From the NCBI RefSeq assembly GCF_014201375.1, contig NZ_JACHDZ010000002.1:186001-250000 (forward strand): DNA of 64,000 bases, written 5' to 3'. Made by a program: the position numbers and the translations under genes. Positions 1 through 64,000 of the stretch are shown here, piece after piece. Origin of the DNA: Tunturiibacter empetritectus (GTDB lineage: Bacteria > Acidobacteriota > Terriglobia > Terriglobales > Acidobacteriaceae). Below the pieces are notes generated by a model that worked only from the letters and a program-made list of their open reading frames with translations, was not told the origin of the DNA and did not search any database. Within the stretch, counting starts at the first letter, position 1; every line of letters starts with the position of its first letter.

Positions 1-1
1 C

Positions 2-325
2 TACTATCAGGCAAGGGCTGGTCAACAACTCGCTCTTCAGATGGGAGTGGCCCGAATCCGGGAATATTGCATCGACCGCCTCAGTCATCTCAAACGATAT
101 CTTGCCGATGTCGGAATTACCGCGGAAGGCGCGGACGACCTGCACGGTGGATTCCTCACGATAGAAAGCCCTGCAGCGGTGTCGCTGGCAGAAACACTCG
201 AGCGCACCGGCATTACGGCAGATGCACGCGGTAATCGGTTGAGGCTCTCACCCGACTACCTCACGCCAGACAGCGCGTTACGCAAAGTGGCAACCACCCT
301 GTCATCCATCTGCGCAGCAGTCTAA
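2..325 (+). CDS. Kynureninase-like PLP enzyme (class V aminotransferase fold), C-terminal part
   Basis: The reading frame is open from the first bases of the window and ends at a TAA, so the gene begins upstream. About 107 residues are visible. They resemble the C-terminal small domain of kynureninase and other class V PLP enzymes: a helix with an arginine-rich stretch, then a HGGFLTIESP-like strand, then short alternating helices and strands ending in a helix. The catalytic lysine and cofactor-binding part lie outside the window. In this family kynureninase cleaves kynurenine to anthranilate and alanine, but the substrate cannot be judged from this fragment. An internal ATG at 41 is not likely to be the real start because the frame continues upstream of it. 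Confidence 0.6.
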   Translation, partial: YYQARAGQQLALQMGVARIREYCIDRLSHLKRYLADVGITAEGADDLHGGFLTIESPAAVSLAETLERTGITADARGNRLRLSPDYLTPDSALRKVATTLSSICAAV

Positions 326-378
326 GCAAACAATTCAAAAGGCTGTGTTCGGCTCTGAATCGATGCTCTCGCTTAAGC

Positions 379-1035
379 TTAATTGACGTGAAAGGAGTAT
401 CGAGCAACTGTCGTGAAGGAATCTTTTTCTTCTGACCTGCCCAGAATCTGTAGGCTATATTCTCCCCTGATCAGGATCCAGGGAGAAATCAGGAACGGTA
501 CAGTGTTTTGCGCGATTTTATCCGGCACCTCATCTGCGAATACTTCGACCCCGGCTGCATTTGAAATTACAAAGCGGATGCGGTAACGCTCGTCGTGAGG
601 TGGAATATCAACCAGCAGAAGATAAGGCTTTCCCGCAACGGGCGAGATGGCTGTCTGCGCCCCACCCCGGGATTCGGCATTAGTTATCGGAAAGACTTCG
701 ACCGCCTGAGGAGCAGCAGCTGTCTTGAGTCGTGGAATGACGACCAGATTTTGATAGAGCATGAAAGAGAGGCAAGCGACGGAGGCCGCAATTGCATACC
801 TCGCAGAGCGCCATCGTGAGAGGGGGGATTTCTTAACGGACGCTTGGCCGACGATCTTATCTTCCTTTATTACCGTTCTCGTAACATCAAGAAACAAGGA
901 AGTCATCTTCAGATCTTCGGCACATTCTGTGCATGAGAAAAAGTGTGCAGCAAAGTCTTCCTGCGACGCAGCAGGCATGTCACCCAGCAGATATCTTTCT
1001 ACCGCTTGGCTTTTGACTGAGCCTTCGTGGTCCAT
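379..1035 (-). CDS. Membrane protein with N-terminal zinc-finger (anti-sigma-like, zf-HC2)
   Basis: A protein of 218 residues if the ATG at 1035 is used; it is preceded by GGGAG at good spacing, better than a GTG at 1068. The N-terminal 50 residues contain an H-x3-C-x2-C pattern (HFFSCTEC), the hallmark of zf-HC2 anti-sigma factors. A basic stretch is followed by a single membrane segment near residue 85-105 and a roughly 110-residue extracytoplasmic part of beta-rich character. It lies 49 bases after the CHAT gene on the same strand and is probably co-transcribed with it. No sigma factor gene is adjacent, so an anti-sigma role is inference from the zinc motif. The C-terminal domain is not recognised. 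Confidence 0.6.
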   Translation of the reverse strand: MDHEGSVKSQAVERYLLGDMPAASQEDFAAHFFSCTECAEDLKMTSLFLDVTRTVIKEDKIVGQASVKKSPLSRWRSARYAIAASVACLSFMLYQNLVVIPRLKTAAAPQAVEVFPITNAESRGGAQTAISPVAGKPYLLLVDIPPHDERYRIRFVISNAAGVEVFADEVPDKIAQNTVPFLISPWILIRGEYSLQILGRSEEKDSFTTVARYSFHVN

Positions 1036-1084
1036 TCTGACTCCCGCCTTCATATTAGATGGTGACACGCAGAATCTAAACGTT

Positions 1085-3628
1085 TCAGTGATTGAAGGTT
1101 ATCTTTTGTGTTGAAGGGTACTTATAGGATGATCCGGCACCCTCGTATAGGACGAAAGGGGCCCAAAAGAAAGGCCGGCTATAAGCGCTTTGGGAGTGCA
1201 ATAGCGATAGTTTTGCAGAGCGAAGAGCCAGTTCTGGCTCCTCCCCTCGGGCGATAGCGGCATAGAAAACATCCATCAGCTTAGGAGTCGAAGCGTCGTT
1301 GACTTCCCATAAGGAGGCGACAACATTATGCGCGCCAGCGCGCAGGAACGCCCACGAGAGTCCGACCAACCCTTCCGAGGAGTAGATTCTTTTGCCGGCG
1401 CTATCACAAGCAGAAATCGTTACCAGCTTGGCATACAACCTCGTACTGGCAATATCGCGGGCGAGCAGGTTCGGAGAATTGGCCTGCCCTGAAAGTAAAA
1501 TGGCTGAGTTGAGAGGGGTTACCCGGTCTGCTTTGCCATGAGCGACAAAGTGTATGAGATCGTATTGCTCTGGCTTTGCCCTAAAGTAAGCCTCAGGAGT
1601 GGCTTTTCCGCCAGAGACAATGGTCTCCTGCTCAGGTGCAAAGTGACTTTTGATCAGCATGATCTCTTCCTCTGCATGAGGAAGAGGCGGATAGTACGCA
1701 AGTGGCAAAGGGTCCCCGATCAAAAGCAATTTCCTTTGTTTCTGCCTTATTACCTCTCTCTCTTGATGACCCCCGTAAGCCAGTAACGCAGCAGAACTTG
1801 CAGTTGTAACCGACACGTCTTCAATCCAGTAGTGCGGAACTTTCGATGTCGTTATGAGAGTCTCGAAGTTCACGCCACATAGCTCTTCGTCCGGAACGAT
1901 GACGACTCTTGACTGCGGCGCAATCAGGGATTCAACCGGAGCGATCAGGATCTGGTACAACTCCTTGCCTTCTTCATCACCTTTATCCAGCGAGCTGAAC
2001 GCCCCAGTCAGATGATTCCGATAGGCATCAACCAGCGGACGAATCTTATCCTCGCCCGGAAGAATATACAAGTGTGATTCTTTTGCCTGAAACGTCCAGA
2101 GGTAGCTTTTGTGGGGGCCCAACCAGTACGAGAGGATCGTATGCCCCGATCGGCCTGCAACTTTCCTTGCCTGAGCCAGACTTATGCCTCGAGAACCTAG
2201 CCGATTCCTCGAGTAGAACTCTTCGGTCAGTGTCCGGGCCTTATGCATCTCTGTCACTTTGAACGCTTTATCGGTCTGCTTCCTTTCGATAAGAAAATCG
2301 ATGTAGTCGTCATAGATAGCTTTTTCATTCGTGGGAAAGGAGAGTTTAAACTCTTCACGATTCAGCAATCCACGTTGAGTGTCCAGCGACGCGATCGCTT
2401 CCTCGAAGTGCATTTCTGCTGCTTGGAAATGATTCTGCTGAGTGTCCAGCGTAGCAAACGTCGATAGCGCTTGGGCCTCCAGAAGCGGACTGGCTCTTCG
2501 ATCATGGACAACCCTCATCAAACATCGCTCAGCGGCTTCATAATCCTGCCTCAGCGAGGCGATCTGCGCCTCATTGACCAGCGAGTAAAGCTCTGTTTCG
2601 TGATCACCCATCGCCCTCTCGATCTCTAGAGATCGTTTGTTGTAGCCTTCCGCCGCCCCATAATTTTTCCGTTCGATCTGAATTTGAGCGAGATCTATCA
2701 GGGCATACGCCTCTTCCTGGCGGTTGCCCAATTGTTCTGCCAGTTCCAACGCTCGCTGGTAAGAGGTCTCCGCCGTTCTGAGATCGTGTTGCATAAAGTG
2801 GATCGCAGCAATGCTCATCAGCGCCGTCTTTTCGTCCGCAGGCAATCCAAGTCGATGGGATTCGCTGGCTGATTCATCGAAGAGTTCAGAAGCACGATCA
2901 AGGTCGCCTATCTGAAGGTAAGCCCAGCCCAGGTTGCCCGTCGTTCTGACGATCAAGGATTGCGCATTCAATTTCTTAGCTGCCGCTAGCGATTCACTAA
3001 AGTAGTCCGCCGCGTCGACGTAGCGGTTTTGGGACATTTTAAGCATCCCGAGATTTCCCAGTGCCTTGCTTGCCCCAAATGTGAGGCCACTATCTAGCGC
3101 AAGGTTGAGTGCGTTATGAAAGAGCCGCTCTGATCCAACCGGATCGTGCCGGAAAACTGCCAACTTCCCTTCACCCAGATCAAGATCGACCCTGACCCCA
3201 GGCAATCTCGCACCGGGCATACTCTCTGTACGCGCGAACATCTCCGCGGCTTGAGGAAGCATCTGCAAATTGCTTTCAGCGGTACCCTGTAGTGTGCTTC
3301 TACGGGCTTGAAGTTCGGGATCACTCGGTTCGCCAGGGTCCACAGCCTCCAGCACGGTTAGAGAGTCCTGGGAACGGCCCTGCCACATCAGTATCTCGGC
3401 TTCAAGCAAGCGAAAGCGCCAAATCGAATTAGTATCTCTTTTGTCTATCTTCGCGAGCGCGTCACTCGTTTCACTTAGTGACTCCCTTAGATCGCCGCGC
3501 TGTAGAGAACTCTCCGCCGCTCGATAAGCCGTGCTCAGGACGAAGGGGCTTGGTGCTCTTCTGCACCCTGTATCCAGCAGTAAAGAGAGTACAAACGAAG
3601 TTTTCAGCTTACGGATACCAGTTGCCAT
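1085..3628 (-). CDS. TPR-repeat protein with C-terminal CHAT (caspase-like) peptidase domain
   Basis: The protein has 847 residues from the ATG at 3628. The start is followed by a short basic then hydrophobic stretch ending in a Cys (LLLDTGC), which could be an atypical lipoprotein signal, although Asp at -3 is unusual. Residues of about 40-450 are tandem TPR-like helices. The last third is a CHAT domain with both catalytic residues in place: His697 in the motif FVAHGK and Cys741 in ISACDSAG, followed by the conserved GLVGLSWAFLRAGA segment. CHAT domains are clan CD cysteine peptidases related to caspases and separase. The gene overlaps the upstream gene by 20 bases and is followed by the zinc-finger membrane protein, so the three look like one transcription unit. 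A TTG at 3661 would add 11 residues and is less likely. Confidence 0.85.
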   Translation of the reverse strand: MATGIRKLKTSFVLSLLLDTGCRRAPSPFVLSTAYRAAESSLQRGDLRESLSETSDALAKIDKRDTNSIWRFRLLEAEILMWQGRSQDSLTVLEAVDPGEPSDPELQARRSTLQGTAESNLQMLPQAAEMFARTESMPGARLPGVRVDLDLGEGKLAVFRHDPVGSERLFHNALNLALDSGLTFGASKALGNLGMLKMSQNRYVDAADYFSESLAAAKKLNAQSLIVRTTGNLGWAYLQIGDLDRASELFDESASESHRLGLPADEKTALMSIAAIHFMQHDLRTAETSYQRALELAEQLGNRQEEAYALIDLAQIQIERKNYGAAEGYNKRSLEIERAMGDHETELYSLVNEAQIASLRQDYEAAERCLMRVVHDRRASPLLEAQALSTFATLDTQQNHFQAAEMHFEEAIASLDTQRGLLNREEFKLSFPTNEKAIYDDYIDFLIERKQTDKAFKVTEMHKARTLTEEFYSRNRLGSRGISLAQARKVAGRSGHTILSYWLGPHKSYLWTFQAKESHLYILPGEDKIRPLVDAYRNHLTGAFSSLDKGDEEGKELYQILIAPVESLIAPQSRVVIVPDEELCGVNFETLITTSKVPHYWIEDVSVTTASSAALLAYGGHQEREVIRQKQRKLLLIGDPLPLAYYPPLPHAEEEIMLIKSHFAPEQETIVSGGKATPEAYFRAKPEQYDLIHFVAHGKADRVTPLNSAILLSGQANSPNLLARDIASTRLYAKLVTISACDSAGKRIYSSEGLVGLSWAFLRAGAHNVVASLWEVNDASTPKLMDVFYAAIARGEEPELALRSAKLSLLHSQSAYSRPFFWAPFVLYEGAGSSYKYPSTQKITFNH

Positions 3629-4451
3629 TTGTGACCGGCCCAGTGACTGCCAAAGATCCAACTACGGGACTTCCCAATTCTACCCGTAGCATCGTGAGGC
3701 GCTTCGTGTCAGCCGAACAAAACAGCTCTGCAAGATAAACACTGCCAAAGTGTGGTATGTGGATTGCGTAACCGTAAGGAAGTTCCTGTAAAGAAACTGT
3801 TGATTTCGCCGTTCGGACGCTCTTCACCAAACTGCTATGTAAAACGCCGTGGGAATGTTCCCAGCCCGTCCCGGTTGGCGCCAACATTCCCTTATCCAGC
3901 TTTGCTGGAATATCAGAGTCAACGCCATTCCACAGATATCGAACTTTTGCAGGGGCATTTTTCGGGGCTTTTACCTTAGAGCTGCTTCTTTGGTGCTGGT
4001 AATGATCTAGCAGAGTTGAGTAGGTTTTGTGACGTGCAAACAGATCGTCATCTAGCTCTACTTCAACAGGTTGACCTGCAATCTTCAGATTCACAAAAGA
4101 GCTTCCGAGCGGTATGATTTCCGGCTCATCGACTCCATTGTGTCTTGAGGACAACCGCCCGATGACAGCATCTGCCGTAATTACGTCCAGAATATTCAGG
4201 CCTTCCACCGCGCAACTTACCGATGTGTTATGAGACCCGTCTTCGCCCTTGATCCCACTGATGTGGGTGCGAGCTGAACGATAAGAGACCAAATGCTTAA
4301 AATTGTAATTACTTGATTCTGCCGAGGCGGTGCCTCCGACAATAGGAAGAGAGGTCGCGGCATGGCTGCCTAATTCTGCCTGGTAAGGCTGCGTGATCCT
4401 GCCACCGATTGCGAAACCATGCGCGTTGAAAAGAAAAACCTTTCCACTCAT
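3609..4451 (-). CDS. Conserved protein of unknown function, first gene of CHAT operon
   Basis: 280 residues with no signal peptide or membrane segment; the composition suggests a beta-rich soluble protein. The ATG at 4451 has GGAGCG seven bases upstream. The N-terminus (KVFLFNAHGFAIGGRI), the internal LPIVGGTAS and the segment LNILDVITADAVIGRL look like conserved blocks of a family I have seen as hypothetical proteins, but I cannot name a domain. It overlaps the start of the TPR-CHAT gene by 20 bases, which suggests translational coupling and a shared task, possibly as partner or substrate of the CHAT peptidase. That role is inference only. Confidence 0.6.
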   Translation of the reverse strand: MSGKVFLFNAHGFAIGGRITQPYQAELGSHAATSLPIVGGTASAESSNYNFKHLVSYRSARTHISGIKGEDGSHNTSVSCAVEGLNILDVITADAVIGRLSSRHNGVDEPEIIPLGSSFVNLKIAGQPVEVELDDDLFARHKTYSTLLDHYQHQRSSSKVKAPKNAPAKVRYLWNGVDSDIPAKLDKGMLAPTGTGWEHSHGVLHSSLVKSVRTAKSTVSLQELPYGYAIHIPHFGSVYLAELFCSADTKRLTMLRVELGSPVVGSLAVTGPVTNGNWYP

Positions 4452-4656
4452 ACCGAACGCTCCATTCTTTTGGGGGTGTCAAAGTGCTTATAAGAGGATG
4501 GTGTCATGAAACGATGATTCGTGACACCGCCCAAGCCTTAATGAATGAATTCTGCGTTGATGGACGGTTTTCTCGTAGAGGCTCTCGTCACCATTCTTCA
4601 ATAGCTGAGTATCGCCTCACAGAAATGGCCACTGCAAAAAATGCAGAGTCATGAAG

Positions 4657-5760
4657 TCATTTGGACCCTTCGCCTGCGCAATTCTCATATCGAGCAGCGA
4701 CTCCAGTCACCAGTGATTTCAATAACTCATTAACGTCGATTTCATGGGCCAAGGAGGCACTCTGTCCTGCCCAAAGAGCCAGCAAATCCGCCCGCCCGGC
4801 CTTTTGTGCGGGGATCGCCAGATTACGCATCAACGCTCTCTGCAGCGGATAGGGCAGAATCTCCGTGCCTGGCTGGTTCATGACACCAAGTAAATTGTTC
4901 TTGATCCCGCGAGCCAATCTCCCCGTAAATCCGCGCGTGAGTGCTGTTTGTCGAGCCGTACCCTTAAGAATCGCTTCGCGATGCAGCGGGTGAGCGCCAG
5001 AGTCTTCTGTCGCCAGAAATACGGTTCCCATCTGAACTCCCTCAGCGCCGAGCGCAAGAGCGGCAATGATTCCGCGTGCGTCTGCAATCCCACCTGCGGC
5101 AACTACGGGAATAGAGATCGCATCCACAGTCTGCGGCACGAGAGACATGGTGCCTGTCAGCGAATCTTCTGAGCTTTGCAGGAAGGAGCCTCGATGTCCT
5201 CCGGCCTCGAAGCCCGACGCGACGACGATATCGACTCCAGCTTGCTCCAATGCGGTCGCTTCGTCCATAGTTGTGGCCGTGCCGAGGGTCACGATCCCCT
5301 GCCTCTTGGCCTCTTCGAGGATCTCCGCCGGAGGAATGCCATAGATAAAAGAGAACGCCGGCACCTTTGCGTCTAGAAGGATGCGAGCTTGTGCCTCGAA
5401 GCGAATTGGCTTGTAGGGACTATGGTTAGGTTGTGTACCTCCGACTTCAGAGATATACGGAGCAAGATGCGACGCAGCCCTTTGAAAGGCTGCCGCATCG
5501 GAGGTGCGTGCTCCATCGTCCTCCATCGAGACCCAGAGGTTCATCGCAAACGGCTTCACCGTGAGCGAGCGAATCTCCGCGATCATGTCGCCGATTGCAC
5601 CGGGCTCGAACCCATGAGCACCAAATGAGCCGAGCCCGCCGAAGTTTGAAACGGCTGCAGCTAATCTCTGCGAAGAGAAGCCGCCAAGCGGACCTTGGAT
5701 GATCGGATACTCAATGCCGAGAATCTCTGCAACGCGCGTCTGATTCCATGCTTTACCCAT
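4657..5760 (-). CDS. Nitronate monooxygenase (2-nitropropane dioxygenase family)
   Basis: 367 residues, a usual length for this FMN-dependent TIM-barrel family, which oxidises alkyl nitronates to carbonyl compounds and nitrite. Recognisable parts are the N-terminal YPIIQGPLGG strand, GGLGSFGAH, the ASGFEAGGHRG segment in the middle, IPVVAAGGIADARGI and ALGAEGVQMGTVFLA, which form the FMN phosphate site. It lies 89 bases after the RidA gene as the last member of a leftward group (VOC, SDR, RidA, this gene). The substrate is uncertain: many members of the family act on propionate 3-nitronate or on unknown substrates, and some are enoyl-reductase-like. Confidence 0.85.
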   Translation of the reverse strand: MGKAWNQTRVAEILGIEYPIIQGPLGGFSSQRLAAAVSNFGGLGSFGAHGFEPGAIGDMIAEIRSLTVKPFAMNLWVSMEDDGARTSDAAAFQRAASHLAPYISEVGGTQPNHSPYKPIRFEAQARILLDAKVPAFSFIYGIPPAEILEEAKRQGIVTLGTATTMDEATALEQAGVDIVVASGFEAGGHRGSFLQSSEDSLTGTMSLVPQTVDAISIPVVAAGGIADARGIIAALALGAEGVQMGTVFLATEDSGAHPLHREAILKGTARQTALTRGFTGRLARGIKNNLLGVMNQPGTEILPYPLQRALMRNLAIPAQKAGRADLLALWAGQSASLAHEIDVNELLKSLVTGVAARYENCAGEGSK

Positions 5761-5849
5761 ACACCTGCTCCACGTCGAACTCTTCGCCGAAGCGGCCGTT
5801 CAACTTTCGTTCCGTACCGACGACCGACGACACACCAGCTTCTCATGCG

Positions 5850-6338
5850 CTAGCCCTTGACCTCGAAGATGACCTCCAACTCCACAGGCAGCCCAAGCGG
5901 AAGGCTGGCGACACCGATCACGAGACGGACAGGGAGGTTTTCTGTACCGAATACATCCCGAAACAGATCCGAAGCACCATCGGCGACACGCGGCTGATCG
6001 AAGAAGTCGCCTGATGTCGCCATGAAGATGCCTATCCGAACGACGCGTGTCACGCGATCAAGAGAACCCAGGTGCTCTTTGGCGGTGGCGAGGGCGTTCA
6101 GTGCAGCCGTCCGGGCAGCATCCTGTCCAGACTCCGCATCGAGCTCCTTACCTATCCTGCCAACATACTTCGGCTTGTGGTCGACTATTGGCAGCATGCC
6201 GCTCAGAAAGAGCAGGTTCCCCGTCTGCACCGCTTCTACATACGTGCCGAGCGGAGTCGGAGCGGCTGGAAGATGGATGCCAAGCTCTTTCAGCCGGCTA
6301 TCCACGTCAGCTGCCGAGGCACCCTTGCGGCTTACCAT
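5850..6338 (-). CDS. RidA/YjgF/Rut-C family protein
   Basis: 162 residues. The C-terminal half has the family signature with the substrate-binding Arg in NLPVRLVIGVASLPLG, followed by VELEVIFEV; the N-terminal half has LLFLSGMLP. RidA enzymes hydrolyse reactive enamine and imine intermediates released by PLP enzymes. This protein belongs to the longer subgroup with an N-terminal extension (SRLKELGIHLP) typical of Rid proteins outside the archetypal RidA clade. The ATG overlaps the stop of the upstream SDR gene by seven bases, so translation is probably coupled. Confidence 0.85.
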   Translation of the reverse strand: MVSRKGASAADVDSRLKELGIHLPAAPTPLGTYVEAVQTGNLLFLSGMLPIVDHKPKYVGRIGKELDAESGQDAARTAALNALATAKEHLGSLDRVTRVVRIGIFMATSGDFFDQPRVADGASDLFRDVFGTENLPVRLVIGVASLPLGLPVELEVIFEVKG

Positions 6339-7054
6339 CGGCCTGAGTGCGCACCGCCGTCCACGTGCAGCACCTCCCCAGTGACGTGCCGTGCTTCTGT
6401 CAGATAAACAACGGCATCAGCGACGTCCTTCGAATCGGAAATCGCGCCCATTGGCGAAAGGGTCTTCAGGAAGTCTTTCGGATTGCTCTTGTGAAGAGGG
6501 GTGTCGACCACGCCGGGCGCGACAGCATTGAAGCGGATGCTGCTCTTCGCGTATTCGCTGGCGAGGCTGACAGTAATTGCGTTGAGTCCGCCCTTGGTGA
6601 TCATCGAAATCGACGCCGGAAGTCCCGCGATGGGATTAGTGGCCAATGAGGCGGTAATGGTTGTCACGCTGCCGCCGATGCCCTGCGACAGCATCTGTTT
6701 CACCGCGAGCTGGGTGATGAAGATGAACCCTTCCAGGTTGGTAGAAACGAGATTGCGAAACTCCCCAGCGGTGTACTCCGTGAAGGGCTTAGCCGAGAAG
6801 ATGCCCGCATTGTTGACCACATGGTTGATCGAGCCAAACTTGGCAACCGCGGTCTGTGCAACCTTCTCAGCCGTAGCTGCCTGACCGATGTCTCCGTCAA
6901 CCAGCGCGAGGTTCGCGGACGGCGCGAAGCCAGCCTTGGAAACGCTGCGCGAGGTTGCAACGACGTTATAGCCGCGATCCAGAAAGGCCTGCACAATTGC
7001 GGCCCCGATACCTTGTGATGCTCCCGTTACGATGACTGTTTGATTCTTCTTCAT
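6332..7054 (-). CDS. SDR family NAD(P)-dependent oxidoreductase
   Basis: 240 residues from the ATG at 7054, which follows a strong GGAGGAAGT ribosome binding site; an in-frame start at 7150 has no such site. The Rossmann motif TGASQGIG is at the N-terminus, NNAG lies in the middle, and the C-terminal part has the VAPGVVDTP and GEVLHVDGGAHSG segments of classical SDRs. The usual YxxxK catalytic pair is altered: where Tyr-x3-Lys is expected the sequence reads SISMITKGG, so Lys is present but Tyr appears replaced by Ser or Met, which may change or weaken activity. It is the second gene of the VOC-SDR-RidA-monooxygenase group. Confidence 0.85.
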   Translation of the reverse strand: MKKNQTVIVTGASQGIGAAIVQAFLDRGYNVVATSRSVSKAGFAPSANLALVDGDIGQAATAEKVAQTAVAKFGSINHVVNNAGIFSAKPFTEYTAGEFRNLVSTNLEGFIFITQLAVKQMLSQGIGGSVTTITASLATNPIAGLPASISMITKGGLNAITVSLASEYAKSSIRFNAVAPGVVDTPLHKSNPKDFLKTLSPMGAISDSKDVADAVVYLTEARHVTGEVLHVDGGAHSGRW

Positions 7055-7100
7055 ACTTCCTCCTATATCTACTGAATTACTTGCCGCCATGATGTGGCCG

Positions 7101-7787
7101 TTATTGGGGCACCTTTTCGCCGGCCTGCTCACGCACCATGTACTCGGCATACCAGTCTTGCCAGTTGGGATCGGCTTGCCCAGTCTGCGTCTCGTGTTGT
7201 CCGTGTGCGGTCGCGGCGCGTTTCAGCGCCTGCGATAACTCGCTCACAGATGCGAACGTTGTGTCACCAGCGACACGTCCAGGCAGCCGGGTTGTAACCT
7301 CCTGCAACAACCACCCATTCCCGTCCGGATCATGGAATGTGACGAAGGAACTGTAACTGGCGTGACCCGGTGCAGGTCCGCTGACACGGCCACTCCTTCC
7401 GTCGAGCTGGAACTGAGCTCCGGGCGTGCCGGCGTGGAAGACCTCGCTAACATCGACACCGTGAGCGACGAGGTCAGAGCGCGCAGCGTCAATATCAGAG
7501 ACGATCAGATAGAGTCCCTGAGCGGAGCCGGGCGCGGCTGGTGTGATCTTTGTGCCGAACTGAACCGATCCACCCGAACCTGGTGGCGTGAATTGAACGA
7601 CCCGAAAGCCATTATCAAAGGCGAAGTCTGCGTCGAGCCGCCATCCGAGCCTCGCGTAAAACTTCTTCGCGCGATCGACATCCGAGAGGGGGATGACGAT
7701 TGCCTCCGGCTTCATGTCTACACCCGCGCCGCTAGTCACATCCGTGCGACGGGCGTCTTTTCCGGTCAACGATTCTCGCTTTTCCAT
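7101..7787 (-). CDS. VOC family (glyoxalase/bleomycin resistance fold) protein
   Basis: 228 residues. After about 24 variable residues the VOC module begins with PEAIVIPLSDVDRAKKFY and ends near FHDPDGNGWLLQEV, the usual betaalphabetabetabeta pair. A C-terminal tail of about 60 residues (WQDWYAEYMVREQAG) is seen in a subgroup of VOC proteins. VOC proteins bind divalent metals and act on small reactive or aromatic substrates; the substrate here is unknown. It is the first gene of a leftward operon whose other members (SDR, RidA, nitronate monooxygenase) suggest detoxification or catabolism of a reactive small molecule. Confidence 0.85.
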   Translation of the reverse strand: MEKRESLTGKDARRTDVTSGAGVDMKPEAIVIPLSDVDRAKKFYARLGWRLDADFAFDNGFRVVQFTPPGSGGSVQFGTKITPAAPGSAQGLYLIVSDIDAARSDLVAHGVDVSEVFHAGTPGAQFQLDGRSGRVSGPAPGHASYSSFVTFHDPDGNGWLLQEVTTRLPGRVAGDTTFASVSELSQALKRAATAHGQHETQTGQADPNWQDWYAEYMVREQAGEKVPQ

Positions 7788-8523
7788 ACCGTACCCCTCC
7801 CCAGACTTGATTTCTGCCTGTGCATCTCATCGGATTCTGTGTACCGTGGTTAGGATTCGCTGGAGGCTTGATACTTTGGGTATTGCTCTATGTGCTCTTC
7901 GTATTCCTACGAGAGTCCCGGCGACTTTCTTTATGGAACACTCCTGCGTACCGCCAGAATCGAGCGCGCCACCGCCTTCATAGAAGCCTTGCCTTTCTGC
8001 AAGGGTGGCAGAGTTGTTCATCGCTGGCAAGCACGAGCGTGGCGGTCCAAAAAACCACGTTCATACTGACTCCAATCTCGATTGCGGTTCAGAATATTAC
8101 CGGCACGCGCAAACACGAATGCGCCTGCTCGGCAAACACAGAGCGAGAAAGGAGCGGGCTAGATTCTGAGAACGGAGATAGAACTCGGTGGGGGCTGTGG
8201 AGGCGAGTAGTATGCCTGTTCAACAGCCCGCTGCGATAGAAGTCGGGTGGAGCCACTCCGTTTCCGTCATCCAGATTATGGCAACCGCAATCGGATGATA
8301 GCTTACCGCCTTCGTATCCAGCGCATCGTCTGCATCGTCCGGCAGCAGGCACGTTCCTTCGCATTCATCTGCACATCGGAAACCATGAGGCCATTGCCGG
8401 GGTCAGATAGGACACCAGCAATAAAGAGCAATGCCGAGTTGGCGTGCCGACTTCATGTCTTGCTCAATAGAATAGACGAAGTTGCCAATAGCCGGATGCA
8501 GGTTTATGACGACGACACTCTAG
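7788..8523. other. Gene-poor stretch between the VOC gene start and the gyrB stop
   Basis: No convincing gene was found in 736 bases. Several short frames exist on both strands but none has a recognisable domain together with a ribosome binding site. The + strand near 7820-7940 encodes one hydrophobic segment (FAGGLILWVLLYVLFVFL) followed by non-coding-looking sequence, so it might be the remains of a membrane protein. Promoters of the leftward VOC operon must lie close to 7790-7850. Confidence 0.4.
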
Positions 8524-11265
<2,742 letters not shown>

Positions 11266-11295
11266 TTACACACGTTCTAGCCTGACTCTCAGTGT

Positions 11296-11310
11296 CTTAA
11301 GTATAGCACG
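11296..11310 (-). promoter_or_regulatory. Possible gyrB promoter -10 element
   Basis: Reading leftward, TATACT occurs at 11300-11305, about 125 bases before the gyrB ATG. No good -35 box is evident at 17 bases. The long leader between it and gyrB contains CGCG-AAAACC-CGCG, a small inverted repeat near 11238-11251. Confidence 0.3.
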
Positions 11311-11465
11311 CTGCGGGAGGTTTGGAGCCGCTTGGGGACCTAGTTAGAGGCTGCCCTGAAGCAATTGCTGGCCCATTGGTAACCGTGGCCGGTGCTCCGA
11401 AAGTTGTACTCCCCTAACCCAAGTGGCTTGTTATGCTTCGGCTCGTAACTCCCCGAGGTGAACCA

Positions 11466-11774
11466 ATGAAATTGAACCGTTTGATCGCAGTATCGATCGT
11501 TGGATTCTCACTGCTTACAACCTCCAGCTCAGCCTTCGCCTGTGACCATGATCACGATAGCGGCAGCTCGTGGTCCTGGTTCGGCTGGTGCCATCACGAC
11601 CATGACCACGACCATGACCACGACGGCGGTGGCAAAGGCGCCAACGGCGGTAACTGCCCCGGCCACGGTGGCAGCAGCACTGGCGGTGGTGGCAGCAACA
11701 CCGGCGGTGGCGGCAGCAGCACTGGCGGCGGCTCCAGCTCTGGTGGTGGTTCCTCTGTTGGTCCAAAGGGATAG
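11466..11774 (+). CDS. Small secreted His/Asp-repeat and Gly/Ser-repeat protein
   Basis: 102 residues from the ATG at 11466, preceded by GAGGTG. A clear Sec signal peptide (MKLNRLIAVSIVGFSLL, cleavage probably after SAFA) is followed by CDHDHD, a Trp-rich patch, and a run of alternating His and Asp (five HD pairs in a row). The rest is low-complexity GGSSTGGG-type repeats ending in VGPKG. No family recognised. The HD run is suited to binding divalent metals such as Zn, Ni or Cu, and the Gly/Ser tail looks unstructured or adhesive; both are inference. A strong terminator follows 45 bases later, so it is probably a single-gene transcript. Confidence 0.75.
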   Translation: MKLNRLIAVSIVGFSLLTTSSSAFACDHDHDSGSSWSWFGWCHHDHDHDHDHDGGGKGANGGNCPGHGGSSTGGGGSNTGGGGSSTGGGSSSGGGSSVGPKG

Positions 11775-11819
11775 CGGAACACGTAATCCTGACTACCTGA
11801 CAAACGCTCGCGAGAGCCC

Positions 11820-11849
11820 AAAAATGACCCTCTTCGGAGGGTCATTTTT
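11820..11849 (+). terminator. Rho-independent terminator after the His/Asp-repeat gene
   Basis: Stem GACCCTC/GAGGGTC closed by a TTCG tetraloop, extended by AAAAAT/ATTTTT pairing and followed by a T-rich stretch. Because A-tract and T-tract flank both sides it could act in both directions. Confidence 0.9.
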
Positions 11850-11918
11850 ATTCTTCAGGAGACTAGGTTTTTCAACCAGAGCCTTCCTTTCTAGTCAGAG
11901 ATGGAGAAGGCATAATAA

Positions 11919-12452
11919 TTGAAGATGATCTTTGTTCCCGCTACTTCTGCCGACGTCGACGAGCTCGTCACCTTTGTTAACAATGCCTATCGAGGCAAAA
12001 GCTCTGAAGCTGGATGGGCAAGCGAAGCTAAGGTGATAGGCGGGCAGAGAATCGACTCGACCATCCTTGCTGAGACATTCGCAAACGGTAACGCCACCAT
12101 TCTATTGATGCGGGACCACGACAAGGCCCCTCTCGCGGGGTGTGTATCACTTGAGCCCACGGACGATCCGTTGGTGTGGTATCTCTCGATGCTTGCCATT
12201 GACCCGCAGCGCCAGGCCGATGGACTTGGCCGGACGCTTTTGTCTTATGCCGAGGACTACGTGAAAGCCCGTGGAGCGCAACGAGTCAGGATTACCGTCA
12301 TCTGGCTTCGTCATTCGCTCATCGAGTGGTATGAGCGTCGCGGATACCGCCGCACGGGCAAGACAGAGCCATTCCCCTACGGCGATCAACGCTTCGGGAT
12401 GCCACTTCGTGACGACCTGCACTTTGAGGTATTCGAGAAAACCCTCGTTTAG
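11919..12452 (+). CDS. GNAT family N-acetyltransferase
   Basis: 177 residues counting from a TTG at 11919, which sits eight bases after GGAGAAGG; an ATG two codons later (11925) is the alternative. The fold is seen in LAGCVSLEP, VWYLSMLAIDPQRQADGLGRTLLSYAED (the acetyl-CoA-binding Q-x2-G-x-G/A motif appears as RQADGLG) and a C-terminal IEWYERRGYRRTGK. These enzymes move acetyl groups from acetyl-CoA to amines; the acceptor is unknown. The gene is monocistronic between the terminator at 11820 and the rpmI promoter. Confidence 0.85.
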   Translation: MKMIFVPATSADVDELVTFVNNAYRGKSSEAGWASEAKVIGGQRIDSTILAETFANGNATILLMRDHDKAPLAGCVSLEPTDDPLVWYLSMLAIDPQRQADGLGRTLLSYAEDYVKARGAQRVRITVIWLRHSLIEWYERRGYRRTGKTEPFPYGDQRFGMPLRDDLHFEVFEKTLV

Positions 12453-12568
12453 CATCTCCCCGAAGGCGCCTAACCTCAAGCCACTTATTTACAAGGATTT
12501 GCGGCGGTGTTTCGGGTGCTCCCCAAAACCGCACTAAATAAGATCGGTCCGCAACCACAACCCTCGTA

Positions 12569-12574
12569 TATACT
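12569..12574 (+). promoter_or_regulatory. Candidate -10 box of rpmI
   Basis: TATACT 39 bases before the rpmI ATG, in the only non-coding stretch upstream of the gene. No strong -35 box is visible. rpmI here is not preceded by infC, so it needs its own promoter. Confidence 0.35.
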
Positions 12575-12613
12575 TAGAAAGTTGTCCAGAACACAGTTTT
12601 CGTCAGGAACACC

Positions 12614-12811
12614 ATGCCAAAGTTGAAGACACACAGCGGCGCAGCCAAGCGCTTTCATAAGACCGGCACCGGCAAGTTCAAGCGCGGCCAGTCCAAGATG
12701 CGCCACATCCTCACCTCGAAGGCCACCAAGACCAAGCGCAAGCTCGGCGGGTCGGCGCTTATCTCCGATGCGGATCATCACAAGGTTGCCCGGATGCTTC
12801 CTTACGCCTGA
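12614..12811 (+). CDS. rpmI: 50S ribosomal protein L35
   Basis: 65 residues, the standard length, beginning [14 protein letters not shown] and containing the basic [12 protein letters not shown] segment typical of bL35. Its product is a small component of the large ribosomal subunit. In many bacteria it lies in an infC-rpmI-rplT operon. Here infC is absent from the window and a perfect hairpin terminator separates rpmI from rplT. Confidence 0.97.
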
Positions 12812-12813
12812 TA

Positions 12814-12840
12814 GAAAGACCGAAGAAGGTCTTTCGTTTT
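12814..12840 (+). terminator. Hairpin terminator between rpmI and rplT
   Basis: Perfect eight-base stem GAAAGACC/GGTCTTTC with a GAAGAA loop, followed by GTTTTA. It lies two bases after the rpmI stop and would end most rpmI transcripts or act as an attenuator for rplT. Confidence 0.8.
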
Positions 12841-13083
12841 AGGAATAAGGGAAGTATAAGTTTTTCAAGTCGAGCCGCCTCAAAAACAAAGGGCCAGCAA
12901 AGCGTTCCGGCCCCTGGAAGCGCGTTAGCGATTCCACCGAGACTTGAAGTTGCATAGCGAGTGAAGAGGCCACCATCGTCGTTCTCACGAGTCCCTTTCA
13001 GAACACCCACTAATTCTGATTGAGACGAGAATGCGACCCTTACCTCCAGCCGCTTAAACGAAGTACGCAAAAGGAGAAGCAAG

Positions 13084-13485
13084 ATGCCCCGTGTAAAACG
13101 GAGTACAAAACGCAACGATCGCCGCAAAAAGATCCTCAAGCGCGCGAGTGGTTACTTCCTCACCAAGTCCAAGCTCTACCAGGCTGCTCAGGAAGCCGTC
13201 GAGCGCGGACTCAAGTTCGCCTACACCGGCCGTAAACAGAAGAAGCGCCAGTTCCGCGCCCTCTGGATCGTCCGCATCAATGCAGCCTGCCGCATCAACG
13301 GCATGAGCTACTCGACCTTCATCAACGGCCTCAAACTCGCCGGCAACCAGCTCGACCGCAAGGTTCTCGCTGACATCGCCGCCAACGACGCAGCTGGTTT
13401 TGCCGCCCTTACCGTGCAGGCAAAGTCAGCCCTGAAGATTGCAGCAGACAAGCACGCCGCAAATCGCACCTCTGCTGCCGCCTAA
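13084..13485 (+). CDS. rplT: 50S ribosomal protein L20
   Basis: 133 residues, slightly longer than the usual 117-120 because of a C-terminal Ala-rich tail. It begins [19 protein letters not shown] and contains the conserved [22 protein letters not shown] segment. L20 binds 23S rRNA early in 50S assembly and in several bacteria represses its own operon by binding its mRNA. The 243-base non-coding stretch between the rpmI terminator and this ATG holds a GGGCC/GGCCC hairpin near 12890-12914 and could be such a leader. GGAG precedes the ATG. Confidence 0.97.
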
Positions 13486-13502
13486 CAGCGCAGCAGTTTC
13501 AG

Positions 13503-13537
13503 AAGAGGCACGGCACAGGCTGTGCCTCTCCCTTTTT
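13503..13537 (+). terminator. Rho-independent terminator after rplT
   Basis: Perfect stem AGAGGCAC/GTGCCTCT with a ten-base loop, followed by CCCTTTTT. It lies between the rplT stop and the ATG of the FAD oxidase. Confidence 0.9.
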
Positions 13538-13552
13538 AATCACGCCATCGCC

Positions 13553-14926
13553 ATGAACCAGTATCCTGTCCCTATGCCAGATCCAACCGCAACAGAGGAA
13601 GCGACCTCCCCAGTGCAAGCTCCCTTCGAATCCTGGGGCCGCTACCCAACCTACGGCGCAAAACTCCTCCCGCTCCACTGGCAGAGCGACTTTCCCGCAC
13701 TCACCGCCAACCTCCACAACGGCGCACTCCCCGTCGGCATGGGCCGAAGCTACGGCGACGTCTGCCTCCTCAAGGACGGCAACCTCCTCGTCACCACCGC
13801 AATGAATCGCCTCATCGACTTCGACCCCGAGACCGGCCTCCTCACTGCCGAAGCCGGCGTCACCCTCGCGCAGATCCTCGACTTCTCCGTTCCCAGAGGC
13901 TTCTTCCTTCCCGTCACGCCCGGCACAAAATATGTAACCCTCGGCGGAGCAATAGCCAACGACATCCACGGCAAAAACCACCACACCGCCGGAACCTTTG
14001 GTCGCCACATCGCCCAGTTCGAGCTCGTCCGCTCCGACGGCTCCCGGATGATCTGCTCCCCCACGGAAAACCCCGAGTTCTACTCCGCAACCATCGGCGG
14101 CCTCGGCCTCACCGGCGTCATCACCTGGGCCACCCTCCGCCTCAAGCCCATCGTCTCCCGCAAGATCGACTACGAGGGCATTCAGTTCCACGGCATAGAC
14201 GAGTTTCTCGACCTCACCAATCAGGCAAAGGACATCGAGTACACCGTCAGTTGGGTCGACGTCACCTCCAAAGGCCGCAACTTCGCCCGCGGCGTCTTCA
14301 TGCAGGGCGATCACTCGGCCAAAAAAGACGATCTCAAGCCCTCGCCCAAACCGAAGTTGATCTTTCCCTTTGAAGCTCCCGGCTTCGCCCTCAACGCCCT
14401 CACCGTCAGCCTCTTCAACACCGCGTTCTTCCACAAGCAGATCCACAAACGAGCCGTCGCCCTCCAGGACTACGAGCCCTTCTTCTACCCTCTCGACAAG
14501 GTTCTCCGCTGGAACCGCATGTACGGCAAACGCGGCCTCCTTCAGTTTCAGTACGTCATCCCCTGGGAGCACGCCAAAGAGGGAACCGTCGCCATCCTCC
14601 GCGAAGTCGCCAAATCCGGCCTCGCCAGCTTCCTCGCCGTCCTCAAAGCCTTCGGTGACGTTCCATCCCCGGGCATGATGAGCTTCCCAAAACCCGGCAT
14701 CACCCTCGCCCTCGACTTCCCCATCAAACCCGACAAGAGCTTCCCACTCTTTCAGCGACTCGCCGACATGACCCTCGAGTTCGGCGGTCGCCTCTATCCA
14801 GCCAAAGACGCCGCCATGACCGCCCATCAATTCCAGTCCTTCTACCCACAATGGGAGCAGTTCGCACGATACCGCGACCCCATGCTTACCTCCAGCTTCT
14901 GGGAGCGCGTCACCCAAAATTCCTAA
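13553..14926 (+). CDS. FAD-dependent oxidase resembling DprE1 (decaprenylphosphoryl-ribose 2'-oxidase)
   Basis: 457 residues from the ATG at 13553, close to the 461 of mycobacterial DprE1. The FAD-binding PP-loop reads PVGMGRSYGDVCL, and the second flavin segment reads GGAIANDIHGKNHHTAGTFG, nearly the same as in DprE1. The C-terminal substrate domain includes FQYVIPWEHAKEG. DprE1 oxidises the ribose 2'-OH of polyprenyl-phosphoryl-ribose; DprE2 then reduces the ketone to the arabinose epimer. The next gene, 19 bases downstream, is a DprE2-like SDR, which supports that assignment. Whether the substrate here is decaprenyl or another polyprenyl carrier is unknown. A 537-residue frame on the opposite strand is a codon-bias shadow. 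Confidence 0.85.
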   Translation: MNQYPVPMPDPTATEEATSPVQAPFESWGRYPTYGAKLLPLHWQSDFPALTANLHNGALPVGMGRSYGDVCLLKDGNLLVTTAMNRLIDFDPETGLLTAEAGVTLAQILDFSVPRGFFLPVTPGTKYVTLGGAIANDIHGKNHHTAGTFGRHIAQFELVRSDGSRMICSPTENPEFYSATIGGLGLTGVITWATLRLKPIVSRKIDYEGIQFHGIDEFLDLTNQAKDIEYTVSWVDVTSKGRNFARGVFMQGDHSAKKDDLKPSPKPKLIFPFEAPGFALNALTVSLFNTAFFHKQIHKRAVALQDYEPFFYPLDKVLRWNRMYGKRGLLQFQYVIPWEHAKEGTVAILREVAKSGLASFLAVLKAFGDVPSPGMMSFPKPGITLALDFPIKPDKSFPLFQRLADMTLEFGGRLYPAKDAAMTAHQFQSFYPQWEQFARYRDPMLTSSFWERVTQNS

Positions 14927-14945
14927 GACCGGACACAGCAAGCCT

Positions 14946-15713
14946 ATGAGCACCACCCCGCAATCGACCTCTACTCCTCGCAAGATCCTCGTCCTCGGCG
15001 CAACCTCCGGCATCGCCGAAGCAACCTGTCGCATCTGGGCGTCGCAGGGAGCAAGCCTCTTTCTGGTCGCCCGCAACGCCGAAAAACTCGCCGCCGTCAC
15101 TGCCGACCTCAAGACTCGCGGCGCCAGCTACGTCGACACCGCCGTCGCCGACCTCGACGACACCGACCAGCATCCCTCGCTCCTGGCCCACGCCGTCAAC
15201 TCCCTCACAGGCATGGACATCGCCTACCTCGCCCACGGCGTCCTCGGCGACCAGTCCGAAGCCGAGCGCGACTTCAACACCGCCGCTCAGATTCTCCACA
15301 CCAACTTCATGGCGCCGGTCTCGCTCCTCACCTGGCTCGCGAACTTCTGCGTCCAGCGCCATGCGGGCACCTTAGCCGTGCTCTCCTCGGTAGCCGGCGA
15401 ACGAGGCCGCAAGTCCAACTACGTCTATGGCTCCTCAAAGGCCGGCCTCTCCGCATTCCTCGACGGCCTAAGAAACCGTATCGACCGCGAGGGGGTCACC
15501 GTCCTCACCATAAAACCCGGCCCCACCAAAACCGCAATGACCGCCGGCATGCCCAAGAGCGAGAAGTTCGCCGACGTGGACTCAGTCGCGGAATCGATCG
15601 TCAGCGCCATCGACAAGCGCAGGGACATCCTCTACGTTCCGTTCCAGTGGCAGCCCATCATGTTCATCATCCGCAACATCCCCGAGCGCATCTTCAAGAA
15701 ACTCAACCTTTGA
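14946..15713 (+). CDS. SDR oxidoreductase resembling DprE2
   Basis: 255 residues, the length of mycobacterial DprE2. It has the Rossmann motif LGATSGIAEA, SSVAGERGRKSNYVYGSSKAG with the catalytic Ser and the YxxxK pair, and KPGPTKTAMT. The C-terminus carries a hydrophobic stretch (YVPFQWQPIMFIIRNIPERI) that may touch the membrane, as found in DprE2 proteins acting on lipid-linked sugars. It follows the DprE1-like gene by 19 bases, so the pair probably epimerises a polyprenyl-phosphate pentose to supply arabinose for a cell-surface glycan. Confidence 0.85.
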   Translation: MSTTPQSTSTPRKILVLGATSGIAEATCRIWASQGASLFLVARNAEKLAAVTADLKTRGASYVDTAVADLDDTDQHPSLLAHAVNSLTGMDIAYLAHGVLGDQSEAERDFNTAAQILHTNFMAPVSLLTWLANFCVQRHAGTLAVLSSVAGERGRKSNYVYGSSKAGLSAFLDGLRNRIDREGVTVLTIKPGPTKTAMTAGMPKSEKFADVDSVAESIVSAIDKRRDILYVPFQWQPIMFIIRNIPERIFKKLNL

Positions 15714-15722
15714 GAAGATTCT

Positions 15723-15899
15723 GTCCTGCCGGGCGGGCCTCCTGCGCTGAGGGCGGGCGTTCGCACGCCTTTTTAAAGCTTCTCGTGGTCCTCCCGTTGG
15801 TCGGCACAAGATCCACCCGCGACCAACGGGAGGACCATGCGAAGCGGTATACCCACCACGAAGTGGTCGCCCACGCGTAGTGGGCCCGTCCGTCAGGAC
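15723..15899. repeat. Dispersed two-armed palindromic repeat, copy A
   Basis: Outer ends GTCCTG and CAGGAC pair with each other. Inside, GGTCCTCCCGTTGGTCG at 15787-15803 is a perfect 17-base inverted repeat of 15820-15836. The right arm also has GGTATACC and CACGAAGTGG. The same modules recur near 27118, 56081 and 63718. It lies between two convergent genes. Confidence 0.85.
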
Positions 15900-15993
15900 A
15901 CACGCCCCTCCCAAAACCTGTCAAGCCCCCGACTCACCAAAACCCGCGCCAATCCAGCGAATTCGCCTGGCGCATTAGTTCCGCCCAAATCGC

Positions 15994-16042
15994 TATAATA
16001 GAAACAGGAAGAAAGAGGAGCCCCGGCGAATACCGGGGCTCC
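15994..16042 (+). other. TATAAT box followed by a GC-rich hairpin, possible short RNA
   Basis: TATAAT at 15994-15999 is followed 18 bases later by a perfect ten-base stem GGAGCCCCGG/CCGGGGCTCC (16017-16042) with a CGAATA loop, without a strong T-tract. A -35 box is not evident. It may be a small RNA or a terminator for leftward or rightward readthrough in this convergent gap. The rest of 15900-16182 shows no gene; it contains a run of ten G residues at 16167-16176. Confidence 0.3.
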
Positions 16043-16182
16043 CTGCTTTAATCCCATAACCCCTTTGTTTGGAGGAATCTGCAAGCAACTCATTTACTAT
16101 GACGTATTTGGCGCCCAACACCCCGCGTAAGTCCATGATAAAAAGCAGCTTACGCGCCGGTAATATGGGGGGGGGGACCCCT

Positions 16183-17178
16183 CTAGGAGTTCTCCTGCTG
16201 CTGCTGCGCCATCTGCTGCTGGCGAGTTGGCGGAGGTGGCTGCTCCGGAAGCTGTGTCGCCTTCTCCACCAGAATCGACCAATCCTCAGGCACGGGCAGC
16301 TCCTGATCGAGAGACGCAGTCCCCAGACTCGGAGTCACCCGCACCGCCACCGTCAACTCGCTCTCCGCTCGGCCCCGAAAGATCCCGTGAGTTGGCGGAA
16401 CATCGGAATAATCCCTCCCGATCGCCGTACGAATATGCCGGTCCCCCGCCACCAGCCAGTTCGTAGGATCGAACCCCACCCATCCCAGGTGTGGAATCAA
16501 AACCTCAATCCAGGCATGTGTCGCCGAACTCACCGACCGGTCCATGTCACTCTCGCCATGAAAAAGATATCCGCTCACATAGCGACAGGGGATTCGCAGC
16601 TTCGACCGCACCAGCGTGATCATGATGTGAGCAAAATCCTGGCATACTCCCGCTTTGGTGCTCAACGCCAGATCGATCGGTGAATCGACATGAGTCGACT
16701 TCGGCTTGTAGTCGAAGTACTCATAGATCTGCTGATTCAGGTGATGCAGCACCATCAGCGGATCGTCCCTGCGCCTCACATCCAACTCGGCCGCAAGAGC
16801 GTCCAGCGCCGGCGTCGGTGCGGCGAACTCGCTCGGCAACAGCATCTCCCAATAGTCGCCATTCTCCACCATCGCATCCAGATCCGCCCACGCGTCCGGA
16901 GCCAGAAACGCCGGAACCTGCGCCGCCGGCTGCACCTCCACCAGCGACTCGGCAACAATCACCAACTGCCCATGCATTCCTGGAATATCGAAGTGGTGCA
17001 CATGGTTCGCCACATGATCGCGATAGCTGAAGACTCTGCAGCGTGGGCTCACCGAAAGGTGGAACATCAGGCAGCGTTGATTCTGGTCGCTCCGCGGATG
17101 CATCCGCGTCTCCATCATGCTCTCGCTGACCTGGTTGCTGTACAGGAACTTCGTCAGATGGCGAATCGAATAGTACAT
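16183..17178 (-). CDS. Transglutaminase-like cysteine protease family protein
   Basis: 331 residues. An N-terminal beta domain typical of this bacterial subgroup (YYSIRHLTKFLYS) is followed by the transglutaminase core with the triad Cys179 (AGVCQDFAH), His221 (THAWIEV) and Asp237 (GFDPTN). The C-terminal tail is Pro/Gln rich (QPPPPTRQQQMAQQQQ) and probably disordered. There is no signal peptide, so it is likely cytoplasmic. It is the last gene of the operon with the ATP-grasp and alpha-E genes, a partnership known in many bacteria and suggested to make and process peptide or amide-linked products. The ATG follows GGAAGGGACG. Confidence 0.9.
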   Translation of the reverse strand: MYYSIRHLTKFLYSNQVSESMMETRMHPRSDQNQRCLMFHLSVSPRCRVFSYRDHVANHVHHFDIPGMHGQLVIVAESLVEVQPAAQVPAFLAPDAWADLDAMVENGDYWEMLLPSEFAAPTPALDALAAELDVRRRDDPLMVLHHLNQQIYEYFDYKPKSTHVDSPIDLALSTKAGVCQDFAHIMITLVRSKLRIPCRYVSGYLFHGESDMDRSVSSATHAWIEVLIPHLGWVGFDPTNWLVAGDRHIRTAIGRDYSDVPPTHGIFRGRAESELTVAVRVTPSLGTASLDQELPVPEDWSILVEKATQLPEQPPPPTRQQQMAQQQQENS

Positions 17179-17216
17179 AGCCCGTCCCTTCCGGTCTTAC
17201 GCAGATGCAGCGCATG

Positions 17217-18224
17217 CTAGAACGGCCAGTGAAAGAGCCATCCCAGCCGCCATCGGTCCTGCTGATACCAAACAATAGCAGGTAGAACTGTTGCGAACGC
17301 CGTTGGCAACAACAATTGAAGCCACAGGTTGTTCGTATGAAACAAGCTGGACAACACAACACGGGTCGCTCCCTGCGCAAAGGCGCTCAGCAGGAAGATC
17401 GCAAGAGACGCGCGCCCAACCCAGACCAGAGCCTCGCCGATCCGGTGGCTCTCAAGCAGTCGCGAAAGGAGAAAAAGCCCGGCAGTCCCGGTCAGGCCAA
17501 GCACAATATAGGTCCCGCGATTCACGAAACCATAAAGATAAATAGCCGCGAATTGGAAGGCGGCAAGCAGCACAAAACCAACCGCCGCCATCCACTTTGG
17601 AGTATGTTCCAGCCGAAAGATGTGATGTCCAACCCACATTCCCGCGGCCACAAAACAGAACTCCTGCAACACGCGGTCTGTGAGGAACGTTCCGTAGAGC
17701 GGCGCCACCCCCACGAGCACGGAGAGCAAGAATCGCAGCCAGTTCGGAAGTCGCACAGTCAGAAGCGCCAGAAGCAAACACCAGAAGAGCGTGAACAGAA
17801 ACCAGCTCACGCTTCCATCGGCGACATTCATGAGGAACGTATTCCAGTGAAACGGCGAATAAGAGACCTGAAATCGCCGGATCAAAGGGCCAAGCGCAGC
17901 AAAGATCACCGCGAACAACAGATAGGGATACAAGATCGTCTTCACTTTTTCGAGCGCGAAGTTGGCTGATCCGCGTCGTCGAATGCTGCCGCACACAAAC
18001 AGTCCGGAGGCGAAGAAAAAGGCAGGCATGTGAAAGCTGTAAATGAAAGCTTTGGAAAAATCAGCCCACGAGCCAGACCACCAGCCGCGATGCACAACAC
18101 CTTGCGCCGTGTGGCCATAGACGACCAGGATGATAGCAATTCCCTTGACACGATCCACAAGGTTCGACCGTCTCCCGCTGGTAATCGGTTCCCGTGTCTC
18201 TCCGGCCAGTGCCTGTTCGATCAT
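17217..18224 (-). CDS. Acyltransferase family 3 integral membrane protein
   Basis: 335 residues with about ten hydrophobic segments. The N-terminal DRVKGIAIILVVYGHTAQG is the family 3 acyltransferase signature with its catalytic His, followed by FSKAFIYSFHMPAFFFASG. Proteins of this family transfer acetyl or other acyl groups to sugars, peptidoglycan or lipids at the membrane. The ATG is directly next to the TAG of the alpha-E gene, so it is clearly part of the ATP-grasp/alpha-E/transglutaminase operon. I do not know it as a standard member of that set. Substrate unknown. Confidence 0.85.
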   Translation of the reverse strand: MIEQALAGETREPITSGRRSNLVDRVKGIAIILVVYGHTAQGVVHRGWWSGSWADFSKAFIYSFHMPAFFFASGLFVCGSIRRRGSANFALEKVKTILYPYLLFAVIFAALGPLIRRFQVSYSPFHWNTFLMNVADGSVSWFLFTLFWCLLLALLTVRLPNWLRFLLSVLVGVAPLYGTFLTDRVLQEFCFVAAGMWVGHHIFRLEHTPKWMAAVGFVLLAAFQFAAIYLYGFVNRGTYIVLGLTGTAGLFLLSRLLESHRIGEALVWVGRASLAIFLLSAFAQGATRVVLSSLFHTNNLWLQLLLPTAFATVLPAIVWYQQDRWRLGWLFHWPF

Positions 18225-19205
18225 CTATCCTGCCAGGGCCGCCTGAATGGAATAGTCCACATAGAGTTCGTAGATCGTCTCATGAATGGCTCGGCACTGT
18301 GCCTGAATTCCGCCCAGATATCCCAGCACATCCTGGTTCAAGATCTCGTCAACGCTACTGTAGTTCAGGGACGATTGCAGCCGGCCGCTCAGCCGGCGCA
18401 GCGTCTCGGCACGAGCCTTGCCGCTGTCTCCTTGAATCTTCTCCAGTGCGCACTGCAGGCTGTCGATTGAAAATCGCACCGAGTGAGGAAACTCCTCGTC
18501 GAGCAGAAGAAATTCGAAGATCTGATCCGGCGTCAAGTCCGCGGTATACACCTTGCAGTACGCCTCGAACGCGGTCGCCGAACGCAGTAATCCCATCCAG
18601 TCCAGGTATTCATTCCCATCAACGATTCTCTCCGGGTGTCCCCACAGATCGACATGGTACGCCTGAAGCAACAGCGCGGTCGCGCACGCCCGTTCGATAT
18701 ACCGCCCCACCTGAATAAACTGCCAGCCCTCTCCGTGGTTCATCGTCGAATCTGTGACGCCCTGGAATTGGTGGACGGCCTCCATCACGGACTGCAGAAA
18801 CTCGCTGGGTTGTGTCATGCCTTGCACCAGCGCCTCCGACTGAGTCTGAATCTCCGGACGCGTTACCTGCAGATAGAGACTGTTCAGGCGGTGCCACTGC
18901 TCGGTAGAGATCTGCTCCCGCACATGTCGTGAGTTCTCCCGTGCTGCGATGATGCACGACAGAATTGATGCCTTGTTCTCCGTATCGAATGTCAGCGCCT
19001 GCGTCAGCGCATACGGTTCACCGGTCCACTCAACGTTCTTCGGCTTGCCCAGAGCTTGCAGCACCCGCTGCCATCGCCGCTCTGCACTGATCGGGCTCTC
19101 ATCGAGCATCAGGTTCAGATTCACATCCAGCAGTCGCGTCGTATGCTCGGCGCGCTCGAGATACCGGCTCATCCAGTACAAACTATCCGCAACCCGTGAC
19201 AGCAT
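18225..19205 (-). CDS. Alpha-E domain-containing protein
   Basis: 326 residues, almost entirely helical, beginning MLSRVADSLYWMSRYLERAEHTTRLLDV, which is the signature of the alpha-E family (two RxxE-type motifs in a helical bundle). The family is found beside circularly permuted ATP-grasp and transglutaminase genes and its biochemical role is not known. The ATG is preceded by AAAGGAGC and lies 12 bases after the ATP-grasp stop; its own stop abuts the acyltransferase ATG. Confidence 0.92.
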   Translation of the reverse strand: MLSRVADSLYWMSRYLERAEHTTRLLDVNLNLMLDESPISAERRWQRVLQALGKPKNVEWTGEPYALTQALTFDTENKASILSCIIAARENSRHVREQISTEQWHRLNSLYLQVTRPEIQTQSEALVQGMTQPSEFLQSVMEAVHQFQGVTDSTMNHGEGWQFIQVGRYIERACATALLLQAYHVDLWGHPERIVDGNEYLDWMGLLRSATAFEAYCKVYTADLTPDQIFEFLLLDEEFPHSVRFSIDSLQCALEKIQGDSGKARAETLRRLSGRLQSSLNYSSVDEILNQDVLGYLGGIQAQCRAIHETIYELYVDYSIQAALAG

Positions 19206-19217
19206 TGACCGCTCCTT

Positions 19218-20684
19218 TCACTGGCTCAGTACCCAGGTATCTTTGCTCCCGCCACCCTGCGACGAGTTCACCACTAACGACCCTTGATTCAGTGCCACCC
19301 GCGTCAATCCACCCGGAACGATCGTTACTTTATCGCCGTACAGCACATAAGGCCGTAGATCCACATGCCGGGGCTGCAACTCGTCCCCAATTAGACAAGG
19401 TGCTCGCGAAAATGAGATGGTCGGCTGCGCTATGTAGTTCCTCGGATCAGCCTCAATCTTCCGCGCAAACTCCTCTTGTTGTGCTTTGGTCGACTGCGGC
19501 CCTATCAGCATCCCATACCCGCCGCTCTCGCCTACCGCTTTCACCACCAGCTTGTCGAGATTCTGCAGCACATGTTGCCGTTCCTTAGGCTTGGTCAACA
19601 GATACGTTTCGACATTCTTCAGCACCGGATCTTCGCTCAAGTAATACTTGATGATCTCCGGCACGTACGCGTACAGCGCCTTGTCATCGGCCACGCCGGT
19701 ACCAAACGCATTGGCCAGCGTCACGTTTCCGGCGCGGTAAGCATTGAACAGACCCGCCACTCCGAGAATCGAATCTCCGCGAAACGCGAGCGGGTCGATG
19801 AAGTCATCATCCACGCGCCGGTAGATGACATCCACTCGCCGCAGCCCGATCGTGGTCCGCATGTACACGACGTTGTCATGCGTTACCAGATCGCGTCCCT
19901 CGACCAGTTCGATCCCCATCTGCCGCGCAAGATACGCATGTTCAAAGTAAGCCGAGTTGAACACTCCCGGCGACAACAGCACAATATTCGGTTCCGGTCG
20001 TCCCTCCGGCGCCAGTGAGCGCAACGTTCCCAATAGCAACTGTGTGTACTGTTCAATCGGCCGCACATTGTAGCTTCGAAACAACTGCGGAAAGATCCGC
20101 TTCATCACCCTGCGATTGGTCAGCATGTAACTGACTCCGCTAGGCACGCGCAGATTATCCTCGAGCACCACAAACTCCCCGTTCTCCAACCGAATCAGGT
20201 CCGTCCCGCAGACAGCAATGTAGACATTCCGCGGAACCTGCAATCCCATCATCTGCCGCCGGTATTGTTTGCAGCTATAGACGACCTCACGCGGGACTAT
20301 CCCGTCATCGAGAATTCGCCCCTCGTTATAGATGTCCTTCAGAAAAAGGTTTAGTGCCGTAATTCGCTGCGTCAGCCCGTGCTCCACTGTTGCCCACTCG
20401 CTCGCAGTGATAATCCGCGGAATCAGGTCATACGGAAAGATCTTCTCGGTCCCCTCTTCGCGCCCGTACACCGTAAACGTAATGCCCTGGTTCAGGAAAC
20501 TAAGGTCGGCTGCCTGTTTTCTTCGTTGCAGCTCTTCCGAAGGCAGCGCCGAAAAATGCTCCAACAGCGGTTCGCAGTGTCTATGCAGATCGCCGAGGCC
20601 CGTGAACATCTCGTCATAGGCATGGTCCAGCAGATAGTTTTTCAGGGACGCATGCTCGAACTGGGATGACTGGGTTGGATGCAT
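19218..20684 (-). CDS. Circularly permuted type 2 ATP-grasp protein
   Basis: 488 residues from the ATG at 20684. It has the family segments [50 protein letters not shown]-type blocks (seen here in pieces) and [16 protein letters not shown] near the end. ATP-grasp enzymes form acyl-phosphate intermediates and join carboxyl to amino groups, so this one is a predicted peptide or amide ligase. First gene of the leftward four-gene operon, divergent from typA. An ATG 12 codons upstream (20720) lies over a possible TATACT promoter box and is less likely. Confidence 0.92.
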
Positions 20685-21081
20685 TGGGAGCCTTGAGTAT
20701 AGCGGTACATCCCCGAGCATCCAAACCCAATCTCACGCGCACTGTAAGTCCAAAAAAGAAAATGATTGCCACGAAGGGCAACCCTTCTTCATGAGAACCG
20801 GCGAATTGTATTAATTTCGATAACCATCTGTGATAACCATTTGACCGATGAGAACAAAGACAGAAAGGGGGCAGGTCTTCTCCAAATGTTTAGGATTCGT
20901 CCACTTATTGCTTCGCGCTCCAGTGACGTCGAATCAAGGGTTTACGCGCTGCCATTCACTGTATCTTCTTGCCATTCCGCAGATTTTGAAGGCCAACTAG
21001 TGCTGAACTAGGCTAAACTAGTAAAGACGCGCACTTTCCGTAAAATACCACTTCTAAGCGCCCAGACAGGACACAAACGCA
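20685..21081. promoter_or_regulatory. Divergent control region between the ATP-grasp operon and typA
   Basis: About 400 bases without a gene. It contains TATACT on the - strand next to the ATP-grasp start (20698-20703), an inverted repeat GAAGGG-CAA-CCCTTC at 20772-20786, a direct repeat GATAACCAT at 20819 and 20832, and three AACTAG direct repeats at 20995, 21006 and 21016. The last are 10-11 bases apart, about one helical turn, and lie just before TAAAAT (21041-21046), a possible typA -10 box. Confidence 0.4.
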
Positions 21082-22914
21082 GTGAGCAACTCAACAGCAG
21101 TAGCCGTTAAGCCTATCTTCAACATCGCCATTATCGCCCACGTCGATCATGGCAAGACCACTCTGGTCGATGCCATGCTTCGCCAGTCCGGCACCTTTCG
21201 ATCCAACGAAGCCGTCACCGACCGCGTCATGGACTCGAACGATCTTGAAAAAGAGCGCGGCATCACGATTCTTGCTAAGAACACCGCTCTCTACTATCAC
21301 GACAACAAGATCAACATCGTCGATACTCCAGGCCATGCCGACTTCGGCGGGGAAGTAGAGCGCGCCCTCAAGATGGTTGACGGCGTAGTTCTCCTCGTAG
21401 ATGCCTCGGAAGGCCCGCTGCCGCAGACTCGCTACGTCCTTTCGAAGGCCCTCGAAGCTGGCCTCACGCCCATGGTTGTCATCAACAAGATCGACCGCCC
21501 TGACGCGCGCCCTCAGGAGGTTCTGAACGAAGTCTACGACCTCTTCATCGACCTCGACGCAGATGAGTCCGTGCTCGACTTCCCAGTGCTCTACACCAAC
21601 GGAAAGCTCGGCACCGCGACGAACGATCTCGCGACCCCCGGCACGGACCTCCAGCCCCTCTTCGAGCAGATCGTCCAGACCATTCCTGTCTCCAAGGGCG
21701 ATCCCGAAGGCACCCTCCAGATCCTTGTCACCAACCTCGACTACTCCGACTACCTTGGTCGTCTCGCCATCGGCCGCGTCTTCAACGGCACTATGCGCAC
21801 CGGCCAGGAGTACAACGTCGCCAAGATCGACGGCACCTTCACCAAGCACAAGATCACCAAGCTCTTCAGCTTCTCTGGACTCAAGCGCACTGACATTGAA
21901 GAGACACAAGTAGGCGACATCGTGGCCATCGCCGGCATCCCCGGCATCTTTATCGGAGAGAGCTTCTGCGACATCGAGAATCCGCAGCCTCTTCCCCAGA
22001 TCACCATCGATGAGCCTACGATTGCTATTCAGTTCAACGTCAACAACTCTCCATTCGCTGGCCGCGAAGGCAAGTTTGTCACCTCGCGAAACCTCCGCGA
22101 TCGCCTGGACAAAGAACTCCTTACCAATGTCTCGCTCAAGATGCAGGACACCGGTTCGCCGGACTCCTTCAAGGTGCTGGGCCGCGGTGAACTTCAACTC
22201 GGCATCCTCATTGAGATGATGCGTCGCGAAGGCTTCGAGCTTATGGCGAGCCGCCCCGAGATCGTGACCAAGCGGATCGACGATCAGCTTATGGAGCCGG
22301 TCGAGCATCTCTCGATTGATGTTCCGGAAAACTTCGTCGGCACGGTGATTGAGCGTCTTGGGCCTAGAAAAGGCGAGATGGTCAAGATGATCAATCACGG
22401 CTCAGGCCGCGTCCGTATGGAGTTTCGCATCCCCTCGCGTGGGCTAATTGGCCTGCGTTCTGAGATGCTTACCGAGACGCGCGGAACGATCATCATGAAC
22501 TCGATTCTTGATGGGTATATCGCTTATCAAGGGGAGATTCCGCAGCGCCTGTCGGGTGCTTTGATCTCGGATCGTCAGGGAACTACGACTGCTTATGCGC
22601 TTGAGGGCCTGCAGGACCGCGGGGTTCTGTTTGTTTCCGATAGCGTGGAAGTGTATGAAGGCATGGTAGTTGGCGAGCATTCGCGAGATAACGATCTGGA
22701 CGTCAACTGTGTTCGCGAGAAGAAGCTCTCCAATATGCGTGCTTCAGGCTCGGATGATGCGGTGCGGCTGGTTCCTTACAAGCAGTTGACTCTGGAGCAG
22801 TGTATTGAGTTCATTGCGGATGATGAGCTGGTTGAGGTTACGCCTAAGTCGTTGCGTATGAGGAAGAAGGTGCTTCAGGCGAACCGTCGTCCCCGCAAGG
22901 GCGGCACCGAGTAA
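21082..22914 (+). CDS. typA: Translational GTPase TypA/BipA
   Basis: 610 residues, standard length, GTG start. The GTPase domain has [15 protein letters not shown] (P-loop), [20 protein letters not shown] and VINKIDR. The EF-G-like domains III and V and the TypA-specific C-terminal domain ([16 protein letters not shown]) follow. TypA binds the ribosome and helps 50S assembly and stress or cold adaptation. Base composition changes along the gene: the first two thirds are C-rich on the coding strand, the last third G/T-rich. A terminator follows at 22938. Confidence 0.97.
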
Positions 22915-22937
22915 CAATCTGCAAAAGTGGTTTTTCG

Positions 22938-22975
22938 ACGGCCGGACCCTTTGAGGTTCGGCCGTAGTTTTTTGT
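22938..22975 (+). terminator. Terminator after typA
   Basis: ACGGCCGGACC pairs with GGTTCGGCCGT (one G-T pair) around a CTTTGA loop, followed by AGTTTTTT. Confidence 0.9.
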
Positions 22976-22980
22976 GGGAG

Positions 22981-23140
22981 GGAGAAAAAAGTTATTTGTG
23001 GTTGGGATGTGGTTTTTGCAGGGGTTTTTGCGAAAAACTGGTGTTTGAGCGGGGTTTTTTTGTGGTGAGAACGTGGTGTTTTGCGTGGTGGACGTGGAGT
23101 TTAAACATCCACTTTTTTGGCTCCTGAAAAAGTGACACGA
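22981..23140. repeat. GT-rich dispersed repeat, copy 1
   Basis: A G/T-biased stretch with reiterated GTGGT and TTTTTG words between typA and the ClC gene stop. Cores such as GGTGAGA-CGTGGTG (from 23064) and CGTGGTGTTTTG recur in the same orientation near 55941-55982. No gene is supported here. Confidence 0.55.
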
Positions 23141-23178
23141 TTTTGAATTTTATTTTCTGACTTGAGGGTTGGCGGGAA

Positions 23179-24795
23179 TTAGTTGTGGCCGCTTTGTTCG
23201 GGGGGGACGTAGCTGAAGAGGCGCAGGCGCTCGCTTTCGCGTTCGAGGGAGCGTTCTCGGCCTCGCAGGAGATCCCTGAGCGAGATTTGGCCGCAGATCT
23301 GCCTGGTCGTCCGGTCTACGACCGGCAAGGTCTCCAGACCCTCGGTCGCCATCAGCTCTGCGGCTCCGCGGGTGGTCGAGTCGGCGTAGGAGTAAGAGGC
23401 TGGGAGCGGTGCGGTTGGGGCTCCTTCGGCAAGGGGCGACATGACCTCGCGGACGAGGATGAGCTCAAGCGGATCGACGCCGTACTCCCGGGTCAGGTGG
23501 TAGCCTCGGCGGCTGAGCTTTTCGGTCAGAATCGATCGAGGCATGATGAGGGCGGTGATGAGGTAGGAGGCGATGCAGGCCGCGGCGAGCGGGAGCAGGG
23601 CGGGGAGACAGTGAGTGACCTCAAGGCTGAACAGGATGGCGGTGAGAGGAACGCCGAGCGATCCTGCGAGCATCGCTCCCATACCGATCAGGGCCCAGAG
23701 CGCCTGAGTTTCGGCAGGGGCATGAGCCAGGTGCCCGGCCAGTGCGCCCACTGCTCCGCCGATCATGAGCAGGGGAGCGAGCACGCCGCCGGAGGTTCCC
23801 GAACCCAGAGAGAAGGCCCACATGAGCGACTTTGCGAGCAGGATTCCTACGATGAGACCAATTGAGGGAGTACCGTGAAGCAGTTCGGCTATGTTGTCGT
23901 ACCCGACTCCAAGGCCCCGGGGGAAGAAGAGGCCGCCGACTCCAATTCCAATGCCGCCGATTGCCGGCCACCACATCCAGTGGAGATGCAGGTGCTCGAA
24001 TAGATCCTCGAAGGCATACATCATGCGGCTCATGCCTGCCGCAACGAGGCCGATGAGAGCGCCCAGGAGGAGAGCGCCGATGACGAAGGACGCGCCATGA
24101 GCTCCGGTGATGGCCGGCATGGGAAAGATGGGCCCTGCACCGAGCCAATAGACTCGCAGGAGAGCCGCGGTGACGCTGGCAATGGCTACGGGGACCAGGC
24201 TTCGTGGGCGCCATTCGAAGAGCAGGAGCTCGACGGCGAGCAGAATGGCCGCCACCGGCGTGGCAAAGGTTGCCGACATACCCGCTGCCGCTCCGGCGAC
24301 GAGGAGTGTGGTTCTCTCTGCATCGGTGACATGCATCCATTGTCCGATGAGCGATCCTACGGCTCCGCCGGTCATGATGATGGGGCCTTCGGCTCCGAAC
24401 GGACCGCCTGAGCCGATTGCAATGGCTGCGGAGATGGGTTTCAGAAGGGCGATCTTTGGAGCAACTTTAGCGCGATGAAGGAGGATCGCTTCAATCGCCT
24501 CCGGGATGCCGTGCCCGCGAATCTTGTCTGAACCGAAGCGCGCCATGAGGCCAACAAGCAGGCCACCCACGACGGGCACCACCACCATCCAGTGTCCCAG
24601 GGGGCTTCCGGCGGGAGAGACCGGGGCTAGGCTGAAGCGGTGGTAGTAAAAGATGTTTGTCGAGAGTGCGATAGCGCGCAGGAGAAGAACGGCGAGCAGG
24701 GTGGCGCATATGCCGATGCCGATGGAGACGCCGGAGAGCAGCCAGACCCTTTTATCAACTGTGAAATCCCTGAGAATGGATGGTTCTGACTTCAA
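23179..24795 (-). CDS. ClC-family chloride channel/transporter with CBS domains
   Basis: 538 residues from a TTG at 24795 preceded by AAGGGAAG. About ten to twelve membrane helices form the ClC core. The ion-path motifs are GHGIPEA (in place of the usual GSGIP), GAEGPII with the gating Glu, and SGTSGGVLAP (in place of GGIFAP). The C-terminal 110 residues form a CBS pair region starting VREVMSPL and containing GLETLPVVDR, likely a nucleotide-sensing regulatory part. With the Ser of GSGIP changed to His, ion selectivity may differ from chloride. The gene lies 56 bases downstream of marR and may be co-transcribed with it. Confidence 0.92.
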   Translation of the reverse strand: MKSEPSILRDFTVDKRVWLLSGVSIGIGICATLLAVLLLRAIALSTNIFYYHRFSLAPVSPAGSPLGHWMVVVPVVGGLLVGLMARFGSDKIRGHGIPEAIEAILLHRAKVAPKIALLKPISAAIAIGSGGPFGAEGPIIMTGGAVGSLIGQWMHVTDAERTTLLVAGAAAGMSATFATPVAAILLAVELLLFEWRPRSLVPVAIASVTAALLRVYWLGAGPIFPMPAITGAHGASFVIGALLLGALIGLVAAGMSRMMYAFEDLFEHLHLHWMWWPAIGGIGIGVGGLFFPRGLGVGYDNIAELLHGTPSIGLIVGILLAKSLMWAFSLGSGTSGGVLAPLLMIGGAVGALAGHLAHAPAETQALWALIGMGAMLAGSLGVPLTAILFSLEVTHCLPALLPLAAACIASYLITALIMPRSILTEKLSRRGYHLTREYGVDPLELILVREVMSPLAEGAPTAPLPASYSYADSTTRGAAELMATEGLETLPVVDRTTRQICGQISLRDLLRGRERSLERESERLRLFSYVPPEQSGHN

Positions 24796-24851
24796 GTTTG
24801 TCTTCCCTTATCTGAGTGGTGTTTCGATGTTGTGTCCCGATCGCGAGGCGA

Positions 24852-25277
24852 TCACTTTGAGTTGCGTATGCGCGTGAGGGCCTGGATGAGACTGGGGGCC
24901 AGCTCGCGCAGCTGTTGAGCATGGGCCTCGGAGAGCTGGCGGAGCGCATGATGACCCTGCGCGGTGAGCTCGAGCACCACGCACCGGCGATCGTTTTGGT
25001 CGTGGGTTCTCCGTACCAGACCGGCCAGCTCGGAGCGTTTGCTGAGCTCTACTACGGTGTGGTGTCGCAGGCCCATCACGTCGGCGATGTGGGAGATGGT
25101 GACGAGGGTGTCGTCCGGAGCGCCGGCAATCTGCAACATAAGCTGGTGCTGCTGCGGCTGGAGGCCGGCTGCGGTGGCGGCCTGCTCGCTGAATTGCAGG
25201 AACCGGCGAATCTCAGATCGAAATTTGGCCAGCAGCTGAATCTCGTTGCGATCGGTTTTTCTGGACGGGGGCTTCAC
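24852..25277 (-). CDS. MarR family transcriptional regulator
   Basis: About 141 residues if the GTG at 25277 is used. A longer frame to 25370 runs into repeat DNA and its first 30 residues match the repeat-derived translation, so they are not protein. The winged helix is seen in LVTISHIADVMGLRHHTVVELSKRSELAGLVRR and the wing in DQNDRRCVVLELT. MarR proteins are dimeric repressors released by small ligands. A perfect inverted repeat TATCGT-AAC-ACGATA lies nine bases upstream of the start, suggesting autoregulation. The neighbouring ClC gene may be a target. Confidence 0.88.
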   Translation of the reverse strand: MKPPSRKTDRNEIQLLAKFRSEIRRFLQFSEQAATAAGLQPQQHQLMLQIAGAPDDTLVTISHIADVMGLRHHTVVELSKRSELAGLVRRTHDQNDRRCVVLELTAQGHHALRQLSEAHAQQLRELAPSLIQALTRIRNSK

Positions 25278-25285
25278 TCTAAGAG

Positions 25286-25300
25286 TATCGTAACACGATA
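25286..25300. promoter_or_regulatory. Perfect palindrome upstream of marR, candidate MarR operator
   Basis: TATCGT-AAC-ACGATA, two six-base arms around a three-base spacer, located nine bases before the likely marR start. The size and place fit a MarR dimer site. Confidence 0.5.
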
Positions 25301-25312
25301 TGATCTCCAGTT

Positions 25313-25483
25313 GGCAGTCGTGGAGGCAAAGGCGAAATACGGGGATCTTGACGGATACCGCAGAACGCATCGGTTCGCTGCAACTGAGAGATGTGGCCGC
25401 AACCCACTGCGTCGCGTGCGCGACTTCGGTCGAGATGACGCGTTCTGGGGGCTTGAATCTGAGGGGGGCTTAAACGGGAAGGG
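25313..25483. repeat. About 170-bp direct repeat, first copy
   Basis: Begins GGCAGTCGTGGAGGCAAAGG and ends near TTAAACGGGAAGGG. It matches 25694-25863 in the same orientation at roughly 85-90% identity by eye, including GGCGAAATA, CTTGACGGATACCGCAGAA and CAACTGAGAGATGTGGCC. Confidence 0.85.
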
Positions 25484-25534
25484 ATAACGCTGGGTTCTAC
25501 CTTCCGGGTCCGCGATGTATCTGAGAGGTGTCAG

Positions 25535-25645
25535 ATGATGAACATCTACGTGCTTGTCTTTTTCCTGTTGCCGTTTGTTGCAATGATCGCCGCTTTGGTG
25601 GTTTTGGCACGGGAGAGATGGGTTCGCTCTCATCAACGCCACTAA
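25535..25645 (+). CDS. Possible 36-aa single-pass membrane protein
   Basis: A short frame with GAGAGG six bases before a double ATG. The product begins MMNIYVLVFFLLPFVAMIAA, continues with a hydrophobic LVVL and ends with a basic tail (ARERWVRSHQRH). The pattern of one membrane helix followed by a positively charged cytoplasmic end is typical of small bacterial membrane proteins. It lies exactly between the two copies of the 170-bp repeat. No homologue is known to me; coding status is not proven. Confidence 0.4.
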   Translation: MMNIYVLVFFLLPFVAMIAALVVLARERWVRSHQRH

Positions 25646-25693
25646 CGCCAATCCGGATTGCGATAGGGATTCGCAGTTTTGTTTCGGGCTCTG

Positions 25694-25863
25694 GTGGGCA
25701 GTCGTTGAGGCAAAGGCGAAATATGGGGGTCTTGACGGATACCGCAGAATGCATCGGTTCGCTACAACTGAGAGATGTGGCCTCAATCCACTGCGTCGCG
25801 CGATGAAACTGCGCGACTCCGGTCGAGATGACGCTTCCTTGGGGTGGGCTTAGACGGGAAGGG
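25694..25863. repeat. About 170-bp direct repeat, second copy
   Basis: Same orientation as the copy at 25313, with a short indel (GATGAAACTGCGC inserted) near its right end. Together the two copies flank 210 bases holding the possible 36-aa gene. The remaining sequence to 26054 contains no further gene that I can support. Confidence 0.85.
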
Positions 25864-26054
25864 CTTCGCCGGTTTAGTAATCACCATAAAGTTGTAGTGC
25901 AGTTACTAGTGGGTGACTGCATAGTTGGACGTGTCTTCTGTCGCATGGGAAAGATCAGCACCTGAGAATAAGCCGCACTGTACCTGGTACGAGGCTCTCA
26001 AGGCCAGCCTCGCTGAAGCGAAGTTCATGAAGCCAGTCAAGAGAGGGCGTGATT

Positions 26055-27116
26055 ATGTTTCAGAGATATCGAACTGTATTCGGCACAACTTTGGGTCTCA
26101 TTTTTTTATGTGCGACTCCCGTTTTAGCGAATCACGTAGACACGGCCAACGCTACGGTTACCTGCAATGCCTATAGTTTTTCGGTAGCGGCTTCGGAGTT
26201 GTCGCCGGGAACGAAGTATGAGATCAGTTACGCGATCGAAACCTCGCCCTACTCCGGCGCTCCAATTACCGGCACTATTCCGTTAACTGCGTCTTCGACT
26301 AAAACCTTCGAGGCGACTATTTGGGGTTCGTTTCCGGCTTTGATCGGTAGTTTCAACTTCACCGGCACTGCGAGCCTGGTGGGGCATAATACGGTCCCGA
26401 TCCTGTTTTCTCCGACGAGCCTCTCCTGCGGAGCTCCTCCGCCGCCGCCTAACTCAGGCAAGGGAATCGACACGGTGAGCTTTAATGGAAACCGGCTCTT
26501 ACCGGGCGATTCGGTGTGGTTCAACGCGAACTTCACAGTGAAGAACATCCCCAGCACTGGGGGCGTCATTACCTTTACCAATTCCAGAATTGTCGACGTC
26601 GAGACTGGGGAGCTCTTTACGAGTTCGGCTCCGAATGCTCAGATAACCTTCTCGCCGACCGCGACCTGCAGTTCGACGACGTTCAGTACGATGACCAATA
26701 CCTGGATCACTACGATTCCGCTCAAGGGAGACGATGAGATCTTTCTTACCGGAGTGGCGATTCCAGTGCCGTCGGGCGGGGTTCCTGGTGGGATTAACGT
26801 CACGTGGAGCGGAACGTTCAATACTACGGGAGCTCCTGGAATGTCGATCGATTGGAAGTGGGGCGCAGCGGTTTATACGAGCATCGCTACCGATTCGAAT
26901 CTTCTTGAAGTCAAGGCTGGGCACCACACGGCATGCCGGCAGAACAACGGGGACCATGCCGGAACTCCTGAGGGTGTCAATAACAGGAATCAAGATTGGA
27001 AGCACTTTGCAATCGACGGCGCTACAGGGGGCGGAGGTACAAATTCGACGGGCTCCTGGAGTGGTACGGATAACGTTACTCCTACAGCCGTGGTTGGGCC
27101 TGGGCCGAAGGGGTAG
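26055..27116 (+). CDS. Exported protein of unknown function
   Basis: About 353 residues from the ATG at 26055, seven bases after GAGAGGG (a GTG at 26049 is too close to it). A Sec signal peptide ends near ATPVLA-NHVDT. The N-terminal half (to about residue 130) is beta-rich, then a Pro-rich linker (GAPPPPPNSG) leads to a second beta-rich part with VSFNGNRLLPGDSVWFNANF. The C-terminal 60 residues are Gly/Asn/Ser rich and end in VGPGPKG, much like the VGPKG end of the small protein at 11466. No catalytic motif or anchor is visible, so it is probably secreted or periplasmic. Family unrecognised. Confidence 0.7.
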   Translation: MFQRYRTVFGTTLGLIFLCATPVLANHVDTANATVTCNAYSFSVAASELSPGTKYEISYAIETSPYSGAPITGTIPLTASSTKTFEATIWGSFPALIGSFNFTGTASLVGHNTVPILFSPTSLSCGAPPPPPNSGKGIDTVSFNGNRLLPGDSVWFNANFTVKNIPSTGGVITFTNSRIVDVETGELFTSSAPNAQITFSPTATCSSTTFSTMTNTWITTIPLKGDDEIFLTGVAIPVPSGGVPGGINVTWSGTFNTTGAPGMSIDWKWGAAVYTSIATDSNLLEVKAGHHTACRQNNGDHAGTPEGVNNRNQDWKHFAIDGATGGGGTNSTGSWSGTDNVTPTAVVGPGPKG

Positions 27117-27117
27117 A

Positions 27118-27232
27118 GTCCTGCTGGACGGGCCTCCTGCGCGGAGGGCGGTCACTTCGTGACTTGTATACCTTGTCTCGGCTCGACCGGCTTTCGCTGT
27201 CCTCCCGTTGGTCGGGAGGAGGCGAAGGCTGG
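27118..27232. repeat. Dispersed palindromic repeat, copy B
   Basis: Contains GTCCTGC, GGGCCTCCTGCGC, CACTTCGTGA, GTATACC and CCTCCCGTTGGTCG in the same order as the left arm of copy A. The right end folds back as a shorter hairpin (CCTCCC/GGGAGG). It fills the gap between two convergent genes and could also stop transcription from both. Confidence 0.8.
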
Positions 27233-27237
27233 CTCGA

Positions 27238-27855
27238 TTATTTGTAGCTCTTTGCGGTGGCGAAGCGCTTGTTGATCTCGTCCCAGTTGACGGTGTTCCA
27301 CCAGGCTGCGAGATAGTCGGGGCGCTTGTTCTGATATTTGAGGTAGTAGGCGTGCTCCCAGACATCGTTGCCGAGGATGGGGTAGTGGCCCTGGGAGATG
27401 GGGTTGTCCTGGTTGGCGGTGGTGACGATCTTGAGCTTGCCGCCCTCGAAGGTGAGCCAGCCCCAGCCGGAGCCGAACTGCTTGGCGGTGGTCTCGTTGA
27501 ACTGCTTCTTGAAGTCCTCGAAGGAGCCGAAGTCGGCTTTGATCTGTGCGGCGATCTCGCCGGAGGGTTCTCCGCCGCCCTTGGGCTTCATGATCTGCCA
27601 GAACATGGTGTGGTTGACGTGGCCGCCGCCGTTGTTCTGGACGACCTTGCGAACGTCCTCGGGGATGCTGGCGAGGTCCTTGAGGAGTTCTTCGGGGGAC
27701 TTCTTGCCGATCTCGGGGTGCTTTTCTACCGCGCCATTCAGATTGGTGACGTAGGTCTGGTGGTGCTTGTCGTGGTGGAGCTTCATCGTGGCTTCGTCGA
27801 TGGAGGGCTCGAGCGCCGCGTAATCGTAGGGCAAAGGTGGTAGTTCGTAGGCCAC
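27238..27855 (-). CDS. sodA: Superoxide dismutase, manganese type
   Basis: 205 residues. The Fe/Mn SOD ligands are His27, His82, Asp164 and His168 ([10 protein letters not shown]). The residues [11 protein letters not shown] and Gln149 (ANQDNP) match the manganese rather than the iron form. The enzyme converts superoxide to oxygen and hydrogen peroxide. There is no signal peptide, so it is cytoplasmic. It stands alone, with its stop next to repeat copy B and about 200 bases of divergent upstream sequence facing the GH15 gene. Confidence 0.96.
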
Positions 27856-28053
27856 AGTAGTTCTCCTGTCGTCGTTCGTTTTGTCAGTCAGGAGGATCCT
27901 GACCGCCTGAGTGAGTTCGATGCTGTCCGGGGGGTGCGCGATGCACTCTGGGAGTCGGTCTAACCCTAAGAATCATAATCTACCTAACGGATTCATCGCT
28001 CTTTGACGGAGGGATGTAACCGACTTTCGAGTTTTGCGCTCTAATAGGTAACA

Positions 28054-30510
28054 ATGAGCGATCTAACTGCTTCTTACCGCTGGCTTGACGACGACGGAGC
28101 TGCCTTTGGCGCCCCCGGAATGGAACCGCGCTGGACTTCGAGCGAAAAAGACGCTGTGTCGACGGCATATGCGGCGTCGAGCCGGGTGTGGTTTACGGTC
28201 TCGCATGGAACGCTGAACGAGATTTATTATCCGACGATCGACCGTCCGCAGACTCGCGATATGGAGCTGCTGTTCAGCGATGGCGAGACGTTTGTGCATG
28301 AAGAGAAGCGCAGTTTTGAGTATGACTTTCACTACATCGATGAGGCGGCTCCGGCGGTTCGTGTGGTGGCGAGCGATCTGGATGGGCGATATACGGTGAC
28401 CAAGGAGTTCATCTGCGATCCGCATCATCCGGTGGTGTTGATGAATGTGAAGATCACAGGCGATGAGGAGATTTTGTCGCGGCTGAAGTGCTATGCGCTG
28501 CTGGCGCCGCATTTGAATGGGGGCGGGGCGGGGAACTCGGCGCGGTCGATTGATGTGGCGGGACAGCGCTGCGTGCTGGCTTGGAAGGGTGAGACTTCGC
28601 TGGCGTTTGGGGTGAGCTGCGGGTTTGTGCGGTCTTCGTGCGGGTATGTGGGGACCAGCGATGGGTATCAGAATCTGATTCAGGATATGCGGATGAGCTG
28701 GCAGTTTGGGCAGGCTCTGGATGGCAATATCGCGGTGATGGGTGAGATCGATATTGCGCAGAATCGCGAGTTCACGGTGGCGATCTCGTTTGGGGATGGG
28801 CATCATTCGGCGATTGCGCAGATGATGCAGACGCTGGCATCGCCGTATGAGGTGCACCAGAAGCGGTTTGTGGATCAGTGGCAGAGGGTGAATCCGCCGG
28901 CTGGTTTTGCGGCTGTGTCGACGGATGGTGGGAGGCTGATGCGGATCAGCCAGAATGTGCTGCTGACGCATGAAGACAAGACTTACTCGGGAGCGTTTAT
29001 TGCTTCGGCTTCGGTGCCCTGGGGCGCGTCGAAGGGCGACTCGGATCTGGGTGGGTACCACCTGGTGTGGACGCGGGATATGGTGCAGACGGCGAGCGCG
29101 CTGCTGGCATGTGGGAGGACGGATACGGCGCTGCGGGCGCTGGTGTATCTGGCTTGCACGCAGAAGCCGGATGGGAGTTTTGCGCAGAACTTCTGGATCG
29201 ACGGGACGCCTTACTGGACGGGGATTCAGCTGGATGAGGTGGCGTTTCCGATCATTCTGGCGTGGCGGCTTTGGAAGCAGAACGGGTTGGGGAATTTCGA
29301 TGTGTTTCCCTTTGTGGAGCGGGCTGCGGCGTTTCTGATGCGGTATACGCCGGTGACTCAGCAGGAGCGGTGGGAGGAGGCGGCGGGGTACTCGCCGTCG
29401 ACGTTGGCGGCGGTGATCTCGGGGCTGATCTGCGCGGCGGATATTGCTCGCGACCGGGAGGCGCTGGAGCTGGCGGACTACCTGGAGGCGTATGCGGACT
29501 GGGTTGAATCTCATCTGGATGAGTGGACGACGACGACGGAAGGGATTCTGCATCCTGATGTGAAGTATCACTACATGCGAATTCGTCCTCCGGCTAAGGG
29601 GGAGTCGTTTCATGACGACAGTGTGCCGCCGGGGATGATTCGAATTAATAATCGCGAGCCGGGGGAGAGGAATGTGTTCGAGGCTCGTGAGGTGATTGAT
29701 GGGGGGTTTCTGGAGTTGGTGCGGTATGGGATTCGGCGGCCGGACGATCCGTTGATCGTCGATTCGCTGAAGGTTGTGGATCATTGCCTGAAGATCGAGA
29801 CGCCGTTTGGGGTCTCGTGGCGGCGATACAACCATGATGGGTATGGGCAGAAGAAAGACGGCGCGCCGTATGACGGCTCCGGGCAGGGCAGGGCGTGGCC
29901 GATTTTGACCGGGGAGAGGGGCCACTACGAGCTTTGTGCAGGGAATGATGCCAGCAAGTACATCAAGGCGATTGAGCAGTTCAGTTCTGTGGGGGGAATG
30001 CTCCCGGAGCAGGTGTGGGACTATGACGATATACCTTCGCGGGGGCTGTATCGGGGGCGGTCGGCGGGATCGGCGCAGCCGCTGGTGTGGGCTCATGCGG
30101 AGTATCTGAAGCTGCTGCGTTCGGCGGCGGATGGACGGGTGTTTGACCGGATTAAGGCGGTGGAAGATCGTTATGCGGTGCCGAAGGAGAAGCGCACGTT
30201 TAGTAACCGTATTGAAATATTTGAGCCGGCGCGTCCGATCTCCTCACTTCCTGCGGGGTATGCGCTTCGTATTGTCGACCCGGAGCATTTTCGTGTCGTC
30301 TACACCTATGACAACTGGGCTACGACGCTGACGCTCGACTCGCGAACGGTAGGGTATTCGAGGTCGTTTGTGGATATTCCGACTGGCGCGGATCAGGTCG
30401 GCAAGATTACGTTCACGATGGCGTGGCCGGTGGAGGGGCAGCCGGATCGTTGGCTGGGACGAAATATTGATGTCTCCGTCGATCCGGTTCCGGCATCTAC
30501 CAAGGTGTAA
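28054..30510 (+). CDS. Glycoside hydrolase family 15 protein (glucoamylase-like)
   Basis: 818 residues. An N-terminal beta-sandwich of about 270 residues (STAYAASSRVWFTVSHGTLNE, EIYYPTIDRPQTRDMELL) is followed by the (alpha/alpha)6 catalytic barrel with GYHLVWTRDMVQTASALLACG and GSFAQNFWIDGTPYWTG. A short C-terminal beta domain ends the protein. There is no signal peptide. GH15 enzymes release glucose from the non-reducing end of alpha-glucans; some bacterial members act on trehalose or isomaltose instead. The rightward transketolase gene and later zwf, pgl and glk make internal glucose use plausible. The coding strand is strongly G-rich. Confidence 0.9.
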   Translation: MSDLTASYRWLDDDGAAFGAPGMEPRWTSSEKDAVSTAYAASSRVWFTVSHGTLNEIYYPTIDRPQTRDMELLFSDGETFVHEEKRSFEYDFHYIDEAAPAVRVVASDLDGRYTVTKEFICDPHHPVVLMNVKITGDEEILSRLKCYALLAPHLNGGGAGNSARSIDVAGQRCVLAWKGETSLAFGVSCGFVRSSCGYVGTSDGYQNLIQDMRMSWQFGQALDGNIAVMGEIDIAQNREFTVAISFGDGHHSAIAQMMQTLASPYEVHQKRFVDQWQRVNPPAGFAAVSTDGGRLMRISQNVLLTHEDKTYSGAFIASASVPWGASKGDSDLGGYHLVWTRDMVQTASALLACGRTDTALRALVYLACTQKPDGSFAQNFWIDGTPYWTGIQLDEVAFPIILAWRLWKQNGLGNFDVFPFVERAAAFLMRYTPVTQQERWEEAAGYSPSTLAAVISGLICAADIARDREALELADYLEAYADWVESHLDEWTTTTEGILHPDVKYHYMRIRPPAKGESFHDDSVPPGMIRINNREPGERNVFEAREVIDGGFLELVRYGIRRPDDPLIVDSLKVVDHCLKIETPFGVSWRRYNHDGYGQKKDGAPYDGSGQGRAWPILTGERGHYELCAGNDASKYIKAIEQFSSVGGMLPEQVWDYDDIPSRGLYRGRSAGSAQPLVWAHAEYLKLLRSAADGRVFDRIKAVEDRYAVPKEKRTFSNRIEIFEPARPISSLPAGYALRIVDPEHFRVVYTYDNWATTLTLDSRTVGYSRSFVDIPTGADQVGKITFTMAWPVEGQPDRWLGRNIDVSVDPVPASTKV

Positions 30511-30541
30511 GGATGCAGGCGCGCAAGGTGTAAGGATGCAG
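30501..30541 (+). repeat. 18-bp tandem direct repeat over the GH15 stop codon
   Basis: CAAGGTGTAAGGATGCAG occurs at 30501-30518 and again at 30524-30541. The first copy contains the TAA stop of the GH15 gene, the second duplicates it. It looks like a small local duplication. Confidence 0.8.
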
Positions 30542-30642
30542 CGAGTCGGGCCCGCTTGTACACTGATAGAGTTTGACCAAATCTTCCAGATTCAGCGTCG
30601 GCAACGGCGCGCATGAATCTCCTGAAAGAGCAAAGGAACAGA

Positions 30643-32637
30643 ATGAGCGAACAGGATTCGAAGCAGAACGAAATTGATCAGATTTCCATCAACGCCCTCC
30701 GCTTTCTCGCCGTCGATCAGGTGGAGAAGGCGAAGTCGGGCCATCCCGGAGCCCCGCTTGGATGTGCTCCGATCGCTTATCTGCTCTATCACAAGCTGAT
30801 GAAGCATGATCCTTCCGATCCGAAGTGGATTGACCGTGACCGTTTTGTGCTTTCGAACGGGCATGCTTCGGCGCTGCTGTATGGTGCGCTGCATCTGTCG
30901 GGATACGACCTGCCGATCTCGCAGCTGGAGCAGTTTCGGCAGTGGGGATCGCATACGCCGGGCCACCCGGAGTACGGTGAGGCTCCAGGCGTTGAGGTGA
31001 CGACGGGTCCGCTGGGGCAGGGCCTCGCGATGGCTGTGGGCATGGCGACGGCGGAGCGGCACCAGGCTGCGGTCTACAACCGCGATACGTACAACATCGT
31101 TGATCACCACACGTATGTGCTCTGCGGCGATGGGGATTTGATGGAAGGCATCTCGCATGAGGCGTGCTCGCTGGCTGGAACGCTGGCTCTGGGCAAGTTG
31201 ATTGTGCTGTATGACGACAACCTGATCTCGCTCGATGGACCGACCGAGCTCTCGTTTACCGAGGATGTGACCAAGCGCTTCGAGGCGTACCACTGGCATG
31301 TGCAGTATGTGGCCGATGGCAACGACCTGGTGGCGATTGAGGCGGCGATTCTTGCGGCGAAGGCGGAGACGTCGAAGCCTTCGCTGATTCGCGTTCGTAC
31401 GGTGATTGGTTATGGCAGCCCGAAGGCCGGCACGAACAAGGTGCACGGCGAGGCGCTTGGACCGGAGGCGACGAAAGAGACGAAGAAGAATCTTGGGTGG
31501 CCTGAAGACAAGAGCTTTTATGTTCCGGAAGAGGCTCGCAAGAACTGGGACACGATCAAGCTGAAGGGCAAGGACCTGCATGCTTCGTGGACGGCTGAGT
31601 TTGAGGAGTATGCGAAGGCGTATCCGGAGCCGGCGGCGCAGTTCACCCGAACGGTGAAGGCTAAGCTGGCCGATGGCTGGGAGAAGAAGATTCCGACCTT
31701 CCCGACTGAAAAGCCGATGGCAACGCGAAACGCCGGGCAGGCTGTGATGCAGGCGATTGAGAACGTGGTGCCGGAGTTGTTTGGCGGCGCGGCGGACCTG
31801 ACGGCTTCGACCAAGACGATCTTCAAAGATTCACCGAGTTTTCACGTGGACCCCGCGGGCCGGAATGTGTTCTTCGGCGTGCGTGAGTTCGGCATGTGCG
31901 CGATGGTGAATGGCATGGCGGCGCACGGCGGGTTGATTCCGTTTGGGTCGACGTTCTTTACGTTCTCGGACTACTGCCGGAACGCGCTGCGTCTGGCTGC
32001 GCTGATGGGCCTGCACTCGCTGTTTATCTTCACGCACGATTCGATTGGACTGGGCGAAGATGGACCGACGCACCAGCCGGTCGAGCAGCTGATGAGTCTC
32101 CGTGCTATCCCGCACCTCACCGACTTCCGCCCGGCGGATGCGAATGAGACTGCGGCGTGCTGGCAGCTTGCGCTGGAGCGAAAGAGTCCGTGCTTTATGG
32201 CGCTGTCGCGTCAAGATCTGCCGACGATTGATGCGACGATCGCTCGCGCTGGTGCGAGGTTTGGAGCATACGAGGTGGTTTCGCATGGTAAGGATTTGAT
32301 CCTGATCGCTACCGGCTCGGAAGTTGGATTGATTACGAAGGCTGCTGAGGAGTTGAAGGGGATCGGGATCAACGCGACAGTTGTTTCGATGCCGAGCTTC
32401 CACGTCTATGACGAGCAGAGCGACGAATACAAGGCGAAGCTGATGCCCGAGAATACGCCGAAGCTGGCGGTCGAGGCGGGTGCGACGCTGGGCTGGTACA
32501 AGTATGTCGGCCACAATGGCGGCGTTATTGGACTGGACCGGTTTGGCGGGTCAGCCCCGGGACCCGTTGCTATGGAGAAGCTGGGCTTCACCGTTGCGAA
32601 TGTGATTGATCATGCAAAGAAGCTGGTGAAGAAGTAA
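30643..32637 (+). CDS. tkt: Transketolase
   Basis: 664 residues from the ATG at 30643, which has AAAGGA upstream; an ATG ten codons earlier (30613) has none. The TPP-binding part has KSGHPGAPLGCAPIAYLLY, GPLGQGLAMAVGMA and GDGDLMEGISHEACSLAG. The middle domain has GVREFGMCAMVNGMAAHGG and the C-terminal domain ends GFTVANVIDHAKKL. It moves two-carbon units between pentose phosphate and glycolytic sugars. A GC-rich terminator follows six bases after the stop, so it is not co-transcribed with the SDR gene downstream. Confidence 0.96.
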   Translation: MSEQDSKQNEIDQISINALRFLAVDQVEKAKSGHPGAPLGCAPIAYLLYHKLMKHDPSDPKWIDRDRFVLSNGHASALLYGALHLSGYDLPISQLEQFRQWGSHTPGHPEYGEAPGVEVTTGPLGQGLAMAVGMATAERHQAAVYNRDTYNIVDHHTYVLCGDGDLMEGISHEACSLAGTLALGKLIVLYDDNLISLDGPTELSFTEDVTKRFEAYHWHVQYVADGNDLVAIEAAILAAKAETSKPSLIRVRTVIGYGSPKAGTNKVHGEALGPEATKETKKNLGWPEDKSFYVPEEARKNWDTIKLKGKDLHASWTAEFEEYAKAYPEPAAQFTRTVKAKLADGWEKKIPTFPTEKPMATRNAGQAVMQAIENVVPELFGGAADLTASTKTIFKDSPSFHVDPAGRNVFFGVREFGMCAMVNGMAAHGGLIPFGSTFFTFSDYCRNALRLAALMGLHSLFIFTHDSIGLGEDGPTHQPVEQLMSLRAIPHLTDFRPADANETAACWQLALERKSPCFMALSRQDLPTIDATIARAGARFGAYEVVSHGKDLILIATGSEVGLITKAAEELKGIGINATVVSMPSFHVYDEQSDEYKAKLMPENTPKLAVEAGATLGWYKYVGHNGGVIGLDRFGGSAPGPVAMEKLGFTVANVIDHAKKLVKK

Positions 32638-32642
32638 GGGAG

Positions 32643-32669
32643 GGGCGGGGCTGATTGCCCCGCCCTTTT
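32643..32669 (+). terminator. Terminator after transketolase gene
   Basis: Perfect nine-base GC stem GGGCGGGGC/GCCCCGCCC with a TGATT loop and a TTTT tail. Confidence 0.93.
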
Positions 32670-32853
32670 CACTGTCCGGCAACAAACTCCGTGTCTACTC
32701 AAGCCTGACTGCGACTCATTTGCGCCTTGTGGCACCGCCCGAGCATCTTATTCACACGCGTTCAGAGACGGTGTTGTCGCTTTCCTTCGGTGGCCGTACG
32801 GCCTCTCATTTGATTTGGGCCAGGTGGCGCAGCCCTTTGGAGCACTGGAGATC

Positions 32854-33705
32854 ATGACTCAATCGATTCAACGTGTCTGGTTTATCACGGGAGCATCGAC
32901 CGGCTTTGGCCGTCTGCTTGCAGAAGAGGTTCTGAAGTCTGGCGGTAAGGTGGTCGCAACCGCCAGGAAGCTCGACAAGATTGCGGATCTTGAAAAGCAG
33001 TATCCGCAGAGCGCGAAGGCTTTTACTCTGGATGTTACAGATGCCGGTCAGGTGGACTCGGCCGTGACGCAGGCTTTTGCGCAGTTCGGACAGATAGACG
33101 TTCTGGTCAACTATGCAGGCTATGGAGTTGCCGGCGCGATCGAAGAGGTCTCCGAGGCGGAGTTTATGCCGATGTTTGAGACCAATGTCTTCGGCCTGTT
33201 GAAGGTGACGCGGGCGTTTCTTCCGTATCTTCGCAAGCAGCGGAGTGGGCACATTCTCAACCTTTCTTCGATTGGCGGTTTGATTGGCGGGCAGGGCATC
33301 GGGATGTATAACGCGACCAAGTTTGCTGTGGAGGGGATCTCGGAGGCTCTGGCGGCGGAGCTTGCGCCGTTGGGCATTCACGTTACGGTGATTGAACCGG
33401 GGCCATTTCGTACTGATTTTCTGGGACGCTCGGGCGTGATCGCTGATACTAAAATTTCGGACTACGACAAGACTGCTGGAAATATGCGGAAGTATTTTGC
33501 TGAGAACGATGGCAAGCAAAAGGGCGATCCGCTGCGTGCGGTGCAGGCGATGATGCAGGTTGTGGAGTCGCCGAATCCTCCGTTGCATCTTCTGCTGGGG
33601 GCGAGCGCGCTGCAGCGGTTTCGCGGCAAACTGGATGGCTGGCAGAAGGAGATTGCAGCATGGGAGCCGGTGACGGTTGGGGCAGATTTTCCGGAGGGTG
33701 AGTGA
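32854..33705 (+). CDS. SDR family oxidoreductase
   Basis: 283 residues from the ATG at 32854 with GGAG upstream. It has FITGASTGFGRLLAEE, NYAGYG (classical NNAG altered), SSIGGLIGG and the YxxxK pair in MYNATKFAVEGISEAL, followed by EPGPFRTDFL. Such proteins are often annotated as oxidoreductases or short-chain dehydrogenases with unknown substrate. The downstream HAD gene overlaps its stop by four bases (GTGA), so translation is coupled. Confidence 0.9.
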   Translation: MTQSIQRVWFITGASTGFGRLLAEEVLKSGGKVVATARKLDKIADLEKQYPQSAKAFTLDVTDAGQVDSAVTQAFAQFGQIDVLVNYAGYGVAGAIEEVSEAEFMPMFETNVFGLLKVTRAFLPYLRKQRSGHILNLSSIGGLIGGQGIGMYNATKFAVEGISEALAAELAPLGIHVTVIEPGPFRTDFLGRSGVIADTKISDYDKTAGNMRKYFAENDGKQKGDPLRAVQAMMQVVESPNPPLHLLLGASALQRFRGKLDGWQKEIAAWEPVTVGADFPEGE

Positions 33706-34328
33706 GTTCTTCCTCGTACATCAAGACGATCTTCTGGGATATCGGCGGAGTTCTGCTCACGAATGGGTGGGATAAAGGCGAGCGTACGGAGGTTCTGACT
33801 CGTCTGGGTGTGGATCTGGCGGACTACGAGTCGCGTCATGATGAGGCAAACTACTTCTGGGAGCGCGGGCTTTCGACGGCTGAGGAGTTTTTCGACGTCA
33901 CGGTGCTGAATCAGAATCCTAATCTGACCTTTGAGGAGCTTTGGCCGCAGGTGTGTGCGGAGAGCAGGATTCTTTATCCGGAGTGCGTCGATATTCTTGG
34001 AATGCTTGCTACCTCTGGACGATATATGCTGGCCACGCTCAATAATGAGAGTCGCGAGTTGAACGACTATCGGCTGAATGCGTTTCGGCTGCGGCCGTTT
34101 TTCGACTACTTTATTTGTTCGGGCTACGTGCATGAGATGAAGCCGTATCCCGGCATCTATCGCGCGGCGATTGAGATCTCGGGCCATCTGGCGGAGACCG
34201 CGTTGTTTATCGATGACAAGGTTGAGAACTGTGACGCCGCGGCAGCTTTTGGCATGCGGACGATTTGTTTCGAGTCACCGGCTCAGCTGCGAGATGAGCT
34301 TGCACAATTTGGCCTGCGGGCCGCATAA
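33702..34328 (+). CDS. HAD family hydrolase (IA subgroup)
   Basis: 208 residues, GTG start overlapping the SDR stop. Motif I is WDIGGVL with the nucleophile Asp at about residue 13; the second Asp of the usual DxD pair is replaced by Gly, as in the YihX-like DLGNV/DIGGV group. Motif II is LATLNN, motif III the Lys in EMKPYPGIY, motif IV FIDDKVEN. Relatives such as YihX hydrolyse sugar phosphates like glucose-1-phosphate, which would suit the neighbouring carbohydrate genes; the actual substrate is unknown. Confidence 0.87.
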   Translation: MSSSSYIKTIFWDIGGVLLTNGWDKGERTEVLTRLGVDLADYESRHDEANYFWERGLSTAEEFFDVTVLNQNPNLTFEELWPQVCAESRILYPECVDILGMLATSGRYMLATLNNESRELNDYRLNAFRLRPFFDYFICSGYVHEMKPYPGIYRAAIEISGHLAETALFIDDKVENCDAAAAFGMRTICFESPAQLRDELAQFGLRAA

Positions 34329-34571
34329 GGAAGGAAGATAGATGGAACGGGAGTTATTCGGACTGGGCGCCGGATTCGTTCGCGCGAGGAGAACAACTTT
34401 ACGGATCGTATGATCTCGATCATGCGCAGGGCCTTTGGTGGTTACGACGTGAAAAGGACGTAGTTTTGCTGGACGTGCGAGGCGATGTATTCGGCGCACG
34501 GACCTTGAATTTCATCTGCCAACGGATTTTTATCGGTCGGCACAGCACGGAAGGTTTGTAAGGAGCGGATT
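34329..34571 (+). other. Gap before zwf with a start-less open frame
   Basis: From about 34330 one frame stays open for more than 70 codons up to a TAA just before the zwf ribosome binding site (34559-34561). It reads like protein (WLRREKDVVLLDVRGDVFG) but has no ATG and no plausible start. It may be a decayed gene or chance. The GGAG of zwf follows at once. Confidence 0.25.
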
Positions 34572-36113
34572 ATGAGCACAGTACCAGTCGGCGTATCGGC
34601 AGCAGCGGCGGATGCCACCAAGAAGGGTGAGCGCATCCCGGAGCCATGCATTGTGGTTATCTTTGGAGCCTCGGGCGATCTCACCAAGCGGAAGCTTCTG
34701 CCGGCGCTTTATCACCTGGATCAGTCGGGACTTCTGCCGAAGGACTTCGCGGTGGTCGGGGTGGCGCGTCGGGATCTGAGCGCAACGTTTGGCCCTGACA
34801 TGAAGGAAGGCATTCTGAAGGGCGGGGGGGTTGAAGAGAACGATCCGAAGCTGAAGCCGTTTATGGATCGCATCTCTTACTTCGCGACGGAGTTCGACGA
34901 CGATGCGGGCTTCGATAAGTTGAAGGCGCACCTGGCGGAGTTGGATGGCAAGTTCAACACGAAGGGCAATCGGCTGTTCTATCTGGCGGTGGCGCCGGAG
35001 TTCTTTGCCGACATCACACGCCGATTGGGCAAGCATGGTATGGCGAGTCCCGAGGCCGGGGACAAGCACTGGGTGCGGGTGATCATCGAGAAGCCATTTG
35101 GCACCGATTTAGAGTCGGCGCGCAAGCTGAACGACGAGATCAACGATGTGCTGGCTGAAGATCAGATCTTCCGCATTGATCACTACCTGGGCAAAGAGAC
35201 GGTTCAGAACATTCTGGTGTTTCGTTTTGGCAATGGGATCTTCGAGCCGGTGTGGAATCGCAACTTCATCGACCACGTCGAGATTACGGCTGCCGAGTCG
35301 ATTGGCATTGAGGGACGTGGGCCGTTCTACGAGAAGGCCGGCGCGGTTCGCGATGTGCTGCAGAACCACGTGATGGAGGTTCTCTCGTTTGTGGCAATGG
35401 AACCACCGGACTCGTTCGAGGCTGAGGCGGTGCGCACGGAGAAGTTGAAGGTCTGGCGGGCGATTGAGGGAATTCCGGTTAACAACACGGTGCGTGGACA
35501 GTATGGTCCGGGCAAGGTGGATGGCAAGGACGTCGTTGGTTATCGGCAAGAGGATCGCGTCTCGCCGACCTCGAGCACGGAGACCTTTGCCGCGATCCGG
35601 CTGGGGATTGAAAACTGGCGATGGGCAGGCGTTCCGTTTTACCTGCGCGCCGGGAAGCGGCTGGCCAAGCGCGTGACTGAGGTGACGATTGTGTTCAAGC
35701 AGCCGCCGCTGCATCTTTTTAAGTCCAACAGCAGCGAGGACAACATTGCTCCGAACATCATCAAGATGCGGATTCAGCCGGATGAGGGGATCTCGCTGCA
35801 GTTTGGCGCGAAGGTTCCCGGGCCGACTACTAATCTTGCACAGGTGAACATGGCGTTCAGCTATGCGGATGCGTTTGGCAAGTCGTCGGCGAACGGGTAT
35901 GAGCGGTTGTTGCTGGATGCGATGCTGGGCGATGCGACGTTGTTTGCGCACCGCGATGGCGTCGAGGCGACCTGGGCGCTGTTTACGCCGATCCTCGAGG
36001 CGTGGGCGAAGGTTGAGGCCAAGCACTTCCCCAACTACGCGGCTGGGACTGAAGGGCCGGAGTGCGCGGATGAGCTTCTGGCGAAGGATGACCGGAAGTG
36101 GGTGGAGCTTTAG
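34572..36113 (+). CDS. zwf: Glucose-6-phosphate 1-dehydrogenase
   Basis: 513 residues, standard length. The nucleotide-binding loop reads VIFGASGDLTKRKLLPALY and the active-site signature RIDHYLGKETVQN includes the substrate-binding Lys. IIEKPFGTDL and ERLLLDAMLGDATLF are also conserved. It oxidises glucose-6-phosphate to 6-phosphogluconolactone with NADP or NAD. The ATG follows AAGGAGCGGATT. It is followed by pgl and glk in the order opposite to pathway flow, all on the same strand. Confidence 0.97.
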   Translation: MSTVPVGVSAAAADATKKGERIPEPCIVVIFGASGDLTKRKLLPALYHLDQSGLLPKDFAVVGVARRDLSATFGPDMKEGILKGGGVEENDPKLKPFMDRISYFATEFDDDAGFDKLKAHLAELDGKFNTKGNRLFYLAVAPEFFADITRRLGKHGMASPEAGDKHWVRVIIEKPFGTDLESARKLNDEINDVLAEDQIFRIDHYLGKETVQNILVFRFGNGIFEPVWNRNFIDHVEITAAESIGIEGRGPFYEKAGAVRDVLQNHVMEVLSFVAMEPPDSFEAEAVRTEKLKVWRAIEGIPVNNTVRGQYGPGKVDGKDVVGYRQEDRVSPTSSTETFAAIRLGIENWRWAGVPFYLRAGKRLAKRVTEVTIVFKQPPLHLFKSNSSEDNIAPNIIKMRIQPDEGISLQFGAKVPGPTTNLAQVNMAFSYADAFGKSSANGYERLLLDAMLGDATLFAHRDGVEATWALFTPILEAWAKVEAKHFPNYAAGTEGPECADELLAKDDRKWVEL

Positions 36114-36271
36114 GGAAACAGTGAACATGGCGCGCTGTGGAAGAAACCTCGGCGTGCCAGTTTTTGGTTGGTTCAGATGCACGGCTGGACTCCGGGACAT
36201 TTTGTGAAACTTGTTCCGGAGTTCGTCCGTTTTCGGATTGTAGTAGTTCAAATTCTTCGTAGCGAGATCCT

Positions 36272-37069
36272 ATGCCTCGTCCAGTTTCGATTACCTATCG
36301 CGTATCGCCAACACCAGCAGCCACGGCTCGGGCCGGTGCGCAGCTCTTTACCGAGGCGGCGGGGAAGGCCGCTCAGTCGCGCGGGTTGGCTCGTATCGCC
36401 ATCTCCGGCGGCACGACGCCTAAGACGATGTTCGGCCTGCTGGCGGACCCTGCGGAGCCGTTTCTCAAGCAGGTTCCGTGGGACAAGCTCGACCTGTACT
36501 GGGTGGATGAGCGCTGCGTGCCGCCTGACAATGCGGAGTCGAACTACCGCATGACCAAGGAGGCGCTGCTCTCGAAGGTTCCGTTGCCGGCGGAGCGGGT
36601 GCACCGGATGGAGGGGGAGCTCGCACCTGACGTTGCTGCGGCGCGGTATGAGTCGACGATTCGAAATACGTTCAAGCTTGAGGGCGCGGAGACTCCTACG
36701 TTCGATTTGGTGTTGCTGGGGATGGGCGATGATGGGCATACGGCCTCGCTGTTTCCTCATACCGAGGCATTGAACGAGATGAGCCATATCGTGGTGCCAA
36801 ACCACGTTCCACAGAAGGATACGTGGCGCATTACCCTGACGTGGCCGGTGATCAATCAGGGCCGGGAGGTGGCCTTTCTGATCGAAGGCACAGGAAAGGC
36901 GCAGGTTCTGCATGATGTTTTTCTTGGGACCTACCAGCCTGAGACTTACCCTTCGCAGCTGATTCGTCCGGCCAGCGGACAACTGACCCTCTTGCTCGAC
37001 TCGGCTGCAGCGGCTAAGCTGCCTGCACCGGTGAATTCGGATTCGACCGGCACTTTGGAGCTTAAATAG
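36272..37069 (+). CDS. pgl: 6-phosphogluconolactonase
   Basis: 265 residues, DevB/SOL type. Conserved parts are IAISGGTTPKTMFGLL, LYWVDERCVPPDNAESNYRM, and VLLGMGDDGHTASLFPHTEAL with the catalytic-site His. It hydrolyses the lactone made by Zwf. It starts 158 bases after zwf and its stop is directly followed by the glk ATG. An N-terminal part of about 20 residues is slightly longer than in short homologues. Confidence 0.93.
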   Translation: MPRPVSITYRVSPTPAATARAGAQLFTEAAGKAAQSRGLARIAISGGTTPKTMFGLLADPAEPFLKQVPWDKLDLYWVDERCVPPDNAESNYRMTKEALLSKVPLPAERVHRMEGELAPDVAAARYESTIRNTFKLEGAETPTFDLVLLGMGDDGHTASLFPHTEALNEMSHIVVPNHVPQKDTWRITLTWPVINQGREVAFLIEGTGKAQVLHDVFLGTYQPETYPSQLIRPASGQLTLLLDSAAAAKLPAPVNSDSTGTLELK

Positions 37070-38116
37070 ATGATTCTCGCTGGGGACGTTGGCGGAACAA
37101 AGGTTCACCTTGCACTGTACGACTTCGCCAATGGGCGGTTGCACCCGATCCGCGACCAGAAGTTTCCGGCGCATGAGTTTGCGAGCCTGGACGATGTGGT
37201 TCACAAGTTTCTGGCTGGAGACGGGACCAACGCGACGCAGGGAGCGGATATTTTTGGGGCTTGTTTCGGGTGTCCGGGGCCGGTGCGCGATGGGCGTCTG
37301 AAGCTGACAAACCTGCCGTGGACGCTGGATACGCGCGATCTGGTGAAGTCTCTTTCAATTCCTCATATCTCTCTGATCAATGATCTTGAGGCGAACGGTT
37401 ATGGCATTCCGGAGCTTGCGCCGGAGAGCATCTTTACGCTGCACGAGGGCGACCTCGAGGCTACCGGACATGCGGGCCTGATGGCTGCGGGTACGGGGCT
37501 GGGCCAGGCGCTGCTGATCTGGGATGGGCAGAAGCACCGCCCGATTGCGTCTGAGGGCGGCCATGCCGACTTTGCGGCGCGGAGTAATCGCGAGATCGCG
37601 CTGCTGGAGTACCTGCGCTCTACCTTGAAGGGGCGGGTGAGCTGGGAGCGGGTGGTTTCGGGTCTTGGCATCAAGAACATCTACGGCTTTCTGCGTGATG
37701 TGGAGAAGATTGCTGAGCCGGGGTGGCTGCATGACCGGATGCAGACGGAGGATCCGAACGCTGTGATCGGGGAGTGCGCTGAGGACGGTTCGAGCTCGTT
37801 GTGCTTCGAGACGATGAAGATCTTCGCGGGGGCTTATGGGGCGGAGGCGGGCAATATTGCGCTGCAGGTGCTTGCGACGGGTGGGATGTATCTTGGCGGG
37901 GGTATTGCTCCGAAGATTTTGAAGACGTTGAAGAACGGCACCTTTACCCAGGCTTTCATCGACAAGGGGCGGTTGTCGCCGATGGTCGAGTCAGTGCCGG
38001 TTCGCGTGATCCTGGACGATACCTGTGCCCTGCTGGGGGCTGCGGCTTATGCGGAGGCTCGTGCGTCGGAGAACGCGGGATACTCGGAGCGCGCGGCTTC
38101 GGTTAAGGCATCCTAG
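37070..38116 (+). CDS. glk: Glucokinase
   Basis: 348 residues. The ATP phosphate loop LAGDVGGTKVHLALYDF is at the N-terminus, the glucose-binding segment reads LINDLEANGYGIPEL, and GTGLGQALLI and SEGGHADFAAR follow, as in the proteobacterial-type Glk family. The enzyme makes glucose-6-phosphate from glucose and ATP. Its ATG touches the pgl stop, so the two are surely co-translated. With GH15, zwf and pgl it provides a route from alpha-glucans into 6-phosphogluconate. Confidence 0.95.
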   Translation: MILAGDVGGTKVHLALYDFANGRLHPIRDQKFPAHEFASLDDVVHKFLAGDGTNATQGADIFGACFGCPGPVRDGRLKLTNLPWTLDTRDLVKSLSIPHISLINDLEANGYGIPELAPESIFTLHEGDLEATGHAGLMAAGTGLGQALLIWDGQKHRPIASEGGHADFAARSNREIALLEYLRSTLKGRVSWERVVSGLGIKNIYGFLRDVEKIAEPGWLHDRMQTEDPNAVIGECAEDGSSSLCFETMKIFAGAYGAEAGNIALQVLATGGMYLGGGIAPKILKTLKNGTFTQAFIDKGRLSPMVESVPVRVILDDTCALLGAAAYAEARASENAGYSERAASVKAS

Positions 38117-38356
38117 TGCGCCCTGCCTTAAATGTCAGTAAAGAGGGATCTTTCGCATGGGGGATTGACAGAATATGCAGGGGATGAAATTTCTGGAAGG
38201 TGCTTTCTTTGCGAAGAAGATTGAGTCAGAGAAGAGAGCTTGATCCCGGGAATATTCGGGTCCTGGATCAGTTCTATATATAGGACTTCTTTTTTTGTGG
38301 GGAAGGTTTCCCTCAAGCCGTTTTCTCTCAAGCCGTTATACTGATCGCGACCCATC

Positions 38357-39187
38357 TTGCCCACCACTTCTATTACGTCCCCCGAAATCTCGTCGCAGGA
38401 AATTCTCGATGCCCGTTCTTCCGAAGACAGTGCAGTAGCTTCGCTATCGGCGTTTCCTTCGCCGGCGTTTGCGGGCGGGCTCGACTTCACACAGCGTGCG
38501 GATCTGGTGGAATTGATGGATCTGCCGTGTCCTTATGAGGAGCTTCGCGCGTGTCTGCATGATATTGCCCGCGTCAATCGGCTGACATTTGCGCAGCGGC
38601 CTACGCTGGGCTGGCTGGAAGATCTGGTGGTGGCGCATCCTCGCTCGGCGGCTCCGCTGCGCGTGGTGGACGTGGGGTGCGGCTATGGAGATACACTGCG
38701 GAAGATCGATCGATGGGCAGTCAGGCGGGGAGTTGCGGTGACGCTGACGGGCATCGATCTGAATCCGGATGCGATTCGCGCCGCGCAGGAGGCAACGCCG
38801 CCGAGCCAGCAGATTGAGTGGCTGGTTGGGGATGCGCTGGCCGATCACACGCAGGGGCCCATCGACGTTGTCCTCTGTTCCTTGTTAACGCACCACCTGA
38901 CCAATGCGCAGATCGTGCTGTTTCTGCGTTGGATGGAGCAGACGGCGCGGCTTGGGTGGTTCATCGACGATCTGCACCGCAAGCCCGTGCCTTACCACTT
39001 GTTTCGGTTGTGGGCGAGGTTTGCGAACTGGCACCGGTTCGTGAAGAACGATGGGCCAGTGTCGATCCGTCGCAGCTTCGTGGTGGAGGACTGGCAGAGG
39101 CTGTGCTCTGATGCCGAGATTGGCGTGGGGAACGTCTCAATCACGGAACACCGTCCAGCGCGGCTTTGCGTGGGACGGGTCAAGTAA
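38357..39187 (+). CDS. Class I SAM-dependent methyltransferase
   Basis: 276 residues if the TTG at 38357 is the start; the conserved helix QRADLVELMDLPCPYEEL begins near residue 46, so the start must be upstream of 38490. The SAM-binding motif is VVDVGCGYGDTLRKID, with GIDLNPDAI as motif II and VLCSLLTHHL later. Related enzymes are UbiE-like methyltransferases found near type III polyketide or isoprenoid genes, though no such gene is adjacent here. TATACT lies only 15 bases before the TTG, leaving almost no leader. The end overlaps the next gene's assumed start. Confidence 0.8.
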   Translation: MPTTSITSPEISSQEILDARSSEDSAVASLSAFPSPAFAGGLDFTQRADLVELMDLPCPYEELRACLHDIARVNRLTFAQRPTLGWLEDLVVAHPRSAAPLRVVDVGCGYGDTLRKIDRWAVRRGVAVTLTGIDLNPDAIRAAQEATPPSQQIEWLVGDALADHTQGPIDVVLCSLLTHHLTNAQIVLFLRWMEQTARLGWFIDDLHRKPVPYHLFRLWARFANWHRFVKNDGPVSIRRSFVVEDWQRLCSDAEIGVGNVSITEHRPARLCVGRVK

Positions 39188-41943
39188 GTAGATTTCCGCG
39201 ACGGCGCTCCCCTTTTCACAATACCTTGGTTTCGAGGCCCTCTTTGATCTTCGTTCGCAACTCTGCTTCTGTCTTCTCTGCCTTTGTACTCTTTCTTGTC
39301 ACAACCGTCGGAGTGCAGGCGCAGCGACTGCCTGCCGGGGTACATCCGGAGCACTATGGACTGACGGATACGCCGGATTTGAAGGCGGCGACCTTCAGTG
39401 GGGAAGAGACCATCGATGTTGTGCTGGATGCTCCCAGCAAGCGGATCACGCTGAATGCGGCGGAGCTTAAGTTTGTCGAGGTGAAGGCCTATGTTCTGCC
39501 GGTAGCCGCGTACTCGTACGGCAAGCTGGGATCGCAGCCGAGGCCGCTGAACCCGGTTGAGGCGGATCGGCATCCGCAGACCGCGACGGTGACGCTGGAC
39601 GGGGAGATGGAGCAGGCTACGTTTAGCTTTGCCGAGGAGCTGCCCGCGGGGAGGGTGACGCTGGCGATTCTGTATACGGGGGTGCTCAACGATAAGCTGC
39701 GGGGGTTCTATCTTTCGAAGACCAGGGCGCGGAACTATGCGGTGACGCAGTTTGAGCCTACCGATGCGCGGCGCGCGTTTCCCAGCTTTGACGAGCCGGC
39801 GCTGAAGGCTACGTATGACATTGCGGTGGTCGTCGATAGCGGCGATACGGCGATCTCGAACTCGAACATGATCTCGGATAAGGCGGGACCGGTAGCGGGC
39901 AAGCATACGATTCGGTTTGCGACGACGCCGAAGATGTCGACCTACCTGGTTGCGTTTCTGGTGGGGGACTTCAAATGCACGGAGGGCAAGTCGGATGGGG
40001 TGCCGATTCGCGTCTGCTCGACCCCGGACAAGGTGGAGCTGACGTGGTTTGCGCTGGAGTCGGCGAAGTACGTTCTGCATTATTACGACACGTACTTTGG
40101 GATTAAATATCCGATGCCAAAGCTGGATATGGTCGCGCTGCCGGACTTTGAAGCGGGCGCGATGGAGAACTTCGGCTGCATTACGTATCGCGAGACCGAC
40201 CTGCTGGTGAATGAGAAGACCGGCGATATTCCCGAAAAGAAGCGGGTGGCTACGGTGGTTGCGCATGAGATGGCACACCAGTGGTTCGGCGATATGGTGA
40301 CGATGCAGTGGTGGGACAATCTGTGGCTGAATGAGGGGTTTGCGACGTGGATGGAGACCAAGCCGGCGGCCGTGTGGCATCCGGAGTGGAACTTCGACCA
40401 AGACGACGCGCAGGGGCTGAACGAGACGCTGAATCTTGATGCTCAGCGGACTACGCGGACGATACGTGCGACGGCCACTACGTCGGATGAGATCAACGAG
40501 ATGTTTGACGGGATTGCGTATGGCAAGGCCGGGGCAGTGATTGGAATGGTGGAGAACTATCTGGGGAAGGAGACCTTTCGGCAGGGGGTGCATAACTACC
40601 TGCAGGCGCATCTGTATGCGAATGCGACCGCGGAGGATTTCTGGAGTGCGCAGACGGCGAACTCCCACCTGCCGGTGGATAAGATCATGTCGAGCTTTGT
40701 GACGCAGCCTGGGGTGCCGCTGCTGACGTTCTCTGAAAGGCAGGCAGGGAGCGTTCCGGTCAGGCAGAGCAGGTTTTTCCTGTCGGCTGAGGAGGCAAAC
40801 CGCCCGGTCGCTGGGCGGGTGCAGGAGTGGACTGTGCCGGTCTGCCTGAAGACGACGAACGGCCAGCCGATCTGCCGGGTGCTGACGCCTGGGGACTCGA
40901 GCCTGCCGCTGCCGATGGATGCCGGGATGCCGTTCTTTTATGCCAATGCCGGGGCGAAGGGGTACTACCGGACGGCCTATACTCCGACGCAGCTCAGCGC
41001 GATTACGGCCAGGGCGGAGAGTTCGATGACGCCGCCAGAGCGGATCGGGCTGCTGGGCGATCGCTGGGCGCTGGTGCAGTCGGGACAGGCGGATGTGGGG
41101 GATTTTCTAAATCTGATTATGACCTTTAAGGAAGATTCCGGTGCGGCTGTGCTCGATACGGCGCATCAGCAGATCCAGAAGATCGATTCGAAGATAGCCA
41201 GTGACGAGGATCGCGCTGCGCTGGCCGCAGTGCTGCAACGGCAGTTTGGGCCGGTGTATTCGGCGCTGGGGAGCCCGGAGAAGAAGGAGTCGTTTGACCG
41301 GCGGCAGCTTCGCGGGACGCTGTTCGAGCTGCTGGGCGAGGCGCACGATACCGCGGTTCTGGCTGAGGCGCAGCTGCTGACGGCCCGGGTCTTTGCGGTG
41401 GGCAAGGAAAAGGATAGGACGCTTGATTCAGCGCTGGCGGACGCGGCCGTGCAGGTGAGCGCGGCCAATGGCGATGCAGCGCTCTACGACAAGGTGCTCG
41501 CAGTGAGCAGGAACTTCAGCGATCCGGGAGAGCAGACCGACGCGCTGCAGCTGCTGGCACGGTTTCGCGATCCTGCGCTGGTAAGGCGCACGCTCGATCT
41601 GATCGCCTCGGGAGAGGTTCGAAATCAGGATAGCTGGGCGATGCTGGTGGAGCTGCTGCGCGAGCGCGCAACCCGCGATCAGGCCTGGGAGTACATGCGG
41701 CAGAACTGGGAGAGGCTGAGTGCTCAGTTCACGGTGTCATCCGGGGCTGAGGTGGTCGGGGCTACCGGGGCCTTCTGCACGGTCGAACAGAGGGACCAGG
41801 TAAGCAGCTTCTTCGCGACGCATAAGGTTGCGGCAGCGGAACGGACCCTGGCAAAGGCTGTTGATAGTATCAACGACTGCATTAAATTGCAGACAGTCCA
41901 AGAGCCGAAGCTGCATGCATGGCTTCAGCTTCAGGCCAGGTGA
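39166..41943 (+). CDS. M1 family metallopeptidase (aminopeptidase N-like), exported
   Basis: Up to 925 residues. The exact start is unclear: a GTG at 39166 overlaps the methyltransferase by 22 bases, a TTG at 39226 is the alternative. A signal peptide is present (FSAFVLFLVTTVGVQAQ). The exopeptidase motif GAMEN is followed by the zinc site HEMAHQWFGD with His367, His371 and Glu390 (in the WLNEGFAT block). The C-terminal third is the helical ERAP1-like domain. M1 enzymes remove N-terminal amino acids from peptides; the signal peptide places this one in the periplasm or outside. No anchor is visible. Confidence 0.92.
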   Translation: MRGTGQVSRFPRRRSPFHNTLVSRPSLIFVRNSASVFSAFVLFLVTTVGVQAQRLPAGVHPEHYGLTDTPDLKAATFSGEETIDVVLDAPSKRITLNAAELKFVEVKAYVLPVAAYSYGKLGSQPRPLNPVEADRHPQTATVTLDGEMEQATFSFAEELPAGRVTLAILYTGVLNDKLRGFYLSKTRARNYAVTQFEPTDARRAFPSFDEPALKATYDIAVVVDSGDTAISNSNMISDKAGPVAGKHTIRFATTPKMSTYLVAFLVGDFKCTEGKSDGVPIRVCSTPDKVELTWFALESAKYVLHYYDTYFGIKYPMPKLDMVALPDFEAGAMENFGCITYRETDLLVNEKTGDIPEKKRVATVVAHEMAHQWFGDMVTMQWWDNLWLNEGFATWMETKPAAVWHPEWNFDQDDAQGLNETLNLDAQRTTRTIRATATTSDEINEMFDGIAYGKAGAVIGMVENYLGKETFRQGVHNYLQAHLYANATAEDFWSAQTANSHLPVDKIMSSFVTQPGVPLLTFSERQAGSVPVRQSRFFLSAEEANRPVAGRVQEWTVPVCLKTTNGQPICRVLTPGDSSLPLPMDAGMPFFYANAGAKGYYRTAYTPTQLSAITARAESSMTPPERIGLLGDRWALVQSGQADVGDFLNLIMTFKEDSGAAVLDTAHQQIQKIDSKIASDEDRAALAAVLQRQFGPVYSALGSPEKKESFDRRQLRGTLFELLGEAHDTAVLAEAQLLTARVFAVGKEKDRTLDSALADAAVQVSAANGDAALYDKVLAVSRNFSDPGEQTDALQLLARFRDPALVRRTLDLIASGEVRNQDSWAMLVELLRERATRDQAWEYMRQNWERLSAQFTVSSGAEVVGATGAFCTVEQRDQVSSFFATHKVAAAERTLAKAVDSINDCIKLQTVQEPKLHAWLQLQAR

Positions 41944-42201
41944 CGAATACGGGTCCATACAACTTAAGTCCTAGCAGGTTGGGGAGATAGCAGCTTTGGT
42001 TCTGCAGGGCGGGGAGAGAGGAGGCAAGTCCTTAGGGGCGTCCGTTTTGCGGCGGCGGGGCGGTGAACCGGTGGTGCCCTGGGCGGGATTTTATGGACAA
42101 CTGGTAAAAATAATCAGGGTACCCAAAAGTGTTATGAAGTGGAAGTCATTCTGCGTTGACTTTCAACTTTCGTAACGGTACCTTCCCAATTGAGGACACC
42201 A

Positions 42202-42393
42202 ATGAAGAAAACCTGTTTCTTACTCGCCGGCATCGCCCTCCTCTCTTCCGTCGCCCTCCCGCTGCACGCTCAAGACGGTTGCGTGAACTCTCCGGAGAAT
42301 CCGACAGCCATTCTCGCTGTTGTAGGCTCCGCAGGTGCATTTTTCGTTTCGGTACGCGCTCGCATCAAGGCTCGTCGCAACTCTTCCAAGTAA
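42202..42393 (+). CDS. PExPT-CTERM sorting-signal peptide, probable exosortase substrate
   Basis: 63 residues from the ATG at 42202 with GAGGA upstream. It has a signal peptide (MKKTCFLLAGIALLSSVALP, cleavage near HAQ-D), then only DGCVNS, then PENPT, a hydrophobic stretch (AILAVVGSAGAFFVSV) and a basic tail (RARIKARRNSSK). This is the tripartite layout of PEP-CTERM-like exosortase targets, in the PExPT variant. Almost nothing lies between the two targeting signals. The exosortase gene is 61 bases downstream on the same strand, so the two are a dedicated pair. Function of the processed peptide is unknown. Confidence 0.8.
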   Translation: MKKTCFLLAGIALLSSVALPLHAQDGCVNSPENPTAILAVVGSAGAFFVSVRARIKARRNSSK

Positions 42394-42454
42394 GCCGCCC
42401 CTGGGACTTGCCACCTGATACTCCCCTGGTGCGCTGGCCTGGATCAAAGACCGC

Positions 42455-44113
42455 ATGTCAACTTTACCTGCTACCGCTGAAGTCAGCCCACTCCGATCGG
42501 CTGGGGCGGAGGGGCTAAGCCTGCCCCGGGCCGCAGGATTCGCGGCGATTGTCGCGGTGCTCGGTCTATCGACCATCTTTTCGACCGTGAGCGCTCTTTG
42601 GAATCTTTGGACTACGGATGCTCTCAAGTCGATTGGGATGTTCATTCCGCTGGTCAGCTTTGTGCTGGTTCTAAGGGCATGGCGCTCAATTGGATGGGAG
42701 ATGGAGGGCAGCTGGTGGGGCCTGGTCGTTCTGGTGGTCACGGCGGTGGTCGTGCATATCCGGGACCAGGCGGTTCTGGTGTTCGTGTTCTCGCCGAAGT
42801 GGTCGATTTACATTCCACCTCACTCGCTTGTGGCCTTCGCGTATGGCGCGGGGGTGGTCCTGCTGTTTGGCGGGAGACGGCTTTTCCGGGCTTCGCTGTT
42901 TCCGCTTATCCTGCTGTGGTTTGTCAATCCGATTCCTCACATCTTTAATGTATTTGTCGATTTGCCGTTGCAGCGCGCCTCGGCCCATGTCGCTCGCGCT
43001 TTTGCGATTGCTTTGGGCCAGCCACTGAGCCCGGACCAGCTTCGACTGATGTTCACCCCGGAGTTCGGCATGTTCATCGCTCCCGGATGCAATGGAATTC
43101 GTGGCGCGGTCACTATGGGATTCATTGCGCTGATCGCGGGCTACGTGTATCGCTTTCGCTGGTATGCGCATGCTGCGGTGGTGGCCGGTGCGGTCCTGCT
43201 GGGCTACGTCTTCAACTTTGCCCGGCTGTGCATTCTGGTTCTGTATTACATCGTGGCGCTGCACATCCCTACTCTGCGGAGCAAGGCTGAGATGGGGGAT
43301 TATGTGATTGGGGCATGCCTCTTTCTTCTGGGCACCTTTCTTCTTTTCCACGTTGTCCGCCGTCTGAGCGAGTCGCCGGGCCAGATCAAGCCTCCTTCTC
43401 TGAATTCGTCTTCTTCGGTTGGCGCAGTCGCGGGACGATCTTTCTATCTCCGTTTTGCCGGAATGCTTGCGCTGGTGCTGATCAGTTGCTATGGGGTGGC
43501 GCGCGGCTATGTGAGCACGCACAGCGGTAGCGCCGCTGCTCAGAGAAAGGCCGATCAGAACGCGCCTGGGCAGTTCCCCGAGCGGATCGGTGGCTACACC
43601 CTGGCGCGTACCTGGAACGAGAATCTCTTCACCGGTCCGCTGATCTATCATTGGGCCGAGTACGCTCCGGCAGATGGTGGAGCGCATGTGTCGATCGGGA
43701 TTTCGCCGGTGATGGGGTCGCACGATACGCTGATCTGCCACTCGGCGCGTGGGGAGGATCCGATCTGGCGGGACCAGCTCTCGATGCCCACGGCGAACGG
43801 ACCGATTGGTTTTTCGGGCTCCTTCTTCAACGACGGCGCGACGCAATATCTTGAGGCAACGACCATCTGCAATAGCGGTTCGTGCGGGGAGTATTCGAGC
43901 GACCGTACCCACTTCGGCTTCGTCTACAGCAAGCCGACCTCTCAGTCGCTGTTATCGCAGGAGGCCCAGCGCCCCATCCCGATCCTGCTGAAGGTCGAGA
44001 CGATCGACACAACGATGCCGGTGGAGATGGCGCGACGGCAGCTAACGACAGATCTTCGCTCCTTCCTTGGCTCGGTGGATCTGGACGGACTCACGAAGCC
44101 TTACCGGCAGTAA
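42455..44113 (+). CDS. xrtJ: Exosortase with C-terminal EpsI-like domain (XrtJ type)
   Basis: 552 residues. About eight membrane helices in the first 310 residues form the exosortase core, with catalytic Cys212 in APGCNGIRG and Arg257 in FNFARLCILV. After one more helix (FAGMLALVLISCYGVARGY) an EpsI-like domain of about 170 residues follows. Exosortases cleave C-terminal sorting signals and attach or release the protein at the cell surface. The gene next to it encodes a PExPT-CTERM peptide, the partnership I recall for acidobacterial exosortase J. The symbol rests on that match and not on a search. Confidence 0.82.
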   Translation: MSTLPATAEVSPLRSAGAEGLSLPRAAGFAAIVAVLGLSTIFSTVSALWNLWTTDALKSIGMFIPLVSFVLVLRAWRSIGWEMEGSWWGLVVLVVTAVVVHIRDQAVLVFVFSPKWSIYIPPHSLVAFAYGAGVVLLFGGRRLFRASLFPLILLWFVNPIPHIFNVFVDLPLQRASAHVARAFAIALGQPLSPDQLRLMFTPEFGMFIAPGCNGIRGAVTMGFIALIAGYVYRFRWYAHAAVVAGAVLLGYVFNFARLCILVLYYIVALHIPTLRSKAEMGDYVIGACLFLLGTFLLFHVVRRLSESPGQIKPPSLNSSSSVGAVAGRSFYLRFAGMLALVLISCYGVARGYVSTHSGSAAAQRKADQNAPGQFPERIGGYTLARTWNENLFTGPLIYHWAEYAPADGGAHVSIGISPVMGSHDTLICHSARGEDPIWRDQLSMPTANGPIGFSGSFFNDGATQYLEATTICNSGSCGEYSSDRTHFGFVYSKPTSQSLLSQEAQRPIPILLKVETIDTTMPVEMARRQLTTDLRSFLGSVDLDGLTKPYRQ

Positions 44114-44147
44114 ACTGCATTCAGCTTTTGATACTTTGGGCCATCCA

Positions 44148-46058
44148 GTGAGATTACTTTTGCGCAACTTTCAGGGACTTTTCAGCGCGGCGATGGTCGG
44201 GATTCTGGCTTGCTCGCTTGCGGGATGCGGGGGCGGCTCGACTCCGACTCAGCCGCCACCACCCCCGCCTCCTCCACCACCACCGCCCACTAATCCTGGC
44301 GTGAGTTTTTCAGGAAAAGCGATGGCGGGTTCTCTGCCGATTGTCGGAGCGGCCGTCCAGCTTTATGCGGCTGGAACTGGCGGAAATGGCTCGGCCTCGA
44401 CGTCTTTGCTTGCGAGCGCACCAACCACCGATGCGAGCGGGTCATTTTCCGTGGCTGCCGGGTATTCCTGTCCCGCTGCCGCCTCGGAGATCTACGTCGT
44501 GGCTCGCGGTGGACAGGTCGGAGGCGCTCCCAACAACTCTGCGATTACCCTTGCGAGCGCGCTCGGCGGATGCAATCAGATTACGGCGGGAGCTCAGTTT
44601 GTGGTTAACGAGGTGACGACGGCGGTTACTGCCTGGGGGCTCGCCCAGTTCTTTGGCACCGAGGGCAATCTTGGGGCGAGTTCGACCAATGCCCAGGGAT
44701 TGGCCAATGCTGTGGCCACGGTGGCGAATCTCGTGAACCTCACAAAGGGGTCCGCGCCGGGGACGGCTTTTCCCTCTACCGGAGACTCTACGGTGGCGGT
44801 AAAGAAGATCAATATGGTTGCTGACCTTCTCAATAACTGCACGGCCACGGCGTCAGGGTGCGGCGCGCTCTTCTCCGCGACTACGCCGAATGGCGGGACG
44901 GCTCCAACCAATACGCTAGATGCGGTTCTGAATATTGTGCGCAATCCAGGGAGTAATGTTGCCACACTGTTTGCGCAGCTTCCGGTCAGCGGCGCGCCGT
45001 TTTCACCGGTACTCTCTGCGGTGCCGGCGGACTGGACTCTGTACATCAGCTACCATGGCGGGGGTATCGGCGATGGGGTGCCACTCGATAGTAAGTCGCC
45101 GTCCGGTCTGGGCGTGGACGCTGCCGGCAATCTTTGGGTTTCGACCTACTCGGGCGTTGCGTCTGAGTTTTCGACGACGGGCACTCCACTCTTTTCGGCT
45201 GGCATTACGGGCGGCGGACTTATCGCCTCGGATGCGCTTGCCGTGGATCCGCAGGGAAATATCTGGATTCCGGATGGAGGGAGTTCCGGGGTCAATGGCG
45301 GTTTTGGCAGCGTGACCGAGCTTAGTTCGAGCGGCCAGGTGCTCTCGGGCGCAACGGGATACAGTGCCGGTGGGATTAGTTATCCGACGGCGATCGCGAT
45401 CGATCCGAATGGGACGGTGTGGATTCCGGACTATGGAAACTCTCGGGTCACTCTGCTTTCAAGCGCCGGTCAACCGCTCTCGGGCACAAACGGATATCAG
45501 TCGCTGCAGTTCAGTTTTCCGCTTGCGGTCGCTATCGATTCCAATCATTACGGGTGGGTGGCTAACTTTGGCAACGATACCGTTAGCAAGGTCTCCGCTG
45601 ATGGGAGCCACATTACCAGCTTCCCGAGTGTCGGCGGCCCGGACGGTATTGCGGTTGATCAACGCGGCCACGTATGGGTCGCGAATCAGATAGGTAACAG
45701 CATCACTGAGCTTGCGAACGATGGAACTCTGGTCTCGAGCGGCTATAGCGATAACAAGGCTAGCATCCTCGCTCCGCAAGGGATCGCAATCGATGGGTCG
45801 GGTCATGTGTGGGTCGCAAACCTGCATAGTCACACCATAACGGAGCTGGCGGGTTCGGCTGCCGCTTCACCCGGCGCGATTTTGTCTCCGACCGCAGGTT
45901 ATGCGTCGGATGCCGGGTTCATTGAGGCCTATGCGATTGTGGTTGATGCCAGTGGCAATCTGTGGGTGACGGACTTCAACAACGGTACGCTCACGGAGAT
46001 CGTTGGGCTGGCGACGCCTGTGAAGACTCCTGTGCTGGGGCCACCACAGACGCCTTAG
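44148..46058 (+). CDS. Lipoprotein with NHL-type beta-propeller
   Basis: About 636 residues from the GTG at 44148; a longer frame overlaps xrtJ. A lipoprotein signal ends in ACSLAGC, followed by Gly/Ser/Thr and a run of prolines as linker. Residues of about 65-310 are an Ala/Gly/Thr-rich domain (SFSGKAMAGSLPIVGAAVQLYAA) resembling carboxypeptidase-regulatory-like parts. The C-terminal half has at least six blades of NHL/SMP-30 type, each with VWIPDYGN-, VWVANQIGN- or LWVTDFNN-like ends. It is probably outer-membrane or periplasmic and binds ligands or proteins. It lies 34 bases after xrtJ and may be part of the sorting cassette. Confidence 0.82.
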   Translation: MRLLLRNFQGLFSAAMVGILACSLAGCGGGSTPTQPPPPPPPPPPPPTNPGVSFSGKAMAGSLPIVGAAVQLYAAGTGGNGSASTSLLASAPTTDASGSFSVAAGYSCPAAASEIYVVARGGQVGGAPNNSAITLASALGGCNQITAGAQFVVNEVTTAVTAWGLAQFFGTEGNLGASSTNAQGLANAVATVANLVNLTKGSAPGTAFPSTGDSTVAVKKINMVADLLNNCTATASGCGALFSATTPNGGTAPTNTLDAVLNIVRNPGSNVATLFAQLPVSGAPFSPVLSAVPADWTLYISYHGGGIGDGVPLDSKSPSGLGVDAAGNLWVSTYSGVASEFSTTGTPLFSAGITGGGLIASDALAVDPQGNIWIPDGGSSGVNGGFGSVTELSSSGQVLSGATGYSAGGISYPTAIAIDPNGTVWIPDYGNSRVTLLSSAGQPLSGTNGYQSLQFSFPLAVAIDSNHYGWVANFGNDTVSKVSADGSHITSFPSVGGPDGIAVDQRGHVWVANQIGNSITELANDGTLVSSGYSDNKASILAPQGIAIDGSGHVWVANLHSHTITELAGSAAASPGAILSPTAGYASDAGFIEAYAIVVDASGNLWVTDFNNGTLTEIVGLATPVKTPVLGPPQTP

Positions 46059-46083
46059 CGTAGTGCCTGGGCCCGCAAAAATT

Positions 46084-46127
46084 GAGGCTACCGCCATGAA
46101 CTATGCAAGCGGTAGGCTCTTCTTTTT
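46084..46127. terminator. Bidirectional terminator between convergent genes
   Basis: GAGGCTACCGC and GCGGTAGGCTC pair with one mismatch around a 14-base loop, with TTCTTTTT on the right and AAAAATT on the left. It serves the lipoprotein gene and the convergent GH27 gene. Confidence 0.8.
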
Positions 46128-46142
46128 GCGGTTGATTTGTAG

Positions 46143-47333
46143 CTACGGTTTGATCGTAAGCATGACTACGCCGTGGCTGGGCACGTCGGCGGAGTAGCTT
46201 CCGCTCTGTTTACCGAGATTGCTTGCGGTCCAGAGATTCCTTACCGAGGCAGACAGGGAGTCGGGATAGCCGATGTCGGTCCATGCTACGGATATCTTCG
46301 CGGCTGAGGGGCTGCGGTTGAGCAGTGCGACGGCGCGGCCTCCATCCTGCAGTTGCTTCGACCAGATCTCGAGGTCACCTGTCTTCTTGACTCTGCGTGC
46401 CTGGTGTCCGAGTGGGTCCTGATCGATCGCGATGACTTCTTTATTCAGCAGGATCTCTTTGGTGTCGGGCGTCATGCTGGAGATGTCGTTGCCCGCCAGC
46501 AGGGGCGCGGAGAACATCGCCCACATGCTGAAGTGGGCGCGATACTCCTCCTTGGTCATGCCGCCATTGCCTACCTCTAGCATGTCAGGATCATTCCAGT
46601 GGCCGGGCCCGGCGTAGGTCTCCAATCCGCTCATCTGGTCGATGATCTGAGTCACGCCGTTGCCGCCCCAGTCTTTCTTGCAGTCCCAACAGTCTTGAAT
46701 GTCGCCGGTTGCGCGCCACAGGTTTCCGATCGATCCTGCCCACAGCCACGGCTTGGTCGATCCCCACTCGCAGATGCTGAAGACGATCGGCCGTCCGGAG
46801 TCGGCGAGCGCGTTGCGCATCAGAGTGTAGGAGGACTCGCTGTTCTGTCCGGGGAGGGTGTTGCACCAGTCTTCTTTGAGATAGTCGACGCCCCAGTTCG
46901 CATACTGATTTGCGTCCTGGTACTCGTGACCGATGCTGCCGGGACGCTTGGCGCAGGTCATGGTGCCGACGTCGGTGTAGATGCCGAACTTCAGGCCCTT
47001 CGAGTGAACGTAGTCGGCCAGCGCCTTGATGCCGGAGGGGAAGCGCTCGGCGTCGGCGACGATATTGCCTGAGGCGTCGCGGCCGGTCTGCCAGCAGTCG
47101 TCGAGGATGACGAACTGATAGCCCGCGTCCTTCATGCCGCTGCTCACCATGGTGTCCGCGGTCTCGCGCACGACCTTCTCGTTAAGCCCCTTGCAGCCGA
47201 ACTTGTTCCAGCTGTTCCAGCCCATGGGCGGCGTCTTCGCGAGGCCGTTGTCCAGAGCTCGCCCAAAGGTCGATACCATGACGACCGTCAGCATTACCAA
47301 ACAGATTTTTACAAAGAATCGACTTCTCCCCAT
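46143..47333 (-). CDS. Glycoside hydrolase family 27 alpha-galactosidase, exported
   Basis: 396 residues from the ATG at 47333, preceded by AGGAG. A signal peptide (MGRSRFFVKICLVMLTVVMV) leads to the GH27 barrel: TPPMGWNSWNKFGC, FVILDDCWQTGRD, GLKFGIYTDVG, the nucleophile Asp155 in YLKEDWC, and the acid/base segment GHWNDPDMLEVGNGG. A C-terminal beta domain of about 90 residues ends the protein. GH27 enzymes retain configuration and remove terminal alpha-galactose from oligosaccharides and galactomannan. There is no lipobox, so it is likely periplasmic or secreted. Confidence 0.95.
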   Translation of the reverse strand: MGRSRFFVKICLVMLTVVMVSTFGRALDNGLAKTPPMGWNSWNKFGCKGLNEKVVRETADTMVSSGMKDAGYQFVILDDCWQTGRDASGNIVADAERFPSGIKALADYVHSKGLKFGIYTDVGTMTCAKRPGSIGHEYQDANQYANWGVDYLKEDWCNTLPGQNSESSYTLMRNALADSGRPIVFSICEWGSTKPWLWAGSIGNLWRATGDIQDCWDCKKDWGGNGVTQIIDQMSGLETYAGPGHWNDPDMLEVGNGGMTKEEYRAHFSMWAMFSAPLLAGNDISSMTPDTKEILLNKEVIAIDQDPLGHQARRVKKTGDLEIWSKQLQDGGRAVALLNRSPSAAKISVAWTDIGYPDSLSASVRNLWTASNLGKQSGSYSADVPSHGVVMLTIKP

Positions 47334-47440
47334 TGCAGATGCACTCCTCTTCGAAGCCGGCGCGATACCTTCTGCGAGCTTCACGAAATTCTAACCTTTG
47401 CTTGGACTCCATCGCCTGGCTCGGGTTGATAAGACGCGGA

Positions 47441-47950
47441 TTAGCTGGGGGATAGCCGTTTCTCGTAGCAGAGAAAACGCAGTCCCGGCCTGAACTCGAG
47501 ACTGATCTCTCCGGCGAGCAGGTAGCCCAGCTTCGGAAAGAGCCGCTGTGTCGCTTCGTTGTTGGTGTTGGTGTCGACGCGGAGGGCGGTGATGCCGCGT
47601 TCGGTCGCAACGTCTTCAGCTTTCTGCATGAGCGCACCGGCCGCTCCCTGTCCGCGGAATGCGGGATCGACCGCCAGACGGTGCACTACGATTGCAGGTT
47701 CATCAATATCCCATCCAACCTGGGAGTAGTCAGGCTCTTGATCCATGGTGATTGCAGCGACGCCGGCGATGCTGCCGTTCACTTCGGCGATCCAGAGTTG
47801 GTTCAGGTCGATGTCACGTTGAAAGACTGCGTCATTTGGGTACGTTTCGTCCCACTGGAGATTGCCTGTCGCGCGCATCAGCGGAACGACGCGACGGACG
47901 AGGCTCATCAGTGCTGGAAGATCATGTTGTGTTGCCAGCCGGATCTGCAT
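47441..47950 (-). CDS. GNAT family N-acetyltransferase
   Basis: 169 residues. It has IRLATQHDLPALMSLV at the start, VHRLAVDPAFRGQGAAGALM (acetyl-CoA loop R-G-Q-G-A/G) and VDTNTNNEATQRLFPKLGY, a pattern common in RimI/MnaT-like acetyltransferases. The substrate is unknown. It lies 68 bases after the small Met-rich gene on the same strand and may be the last gene of the comEC transcription unit. Confidence 0.88.
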   Translation of the reverse strand: MQIRLATQHDLPALMSLVRRVVPLMRATGNLQWDETYPNDAVFQRDIDLNQLWIAEVNGSIAGVAAITMDQEPDYSQVGWDIDEPAIVVHRLAVDPAFRGQGAAGALMQKAEDVATERGITALRVDTNTNNEATQRLFPKLGYLLAGEISLEFRPGLRFLCYEKRLSPS

Positions 47951-48018
47951 CGTCTTCTCAGCGTAACAGGAGCGGCGATGCGGGTTTTCTGCTGCGGTAG
48001 AACGCTGGGTAACCGAAG

Positions 48019-48294
48019 CTACATGATGCGAAAACGTTCGCGCATGAGTCGTTGGAAGCGAGGACGCCAGATGAGGTCGTAGGCTAACTCTTTTCCGGGG
48101 AACATAGCTAAAGCAGCCCTTCTGCTGTCTGCGATCATCTGGGCTGCCTCGTCCACCGTCAGCGACCCGTCCTGCGCGATGACCTGCATCACCATGTTCA
48201 TCATCATCTGCATTCTGCGGATCAGTTTCTGTTCTTCTGCCCGCTCTTCCGCGCTGATCACGACAGCTTCAGCATTTGGCCCATTCAACTCCAT
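48019..48294 (-). CDS. Small protein of unknown function downstream of comEC
   Basis: 91 residues, no signal peptide. A charged N-terminal helix (SAEERAEEQKLIRRM) runs into a Met-rich segment (QMMMNMVMQVIAQ), then a conserved-looking GSLTVDEAAQMIADSRR helix and a basic C-terminus. The gene starts 26 bases after comEC and is probably co-transcribed with it. I do not recognise a family. Confidence 0.6.
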   Translation of the reverse strand: MELNGPNAEAVVISAEERAEEQKLIRRMQMMMNMVMQVIAQDGSLTVDEAAQMIADSRRAALAMFPGKELAYDLIWRPRFQRLMRERFRIM

Positions 48295-48320
48295 CGAAAC
48301 CTCCCGATCAAGTCAGCTAC

Positions 48321-51164
48321 TTATGGATTAGACGCATCGACAAGCTCCCGGATCTTTCCATCCCGTCCCAGCAGGAATGTGGTCAAGCCAAACTCATCCG
48401 TTCGATACAGCTTAGTGCGAGCGTCCGCAATTCGTTCGATCACTTCGTAGCGGGGGTGACCAAATGTATTCCCCTTGCCGACCGACACAACCGCATCTTT
48501 TGGGGCGGCCGCATTGAAGAACTCCTGGGTGGTCGAGGTGCGGCTGCCGTGGTGACCGATCTTAAGGAGGGTGACGGGTGCGACTCTTCCATGCGAGAGC
48601 ATCTCGCGCTCGCTGGGGGCTTCGGCATCGCCTTCCAGCAACACGGACGCGTCACCGTATTGCATCCGCATCACGAGCGAATCGTTGTTGATGGGCTCTC
48701 GCGGGTTGACGTAACCGGCCTCGGGGGCAAGCATCGTTATTTGGGTTCCTCCCCAGGCAAGCTGGGTTCCGGCGTAAAAATGACGTACGGTGACTCCAAG
48801 ATCTCTTGTCTCGTCCAGCAGCGAACGGTAGGCATCGGAGTTGGGATCGATGCTGACCCATAGTTCGCGGGGTCGAAAGTTGCGAAGGACCGCGGGCATT
48901 CCGCCCATGTGGTCGCTGTGGGCATGGCTCAGGGCCAGCACGTCGAGCCGACGAAATCTGCGTGACCAGAGATACGGCGAGACGACCTCTTCGCCCACGT
49001 CGAAGCGGCTTGTGGCTTCTGCAGCTTCGGTGACTGCGCCGACGGGACCGCCGGCATCGATCAGCATCGTTGCTCCGTCAGGACTGACGATGAAGATGGA
49101 GTCGCCCTGTCCAACGTCGATCGCTGTCACCTCCATCATGCCGGGCGAGACGATTGAGCGTTCCGGCCACAGCACGATCAAGGCGACCAGCGGCAGTGCG
49201 ACGATCGCAGCCCAGGCCCAGCTGCGCGATCGTCGCACGGCCCAGCAGGAGAAGGCCCATGCAATGATTGCGAGGGCAGCGACCCACCACTCCGGAGCGG
49301 GGACGCGCAGATCGGCTGCATGAACTGCGCTGACATGGCCTATCACTCCCCTGACTCCGTGGAGCAACAGAGCCGTCAGAGCGCCCGGGAGCAATGCTAA
49401 CCAGGGACTGACCAGGGAGGCACAAAATGTAACGACTGCTGTCGGAGCGAGGATGGCGACAAGCGGTACGCTCAACATGTTGGTTGGGACGGCGAACATG
49501 GTTGCGCGGTGAAAGTAGACTGCCATCGGGAGGACCATCACCATCTCGGCCACTACGCCTATCAACGACAACTCCAACGCCCAGAGACTGCAACGAATCA
49601 ATGCGGGCAACAACTCGCTGGACCATTGGCCGAGCACCTTGGCAATGGCCACGCTCATCATCCGCAGCATCAGCCGAAACTGCGCCACTTGAGGGGGCAA
49701 GCTGGTGTCGATCCACTTGTCCCATAGGTTCTCCGCGGCGTTCGCATACGGCAGAAAGCTGCGCTCTCCCAATGGAATTGCGATGCCGCCGATCGCGACG
49801 ATTGCGAGAAACGTCATCTGGAAGCTGGCTTCGAACAATGCGCTAGGAGACAGCACGAGTACAGCCAGTGCAGCTGCGCCCAAAGCGTTGAGTACGTTCC
49901 GATCCCGACTCAAAAGACGTGCCATGAGAAAGACCGTCGTCATGAAGAGCGCTCGTTGCACAGGAGCGCCAAAGCCGGTAAGCAGCGCGTAGCCGAAGGT
50001 CAAGGCGATGGTAAGCGACGTTGCGAGCCAATCGTGCATTTTGAGCCGGCGAGCCAGCCAGAAGACAAGGCCAGCGAGCAGGCCAACGTGCATTCCCGAG
50101 ACCACAAAGAGATGGAATGACCCTGTGCGCTCGAAGCCTACACGCTGCGTTTTGTTCAGGCCGGCGCGGTCGCCAAACAGCATTGCGTTGAGCATTCCGG
50201 CGTCGTCCGCGCTGAGCCGCAGGATCTTTGGAAGTCCTCGATTCGCCTTCGAGCGCACATAGCCAAGCACGCGACCCGAAGCCCAGCTTTGTGCTGCGAA
50301 GATTTTGCACTGCCACTGAGCTGCACGATCGGACTTCGCCGCAAGCTTCGATGTGGCTTCGTCGAGTACGGAGACCTTCGAGGTACGGACGCTGGCATGA
50401 GTGCCGATTCCCTGTGCAAGCAGGTAGTCGGAGTATTGCCACGCGCCAGGATCGCGGTAGTATTCGGCTACCTTCATTCGCATGGGAGCCTGCACCAGGT
50501 CACCACACTTCAGGGTTGGAAGAGGCTGACTGGCAGATAGGGCGAGATCTGTCGCAGAGGCGCTTTTTCCGAGCTTGTCGGGAACGATATTCATGCGCAC
50601 GCCACCTTTCACAGGCGCCATCCACGCTACGTCCGGGGTTACCTCCTCCACTGCATCGACTTGAATATCGACTGAGAGTGTGCCTACAGCTGCTGCCTCC
50701 TCCTCAGCCTCTTTCTCCGGCCACCAACCTGCTTCCTTATCCTGATCGGAGTTCTCCTGGAGAGGAGCTAACTCGCGAACCCGGACGACGCGCCCTCTCA
50801 CTTGCCGGCTCAGCCCATCTGCGTACGTTTTCAGAGCGTGTTGAGTAGATGGAGCGGGCTGCACCTCTGCGCAGAAGAGGCCAAGCGCTATCCAAACGGT
50901 GGCTAGAGGGACGATTGCGATCCGGAAAGACCATCGCAGGCTAGCCAGCGTCAGGCCGCATAAGAGTGAGATGGCAAGGAGGACGATGACAGTTGGTGCG
51001 TGATTCCGCGCCATTGCTTCGCCGAGAGCAAACCAGCAGACCGCCGTCAGGAGAGGAGCGCGACGGAACTCGAGCTCAGAAACGCGTGCGACTGCCTTCG
51101 GCCAGAGATCGGGGTTCGGCTCGTTGGTGTTTCCGGTCTTCGATGCTCTGCATGCGGACCGCAC
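48321..51164 (-). CDS. comEC: ComEC/Rec2 DNA uptake channel with C-terminal MBL domain
   Basis: 947 residues, GTG start, about ten or more membrane helices. The N-terminal ComEC domain is beta-rich and contains an acidic insert (DKEAGWWPEKEAEEEAAA). The competence channel has LFGDRAGLNKTQRVGFERTG, HLFVVSGMHVGLLAGLVFWLARRL and FGAPVQRALFMT. The C-terminal metallo-beta-lactamase-like domain keeps the HxHxDH pattern (ALSHAHSDHMGG) and a later KIGHHGSRTSTT. ComEC carries single-stranded DNA across the inner membrane in natural transformation. No other competence genes are in the window. Confidence 0.95.
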   Translation of the reverse strand: MRSACRASKTGNTNEPNPDLWPKAVARVSELEFRRAPLLTAVCWFALGEAMARNHAPTVIVLLAISLLCGLTLASLRWSFRIAIVPLATVWIALGLFCAEVQPAPSTQHALKTYADGLSRQVRGRVVRVRELAPLQENSDQDKEAGWWPEKEAEEEAAAVGTLSVDIQVDAVEEVTPDVAWMAPVKGGVRMNIVPDKLGKSASATDLALSASQPLPTLKCGDLVQAPMRMKVAEYYRDPGAWQYSDYLLAQGIGTHASVRTSKVSVLDEATSKLAAKSDRAAQWQCKIFAAQSWASGRVLGYVRSKANRGLPKILRLSADDAGMLNAMLFGDRAGLNKTQRVGFERTGSFHLFVVSGMHVGLLAGLVFWLARRLKMHDWLATSLTIALTFGYALLTGFGAPVQRALFMTTVFLMARLLSRDRNVLNALGAAALAVLVLSPSALFEASFQMTFLAIVAIGGIAIPLGERSFLPYANAAENLWDKWIDTSLPPQVAQFRLMLRMMSVAIAKVLGQWSSELLPALIRCSLWALELSLIGVVAEMVMVLPMAVYFHRATMFAVPTNMLSVPLVAILAPTAVVTFCASLVSPWLALLPGALTALLLHGVRGVIGHVSAVHAADLRVPAPEWWVAALAIIAWAFSCWAVRRSRSWAWAAIVALPLVALIVLWPERSIVSPGMMEVTAIDVGQGDSIFIVSPDGATMLIDAGGPVGAVTEAAEATSRFDVGEEVVSPYLWSRRFRRLDVLALSHAHSDHMGGMPAVLRNFRPRELWVSIDPNSDAYRSLLDETRDLGVTVRHFYAGTQLAWGGTQITMLAPEAGYVNPREPINNDSLVMRMQYGDASVLLEGDAEAPSEREMLSHGRVAPVTLLKIGHHGSRTSTTQEFFNAAAPKDAVVSVGKGNTFGHPRYEVIERIADARTKLYRTDEFGLTTFLLGRDGKIRELVDASNP

Positions 51165-51196
51165 TTACCAACCATTTCACCACAACGTGACCAAGT

Positions 51197-52489
51197 TTAT
51201 CTGCGCAAAACCACGATCGTCTCAAGGTGAAACGTATGAGGAAACAGGTCCACCAGGTGCAGCTCTTTGAGCTTGTAGCCCCTATCTACCAGCATCTTCA
51301 GGTCTCGAGCCAGCGTCACGGGATCGCAGGAGACGTAGACGATCTCGGGGGCCGAAACACGCGCGAGGAGTACGCAAACCTCTGCTCCGACACCGGCCCG
51401 CGGAGGGTCAACGACGATCAACTGAGGGCGTTCCCGTTGCACCACTGCCTGACGGAGGAATTCAACGGTGGTGGCTTCGACGGCACGCTTTCCCCCTCCT
51501 TTGAAGGAGCTGATCAGATCGGTGGCGGCGGCTTCGACTGCTACGACCTGCTGAAACGTCTTCGCCAGCGCTCGAGAAAATAATCCCACCCCTGCGTATA
51601 GATCCCATGCCAGTTGTCCCTGGCGATTTGTTGCGACGATCCGGACAAGTTCCTCGATGAGAAAGCGGTTGACCTGGAAGAAGGCGCCGCGGCTCACCCA
51701 ATAGTCTTCGGTTCCTGCCTGATAACTCAGGCCTTGTGCTCCCCAACTCTCCAAAGGACGCGGCTTCTGTATCTGTCGCTGTGGCCCTGCGGGCTTGAGG
51801 AGAGAGGTGCCAGCTCCCGTGAGCTCTGGCACGAGTTGTTTCATGCGTTCGCACAATGGGGCGAGGCCAGGTTGATCTTTCCGGAGGAAGATAGTCATCT
51901 GAAGTTTTTTTTCGTCGGCTGTTGTAAAAAACTCCGCTTCGATAGCGTTGCCTAGCCAGCGCCCTAGGGCAGTCTTCTCTGTGGCCACTTGCAAAAGGCT
52001 TTGGGACGCGCGCCACAACAACGGCGCGGTGATGGGGCACTCGTGAATCGCGAGAAACTCATTGGTGCCACGCCGGTTGTAGCCAGCTCTCAGGATGGAG
52101 TCGACCTCTTCGAGCCGCAGACGCACACGATTTCTATAAGCCCAGGGAGCTGCGGTATGACTCTGAATCTCGGGCAGCGCGCTCAACCCAGCACGTTCGA
52201 GCGTCTCCTGCAGGATAGATGCTTTCATCTTCACCTGCGCGGGATATTGGGCGTGCTGATAGTGGCATCCGCCGCACTCTCCAAAGTGTGGACACGCTGG
52301 CTGGACGCGGTCTTCTGAATTCTTCAGCACCTGCAGCAGAGAGGCTTCTTGAAAGTTTTTTTTGTGTTGCTGGATCTGGACTTCGGCCAACTCGCCCGGT
52401 AAAACGAAGGGTACAAAGACAGACTCGCCATCGGCCTGATGAGCAAGGCCGGCTCCCCCATAGATCGTTTTTTCAATTTGTAACTTCAT
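51197..52489 (-). CDS. Class I SAM-dependent 23S rRNA (uracil-C5)-methyltransferase, RlmD/TrmA family
   Basis: 430 residues. The N-terminal TRAM-like domain begins KLQIEKTIYGGAGLA. The 4Fe-4S cluster cysteines are Cys66, Cys72, Cys75 (PHFGECGGCHYQHA) and a later one in HECPIT. SAM motifs LAWDLYAGVGLFSRAL and VVDPPRAGV precede the catalytic Cys in VYVSCDPVTLARDL. Family members methylate U1939 or U747 of 23S rRNA or U54 of tRNA; the present one is most like RlmD-type proteins, but specificity cannot be decided by eye. Its ATG overlaps the upstream gene's stop by four bases (ATGA). Confidence 0.9.
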   Translation of the reverse strand: MKLQIEKTIYGGAGLAHQADGESVFVPFVLPGELAEVQIQQHKKNFQEASLLQVLKNSEDRVQPACPHFGECGGCHYQHAQYPAQVKMKASILQETLERAGLSALPEIQSHTAAPWAYRNRVRLRLEEVDSILRAGYNRRGTNEFLAIHECPITAPLLWRASQSLLQVATEKTALGRWLGNAIEAEFFTTADEKKLQMTIFLRKDQPGLAPLCERMKQLVPELTGAGTSLLKPAGPQRQIQKPRPLESWGAQGLSYQAGTEDYWVSRGAFFQVNRFLIEELVRIVATNRQGQLAWDLYAGVGLFSRALAKTFQQVVAVEAAATDLISSFKGGGKRAVEATTVEFLRQAVVQRERPQLIVVDPPRAGVGAEVCVLLARVSAPEIVYVSCDPVTLARDLKMLVDRGYKLKELHLVDLFPHTFHLETIVVLRR

Positions 52490-53202
52490 CCGTGGCTCAT
52501 ATAAAAGAGGCTGAGGCGAGGCAGTTTGCGTGCTTCCAACAATCGCTTCTGGAGAAACTGTTGCTGCACCTGTTTGATCTGGACAGCCTGCATCTTGCCG
52601 CGATAAGGAGCTAGTTCGCGAGCTGCCTGTTCGCGTAAGGCGACCAACTCCTCTTCAGGCGCGGCCGTCATCAAAGCGGCAAACATCTTCTCTTCGAGCA
52701 CGCTGAGGGTTCGGTCCAACTCTTCAAGTGAGTGCACGGGTTCAACGCGCAGGCCGGCGGCCAAGGCTCGCAGCCTCACTGCGACTTCGGCGACCATCGC
52801 TTCTGCCGGTGGAGTCAGCTTTGCCGACTCGATGGCCGTAGCGTTCGAATCGAGATACCGTCCGACACGTTCGGTCTCGAAGCCGCTCTCTGCTGCCTGG
52901 GTCGAAGCGGTGGGAGCAGCACCGATAGAGGCTTCCATCGCCTGCTCCACCGCCTCCATCACGCTCTGCGCGCACCACGCCAGGCCGTTTACCTTGCGCG
53001 TTCTTGTCGTGGCGCGAAGAGCCTTTGCATCGTGCTTGTCGAAGGCATTGTCGATTCCACGTAACACCGCCTCCAAAGGCACGCCGGCCTCCCGCCATGT
53101 CTCGATCAGCGCCCAGTCCAGGGTAGAGAGCATCAGGAGCGAGCCGCGGCGCTGCTGAAAGCGTTCCTCGATCTCCGTGAAGTAGTTGAAGTAGTTCTGC
53201 AT
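52486..53202 (-). CDS. Conserved protein of unknown function between coaX and the rRNA methyltransferase gene
   Basis: 238 residues from the ATG at 53202; a longer frame would run into coaX. The protein is mostly helical. It starts MQNYFNYFTEIEERFQQRRG, followed by LMLSTLDWALIETWREAGVPLEAVLRGID, which looks like a conserved block, and ends with KLPRLSLFYMSHG. A variable Ala/Ser/Thr-rich middle follows residue 100. No catalytic motif. The position is tightly fixed: 55 bases after coaX and overlapping the next gene by four bases. I do not recognise a domain. Confidence 0.7.
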   Translation of the reverse strand: MQNYFNYFTEIEERFQQRRGSLLMLSTLDWALIETWREAGVPLEAVLRGIDNAFDKHDAKALRATTRTRKVNGLAWCAQSVMEAVEQAMEASIGAAPTASTQAAESGFETERVGRYLDSNATAIESAKLTPPAEAMVAEVAVRLRALAAGLRVEPVHSLEELDRTLSVLEEKMFAALMTAAPEEELVALREQAARELAPYRGKMQAVQIKQVQQQFLQKRLLEARKLPRLSLFYMSHG

Positions 53203-53257
53203 CGGCTCTCTACAGCTTAAGCCAGCGCGGACGAGCGTGCCTAAACGTGCTTCGTGG

Positions 53258-54073
53258 TTAGGTCCCGCGCTTTTTGTGCCGATCGAGATTGCGCTCATAG
53301 ATGAGGCGCAGTCCGGTCAGGGTCAGCAATTCATCCACGGCCCCGATGTACTTCGATCCGCCGGCAATGAGCTTCGCGAGGCCGCCGGTGGCGACGGTTT
53401 TTGTCTCCGGTCCCATCTCGGCGATCATGCGTTCGAGGATGCCGTCGACGAGCCCGATGTAGCCGTAGTAGAGACCGATCTGGATGTTGTCGACGGTTCC
53501 AGTTCCGATGACCTTCGCGGGTTTTTTGATGTCGATTCGCGGCAGCCGGGCCGCACGCGAGAACAGGGCATCGGCCGAGATACCTAGTCCTGGGGCGATC
53601 GCGCCACCTAGAAACTCCCCTTTCTTTGAGAGCACGTCAAAGGTTGTTGCGGTTCCCATATCCACTACGATGCAGGGCCCTCCGAAGCGCTCGAAGGCTG
53701 CGATGCAGTTGACGATTCTGTCGGCGCCGAGTTCAGCGGGGTTATCGGTCAAGACGGGAATGCCGGTCTTCACGCCAGGTTCGACGAAGACAGGCCTCAC
53801 ATGAAAGTACAACTCGCAGACCTGACGCAGGGTTGAGTCCAATGGGGGTACTACCGATGAGATTGCGATGCCGTCGACGACTCCAATCTCCAGGCCCTTC
53901 AGGCTGAACAGATTGCGCAGGAGAATGCCGAACTCATCGCTGGTCAGTTTCGACGAGGGTGTTGTGATGCGCCAGTTTGCCACCAACTCCGGCCCCGTCG
54001 CCTGCGTTTCGTTGGCCAGCCGGTAGAGCCCGATGACCGTGTTGGTGTTGCCTACATCCATTGCCAGTAGCAT
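53258..54073 (-). CDS. coaX: Type III pantothenate kinase
   Basis: 271 residues. It starts MLLAMDVGNTNTVIGLY (phosphate-1 motif) and has GADRIVNCIAAFERFG and IVVDMGTATTFDVLSKKGEFLGGAIAPG. It phosphorylates pantothenate in the first step of coenzyme A synthesis, is not inhibited by CoA, and needs a monovalent cation. It is 26 bases downstream of birA. Confidence 0.95.
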   Translation of the reverse strand: MLLAMDVGNTNTVIGLYRLANETQATGPELVANWRITTPSSKLTSDEFGILLRNLFSLKGLEIGVVDGIAISSVVPPLDSTLRQVCELYFHVRPVFVEPGVKTGIPVLTDNPAELGADRIVNCIAAFERFGGPCIVVDMGTATTFDVLSKKGEFLGGAIAPGLGISADALFSRAARLPRIDIKKPAKVIGTGTVDNIQIGLYYGYIGLVDGILERMIAEMGPETKTVATGGLAKLIAGGSKYIGAVDELLTLTGLRLIYERNLDRHKKRGT

Positions 54074-54099
54074 TGTTCGAGTCTCCCACCCTATTCTGT

Positions 54100-54918
54100 C
54101 TAGAACGGACGAACTCCGCCGGAGAGTACGGTATGCAGCTCTCCATCGTCTCCTGCTATACGCAAAAAGCCGCGGGGATCGAGCCCCGTTGTCACGCCAG
54201 TATATCCGCCGTCCTCGTCGACTCGAACGCGTTTACCTCGTACCCAGCTTGAGGCGACCTCGAATCTCTCTAGCAGCTTGGGGCGAGTGGAGGCTCCGCG
54301 TAGCTCGTCTTCGAAAAGGTGGATCTCTCGATCGAGAGCGCGCAGGAGTTCGATCAGTATGTGTTCGCGTAGATACGGGCTTCGGCTTTCGCGACGCAGC
54401 GAGGTGGCGAAGGGTTCAATTTCGGCAGGGAAGTCGGCGTGGTTTACGTTGATGCCGATCCCGATGACGGCGTACCGAAGCATCGTCGGGGTGTCCGACC
54501 GTGAGGGGATCGACGAGGTTTCGACCAGGATGCCGCCGCATTTTTTTTCAAGAAGAAGAAGATCGTTGGGCCAACGGATATCGGGTCTAAGGCCGGTTAC
54601 GGCGGCGATGGCTGCTTGCGCGGCAAGGCCAGTTGCGAGGGATAGCCAGAGTGCGTCGACTAAGGGTATTTGCGGGCGCAGGAGGACGCTAAGGTAGAGC
54701 CCGTCGCCGGGTATGGAGTGCCAGACGTGGCCGCCACGGCCTCGCCCGGCGGTTTGCTCATCGGCGACCCATACGCTGCCATGCGATGCGCCTGCCTGTG
54801 CGGCTTCTAACGCCAGCAGGTTGGTGGACCCAACGGTTGGGAGGTGTTGCAAATGGGCTGCGAAGGCTGTGCTGGCGAGCGCAGCTACGACAGTGGGTAG
54901 ATCGAACGAATCAGCCAC
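54100..54918 (-). CDS. birA: Biotin--[acetyl-CoA-carboxylase] ligase, without DNA-binding domain
   Basis: 272 residues. The catalytic domain has VGSTNLLALEAA, the biotinyl-AMP loop GRGRGGHVWHS (usual GRGRxGR with His in place of the last Arg), IRWPNDLLLLEKKCGGILVE with the catalytic Lys-rich segment, and GIGINVNH. The C-terminal SH3-like domain ends at VLSGGVRPF. There is no N-terminal winged helix, so this is the non-regulatory class of BirA. It lies seven bases after nadC and 26 before coaX, so NAD, biotin and CoA functions are joined in one operon. Confidence 0.93.
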   Translation of the reverse strand: MADSFDLPTVVAALASTAFAAHLQHLPTVGSTNLLALEAAQAGASHGSVWVADEQTAGRGRGGHVWHSIPGDGLYLSVLLRPQIPLVDALWLSLATGLAAQAAIAAVTGLRPDIRWPNDLLLLEKKCGGILVETSSIPSRSDTPTMLRYAVIGIGINVNHADFPAEIEPFATSLRRESRSPYLREHILIELLRALDREIHLFEDELRGASTRPKLLERFEVASSWVRGKRVRVDEDGGYTGVTTGLDPRGFLRIAGDDGELHTVLSGGVRPF

Positions 54919-54925
54919 TCTGTCC

Positions 54926-55810
54926 TCAGTAGATGTCGGCTGTGATGCGCATGCTCAGGTCGACTGCGGCGGCTGAGTGTGTGAGTGCGCCGACGGAGAC
55001 GAAGTCCACACCGGCCAAGGCGTAGGCTCGCACCGTCTTCAGGTTCATGTTGCCGGAGGCTTCAACTGGGACGTTGGGCAGGGTGGCGCGGATCTGCTTG
55101 ACCGCTTTCTTTACCTGCGAGGGAGTCATGTTGTCGAGCAGGATGGACTCTGCTCCGCCAGCGATGGCTTGATCAAGTTCTGCCTGGCTGCGAGCTTCGA
55201 CCTGTACAACCTGGCCTGTCTTGCGGCCTTCGAGGGCGCGCTCGAGCACTGTCGGAAGGCCTCCGCCGAGCGAGATATGATTGTTCTTGATGAGGATTCC
55301 GTCCTGTAGGTCGAGGCGATGATTGACGCCGCCGCCGCAGCAGACGGCGTACTTATCGAGAACGCGCAGGCCGGGTATGGTCTTGCGGGTGTCGAGGACT
55401 TTTGTCTTGGTGCCGGCGACTGATCTTACGAACTCGTTGGTCAGCGTGGCGATGCCGCTCATGCGCTGCATGAGGTTGAGGATGACACGTTCGCAGGAGA
55501 GGATGGCTGCGGCGTTATGACGAATAACGGCGAGGGTTTGGCCCTTCTTCACGCTTACGCCGTCGAAGATCTCGGGGTGGCTGATGACTTCGAATCGGCC
55601 GACGGAGGCTGGGGACATCTTTGCGAAGATATCGAGAAATACGGGGATGCAGCCTAGTCCGGAGACGACGCAGGCCTGCTTGGCGATGATGGTGCCGGAG
55701 GCACGGAGATTGGGCGGGATGGTGAGAGCGGTGGTGACGTCGTTGGCGACTTTGTCTTCAGCCAGGGCAGCTTCAAGGATGGTGCGAATCCGTTTGCTCT
55801 TCCAGTCCAT
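54926..55810 (-). CDS. nadC: Quinolinate phosphoribosyltransferase (carboxylating)
   Basis: 294 residues. It has LNLMQRMSGIATLT, DTRKTIPGLRVLDKYAVCCGGGVNHR in pieces, LQDGILIKNNH, VEARSQAELDQAI and VEASGNMNLKTV, all typical of NadC. The enzyme makes nicotinate mononucleotide from quinolinate and PRPP in NAD synthesis. It is the first gene of the leftward cofactor operon; nadA and nadB are not in the window. The upstream DNA holds a GT-rich repeat rather than a clear promoter. Confidence 0.95.
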   Translation of the reverse strand: MDWKSKRIRTILEAALAEDKVANDVTTALTIPPNLRASGTIIAKQACVVSGLGCIPVFLDIFAKMSPASVGRFEVISHPEIFDGVSVKKGQTLAVIRHNAAAILSCERVILNLMQRMSGIATLTNEFVRSVAGTKTKVLDTRKTIPGLRVLDKYAVCCGGGVNHRLDLQDGILIKNNHISLGGGLPTVLERALEGRKTGQVVQVEARSQAELDQAIAGGAESILLDNMTPSQVKKAVKQIRATLPNVPVEASGNMNLKTVRAYALAGVDFVSVGALTHSAAAVDLSMRITADIY

Positions 55811-55849
55811 TCTCTAATCCTAAACCTCTTGATTTTGCAGGAAAGATTT

Positions 55850-56030
55850 TGAGCGTGGTGGCGGGGAGTTTTTTGCTGTTTTTGGGCTGTTTTCGCGGGG
55901 GGGTTTGGGAAAAGTGGGTGTTTTGGCGTGGTATTTCGCTGGTGAGATCGTGGTGGATGGATGGTGAAACGTGGTGTTTTGGACGCGTGTTTTGGGGAGG
56001 CAGAAAGTACGCCAACTTTTAGAGATTTTT
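55850..56030. repeat. GT-rich dispersed repeat, copy 2
   Basis: G/T-biased sequence upstream of nadC with reiterated GTGGT. It shares GGTGAGA-CGTGGTG (55941) and CGTGGTGTTTTG (55970-55982) with the stretch near 23064 after typA. Any translated frame here is Lys/Thr/Pro/His low complexity and not a gene. Confidence 0.5.
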
Positions 56031-56080
56031 CTGTGGAAAATCTTTGGTTGGGAGAGGAGGAGGATTTTGTGCGCGCTAAT

Positions 56081-56240
56081 GCCCTGCGCGGGCGGCGTCC
56101 ACTTCGTGGAGTGTATACCGCCTACGCCGCAGGCCTCCCGATGGTCGGCTGATATTTCATCGCGACCAACGGGAGCGCCAACCGAAGGGGTATGCACGTC
56201 ACGAAGTGACCGCACCGCGCGTAGCGGGCTGCCTGCAAGG
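56081..56240. repeat. Dispersed two-armed palindromic repeat, copy C
   Basis: Left arm has CCACTTCGTGG, GTATACC and CCTCCCGATGGTCG; right arm has CGACCAACGGGAG, GGTATGC and CACGAAGTGA, followed by GCGCGTAGCGGGC. Arms mirror each other as in copy A. It lies between the nadC leader and the DUF2252 stop. Confidence 0.82.
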
Positions 56241-56254
56241 CCATTCTCCCTCAC

Positions 56255-57460
56255 CTAGGCCGTGGCGTAGAGGCGGCAGTGCTCGAGGTAGGCGGTTTCG
56301 TGGCTGGCGATGAGTTCGACGATGCTGGTCCACATCCAGCCTGGGGCGTTGAGGGTCTTTGAGCGGTTTTTGGTTAGCTCGGCGGCCCAGCGTTTGCGGG
56401 TGGGTGTGTCCATCTGGCGGGCGTGGGCTTTGCCGACGATGCAGGCGAGATAGCTTGCAGCGTTGACGGCTTCTTCGCGGGTGAGACGGTCGATCTCTAA
56501 CTTGAGGTCCTGGGGCATGAGTTCGCGCAGGACGACGGGGCGGGCGAGGAACTTTGCCGCCAGCATTCGTTCGCCGAGATAGGGGGAGAGGTTGGAGGCT
56601 CCGGTGACGACTCGCCGGGCGAAGTCTTTGGGCATGTCGGCGTTCTTCGCTGCGGGTGCGGCGGCTCGAACGGCTTCTTTGATGTCGACGAGGCAGTATT
56701 CCTTATCTTTCTTTGGGCCTACGCCGAGCAGGGCGGCGTAGCGAAGGCGGCCGAGGGAGCTGCAGCCCTTCATCCAATAGGCGGCGTCGAGCACGCGGAT
56801 CTTCGCGTCGTTTTCGCGATGTTTGAGCGAGGTGACGAGCTTTCGCACGTCTTCGTTCTTGAAGAGCTTTTTGATCTCTTCCTTCTCCTCGTCGGAGAGT
56901 GTCCAGAAGCGGTCGCCAAGGGGGATGGTGGGTTTGACGTCCTCAATGCGTTCCTGTGCCAAATGGCGCCACTCGCGATTTACCGCCTGATGAAGCACGG
57001 TTTCGACGGGGCGCAGGTTTTCTGGGTCCTTCTTGATCTTCTTCACGCGTTGTGGGATCAGGGCGCTGCGGTATCCCTGGACCATCTGCTCCATCATGAG
57101 GGCGGTGGTGACGCCGGGAAGGTCGGAGCCGCGGGCGGCGGTGGCAAGCGAGAGGCCGAGGCGGATGAGATCGTGTGCGGGGTTGCCGATGACGGTCTGG
57201 TCGAGGTCACGGATCTCGATCTCGACTTTGCCTTCGGAGTTGGCGACGGGGCCGAGGTTGCCTACGTGGCAGTCGCCGCAGATCCAGACGGGAGGGCCCT
57301 GGGGGAGCTTGCGGGCGGAGTCGGCTTTGAGCCACTCGTAGAATTGGAGTGTGTTTCCACGGACATAGGCGTGGGCGGAGCGCGCCATCTTCAGGCGGCG
57401 GCGTTCTTCGAGTATGGCTTGGCGATCGGCAGGTTTGATCTCAACTACTTTTTTCCGCAT
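56255..57460 (-). CDS. DUF2252 domain-containing protein
   Basis: 401 residues. The family segments are YVRGNTLQFYEWLK near the start, VWICGDCHVGNLGPV with EIRDLDQTVIGNPAHDLIRLGLSL, and GCSSLGRLRYAALLGVG; these resemble the catalytic loop and metal-binding parts of aminoglycoside-phosphotransferase or kinase-like folds. The DUF2252 family is often found in actinobacteria and acidobacteria and its reaction is not established. There is no signal peptide. It stands alone, with repeat copy C at its 3' side. Confidence 0.88.
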   Translation of the reverse strand: MRKKVVEIKPADRQAILEERRRLKMARSAHAYVRGNTLQFYEWLKADSARKLPQGPPVWICGDCHVGNLGPVANSEGKVEIEIRDLDQTVIGNPAHDLIRLGLSLATAARGSDLPGVTTALMMEQMVQGYRSALIPQRVKKIKKDPENLRPVETVLHQAVNREWRHLAQERIEDVKPTIPLGDRFWTLSDEEKEEIKKLFKNEDVRKLVTSLKHRENDAKIRVLDAAYWMKGCSSLGRLRYAALLGVGPKKDKEYCLVDIKEAVRAAAPAAKNADMPKDFARRVVTGASNLSPYLGERMLAAKFLARPVVLRELMPQDLKLEIDRLTREEAVNAASYLACIVGKAHARQMDTPTRKRWAAELTKNRSKTLNAPGWMWTSIVELIASHETAYLEHCRLYATA

Positions 57461-57665
57461 CTACCAGTATTAGCAGAAAATTCACATTAGTTGTGCGTCT
57501 CGGGGCCGACATATGCGCTGGCTGGAAGTTTTCTATAGTGGGTCAGTTTGATGGGAACGGCTCAACTTGCTGGAAGAGCCGACTTTTCGGCAACTGCTGA
57601 TTAGCGATAACGCGTTAGGCTGAATTAATAAACGAAACGGCGTTTCTCAGGACTGATCCCTTTAA

Positions 57666-58538
57666 CTATCGTGGCTCATCTGTCGCGGCAGGGGAAAAGC
57701 CTTCACGTAGACGGCTACGCGAAACGAGGACCGTTGCTGCTACGACGACGGTGACCGCTAACCCAACCCCGAATTCTGTGGTGATGTACTTTGCCCAACC
57801 GACAGGAGCCGTCAGCGGATCAAATAGGCTCTGAATAAACGTGTTGTGGGTGGCGTGTAGAAGAACACAGGGCCAGAGGCTGCCCGAGCGCAGTCTAAGG
57901 TAGCCCATGAGGTAGGCGTTCGCGGTCACCATGATCGTGAAGCAGGCGAGGAAGAAGATGGGCTTTGTGTCCGGCCTGAAGTCGGTCCAGAGGAGTTCCG
58001 GAAAGTGCCACACGGCCCAGATCAACCCTGAGATCAGGCAGGCGCCGTGGAAGCCGAACCGCTGCTGCAGCCGGGGAAACAGGAACCCGCGCCATCCGAG
58101 TTCCTCGCCGAGCGACCACACCGCTTCGAAGACAACGCCGACGGTAAACAACAGCGGCAGCGCCACGCCAAACGTCCCGAAGGCGGGCCAGCGGGCCAAT
58201 CCATAGGGCTCTACCATCGAGGCTTCGAAGCTCTTGAGGGTGAAGGAGCCGCGAACGACCAGCCAGGTGAGCAGGTACACCGGCGTGGCGTAGAGCAGCG
58301 GCAGAAAATACGCGAGCCTGAGAAAGCGTCGTGCCGGCCAACTCCAGCCCAGGGTTCCGAGAGGGATGCGGAGCAGCAGGCAGGTGCACAGTGCAGCGGC
58401 GCCAGGACACCACACAATGAACTGCGCGAGTGTCGACGTTAAGCGATGGCTGTGAACGTCGAGGGCGTAGGTGCATCCGCTAAGGACACCAAGAAAAAAC
58501 AGGAAGATCGATAACGGTCGCTCTTGCGGGACTCTCAT
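57666..58538 (-). CDS. CPBP family intramembrane glutamic endopeptidase
   Basis: 290 residues from the ATG at 58538, which follows AGGAGAGCG; the frame extends nine codons further. Seven or eight hydrophobic helices. The Abi/CAAX motifs are Glu145-Glu146 with Arg150 (GEELGWRGFLFPRL), His178 (VWHFPELLW) and a later HATHNTF. Such proteases cleave near prenylated CAAX-like ends in eukaryotes; bacterial members act in bacteriocin immunity or other unknown roles. No bacteriocin gene is nearby. The 200 bases downstream to the DUF2252 start are gene-free. Confidence 0.9.
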   Translation of the reverse strand: MRVPQERPLSIFLFFLGVLSGCTYALDVHSHRLTSTLAQFIVWCPGAAALCTCLLLRIPLGTLGWSWPARRFLRLAYFLPLLYATPVYLLTWLVVRGSFTLKSFEASMVEPYGLARWPAFGTFGVALPLLFTVGVVFEAVWSLGEELGWRGFLFPRLQQRFGFHGACLISGLIWAVWHFPELLWTDFRPDTKPIFFLACFTIMVTANAYLMGYLRLRSGSLWPCVLLHATHNTFIQSLFDPLTAPVGWAKYITTEFGVGLAVTVVVAATVLVSRSRLREGFSPAATDEPR

Positions 58539-58754
58539 AAACGCTCTCCTCGTAGATACGCTCACAAGTCAAGGCCGTTGTCGGAATTCTAGCTTACGAC
58601 CTCTACGTCGCTATTTCGTGAAGTCAGGCCTCATAAGTCGGCTTCTCGGAAGTGACGACGTTATTCCCGCAAAACGCGGTTTTCGACAGCTTCTCGTGCC
58701 GGACTCGAATCGGACTCACCGCCGGTTTCCCCACCATTTTCGTCCCCGCGATAA

Positions 58755-58930
58755 CTAGCGCGCCAGCGGAAGATTCGGAGCGAGATGGCGAAGGGATTAC
58801 GAGCCACGCTAAGAGGATGGCTAGTGGGACGATGAGTTGTGGGAGGTTGATGCCTGGAGCATGTTGCCTCGCATGGCGTCGATTGCGGCGGTTAGCGCGT
58901 ATGAGGGGTTCTCCGCTGAGGGGGTGGGCG
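58755..58930 (-). pseudogene. Decayed 3' fragment of an ABC-2 permease gene
   Basis: About 145-175 bases resemble the 3' end of the intact permease gene at 61330 (same strand). Matching translated pieces are LTAAIDAMRGNMLQ and VPLAILLAWLVIP, but they lie in different frames and the rest of the gene is absent. The remainder of the 600-base gap 58539-59141 shows no gene. It indicates a former second copy or a rearrangement next to the FUSC gene. Confidence 0.8.
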
Positions 58931-59141
58931 TCCCTTCTCGTACTGCCAAGCCAGCCACCGTCTGGGGTGATGGGAGGACAGTTGAACAAGACCTCAGTAA
59001 TATGAAGGGTGGATTCCATCTCAATCAACGGTAGATGTCCTTTGGTAGCACCTCATGAAAACCACTACTCATGATTCGTATCGCTCCCACAGAAGAAAGA
59101 CATTGGCGAGACCCTCGGTCACGGTCCTGAGGTAACCGGCT

Positions 59142-61208
59142 ATGGCTACGAATCTGTCCACCTGGACCGCGCGCATCTGGCAGGACCTTCAACCCACGCC
59201 CGGCCGCTGGAACAGTGCCCTGCGTATCGTCCTCGCTTCGGTCATTGTGCTGCTTCTTGTGATGACGCTGCGCATGCCCTTCGCCGGGCTTGGCATATTC
59301 CTGGTCTTTCTCATCGGCCGTGATTCTCCGGCCGTCTCCTTTCGCTCCGCTATCCTCACACTGCTCGCTGCGACGGTGGCAATTGCCGCGGTGCTCGCTG
59401 TGGTTATCGTCACTGACAACGATCCGATGGCGCGTGTGCTTGGTATCGTTGTCGCGTGTTTTCTGACCGGGATGTTCCTCATGTCGAGTACCGCCCCTGG
59501 GTTGGCTGTGATCTTCGGCCTCGTCTTCGCCATACTCACGTTACCCTGGGAGACCCATACCCCTGCTGGCCCGCTGGTCAAGGAGATGCTCTACCTGCTC
59601 GGCGCTACCTCGCTGTCTGTAGGCTCTGTCGTCCTGGTCGAATACGCCTTTGGCCGCCGCAATGCAGCCGCGGAACTTCAGAAGGAGCGCATCACGCGCT
59701 ACCAGGCGCTCGAAACGATGTTCTCGCTTTACGGCCAGGGAGCGGATGCCGCGCAACTCTCCCCGGCTGTCATGCAGGTCTCACGTCTCGCCGTTGCGGG
59801 CCAGTACGCCATGCAGCGGCTGTATAACATCATCGTTGAGCGCAACCTCGACCCCGGCGTGCTCCCCATCGGTGTGAGCGTACGGATCACGATGCAGGCG
59901 CAGCTTCTGGATGTTTCGGCTGGCTTCGGTTTGCAGTACCCCACTCTGTCCGACCCCGCCCTTCGCCGCCGTTGCGCTCACATCGCGAACCTCTGCCACA
60001 ATCTTGCACTCGACACTGTTCCACCGGACCTGCGGCAGCCGTTGGCGGAGGAACACGCTGTGGGGCGAGAGCCTACGCTGCTCGATCGCGTCGAACTCGT
60101 GCTGCACGACATCATCTCCATGCCAATGAAGGGCGACCTGGCCGCCAGCAAGAAGCTTATCGCCCTGCCTTCGCGCAAGGTTCCCTTCCTGATTCCGGGA
60201 GCTCTTTGGCAGCCTCAGACTATCGCCTTTGCTCTCAAGATCAGCCTCTGCGCCACGCTCTGCTACATCATCTCTCTGGCCGTCGGGTGGCCAGGCATCT
60301 CCACGTCCATCATCACCGTGTTCATCACCGGGCTCGGCACCAGCGGGGCCATCAAGCAGCGCCTTATCTTCCGCCTTGCCGGCTCCGTAATCGGGGGCCT
60401 CATCTTCGCCCTTGGCGCGACCGTCTTTCTCTTCCCCCTCATGGACTCGATCACTTCGCTGGTCCTCCTCGTCACAGTAGTTACCTTCTTCTCCGCCTGG
60501 TTGGTCGGCGGACGCCAATTCAACTTCGTTGGGGTGCAGACCGCCTTCTCTTTTGACCTGGTGGTCTTCGCGGGCTTCTCCGCTCCTACCCAGCTTGCCC
60601 CTCCGCGCGACCGCCTCGTCGGCATTCTGCTGGCGCTGGTGATCATGGCGTTTGTCTTCGACCTGATCTGGCCGGTCCGTAACGTGACGGCGATGCGAAG
60701 CTCCCTTGCTACCATCCTTCGCGGCGTCGGCGTGCTCCTCCGCGGGTCCACGGCTGCACGTACCACCGCCGAATTCCTCGGGCCGGCTGACAGCTTCCGC
60801 GATCTGGTCGGCAAGACCGTCGCGAGCATCCGCACGATGAATGACACCATCGAGTACGAGTTCGGCATCGACCGTATCCAACACCAACACGCAGGCGACA
60901 TCATTCTCCGCGCCTCGCTGACCGCCGTCGCTTTCTTTTGGAACGGGTACGCCGTCCTGCACAGGGAGCAGGATCGCGACTTCCTCGCCGAGCCTGGGCT
61001 GATAAAAATGCGCTCCATCCTCGCCAATGGTATGGACGCGATGGCTCAGTCGGTGGTTCGTAAGACGTACTTAGCGAGGATCGAGCCCGCGGCTCTGATC
61101 GACGGCTCCCTTCTCACACATCCGCGCTACGGCGAGTACGTCCAGAACGCGATCGCGCGTTTCGAAGAACTTCAGAAGTTCGTCACCCAACTCCGAACCG
61201 AGCCCTGA
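59142..61208 (+). CDS. FUSC family inner-membrane protein (aromatic acid exporter-like)
   Basis: 688 residues, two sets of about five to six membrane helices separated by a cytoplasmic helical part, the layout of YccS/AaeB-type proteins. The first set begins ALRIVLASVIVLLLVMTLRM, the second ALKISLCATLCYIISLAVG with GTSGAIKQRLIFRLAGSVIGG. Homologues export aromatic acids or other amphipathic compounds, usually with a membrane fusion protein, which is missing here. The ATG follows GAGG at nine bases. The coding strand is C-rich, unlike the G-rich + strand around it, and the gene interrupts a leftward series. This suggests insertion or inversion. Confidence 0.88.
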   Translation: MATNLSTWTARIWQDLQPTPGRWNSALRIVLASVIVLLLVMTLRMPFAGLGIFLVFLIGRDSPAVSFRSAILTLLAATVAIAAVLAVVIVTDNDPMARVLGIVVACFLTGMFLMSSTAPGLAVIFGLVFAILTLPWETHTPAGPLVKEMLYLLGATSLSVGSVVLVEYAFGRRNAAAELQKERITRYQALETMFSLYGQGADAAQLSPAVMQVSRLAVAGQYAMQRLYNIIVERNLDPGVLPIGVSVRITMQAQLLDVSAGFGLQYPTLSDPALRRRCAHIANLCHNLALDTVPPDLRQPLAEEHAVGREPTLLDRVELVLHDIISMPMKGDLAASKKLIALPSRKVPFLIPGALWQPQTIAFALKISLCATLCYIISLAVGWPGISTSIITVFITGLGTSGAIKQRLIFRLAGSVIGGLIFALGATVFLFPLMDSITSLVLLVTVVTFFSAWLVGGRQFNFVGVQTAFSFDLVVFAGFSAPTQLAPPRDRLVGILLALVIMAFVFDLIWPVRNVTAMRSSLATILRGVGVLLRGSTAARTTAEFLGPADSFRDLVGKTVASIRTMNDTIEYEFGIDRIQHQHAGDIILRASLTAVAFFWNGYAVLHREQDRDFLAEPGLIKMRSILANGMDAMAQSVVRKTYLARIEPAALIDGSLLTHPRYGEYVQNAIARFEELQKFVTQLRTEP

Positions 61209-61329
61209 CTATCGAGCACCGACGTTGTACTTCTCTGTGAGGAAAATGGCCGGCCCTGGTAGATGATTTAGAAGCTTCTCGGGGTTCGGGTATCTCCGCC
61301 GACCTTTCGCGGAATCCACGGCATCCGAA

Positions 61330-62361
61330 CTAGCGCCAGCGGAAGATGCGGAGGGAGATGGCGAAGGGGATTACGAGCCACGCCAGGAGGATGGCTACGG
61401 GGGCGAGGAGTTGTTGCAGGGTCATGCCCTGGAGCATGTTTCCTCGCATGGCGTCGATTGCCGCGGTGAGGGGCAGGGCTCTGATCAGGGGCTGGACGAC
61501 TGCGGGAAAACGTGTGGAGGAGAAGAAGACTCCGGAGAAGATCCACATGGGAAACATGACGAAGTTCATGAGACCGGAGACGGCTTCGATGGTTTTGGCG
61601 CGGGAGGCGGTGAGCAGACCCAGGGCGGAGAAGGCCAGTGATGTGAGGATACAGAGGAGGGCCAGTTGCGCGATCGATCCACGAAAGGGCACACCGAAGA
61701 CGAGGCGGGCGAAGCCGAGAAAGGCTGCGACTTCGATGACGAGCATGACCAGCCGCGAGAGGAGAAACGATGCGAGGTACTGCCAGCGAGGCATGGGCGA
61801 GGCGACGAGGCGTTTGAGGAGTTTCTTTTGTCTGGCGTCTACGATGGCGAATCCCATGCCCCACATGGCGGACCCCATGAGGTTCATTCCCAGCAGGCCC
61901 GGCACGACGAAGTCGATGTAGCGGGAGCCGGTCTCGTGCACCAGCTCCTCTTTGGTGGGGAGGGTGTCGTGTCTCCCGGCGGCGGTTTGGATCGCGCGAT
62001 CGGCGAGTAGCTTCGCGGTGCGCGCATCCGGGTTGGTGGAGTCGTACTGGTAGACGGTCGTGTCCGGCCTCTGGACTGCGAGGAGCAGAATGCGTCCCGT
62101 GGCTAAGGCTTGCGTGCCTGTGGCCTCGTCAATGGTGGTGGAGGTGAGGCCCTTGTCGGCGTTGAGCGCCTGGGTGAGTTGCAGCGTGGTGGCGCCTACC
62201 TGAAGGACCTCCGGCGGGCGGTTGCGGAAGGCGATGCCGAGGCCGGCGGCGAGCAGGATGGGAAAGATGAAGATCCAGAAGATGGCTTCGGGCTCGCGCA
62301 GGAAGAGGAGGAAGCGCATCATCGTGAGTTGATAGAGGCTGTTCAGCTCGAGCTTATTCAT
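61330..62361 (-). CDS. ABC-2 type transporter permease
   Basis: 343 residues. One N-terminal helix (EAIFWIFIFPILLAAGLGIAF), a periplasmic part of about 130 residues, then five helices with YIDFVVPGLLGMNLMGSAMWG and the ABC-2 block KRLVASPMPRWQYLASFLLSRLV, ending in a conserved PLTAAIDAMRGNML segment. It partners with the ATPase gene that overlaps its start by eight bases. ABC-2 systems of this kind export drugs, lipids or unknown compounds. A fragment of the same gene lies at 58755. Confidence 0.92.
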   Translation of the reverse strand: MNKLELNSLYQLTMMRFLLFLREPEAIFWIFIFPILLAAGLGIAFRNRPPEVLQVGATTLQLTQALNADKGLTSTTIDEATGTQALATGRILLLAVQRPDTTVYQYDSTNPDARTAKLLADRAIQTAAGRHDTLPTKEELVHETGSRYIDFVVPGLLGMNLMGSAMWGMGFAIVDARQKKLLKRLVASPMPRWQYLASFLLSRLVMLVIEVAAFLGFARLVFGVPFRGSIAQLALLCILTSLAFSALGLLTASRAKTIEAVSGLMNFVMFPMWIFSGVFFSSTRFPAVVQPLIRALPLTAAIDAMRGNMLQGMTLQQLLAPVAILLAWLVIPFAISLRIFRWR

Positions 62362-63319
62362 CGCGCAGGTTCCTTCCGGTGAGGGCTACGAAGACATCTT
62401 CGAGCGTTGCGGAGTGGGTGCGGAACTCGTCCAGGTGAAGCCCCTGCGAGGCGAGCACGGAGAAGATCTTTGGCACGGCGGTGTGGAGCTCGCGGACGGA
62501 AAGTTGGTGGGTTCCGGCGGTGAGGCGGTGAGACTCGACTCCTTCGATCGCAGTCAGCAGGGCAGGATCGACTGCGGCTGCTCCGTTGGCTCCTTTGTTG
62601 TGGCTGGTGGCGGCGAACTCTACGATGTGCTCTCCGCCGACGGAGGCGATGAGCCGAGGTGGGGTGTCGAGCGCGATGATGCGTCCGTGATCCATGATGG
62701 CGACGCGGTCGCAGAGGCGCTCGGCCTCGTCCATGTAGTGGGTGGTGAGGATGATGGTGCGGCCCTCCTGCTTGAGGCGGTCGAGCAGGTCCCAGAGGTT
62801 GCGCCGCGCCTGGGGATCGAGGCCGGTGGTTGGCTCGTCGAGGAAGAGAAGTTCGGGATCGCCGACGAGGGCGCAGGCCATGGCGAGGCGCTGCTTCTGG
62901 CCGCCGGAGAGGGTGCCTACGCGGGCGCTGCGCTTCTCTTCGAGCTGGGCGGTTTTGATGGAGTCTTCGACGGTGATGCCGCGGCGGAAGAAGCTGCGGA
63001 AGAGGCGCAGGGTCTCTTCGACGGTTAGCTTCTCGGAGAGCTGGGTCTCCTGAAGTTGGAGGCCGATGCGCTGGCGAAGTTCTTCGGCATTGGTGCGCCA
63101 GTTGAGGCCGAGGAGCTCGACGTCGCCGCTGTCGGGTGTGGTGAGGCCTTCGCAGATCTCGATGGTGGTGGTCTTTCCCGCGCCGTTGGGTCCGAGGAGG
63201 CCGAAGCACTCGCCGGGTGTGACCTCGAGATCGAGGCCATTGACGGCTACGACTTCGGCGAACGTTTTGTGGAGTCCGCGCAGCAGGAGGGAGGGTGCTT
63301 GTGGCGTGGGCATGGCCAT
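62354..63319 (-). CDS. ABC transporter ATP-binding protein
   Basis: About 321 residues from the ATG at 63319, preceded by AGGACC (63313 is the alternative). A frame 75 codons longer contains only Arg/Pro/His-rich translation and is not credible. Walker A is GLLGPNGAGKTTTIEI, the signature LSGGQKQRLAMA, Walker B ELLFLDEPTTGLDPQAR, and the H-loop TTHYMDEAE. A C-terminal domain of about 90 residues, including the DEFRTHSATLEDVF block, is typical of the DrrA/CcmA-like exporters. It pairs with the permease downstream. Confidence 0.95.
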   Translation of the reverse strand: MAMPTPQAPSLLLRGLHKTFAEVVAVNGLDLEVTPGECFGLLGPNGAGKTTTIEICEGLTTPDSGDVELLGLNWRTNAEELRQRIGLQLQETQLSEKLTVEETLRLFRSFFRRGITVEDSIKTAQLEEKRSARVGTLSGGQKQRLAMACALVGDPELLFLDEPTTGLDPQARRNLWDLLDRLKQEGRTIILTTHYMDEAERLCDRVAIMDHGRIIALDTPPRLIASVGGEHIVEFAATSHNKGANGAAAVDPALLTAIEGVESHRLTAGTHQLSVRELHTAVPKIFSVLASQGLHLDEFRTHSATLEDVFVALTGRNLRDE

Positions 63320-63411
63320 GGAGGTCCTGGACCTAGAGTATGCGGGGTGGGGATTGCGAGCAACCGCTAAGGACGGAGACAACCTTGTTGCTGAGGGGGA
63401 GTGCGAGGCTG

Positions 63412-63642
63412 TTAGCTGTCTTTGCGGTAGAGGAGCTCGCGCATGGCCTGGCGCCGGGCGGCGTTGGCTTCGGTCTGGTTTTTGCGCTCGTCGGCGTCCA
63501 TGCGTTGTTTGGTGACGGGGTCGGTGGACTCTTCGGCGCTGCACTCCGGGCAGCGATTGGCGAAGCCGGGTTTATCCGGCTTTAGCTCGAACTCTTCAGA
63601 GCAGATGGCGCAGACTTTGATCGGAAACGGCATACTCTCCAT
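63412..63642 (-). CDS. Small zinc-ribbon protein
   Basis: 76 residues from the ATG at 63642 or 73 from 63633. Two CxxC pairs (VCAICSEEF and RCPECSAEE) about 17 residues apart form a zinc ribbon, followed by a charged helix (RKNQTEANAARRQAMRELLYR). It is similar to small zinc-ribbon proteins of unknown function in this lineage. The frame continues upstream through repeat copy D, which gives Arg-rich nonsense, so the short start is preferred. Confidence 0.75.
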   Translation of the reverse strand: MESMPFPIKVCAICSEEFELKPDKPGFANRCPECSAEESTDPVTKQRMDADERKNQTEANAARRQAMRELLYRKDS

Positions 63643-63717
63643 GATAAATCGGCTGGCGTTCCGGTGAAAAGAAGGCGTGGCCGTGGATTGCCGGGGAAGT
63701 AGGTGGGGTTGAGGTCT

Positions 63718-63845
63718 GTCCTGCCGAACGGGCGCCCTGCGCGTGGCCACCCCGCAAACGAAGACCTGTTTGCGGGGACCCCGGGTTCGCCGCGCCCACT
63801 TCGTGGGGGTATACCGACTTCGCCTTGGGCCTCCCGTTGGTCGGC
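63718..63845. repeat. Dispersed palindromic repeat, copy D
   Basis: Contains GTCCTGCC, CGGGCGCCCTGCGC, CCACTTCGTGG, GGTATACC and CCTCCCGTTGGTCG in the order of the left arm of copy A. An additional perfect hairpin CCCCGCAAAC/GTTTGCGGGG (63750-63777) is inserted in it. It lies between two divergent genes. Confidence 0.82.
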
Positions 63846-63899
63846 GGCGATTTCCTTTCAGACACAATGGAGCGACGAAAAAGTTTGACAAATTTTTAT

Positions 63900-63932
63900 G
63901 TAAGTATTAGCTTACGGTAAGTGAATACTTAC
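63900..63932. promoter_or_regulatory. Nested GTAAG/CTTAC inverted repeats over the ArsR-type start
   Basis: Outer arms GTAAGTATT (63900-63908) and AATACTTAC (63924-63932) enclose an inner palindrome CTTAC-G-GTAAG (63911-63921). The whole covers the GTG start of the regulator and is a likely operator for it. Confidence 0.5.
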
Positions 63933-64000
63933 CAAGAACGACAACTCGATGCCCTTGGGGATGTAACGCGGCGACTGTTATTGGAGAGGCTTCGCCGGGG
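63921..64000 (+). CDS. ArsR-type winged-helix regulator, N-terminal part
   Basis: Only 26 codons are in the window; the gene continues beyond it. GTG start at 63921. The visible sequence NTYQERQLDALGDVTRRLLL, then ERLRRG, is the first helix pair of ArsR/SmtB-like regulators (usual pattern ALGDPTRRxILxxL). The palindromes overlapping the start point to autorepression. The effector and targets cannot be judged. Confidence 0.7.
   Translation, partial: MNTYQERQLDALGDVTRRLLLERLRR

Follow-up and report, generated by a model that had tools for sequence, protein, structure and literature searches.

The gene trio described here probably encodes a dedicated exosortase system, in which a substrate that carries no cargo would be converted into a tiny Cys-containing peptide serving propeller lipoproteins. 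The genes lie in the window (the whole stretch of 64,000 nucleotides that was analysed), and an earlier interpretation of them, given in a preliminary description of this DNA, is as a whole partly supported. The features are:

42202 to 42393, + strand: PExPT-CTERM micro-substrate, 63 aa (TIGR04200, 90.6 bits, cut-off 40)
42274 to 42306, + strand: D-G-C-V-N-S-P-E-N-P-T, the conserved Cys-PExPT stretch (from sequence and conservation)
42455 to 44113, + strand: exosortase J (XrtJ), 552 aa from its ATG (TIGR04199, 687 bits, cut-off 200; PF09721, 113 bits)
44148 to 46058, + strand: NHL/Vgb-like beta-propeller lipoprotein, 636 aa from its GTG (PF01436 NHL and others)

The first open reading frame starts at ATG 42202, with GAGGA upstream, and stops at 42393; its product of 63 aa is MKKTCFLLAGIALLSSVALPLHAQDGCVNSPENPTAILAVVGSAGAFFVSVRARIKARRNSSK. 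By inspection, from which the ends of the segments were assigned, it consists of a signal peptide, DGCVNS, PENPT, a transmembrane helix and a basic tail. The likely signal peptidase I site (between LHA and Q) is separated from PENPT by just 6-7 residues, which bears out the earlier statement that the peptide is almost only targeting signals. The stretch at 42274 to 42306 is presumed to remain once the signal peptide has been removed; processing by signal peptidase II at the Cys was judged unlikely. The identity of the peptide is given by the TIGR04200 profile, 'PExPT-CTERM protein', which it matches above the curated cut-off, and PF07589 (PEP-CTERM) was absent from its Pfam matches up to E=1. 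The preliminary description had named an upstream in-frame extension and a longer PExPT protein as findings that would speak against its claim. The sole in-frame start upstream of the ATG is a TTG four codons earlier. A search of the genome with TIGR04200 at E≤10 returned the 63-aa peptide as the one match above the cut-off and five weak matches, none of them resembling a second target, and a longer alternative substrate was therefore rejected. The phylum sample gave three weak TIGR04200 matches outside the family (L019-L021), all below the cut-off; L020 is a chance match since it is DXR-like when read by eye.

Conservation of the peptide was examined in 89 unique sequences, 17 loci having been left out as weak, unrelated or duplicate matches. 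The pattern used demands PE.PT, so that PENPS forms are outside this set, and one of the 89 (L185) is without a clear signal peptide. As the preliminary description had led one to expect, the Cys is conserved with the motif: it is found exactly four residues before PExPT in 87 of the 89, the commonest stub form being C-x-[DN]-[ST]-P-E-x-P-T. Insertions such as AQGGEITTGTC separate the Cys from the signal peptide in some peptides. The sole Cys-less one (L036) reads RRRR, and its partner exosortase scores 142.7 bits as XrtA vs 83.2 bits as XrtJ, below both cut-offs. In 21 genes, that of the window included, the uncorrected pN/pS was 0.055 in the Cys-PExPT nine-mer, 0.12 over the 24 residues that follow it and 0.69 in the signal peptide. 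The nine-mer is under strong purifying selection, and this pattern implies that the peptide gene is not a chance open reading frame.

The presence of the peptide was closely tied to that of XrtJ. Among 62 genomes of the genus 32 contained both, 28 neither and 2 the peptide only (Fisher test, 1.2e-15), the peptide being present in 32/32 XrtJ-positive genomes. In the family sample (n=200) XrtJ and the peptide occurred in 17 genomes each, 16 of which were common to both, and one further search revealed a TIGR04200 gene above the cut-off in 8/8 genomes. Several copies of the peptide were present in some genomes; G456 has five peptides and a single exosortase, XrtJ. An intact peptide without XrtJ was seen in G509. 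G373 was considered as a second natural peptide-without-enzyme genome but discarded. Over 9.8 kb its contig shares 99.98% identity with a contig of G505, which belongs to another genus, and because of this near-identity G373 is probably mis-binned. The proposal of a dedicated enzyme for a cargo-free substrate is supported in several ways: the two genes co-occur and are adjacent, the peptide is under purifying selection, and the window's genome has no other TIGR04200 gene above the cut-off.

XrtJ follows the peptide gene after a gap of 61 bp, and its TIGR04199 match spans positions 2-522 of the 522 of the model. In an alignment of 21 sequences C212, R216, N254 and R257 were invariant, which confirms the earlier assignment of Cys212 and Arg257; C212, R216 and R257 are taken by us to be the catalytic Cys and Arg residues of an exosortase. 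The 'EpsI-like tail' noted previously holds by position, as a C-terminal domain of about 200 aa in which C472 and C477 are nearly invariant, but not by family, as no EpsI model was among the 11 NCBIfam families matched up to E=1. A separate EpsI of the same genome is matched by TIGR02914. The predicted model of XrtJ (pLDDT 75) gave no fold match in the PDB at E≤0.001, nor were sequence relatives detected there at E≤0.01.

For the third gene GTG 44148 is the more likely start than the listed TTG 44067. From this GTG the protein carries the lipobox ILACSLAGC, in which G26-C27 was invariant in 25 aligned sequences, and lipidation is predicted. The structural model of the propeller (pLDDT 88) matched virginiamycin B lyase in Foldseek (2z2o, E 4.5e-15), and also the NHL domains of PknD and TRIM proteins. 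The lipobox and the NHL matches agree with its earlier description as a beta-propeller lipoprotein. A disulfide between peptide and propeller was considered and rejected: the lipobox pattern recovered 81 of 91 propellers, the number of non-lipobox Cys was even in 70 of these 81, and four such Cys before the propeller domain were invariant among the aligned relatives. A simple disulfide of this kind is thus not indicated.

Is the propeller a genuine partner? In 65 named XrtJ loci, which do not equal 65 genomes since some genomes supplied two, a peptide was located within 3.5 kb in 50, a propeller beside XrtJ or the peptide in 30 and an Omp85 gene in 18. Several gene orders were encountered: peptide-XrtJ-propeller, peptide-propeller-XrtJ, propeller-peptide-propeller-XrtJ and propeller-peptide-XrtJ (L125). 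No peptide was present within 3.5 kb in 15/65 loci and none of the three partners in 12/65, some of them cut by contig ends; the genes around several partner-poor loci read like polysaccharide genes. Peptides more than 3 kb away from any XrtJ match amounted to 27 of the 69 above the cut-off. Among the propeller matches listed, 13 of these 27 had a propeller within 1 kb, vs 0.36 expected (P 2e-18; placements are not independent where cassettes are duplicated), and 14 had none; counted by genome and among the same matches, the result was 7/16 (P 1e-8). After removal of G373 the numbers were 12/26 (P 2e-16) and, by genome, 6/15 (P 4e-7), again among the propeller matches listed. In this test the propeller of L138 was scored as a miss, as it was not among the matches listed, and the peptides of G509, G486, G130 and G518, which have no propeller, were added with an assumed, high propeller count of 30 each. 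An earlier version, with 23 peptides from 13 genomes chosen after their neighbourhoods had been seen, gave 13/23 vs 0.26 expected (P 1.6e-20). Lactonase-type propellers adjoin peptides in proteobacteria-labelled MAGs. The co-occurrence of the lipoprotein, listed in the preliminary description as a check, was thus found: the NHL beta-propeller lipoprotein recurs as a partner of the peptide and XrtJ, which suggests that the three form a functional unit. Some genomes are rich in propeller paralogs (G202 and G434 gave at least 30 matches apiece), and therefore most do not adjoin a peptide. A second lineage, for the most part labelled Granulicella, has Omp85 and not a propeller as the next gene. 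Omp85 was rejected as a functional partner: the window's genome has just one matching homolog, at 69% identity and in an unlinked position. Because of this the adjacency in the other lineage probably reflects a placement next to a BamA-like gene that was inherited once.

How the trio might operate can be outlined as follows. Sec would export the peptide, and removal of its signal peptide would leave it held in the inner membrane by the C-terminal helix, its periplasmic stub terminating in the Cys-PExPT stretch. XrtJ would recognise stub, helix and basic tail; its Cys212 would attack near PExPT, the helix being discarded. The remaining Cys-bearing peptide of about 7-12 residues would be joined to an acceptor, by analogy with archaeosortase A most likely a lipid. 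As the gene association suggests, the processed peptide may work with the N-terminally lipidated propellers at the outer envelope as an anchor, adaptor or assembly factor. XrtJ probably acts in trans on several peptides, many of which lie beside a propeller gene of their own. A bolder form, which we regard as rather improbable, is that the exosortase substrate is split, signal and cargo being separate and the Cys-PExPT peptide a reusable surface tether or tag. If so, one enzyme with several micro-substrates could serve several displayed propellers, NHL-type or lactonase-type, as these diversify.

The other readings differ in what becomes of the peptide. Possibly, though we lean against it, the conserved Cys is acylated, as has been proposed for MYXO-CTERM (PMC11980579), and XrtJ trims the helix to leave a lipopeptide anchored via its Cys and not via a new C-terminus. 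The fixed distance of the Cys would fit, as would the pairing of the only Cys-less peptide with an exosortase that scores higher as XrtA; however, no lipobox adjoins the signal peptide, the insertions mentioned above shift the Cys away from it, and myxosortase is described as a CPBP enzyme (PMC11980579). It seems improbable that the peptide stays uncleaved and serves XrtJ as a small membrane subunit or a regulator. Its tiny size, its adjacency and the near-perfect co-occurrence would suit such a role, but the architecture is that of a tripartite sorting signal, the tightest constraint falls on the recognition nine-mer, G509 keeps an intact peptide without XrtJ, and the peptides distant from XrtJ together with the five that share one enzyme in G456 weaken the regulatory role suggested earlier. 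A pheromone would likewise be a small secreted product of 7-12 residues, but the mature stretch is nearly invariant across genera (neighbouring genes are mostly unannotated, and a receptor gene may be among them); for this reason the 'signal' role of the preliminary description gained no support, and we give it very little credence. Regulator and pheromone are both less likely than a cargo-less substrate. Equally hard to credit is the idea of a relic, with the cargo of a PEP-CTERM gene lost by degeneration and the remnant travelling with XrtJ: the orphan peptide of G509 would be in line with it, whereas purifying selection, multiple copies and the unbroken co-occurrence in the genus are not.

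Since both genes score far above the cut-offs, the cargo-less substrate and its enzyme are a pair already curated, as TIGR04199 (exosortase J) and TIGR04200 (targ_of_XrtJ). As displayed, these models give no more than names for the enzyme and its target; the propeller partner, the multi-peptide genomes and the Cys spacing are additions of the present analysis. In the open-licence literature, judged by title, no papers on exosortase J, XrtJ, PExPT, TIGR04199 or TIGR04200 were found. The pair is carried here by a soil bacterium. To our knowledge, what bacterial exosortases leave attached to their substrates is not yet defined chemically. The whole substrate has 63 aa, occurs once per genome in this strain, has its own enzyme and a mature part of some ten residues, and is small enough for a full readout by mass spectrometry; with so minimal and dedicated a substrate the product is therefore directly testable, and the trio could offer a way to find out what this enzyme class makes. 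The fixed Cys and the recurrent surface lipoprotein partner allow concrete hypotheses beyond a family name.

Related systems share single traits with this one. GlyGly-CTERM/rhombosortase resembles it in having a single target beside the enzyme, termed a dedicated system, but employs a rhomboid-family enzyme and another signature motif (PMC3237569). MYXO-CTERM proteins have an invariant Cys before the helix and an Arg-rich tail, whereas myxosortase is of the CPBP family and typically has dozens of targets per genome (PMC11980579); the enzyme adjacent to our peptide is an exosortase. ScyF-type proteins (NF035926) also tie an NHL propeller to an exosortase but are themselves described as PEP-CTERM (PMC12188702), whereas here the sorting signal is a separate gene; the window's propeller scores 55.8 bits against the NF035926 cut-off of 350 and is not a member. 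Exosortase A/PEP-CTERM (EpsH) has in common with XrtJ the superfamily PF09721 and a substrate tail of motif, helix and basic residues. The same genome also encodes an exosortase of the XrtA type, and 15 PEP-CTERM tails in it exceed the cut-off, in open frames of 88-331 aa; the five of these proteins that were read have 176-264 aa and contain cargo, whereas the substrate of XrtJ is cargo-free.

The preliminary description of a cargo-less PExPT peptide encoded ahead of its exosortase and a beta-propeller lipoprotein proved right, as three co-directional open reading frames were confirmed and NCBIfam names the first two:

42202-42393, + strand: peptide, 63 aa; TIGR04200 (target of XrtJ), 90.6 bits (cut-off 40)
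42455-44113, + strand: exosortase J (XrtJ), 552 aa; TIGR04199, 687 bits (cut-off 200); PF09721 (Pfam)
ending at 46058, with GTG 44148 as possible start, + strand: propeller; NHL repeats (Pfam)

The peptide and XrtJ genes are separated by 61 bp, and XrtJ and the propeller gene by 34 bp if the latter starts at GTG 44148. The 'EpsI-like' tail ascribed to the exosortase was not borne out, as no EpsI model matched in the NCBIfam profile search. Because both proteins belong to named NCBIfam families, the pair has already been curated, and dedicated one-target sorting pairs are described in PMC3237569. The XrtJ-peptide pair by itself is therefore not new. None of the matches listed in the open-licence literature searched describes a cargo-free substrate that has both a near-invariant Cys and a propeller as recurrent partner. 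This combination is a variant of exosortase systems.

Profile searches of the window's genome yielded a single TIGR04200 gene and two exosortases above cut-off. The genome resembles those of Acidobacteriaceae near Edaphobacter lichenicola, and its XrtJ is up to 93% identical to the XrtJ of named strains. The other enzyme is barely over the XrtA cut-off (209.4 versus 208 bits):

about 501312-502070 of contig C1 of the window's genome (G000; L112, L257): second exosortase, XrtA-type; separate EpsI gene beside; nearby ORF reads as polysaccharide export protein

The genome also holds 15 PEP-CTERM tails above cut-off, whose open frames span 88-331 aa; the five proteins that were read measure 176-264 aa from the first Met and have VPEPSS- or TPEPS-like motifs. 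This indicates that one cell holds an ordinary multi-cargo system plus a one-substrate, cargo-free XrtJ system.

Among 62 genomes of the genus the peptide was present in 34 and XrtJ in 32, and every genome with XrtJ also had the peptide. Peptide without XrtJ was seen in G493 (84% complete) and G509. In the family sample (n=200) the peptide occurred in 17 genomes and an XrtJ-like match in 17 (14 above cut-off), with both in 16. The exceptions were G419, where the match is a C-terminal piece only, and G373. The latter is explained by its contig, of which a 9.8 kb stretch is 99.98% identical between MAGs assigned to two different genera (L175 and L190) and which is probably mis-binned. A phylum sample (n=297) gave 13 matches above cut-off, all within Acidobacteriaceae. 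As the genomes share ancestry, Fisher tests on the co-occurrence are descriptive. At two XrtJ loci (L210 and L256) no peptide was found beside the enzyme, though their genomes, like all 8 searched for it, carry a TIGR04200 gene above cut-off. In G509 the flanks of the peptide locus (L132) are syntenic with the window and the peptide is intact, with no XrtJ detected in the genome and no propeller at the locus; it is possibly a natural enzyme-loss strain.

Conservation was examined in 89 unique peptides; their loci had been detected either with the peptide model or, independently, through XrtJ. The motif is PENPT in 76, PEAPT in 5, PEDPT in 5 and PECPT in 3, directly preceded by S in 85/89 and T in 4/89. 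A Cys lies exactly at -4 from the first P of the motif in 87 of the 89 and at -5 in one. The sole Cys-less peptide (RRRRSPENPT, L036) accompanies an exosortase scoring higher for XrtA (142.7 bits) than for XrtJ (83.2 bits), both below cut-off. Uncorrected pN/pS over 21 genes, the window's included, was 0.69 in the signal peptide against 0.055 in C-x-x-[ST]-PExPT and 0.12 in the 24 residues after it. Since the spacer from the signal peptide to the Cys varies in length, the Cys is part of the PExPT signature and not of a lipobox.

In the propeller alignment (n=25) the lipobox GC and four other Cys are invariant, and the structure model (pLDDT 88) resembles virginiamycin B lyase as well as NHL domains. 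At 65 named XrtJ loci, some of which end at contig boundaries, the peptide lies within 3.5 kb in 50, a propeller near XrtJ or the peptide in 30, and an Omp85 homolog near XrtJ in 18; propeller and Omp85 occur together in none, and all three partners are absent in 12. The commonest order is peptide-XrtJ-propeller (21 loci). The order is peptide-propeller-XrtJ in L239, L242 and L250, where XrtJ is 36-38% identical, propeller-peptide-propeller-XrtJ in L240 and propeller-peptide-XrtJ in L125. Persistence of the neighbourhood through these rearrangements points to function over positional inheritance. Little weight was given to Omp85 (L218-L237, L245; two homologs checked with Pfam have 5 POTRA stretches and an Omp85 barrel, BamA-like), because it occupies one constant place after XrtJ in all 18 loci and the single homolog in the window's genome is unlinked. 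Four distant XrtJ (34-37% identical; L241, L243, L246, L249) lack an adjoining peptide, and their neighbours read as exopolysaccharide or glycosyl-transfer genes.

The family and genus samples contain 69 peptides above cut-off, 27 of them more than 3 kb from any XrtJ match. A propeller was found within 1 kb of 13 of these 27 versus 0.36 expected from per-genome propeller counts, which were assumed for four genomes (P 2e-18, assuming independent placement). Counted per genome this was 7/16 versus 0.35 expected (P 1e-8), and with the mis-binned G373 removed 12/26 peptides (P 2e-16) and 6/15 genomes (P 4e-7). The other 14, which include the peptides with PECPT in G418, G434 and G130, had no propeller by the 1-kb test. 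In G456 each of five peptides adjoins a propeller and XrtJ is the sole exosortase, which suggests that one enzyme probably acts in trans on several micro-substrates.

Beyond the family, MAGs labelled Deltaproteobacteria (L252) and Gammaproteobacteria (L253) encode short XrtJ (264 and 270 bits, reaching about 271 of 522 model positions). No more than about 0.7 kb downstream of each lies the gene for a protein of 1000 or 1124 aa that has a lactonase-type propeller and, by eye, a lipobox. Directly upstream in L252 is the peptide GCVVSPENPS (42.8 bits). Of the six peptide loci in the genomes to which L253 and L256 (the latter labelled Nevskia) belong, five had a propeller of lactonase or NHL type in the examined flank, and two of these five share one identical peptide sequence. 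The presence of another propeller type in this position strengthens the case for the propeller link. As the XrtJ match stops short of the C-terminal domain in L252, L253 and L059 and a peptide still adjoins (L252, L059) or lies elsewhere in the genome (L253), the pairing does not seem to require this domain.

As judged from sequence, the system comprises a signal-peptide-like start, a recognition tail, a dedicated enzyme, a fixed Cys and a recurrent propeller lipoprotein neighbour. The signal peptide of the 63-aa precursor would be cleaved off, XrtJ would cut close to PExPT, and the resulting product of 7-12 residues would be joined to an acceptor and work together with the propeller. One candidate for the acceptor, suggested by analogy with archaeosortase A, is a lipid at the new C-terminus; prenyl lipid attachment is worded in the title of a reference within PMC11980579. 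Alternatively, the peptide Cys could be acylated, as a passage of the same paper proposes for MYXO-CTERM. Roles of the peptide as a regulator of XrtJ or as a pheromone, or its being a relic, are less likely than a processed product acting with the propeller. The XrtJ peptide is of interest because the exosortase reaction is unsolved and this substrate is minimal.

A PECPT subgroup of peptides comprises L126, L133, L123 and L273. L126 and L133 lie beside SLBB/Poly_export (polysaccharide-export) genes and L123 beside a nucleotidyl transferase, and none of these three adjoins XrtJ. L273 is the sole TIGR04200 match in the genome that contains L210, an XrtJ locus with a propeller but no peptide alongside.
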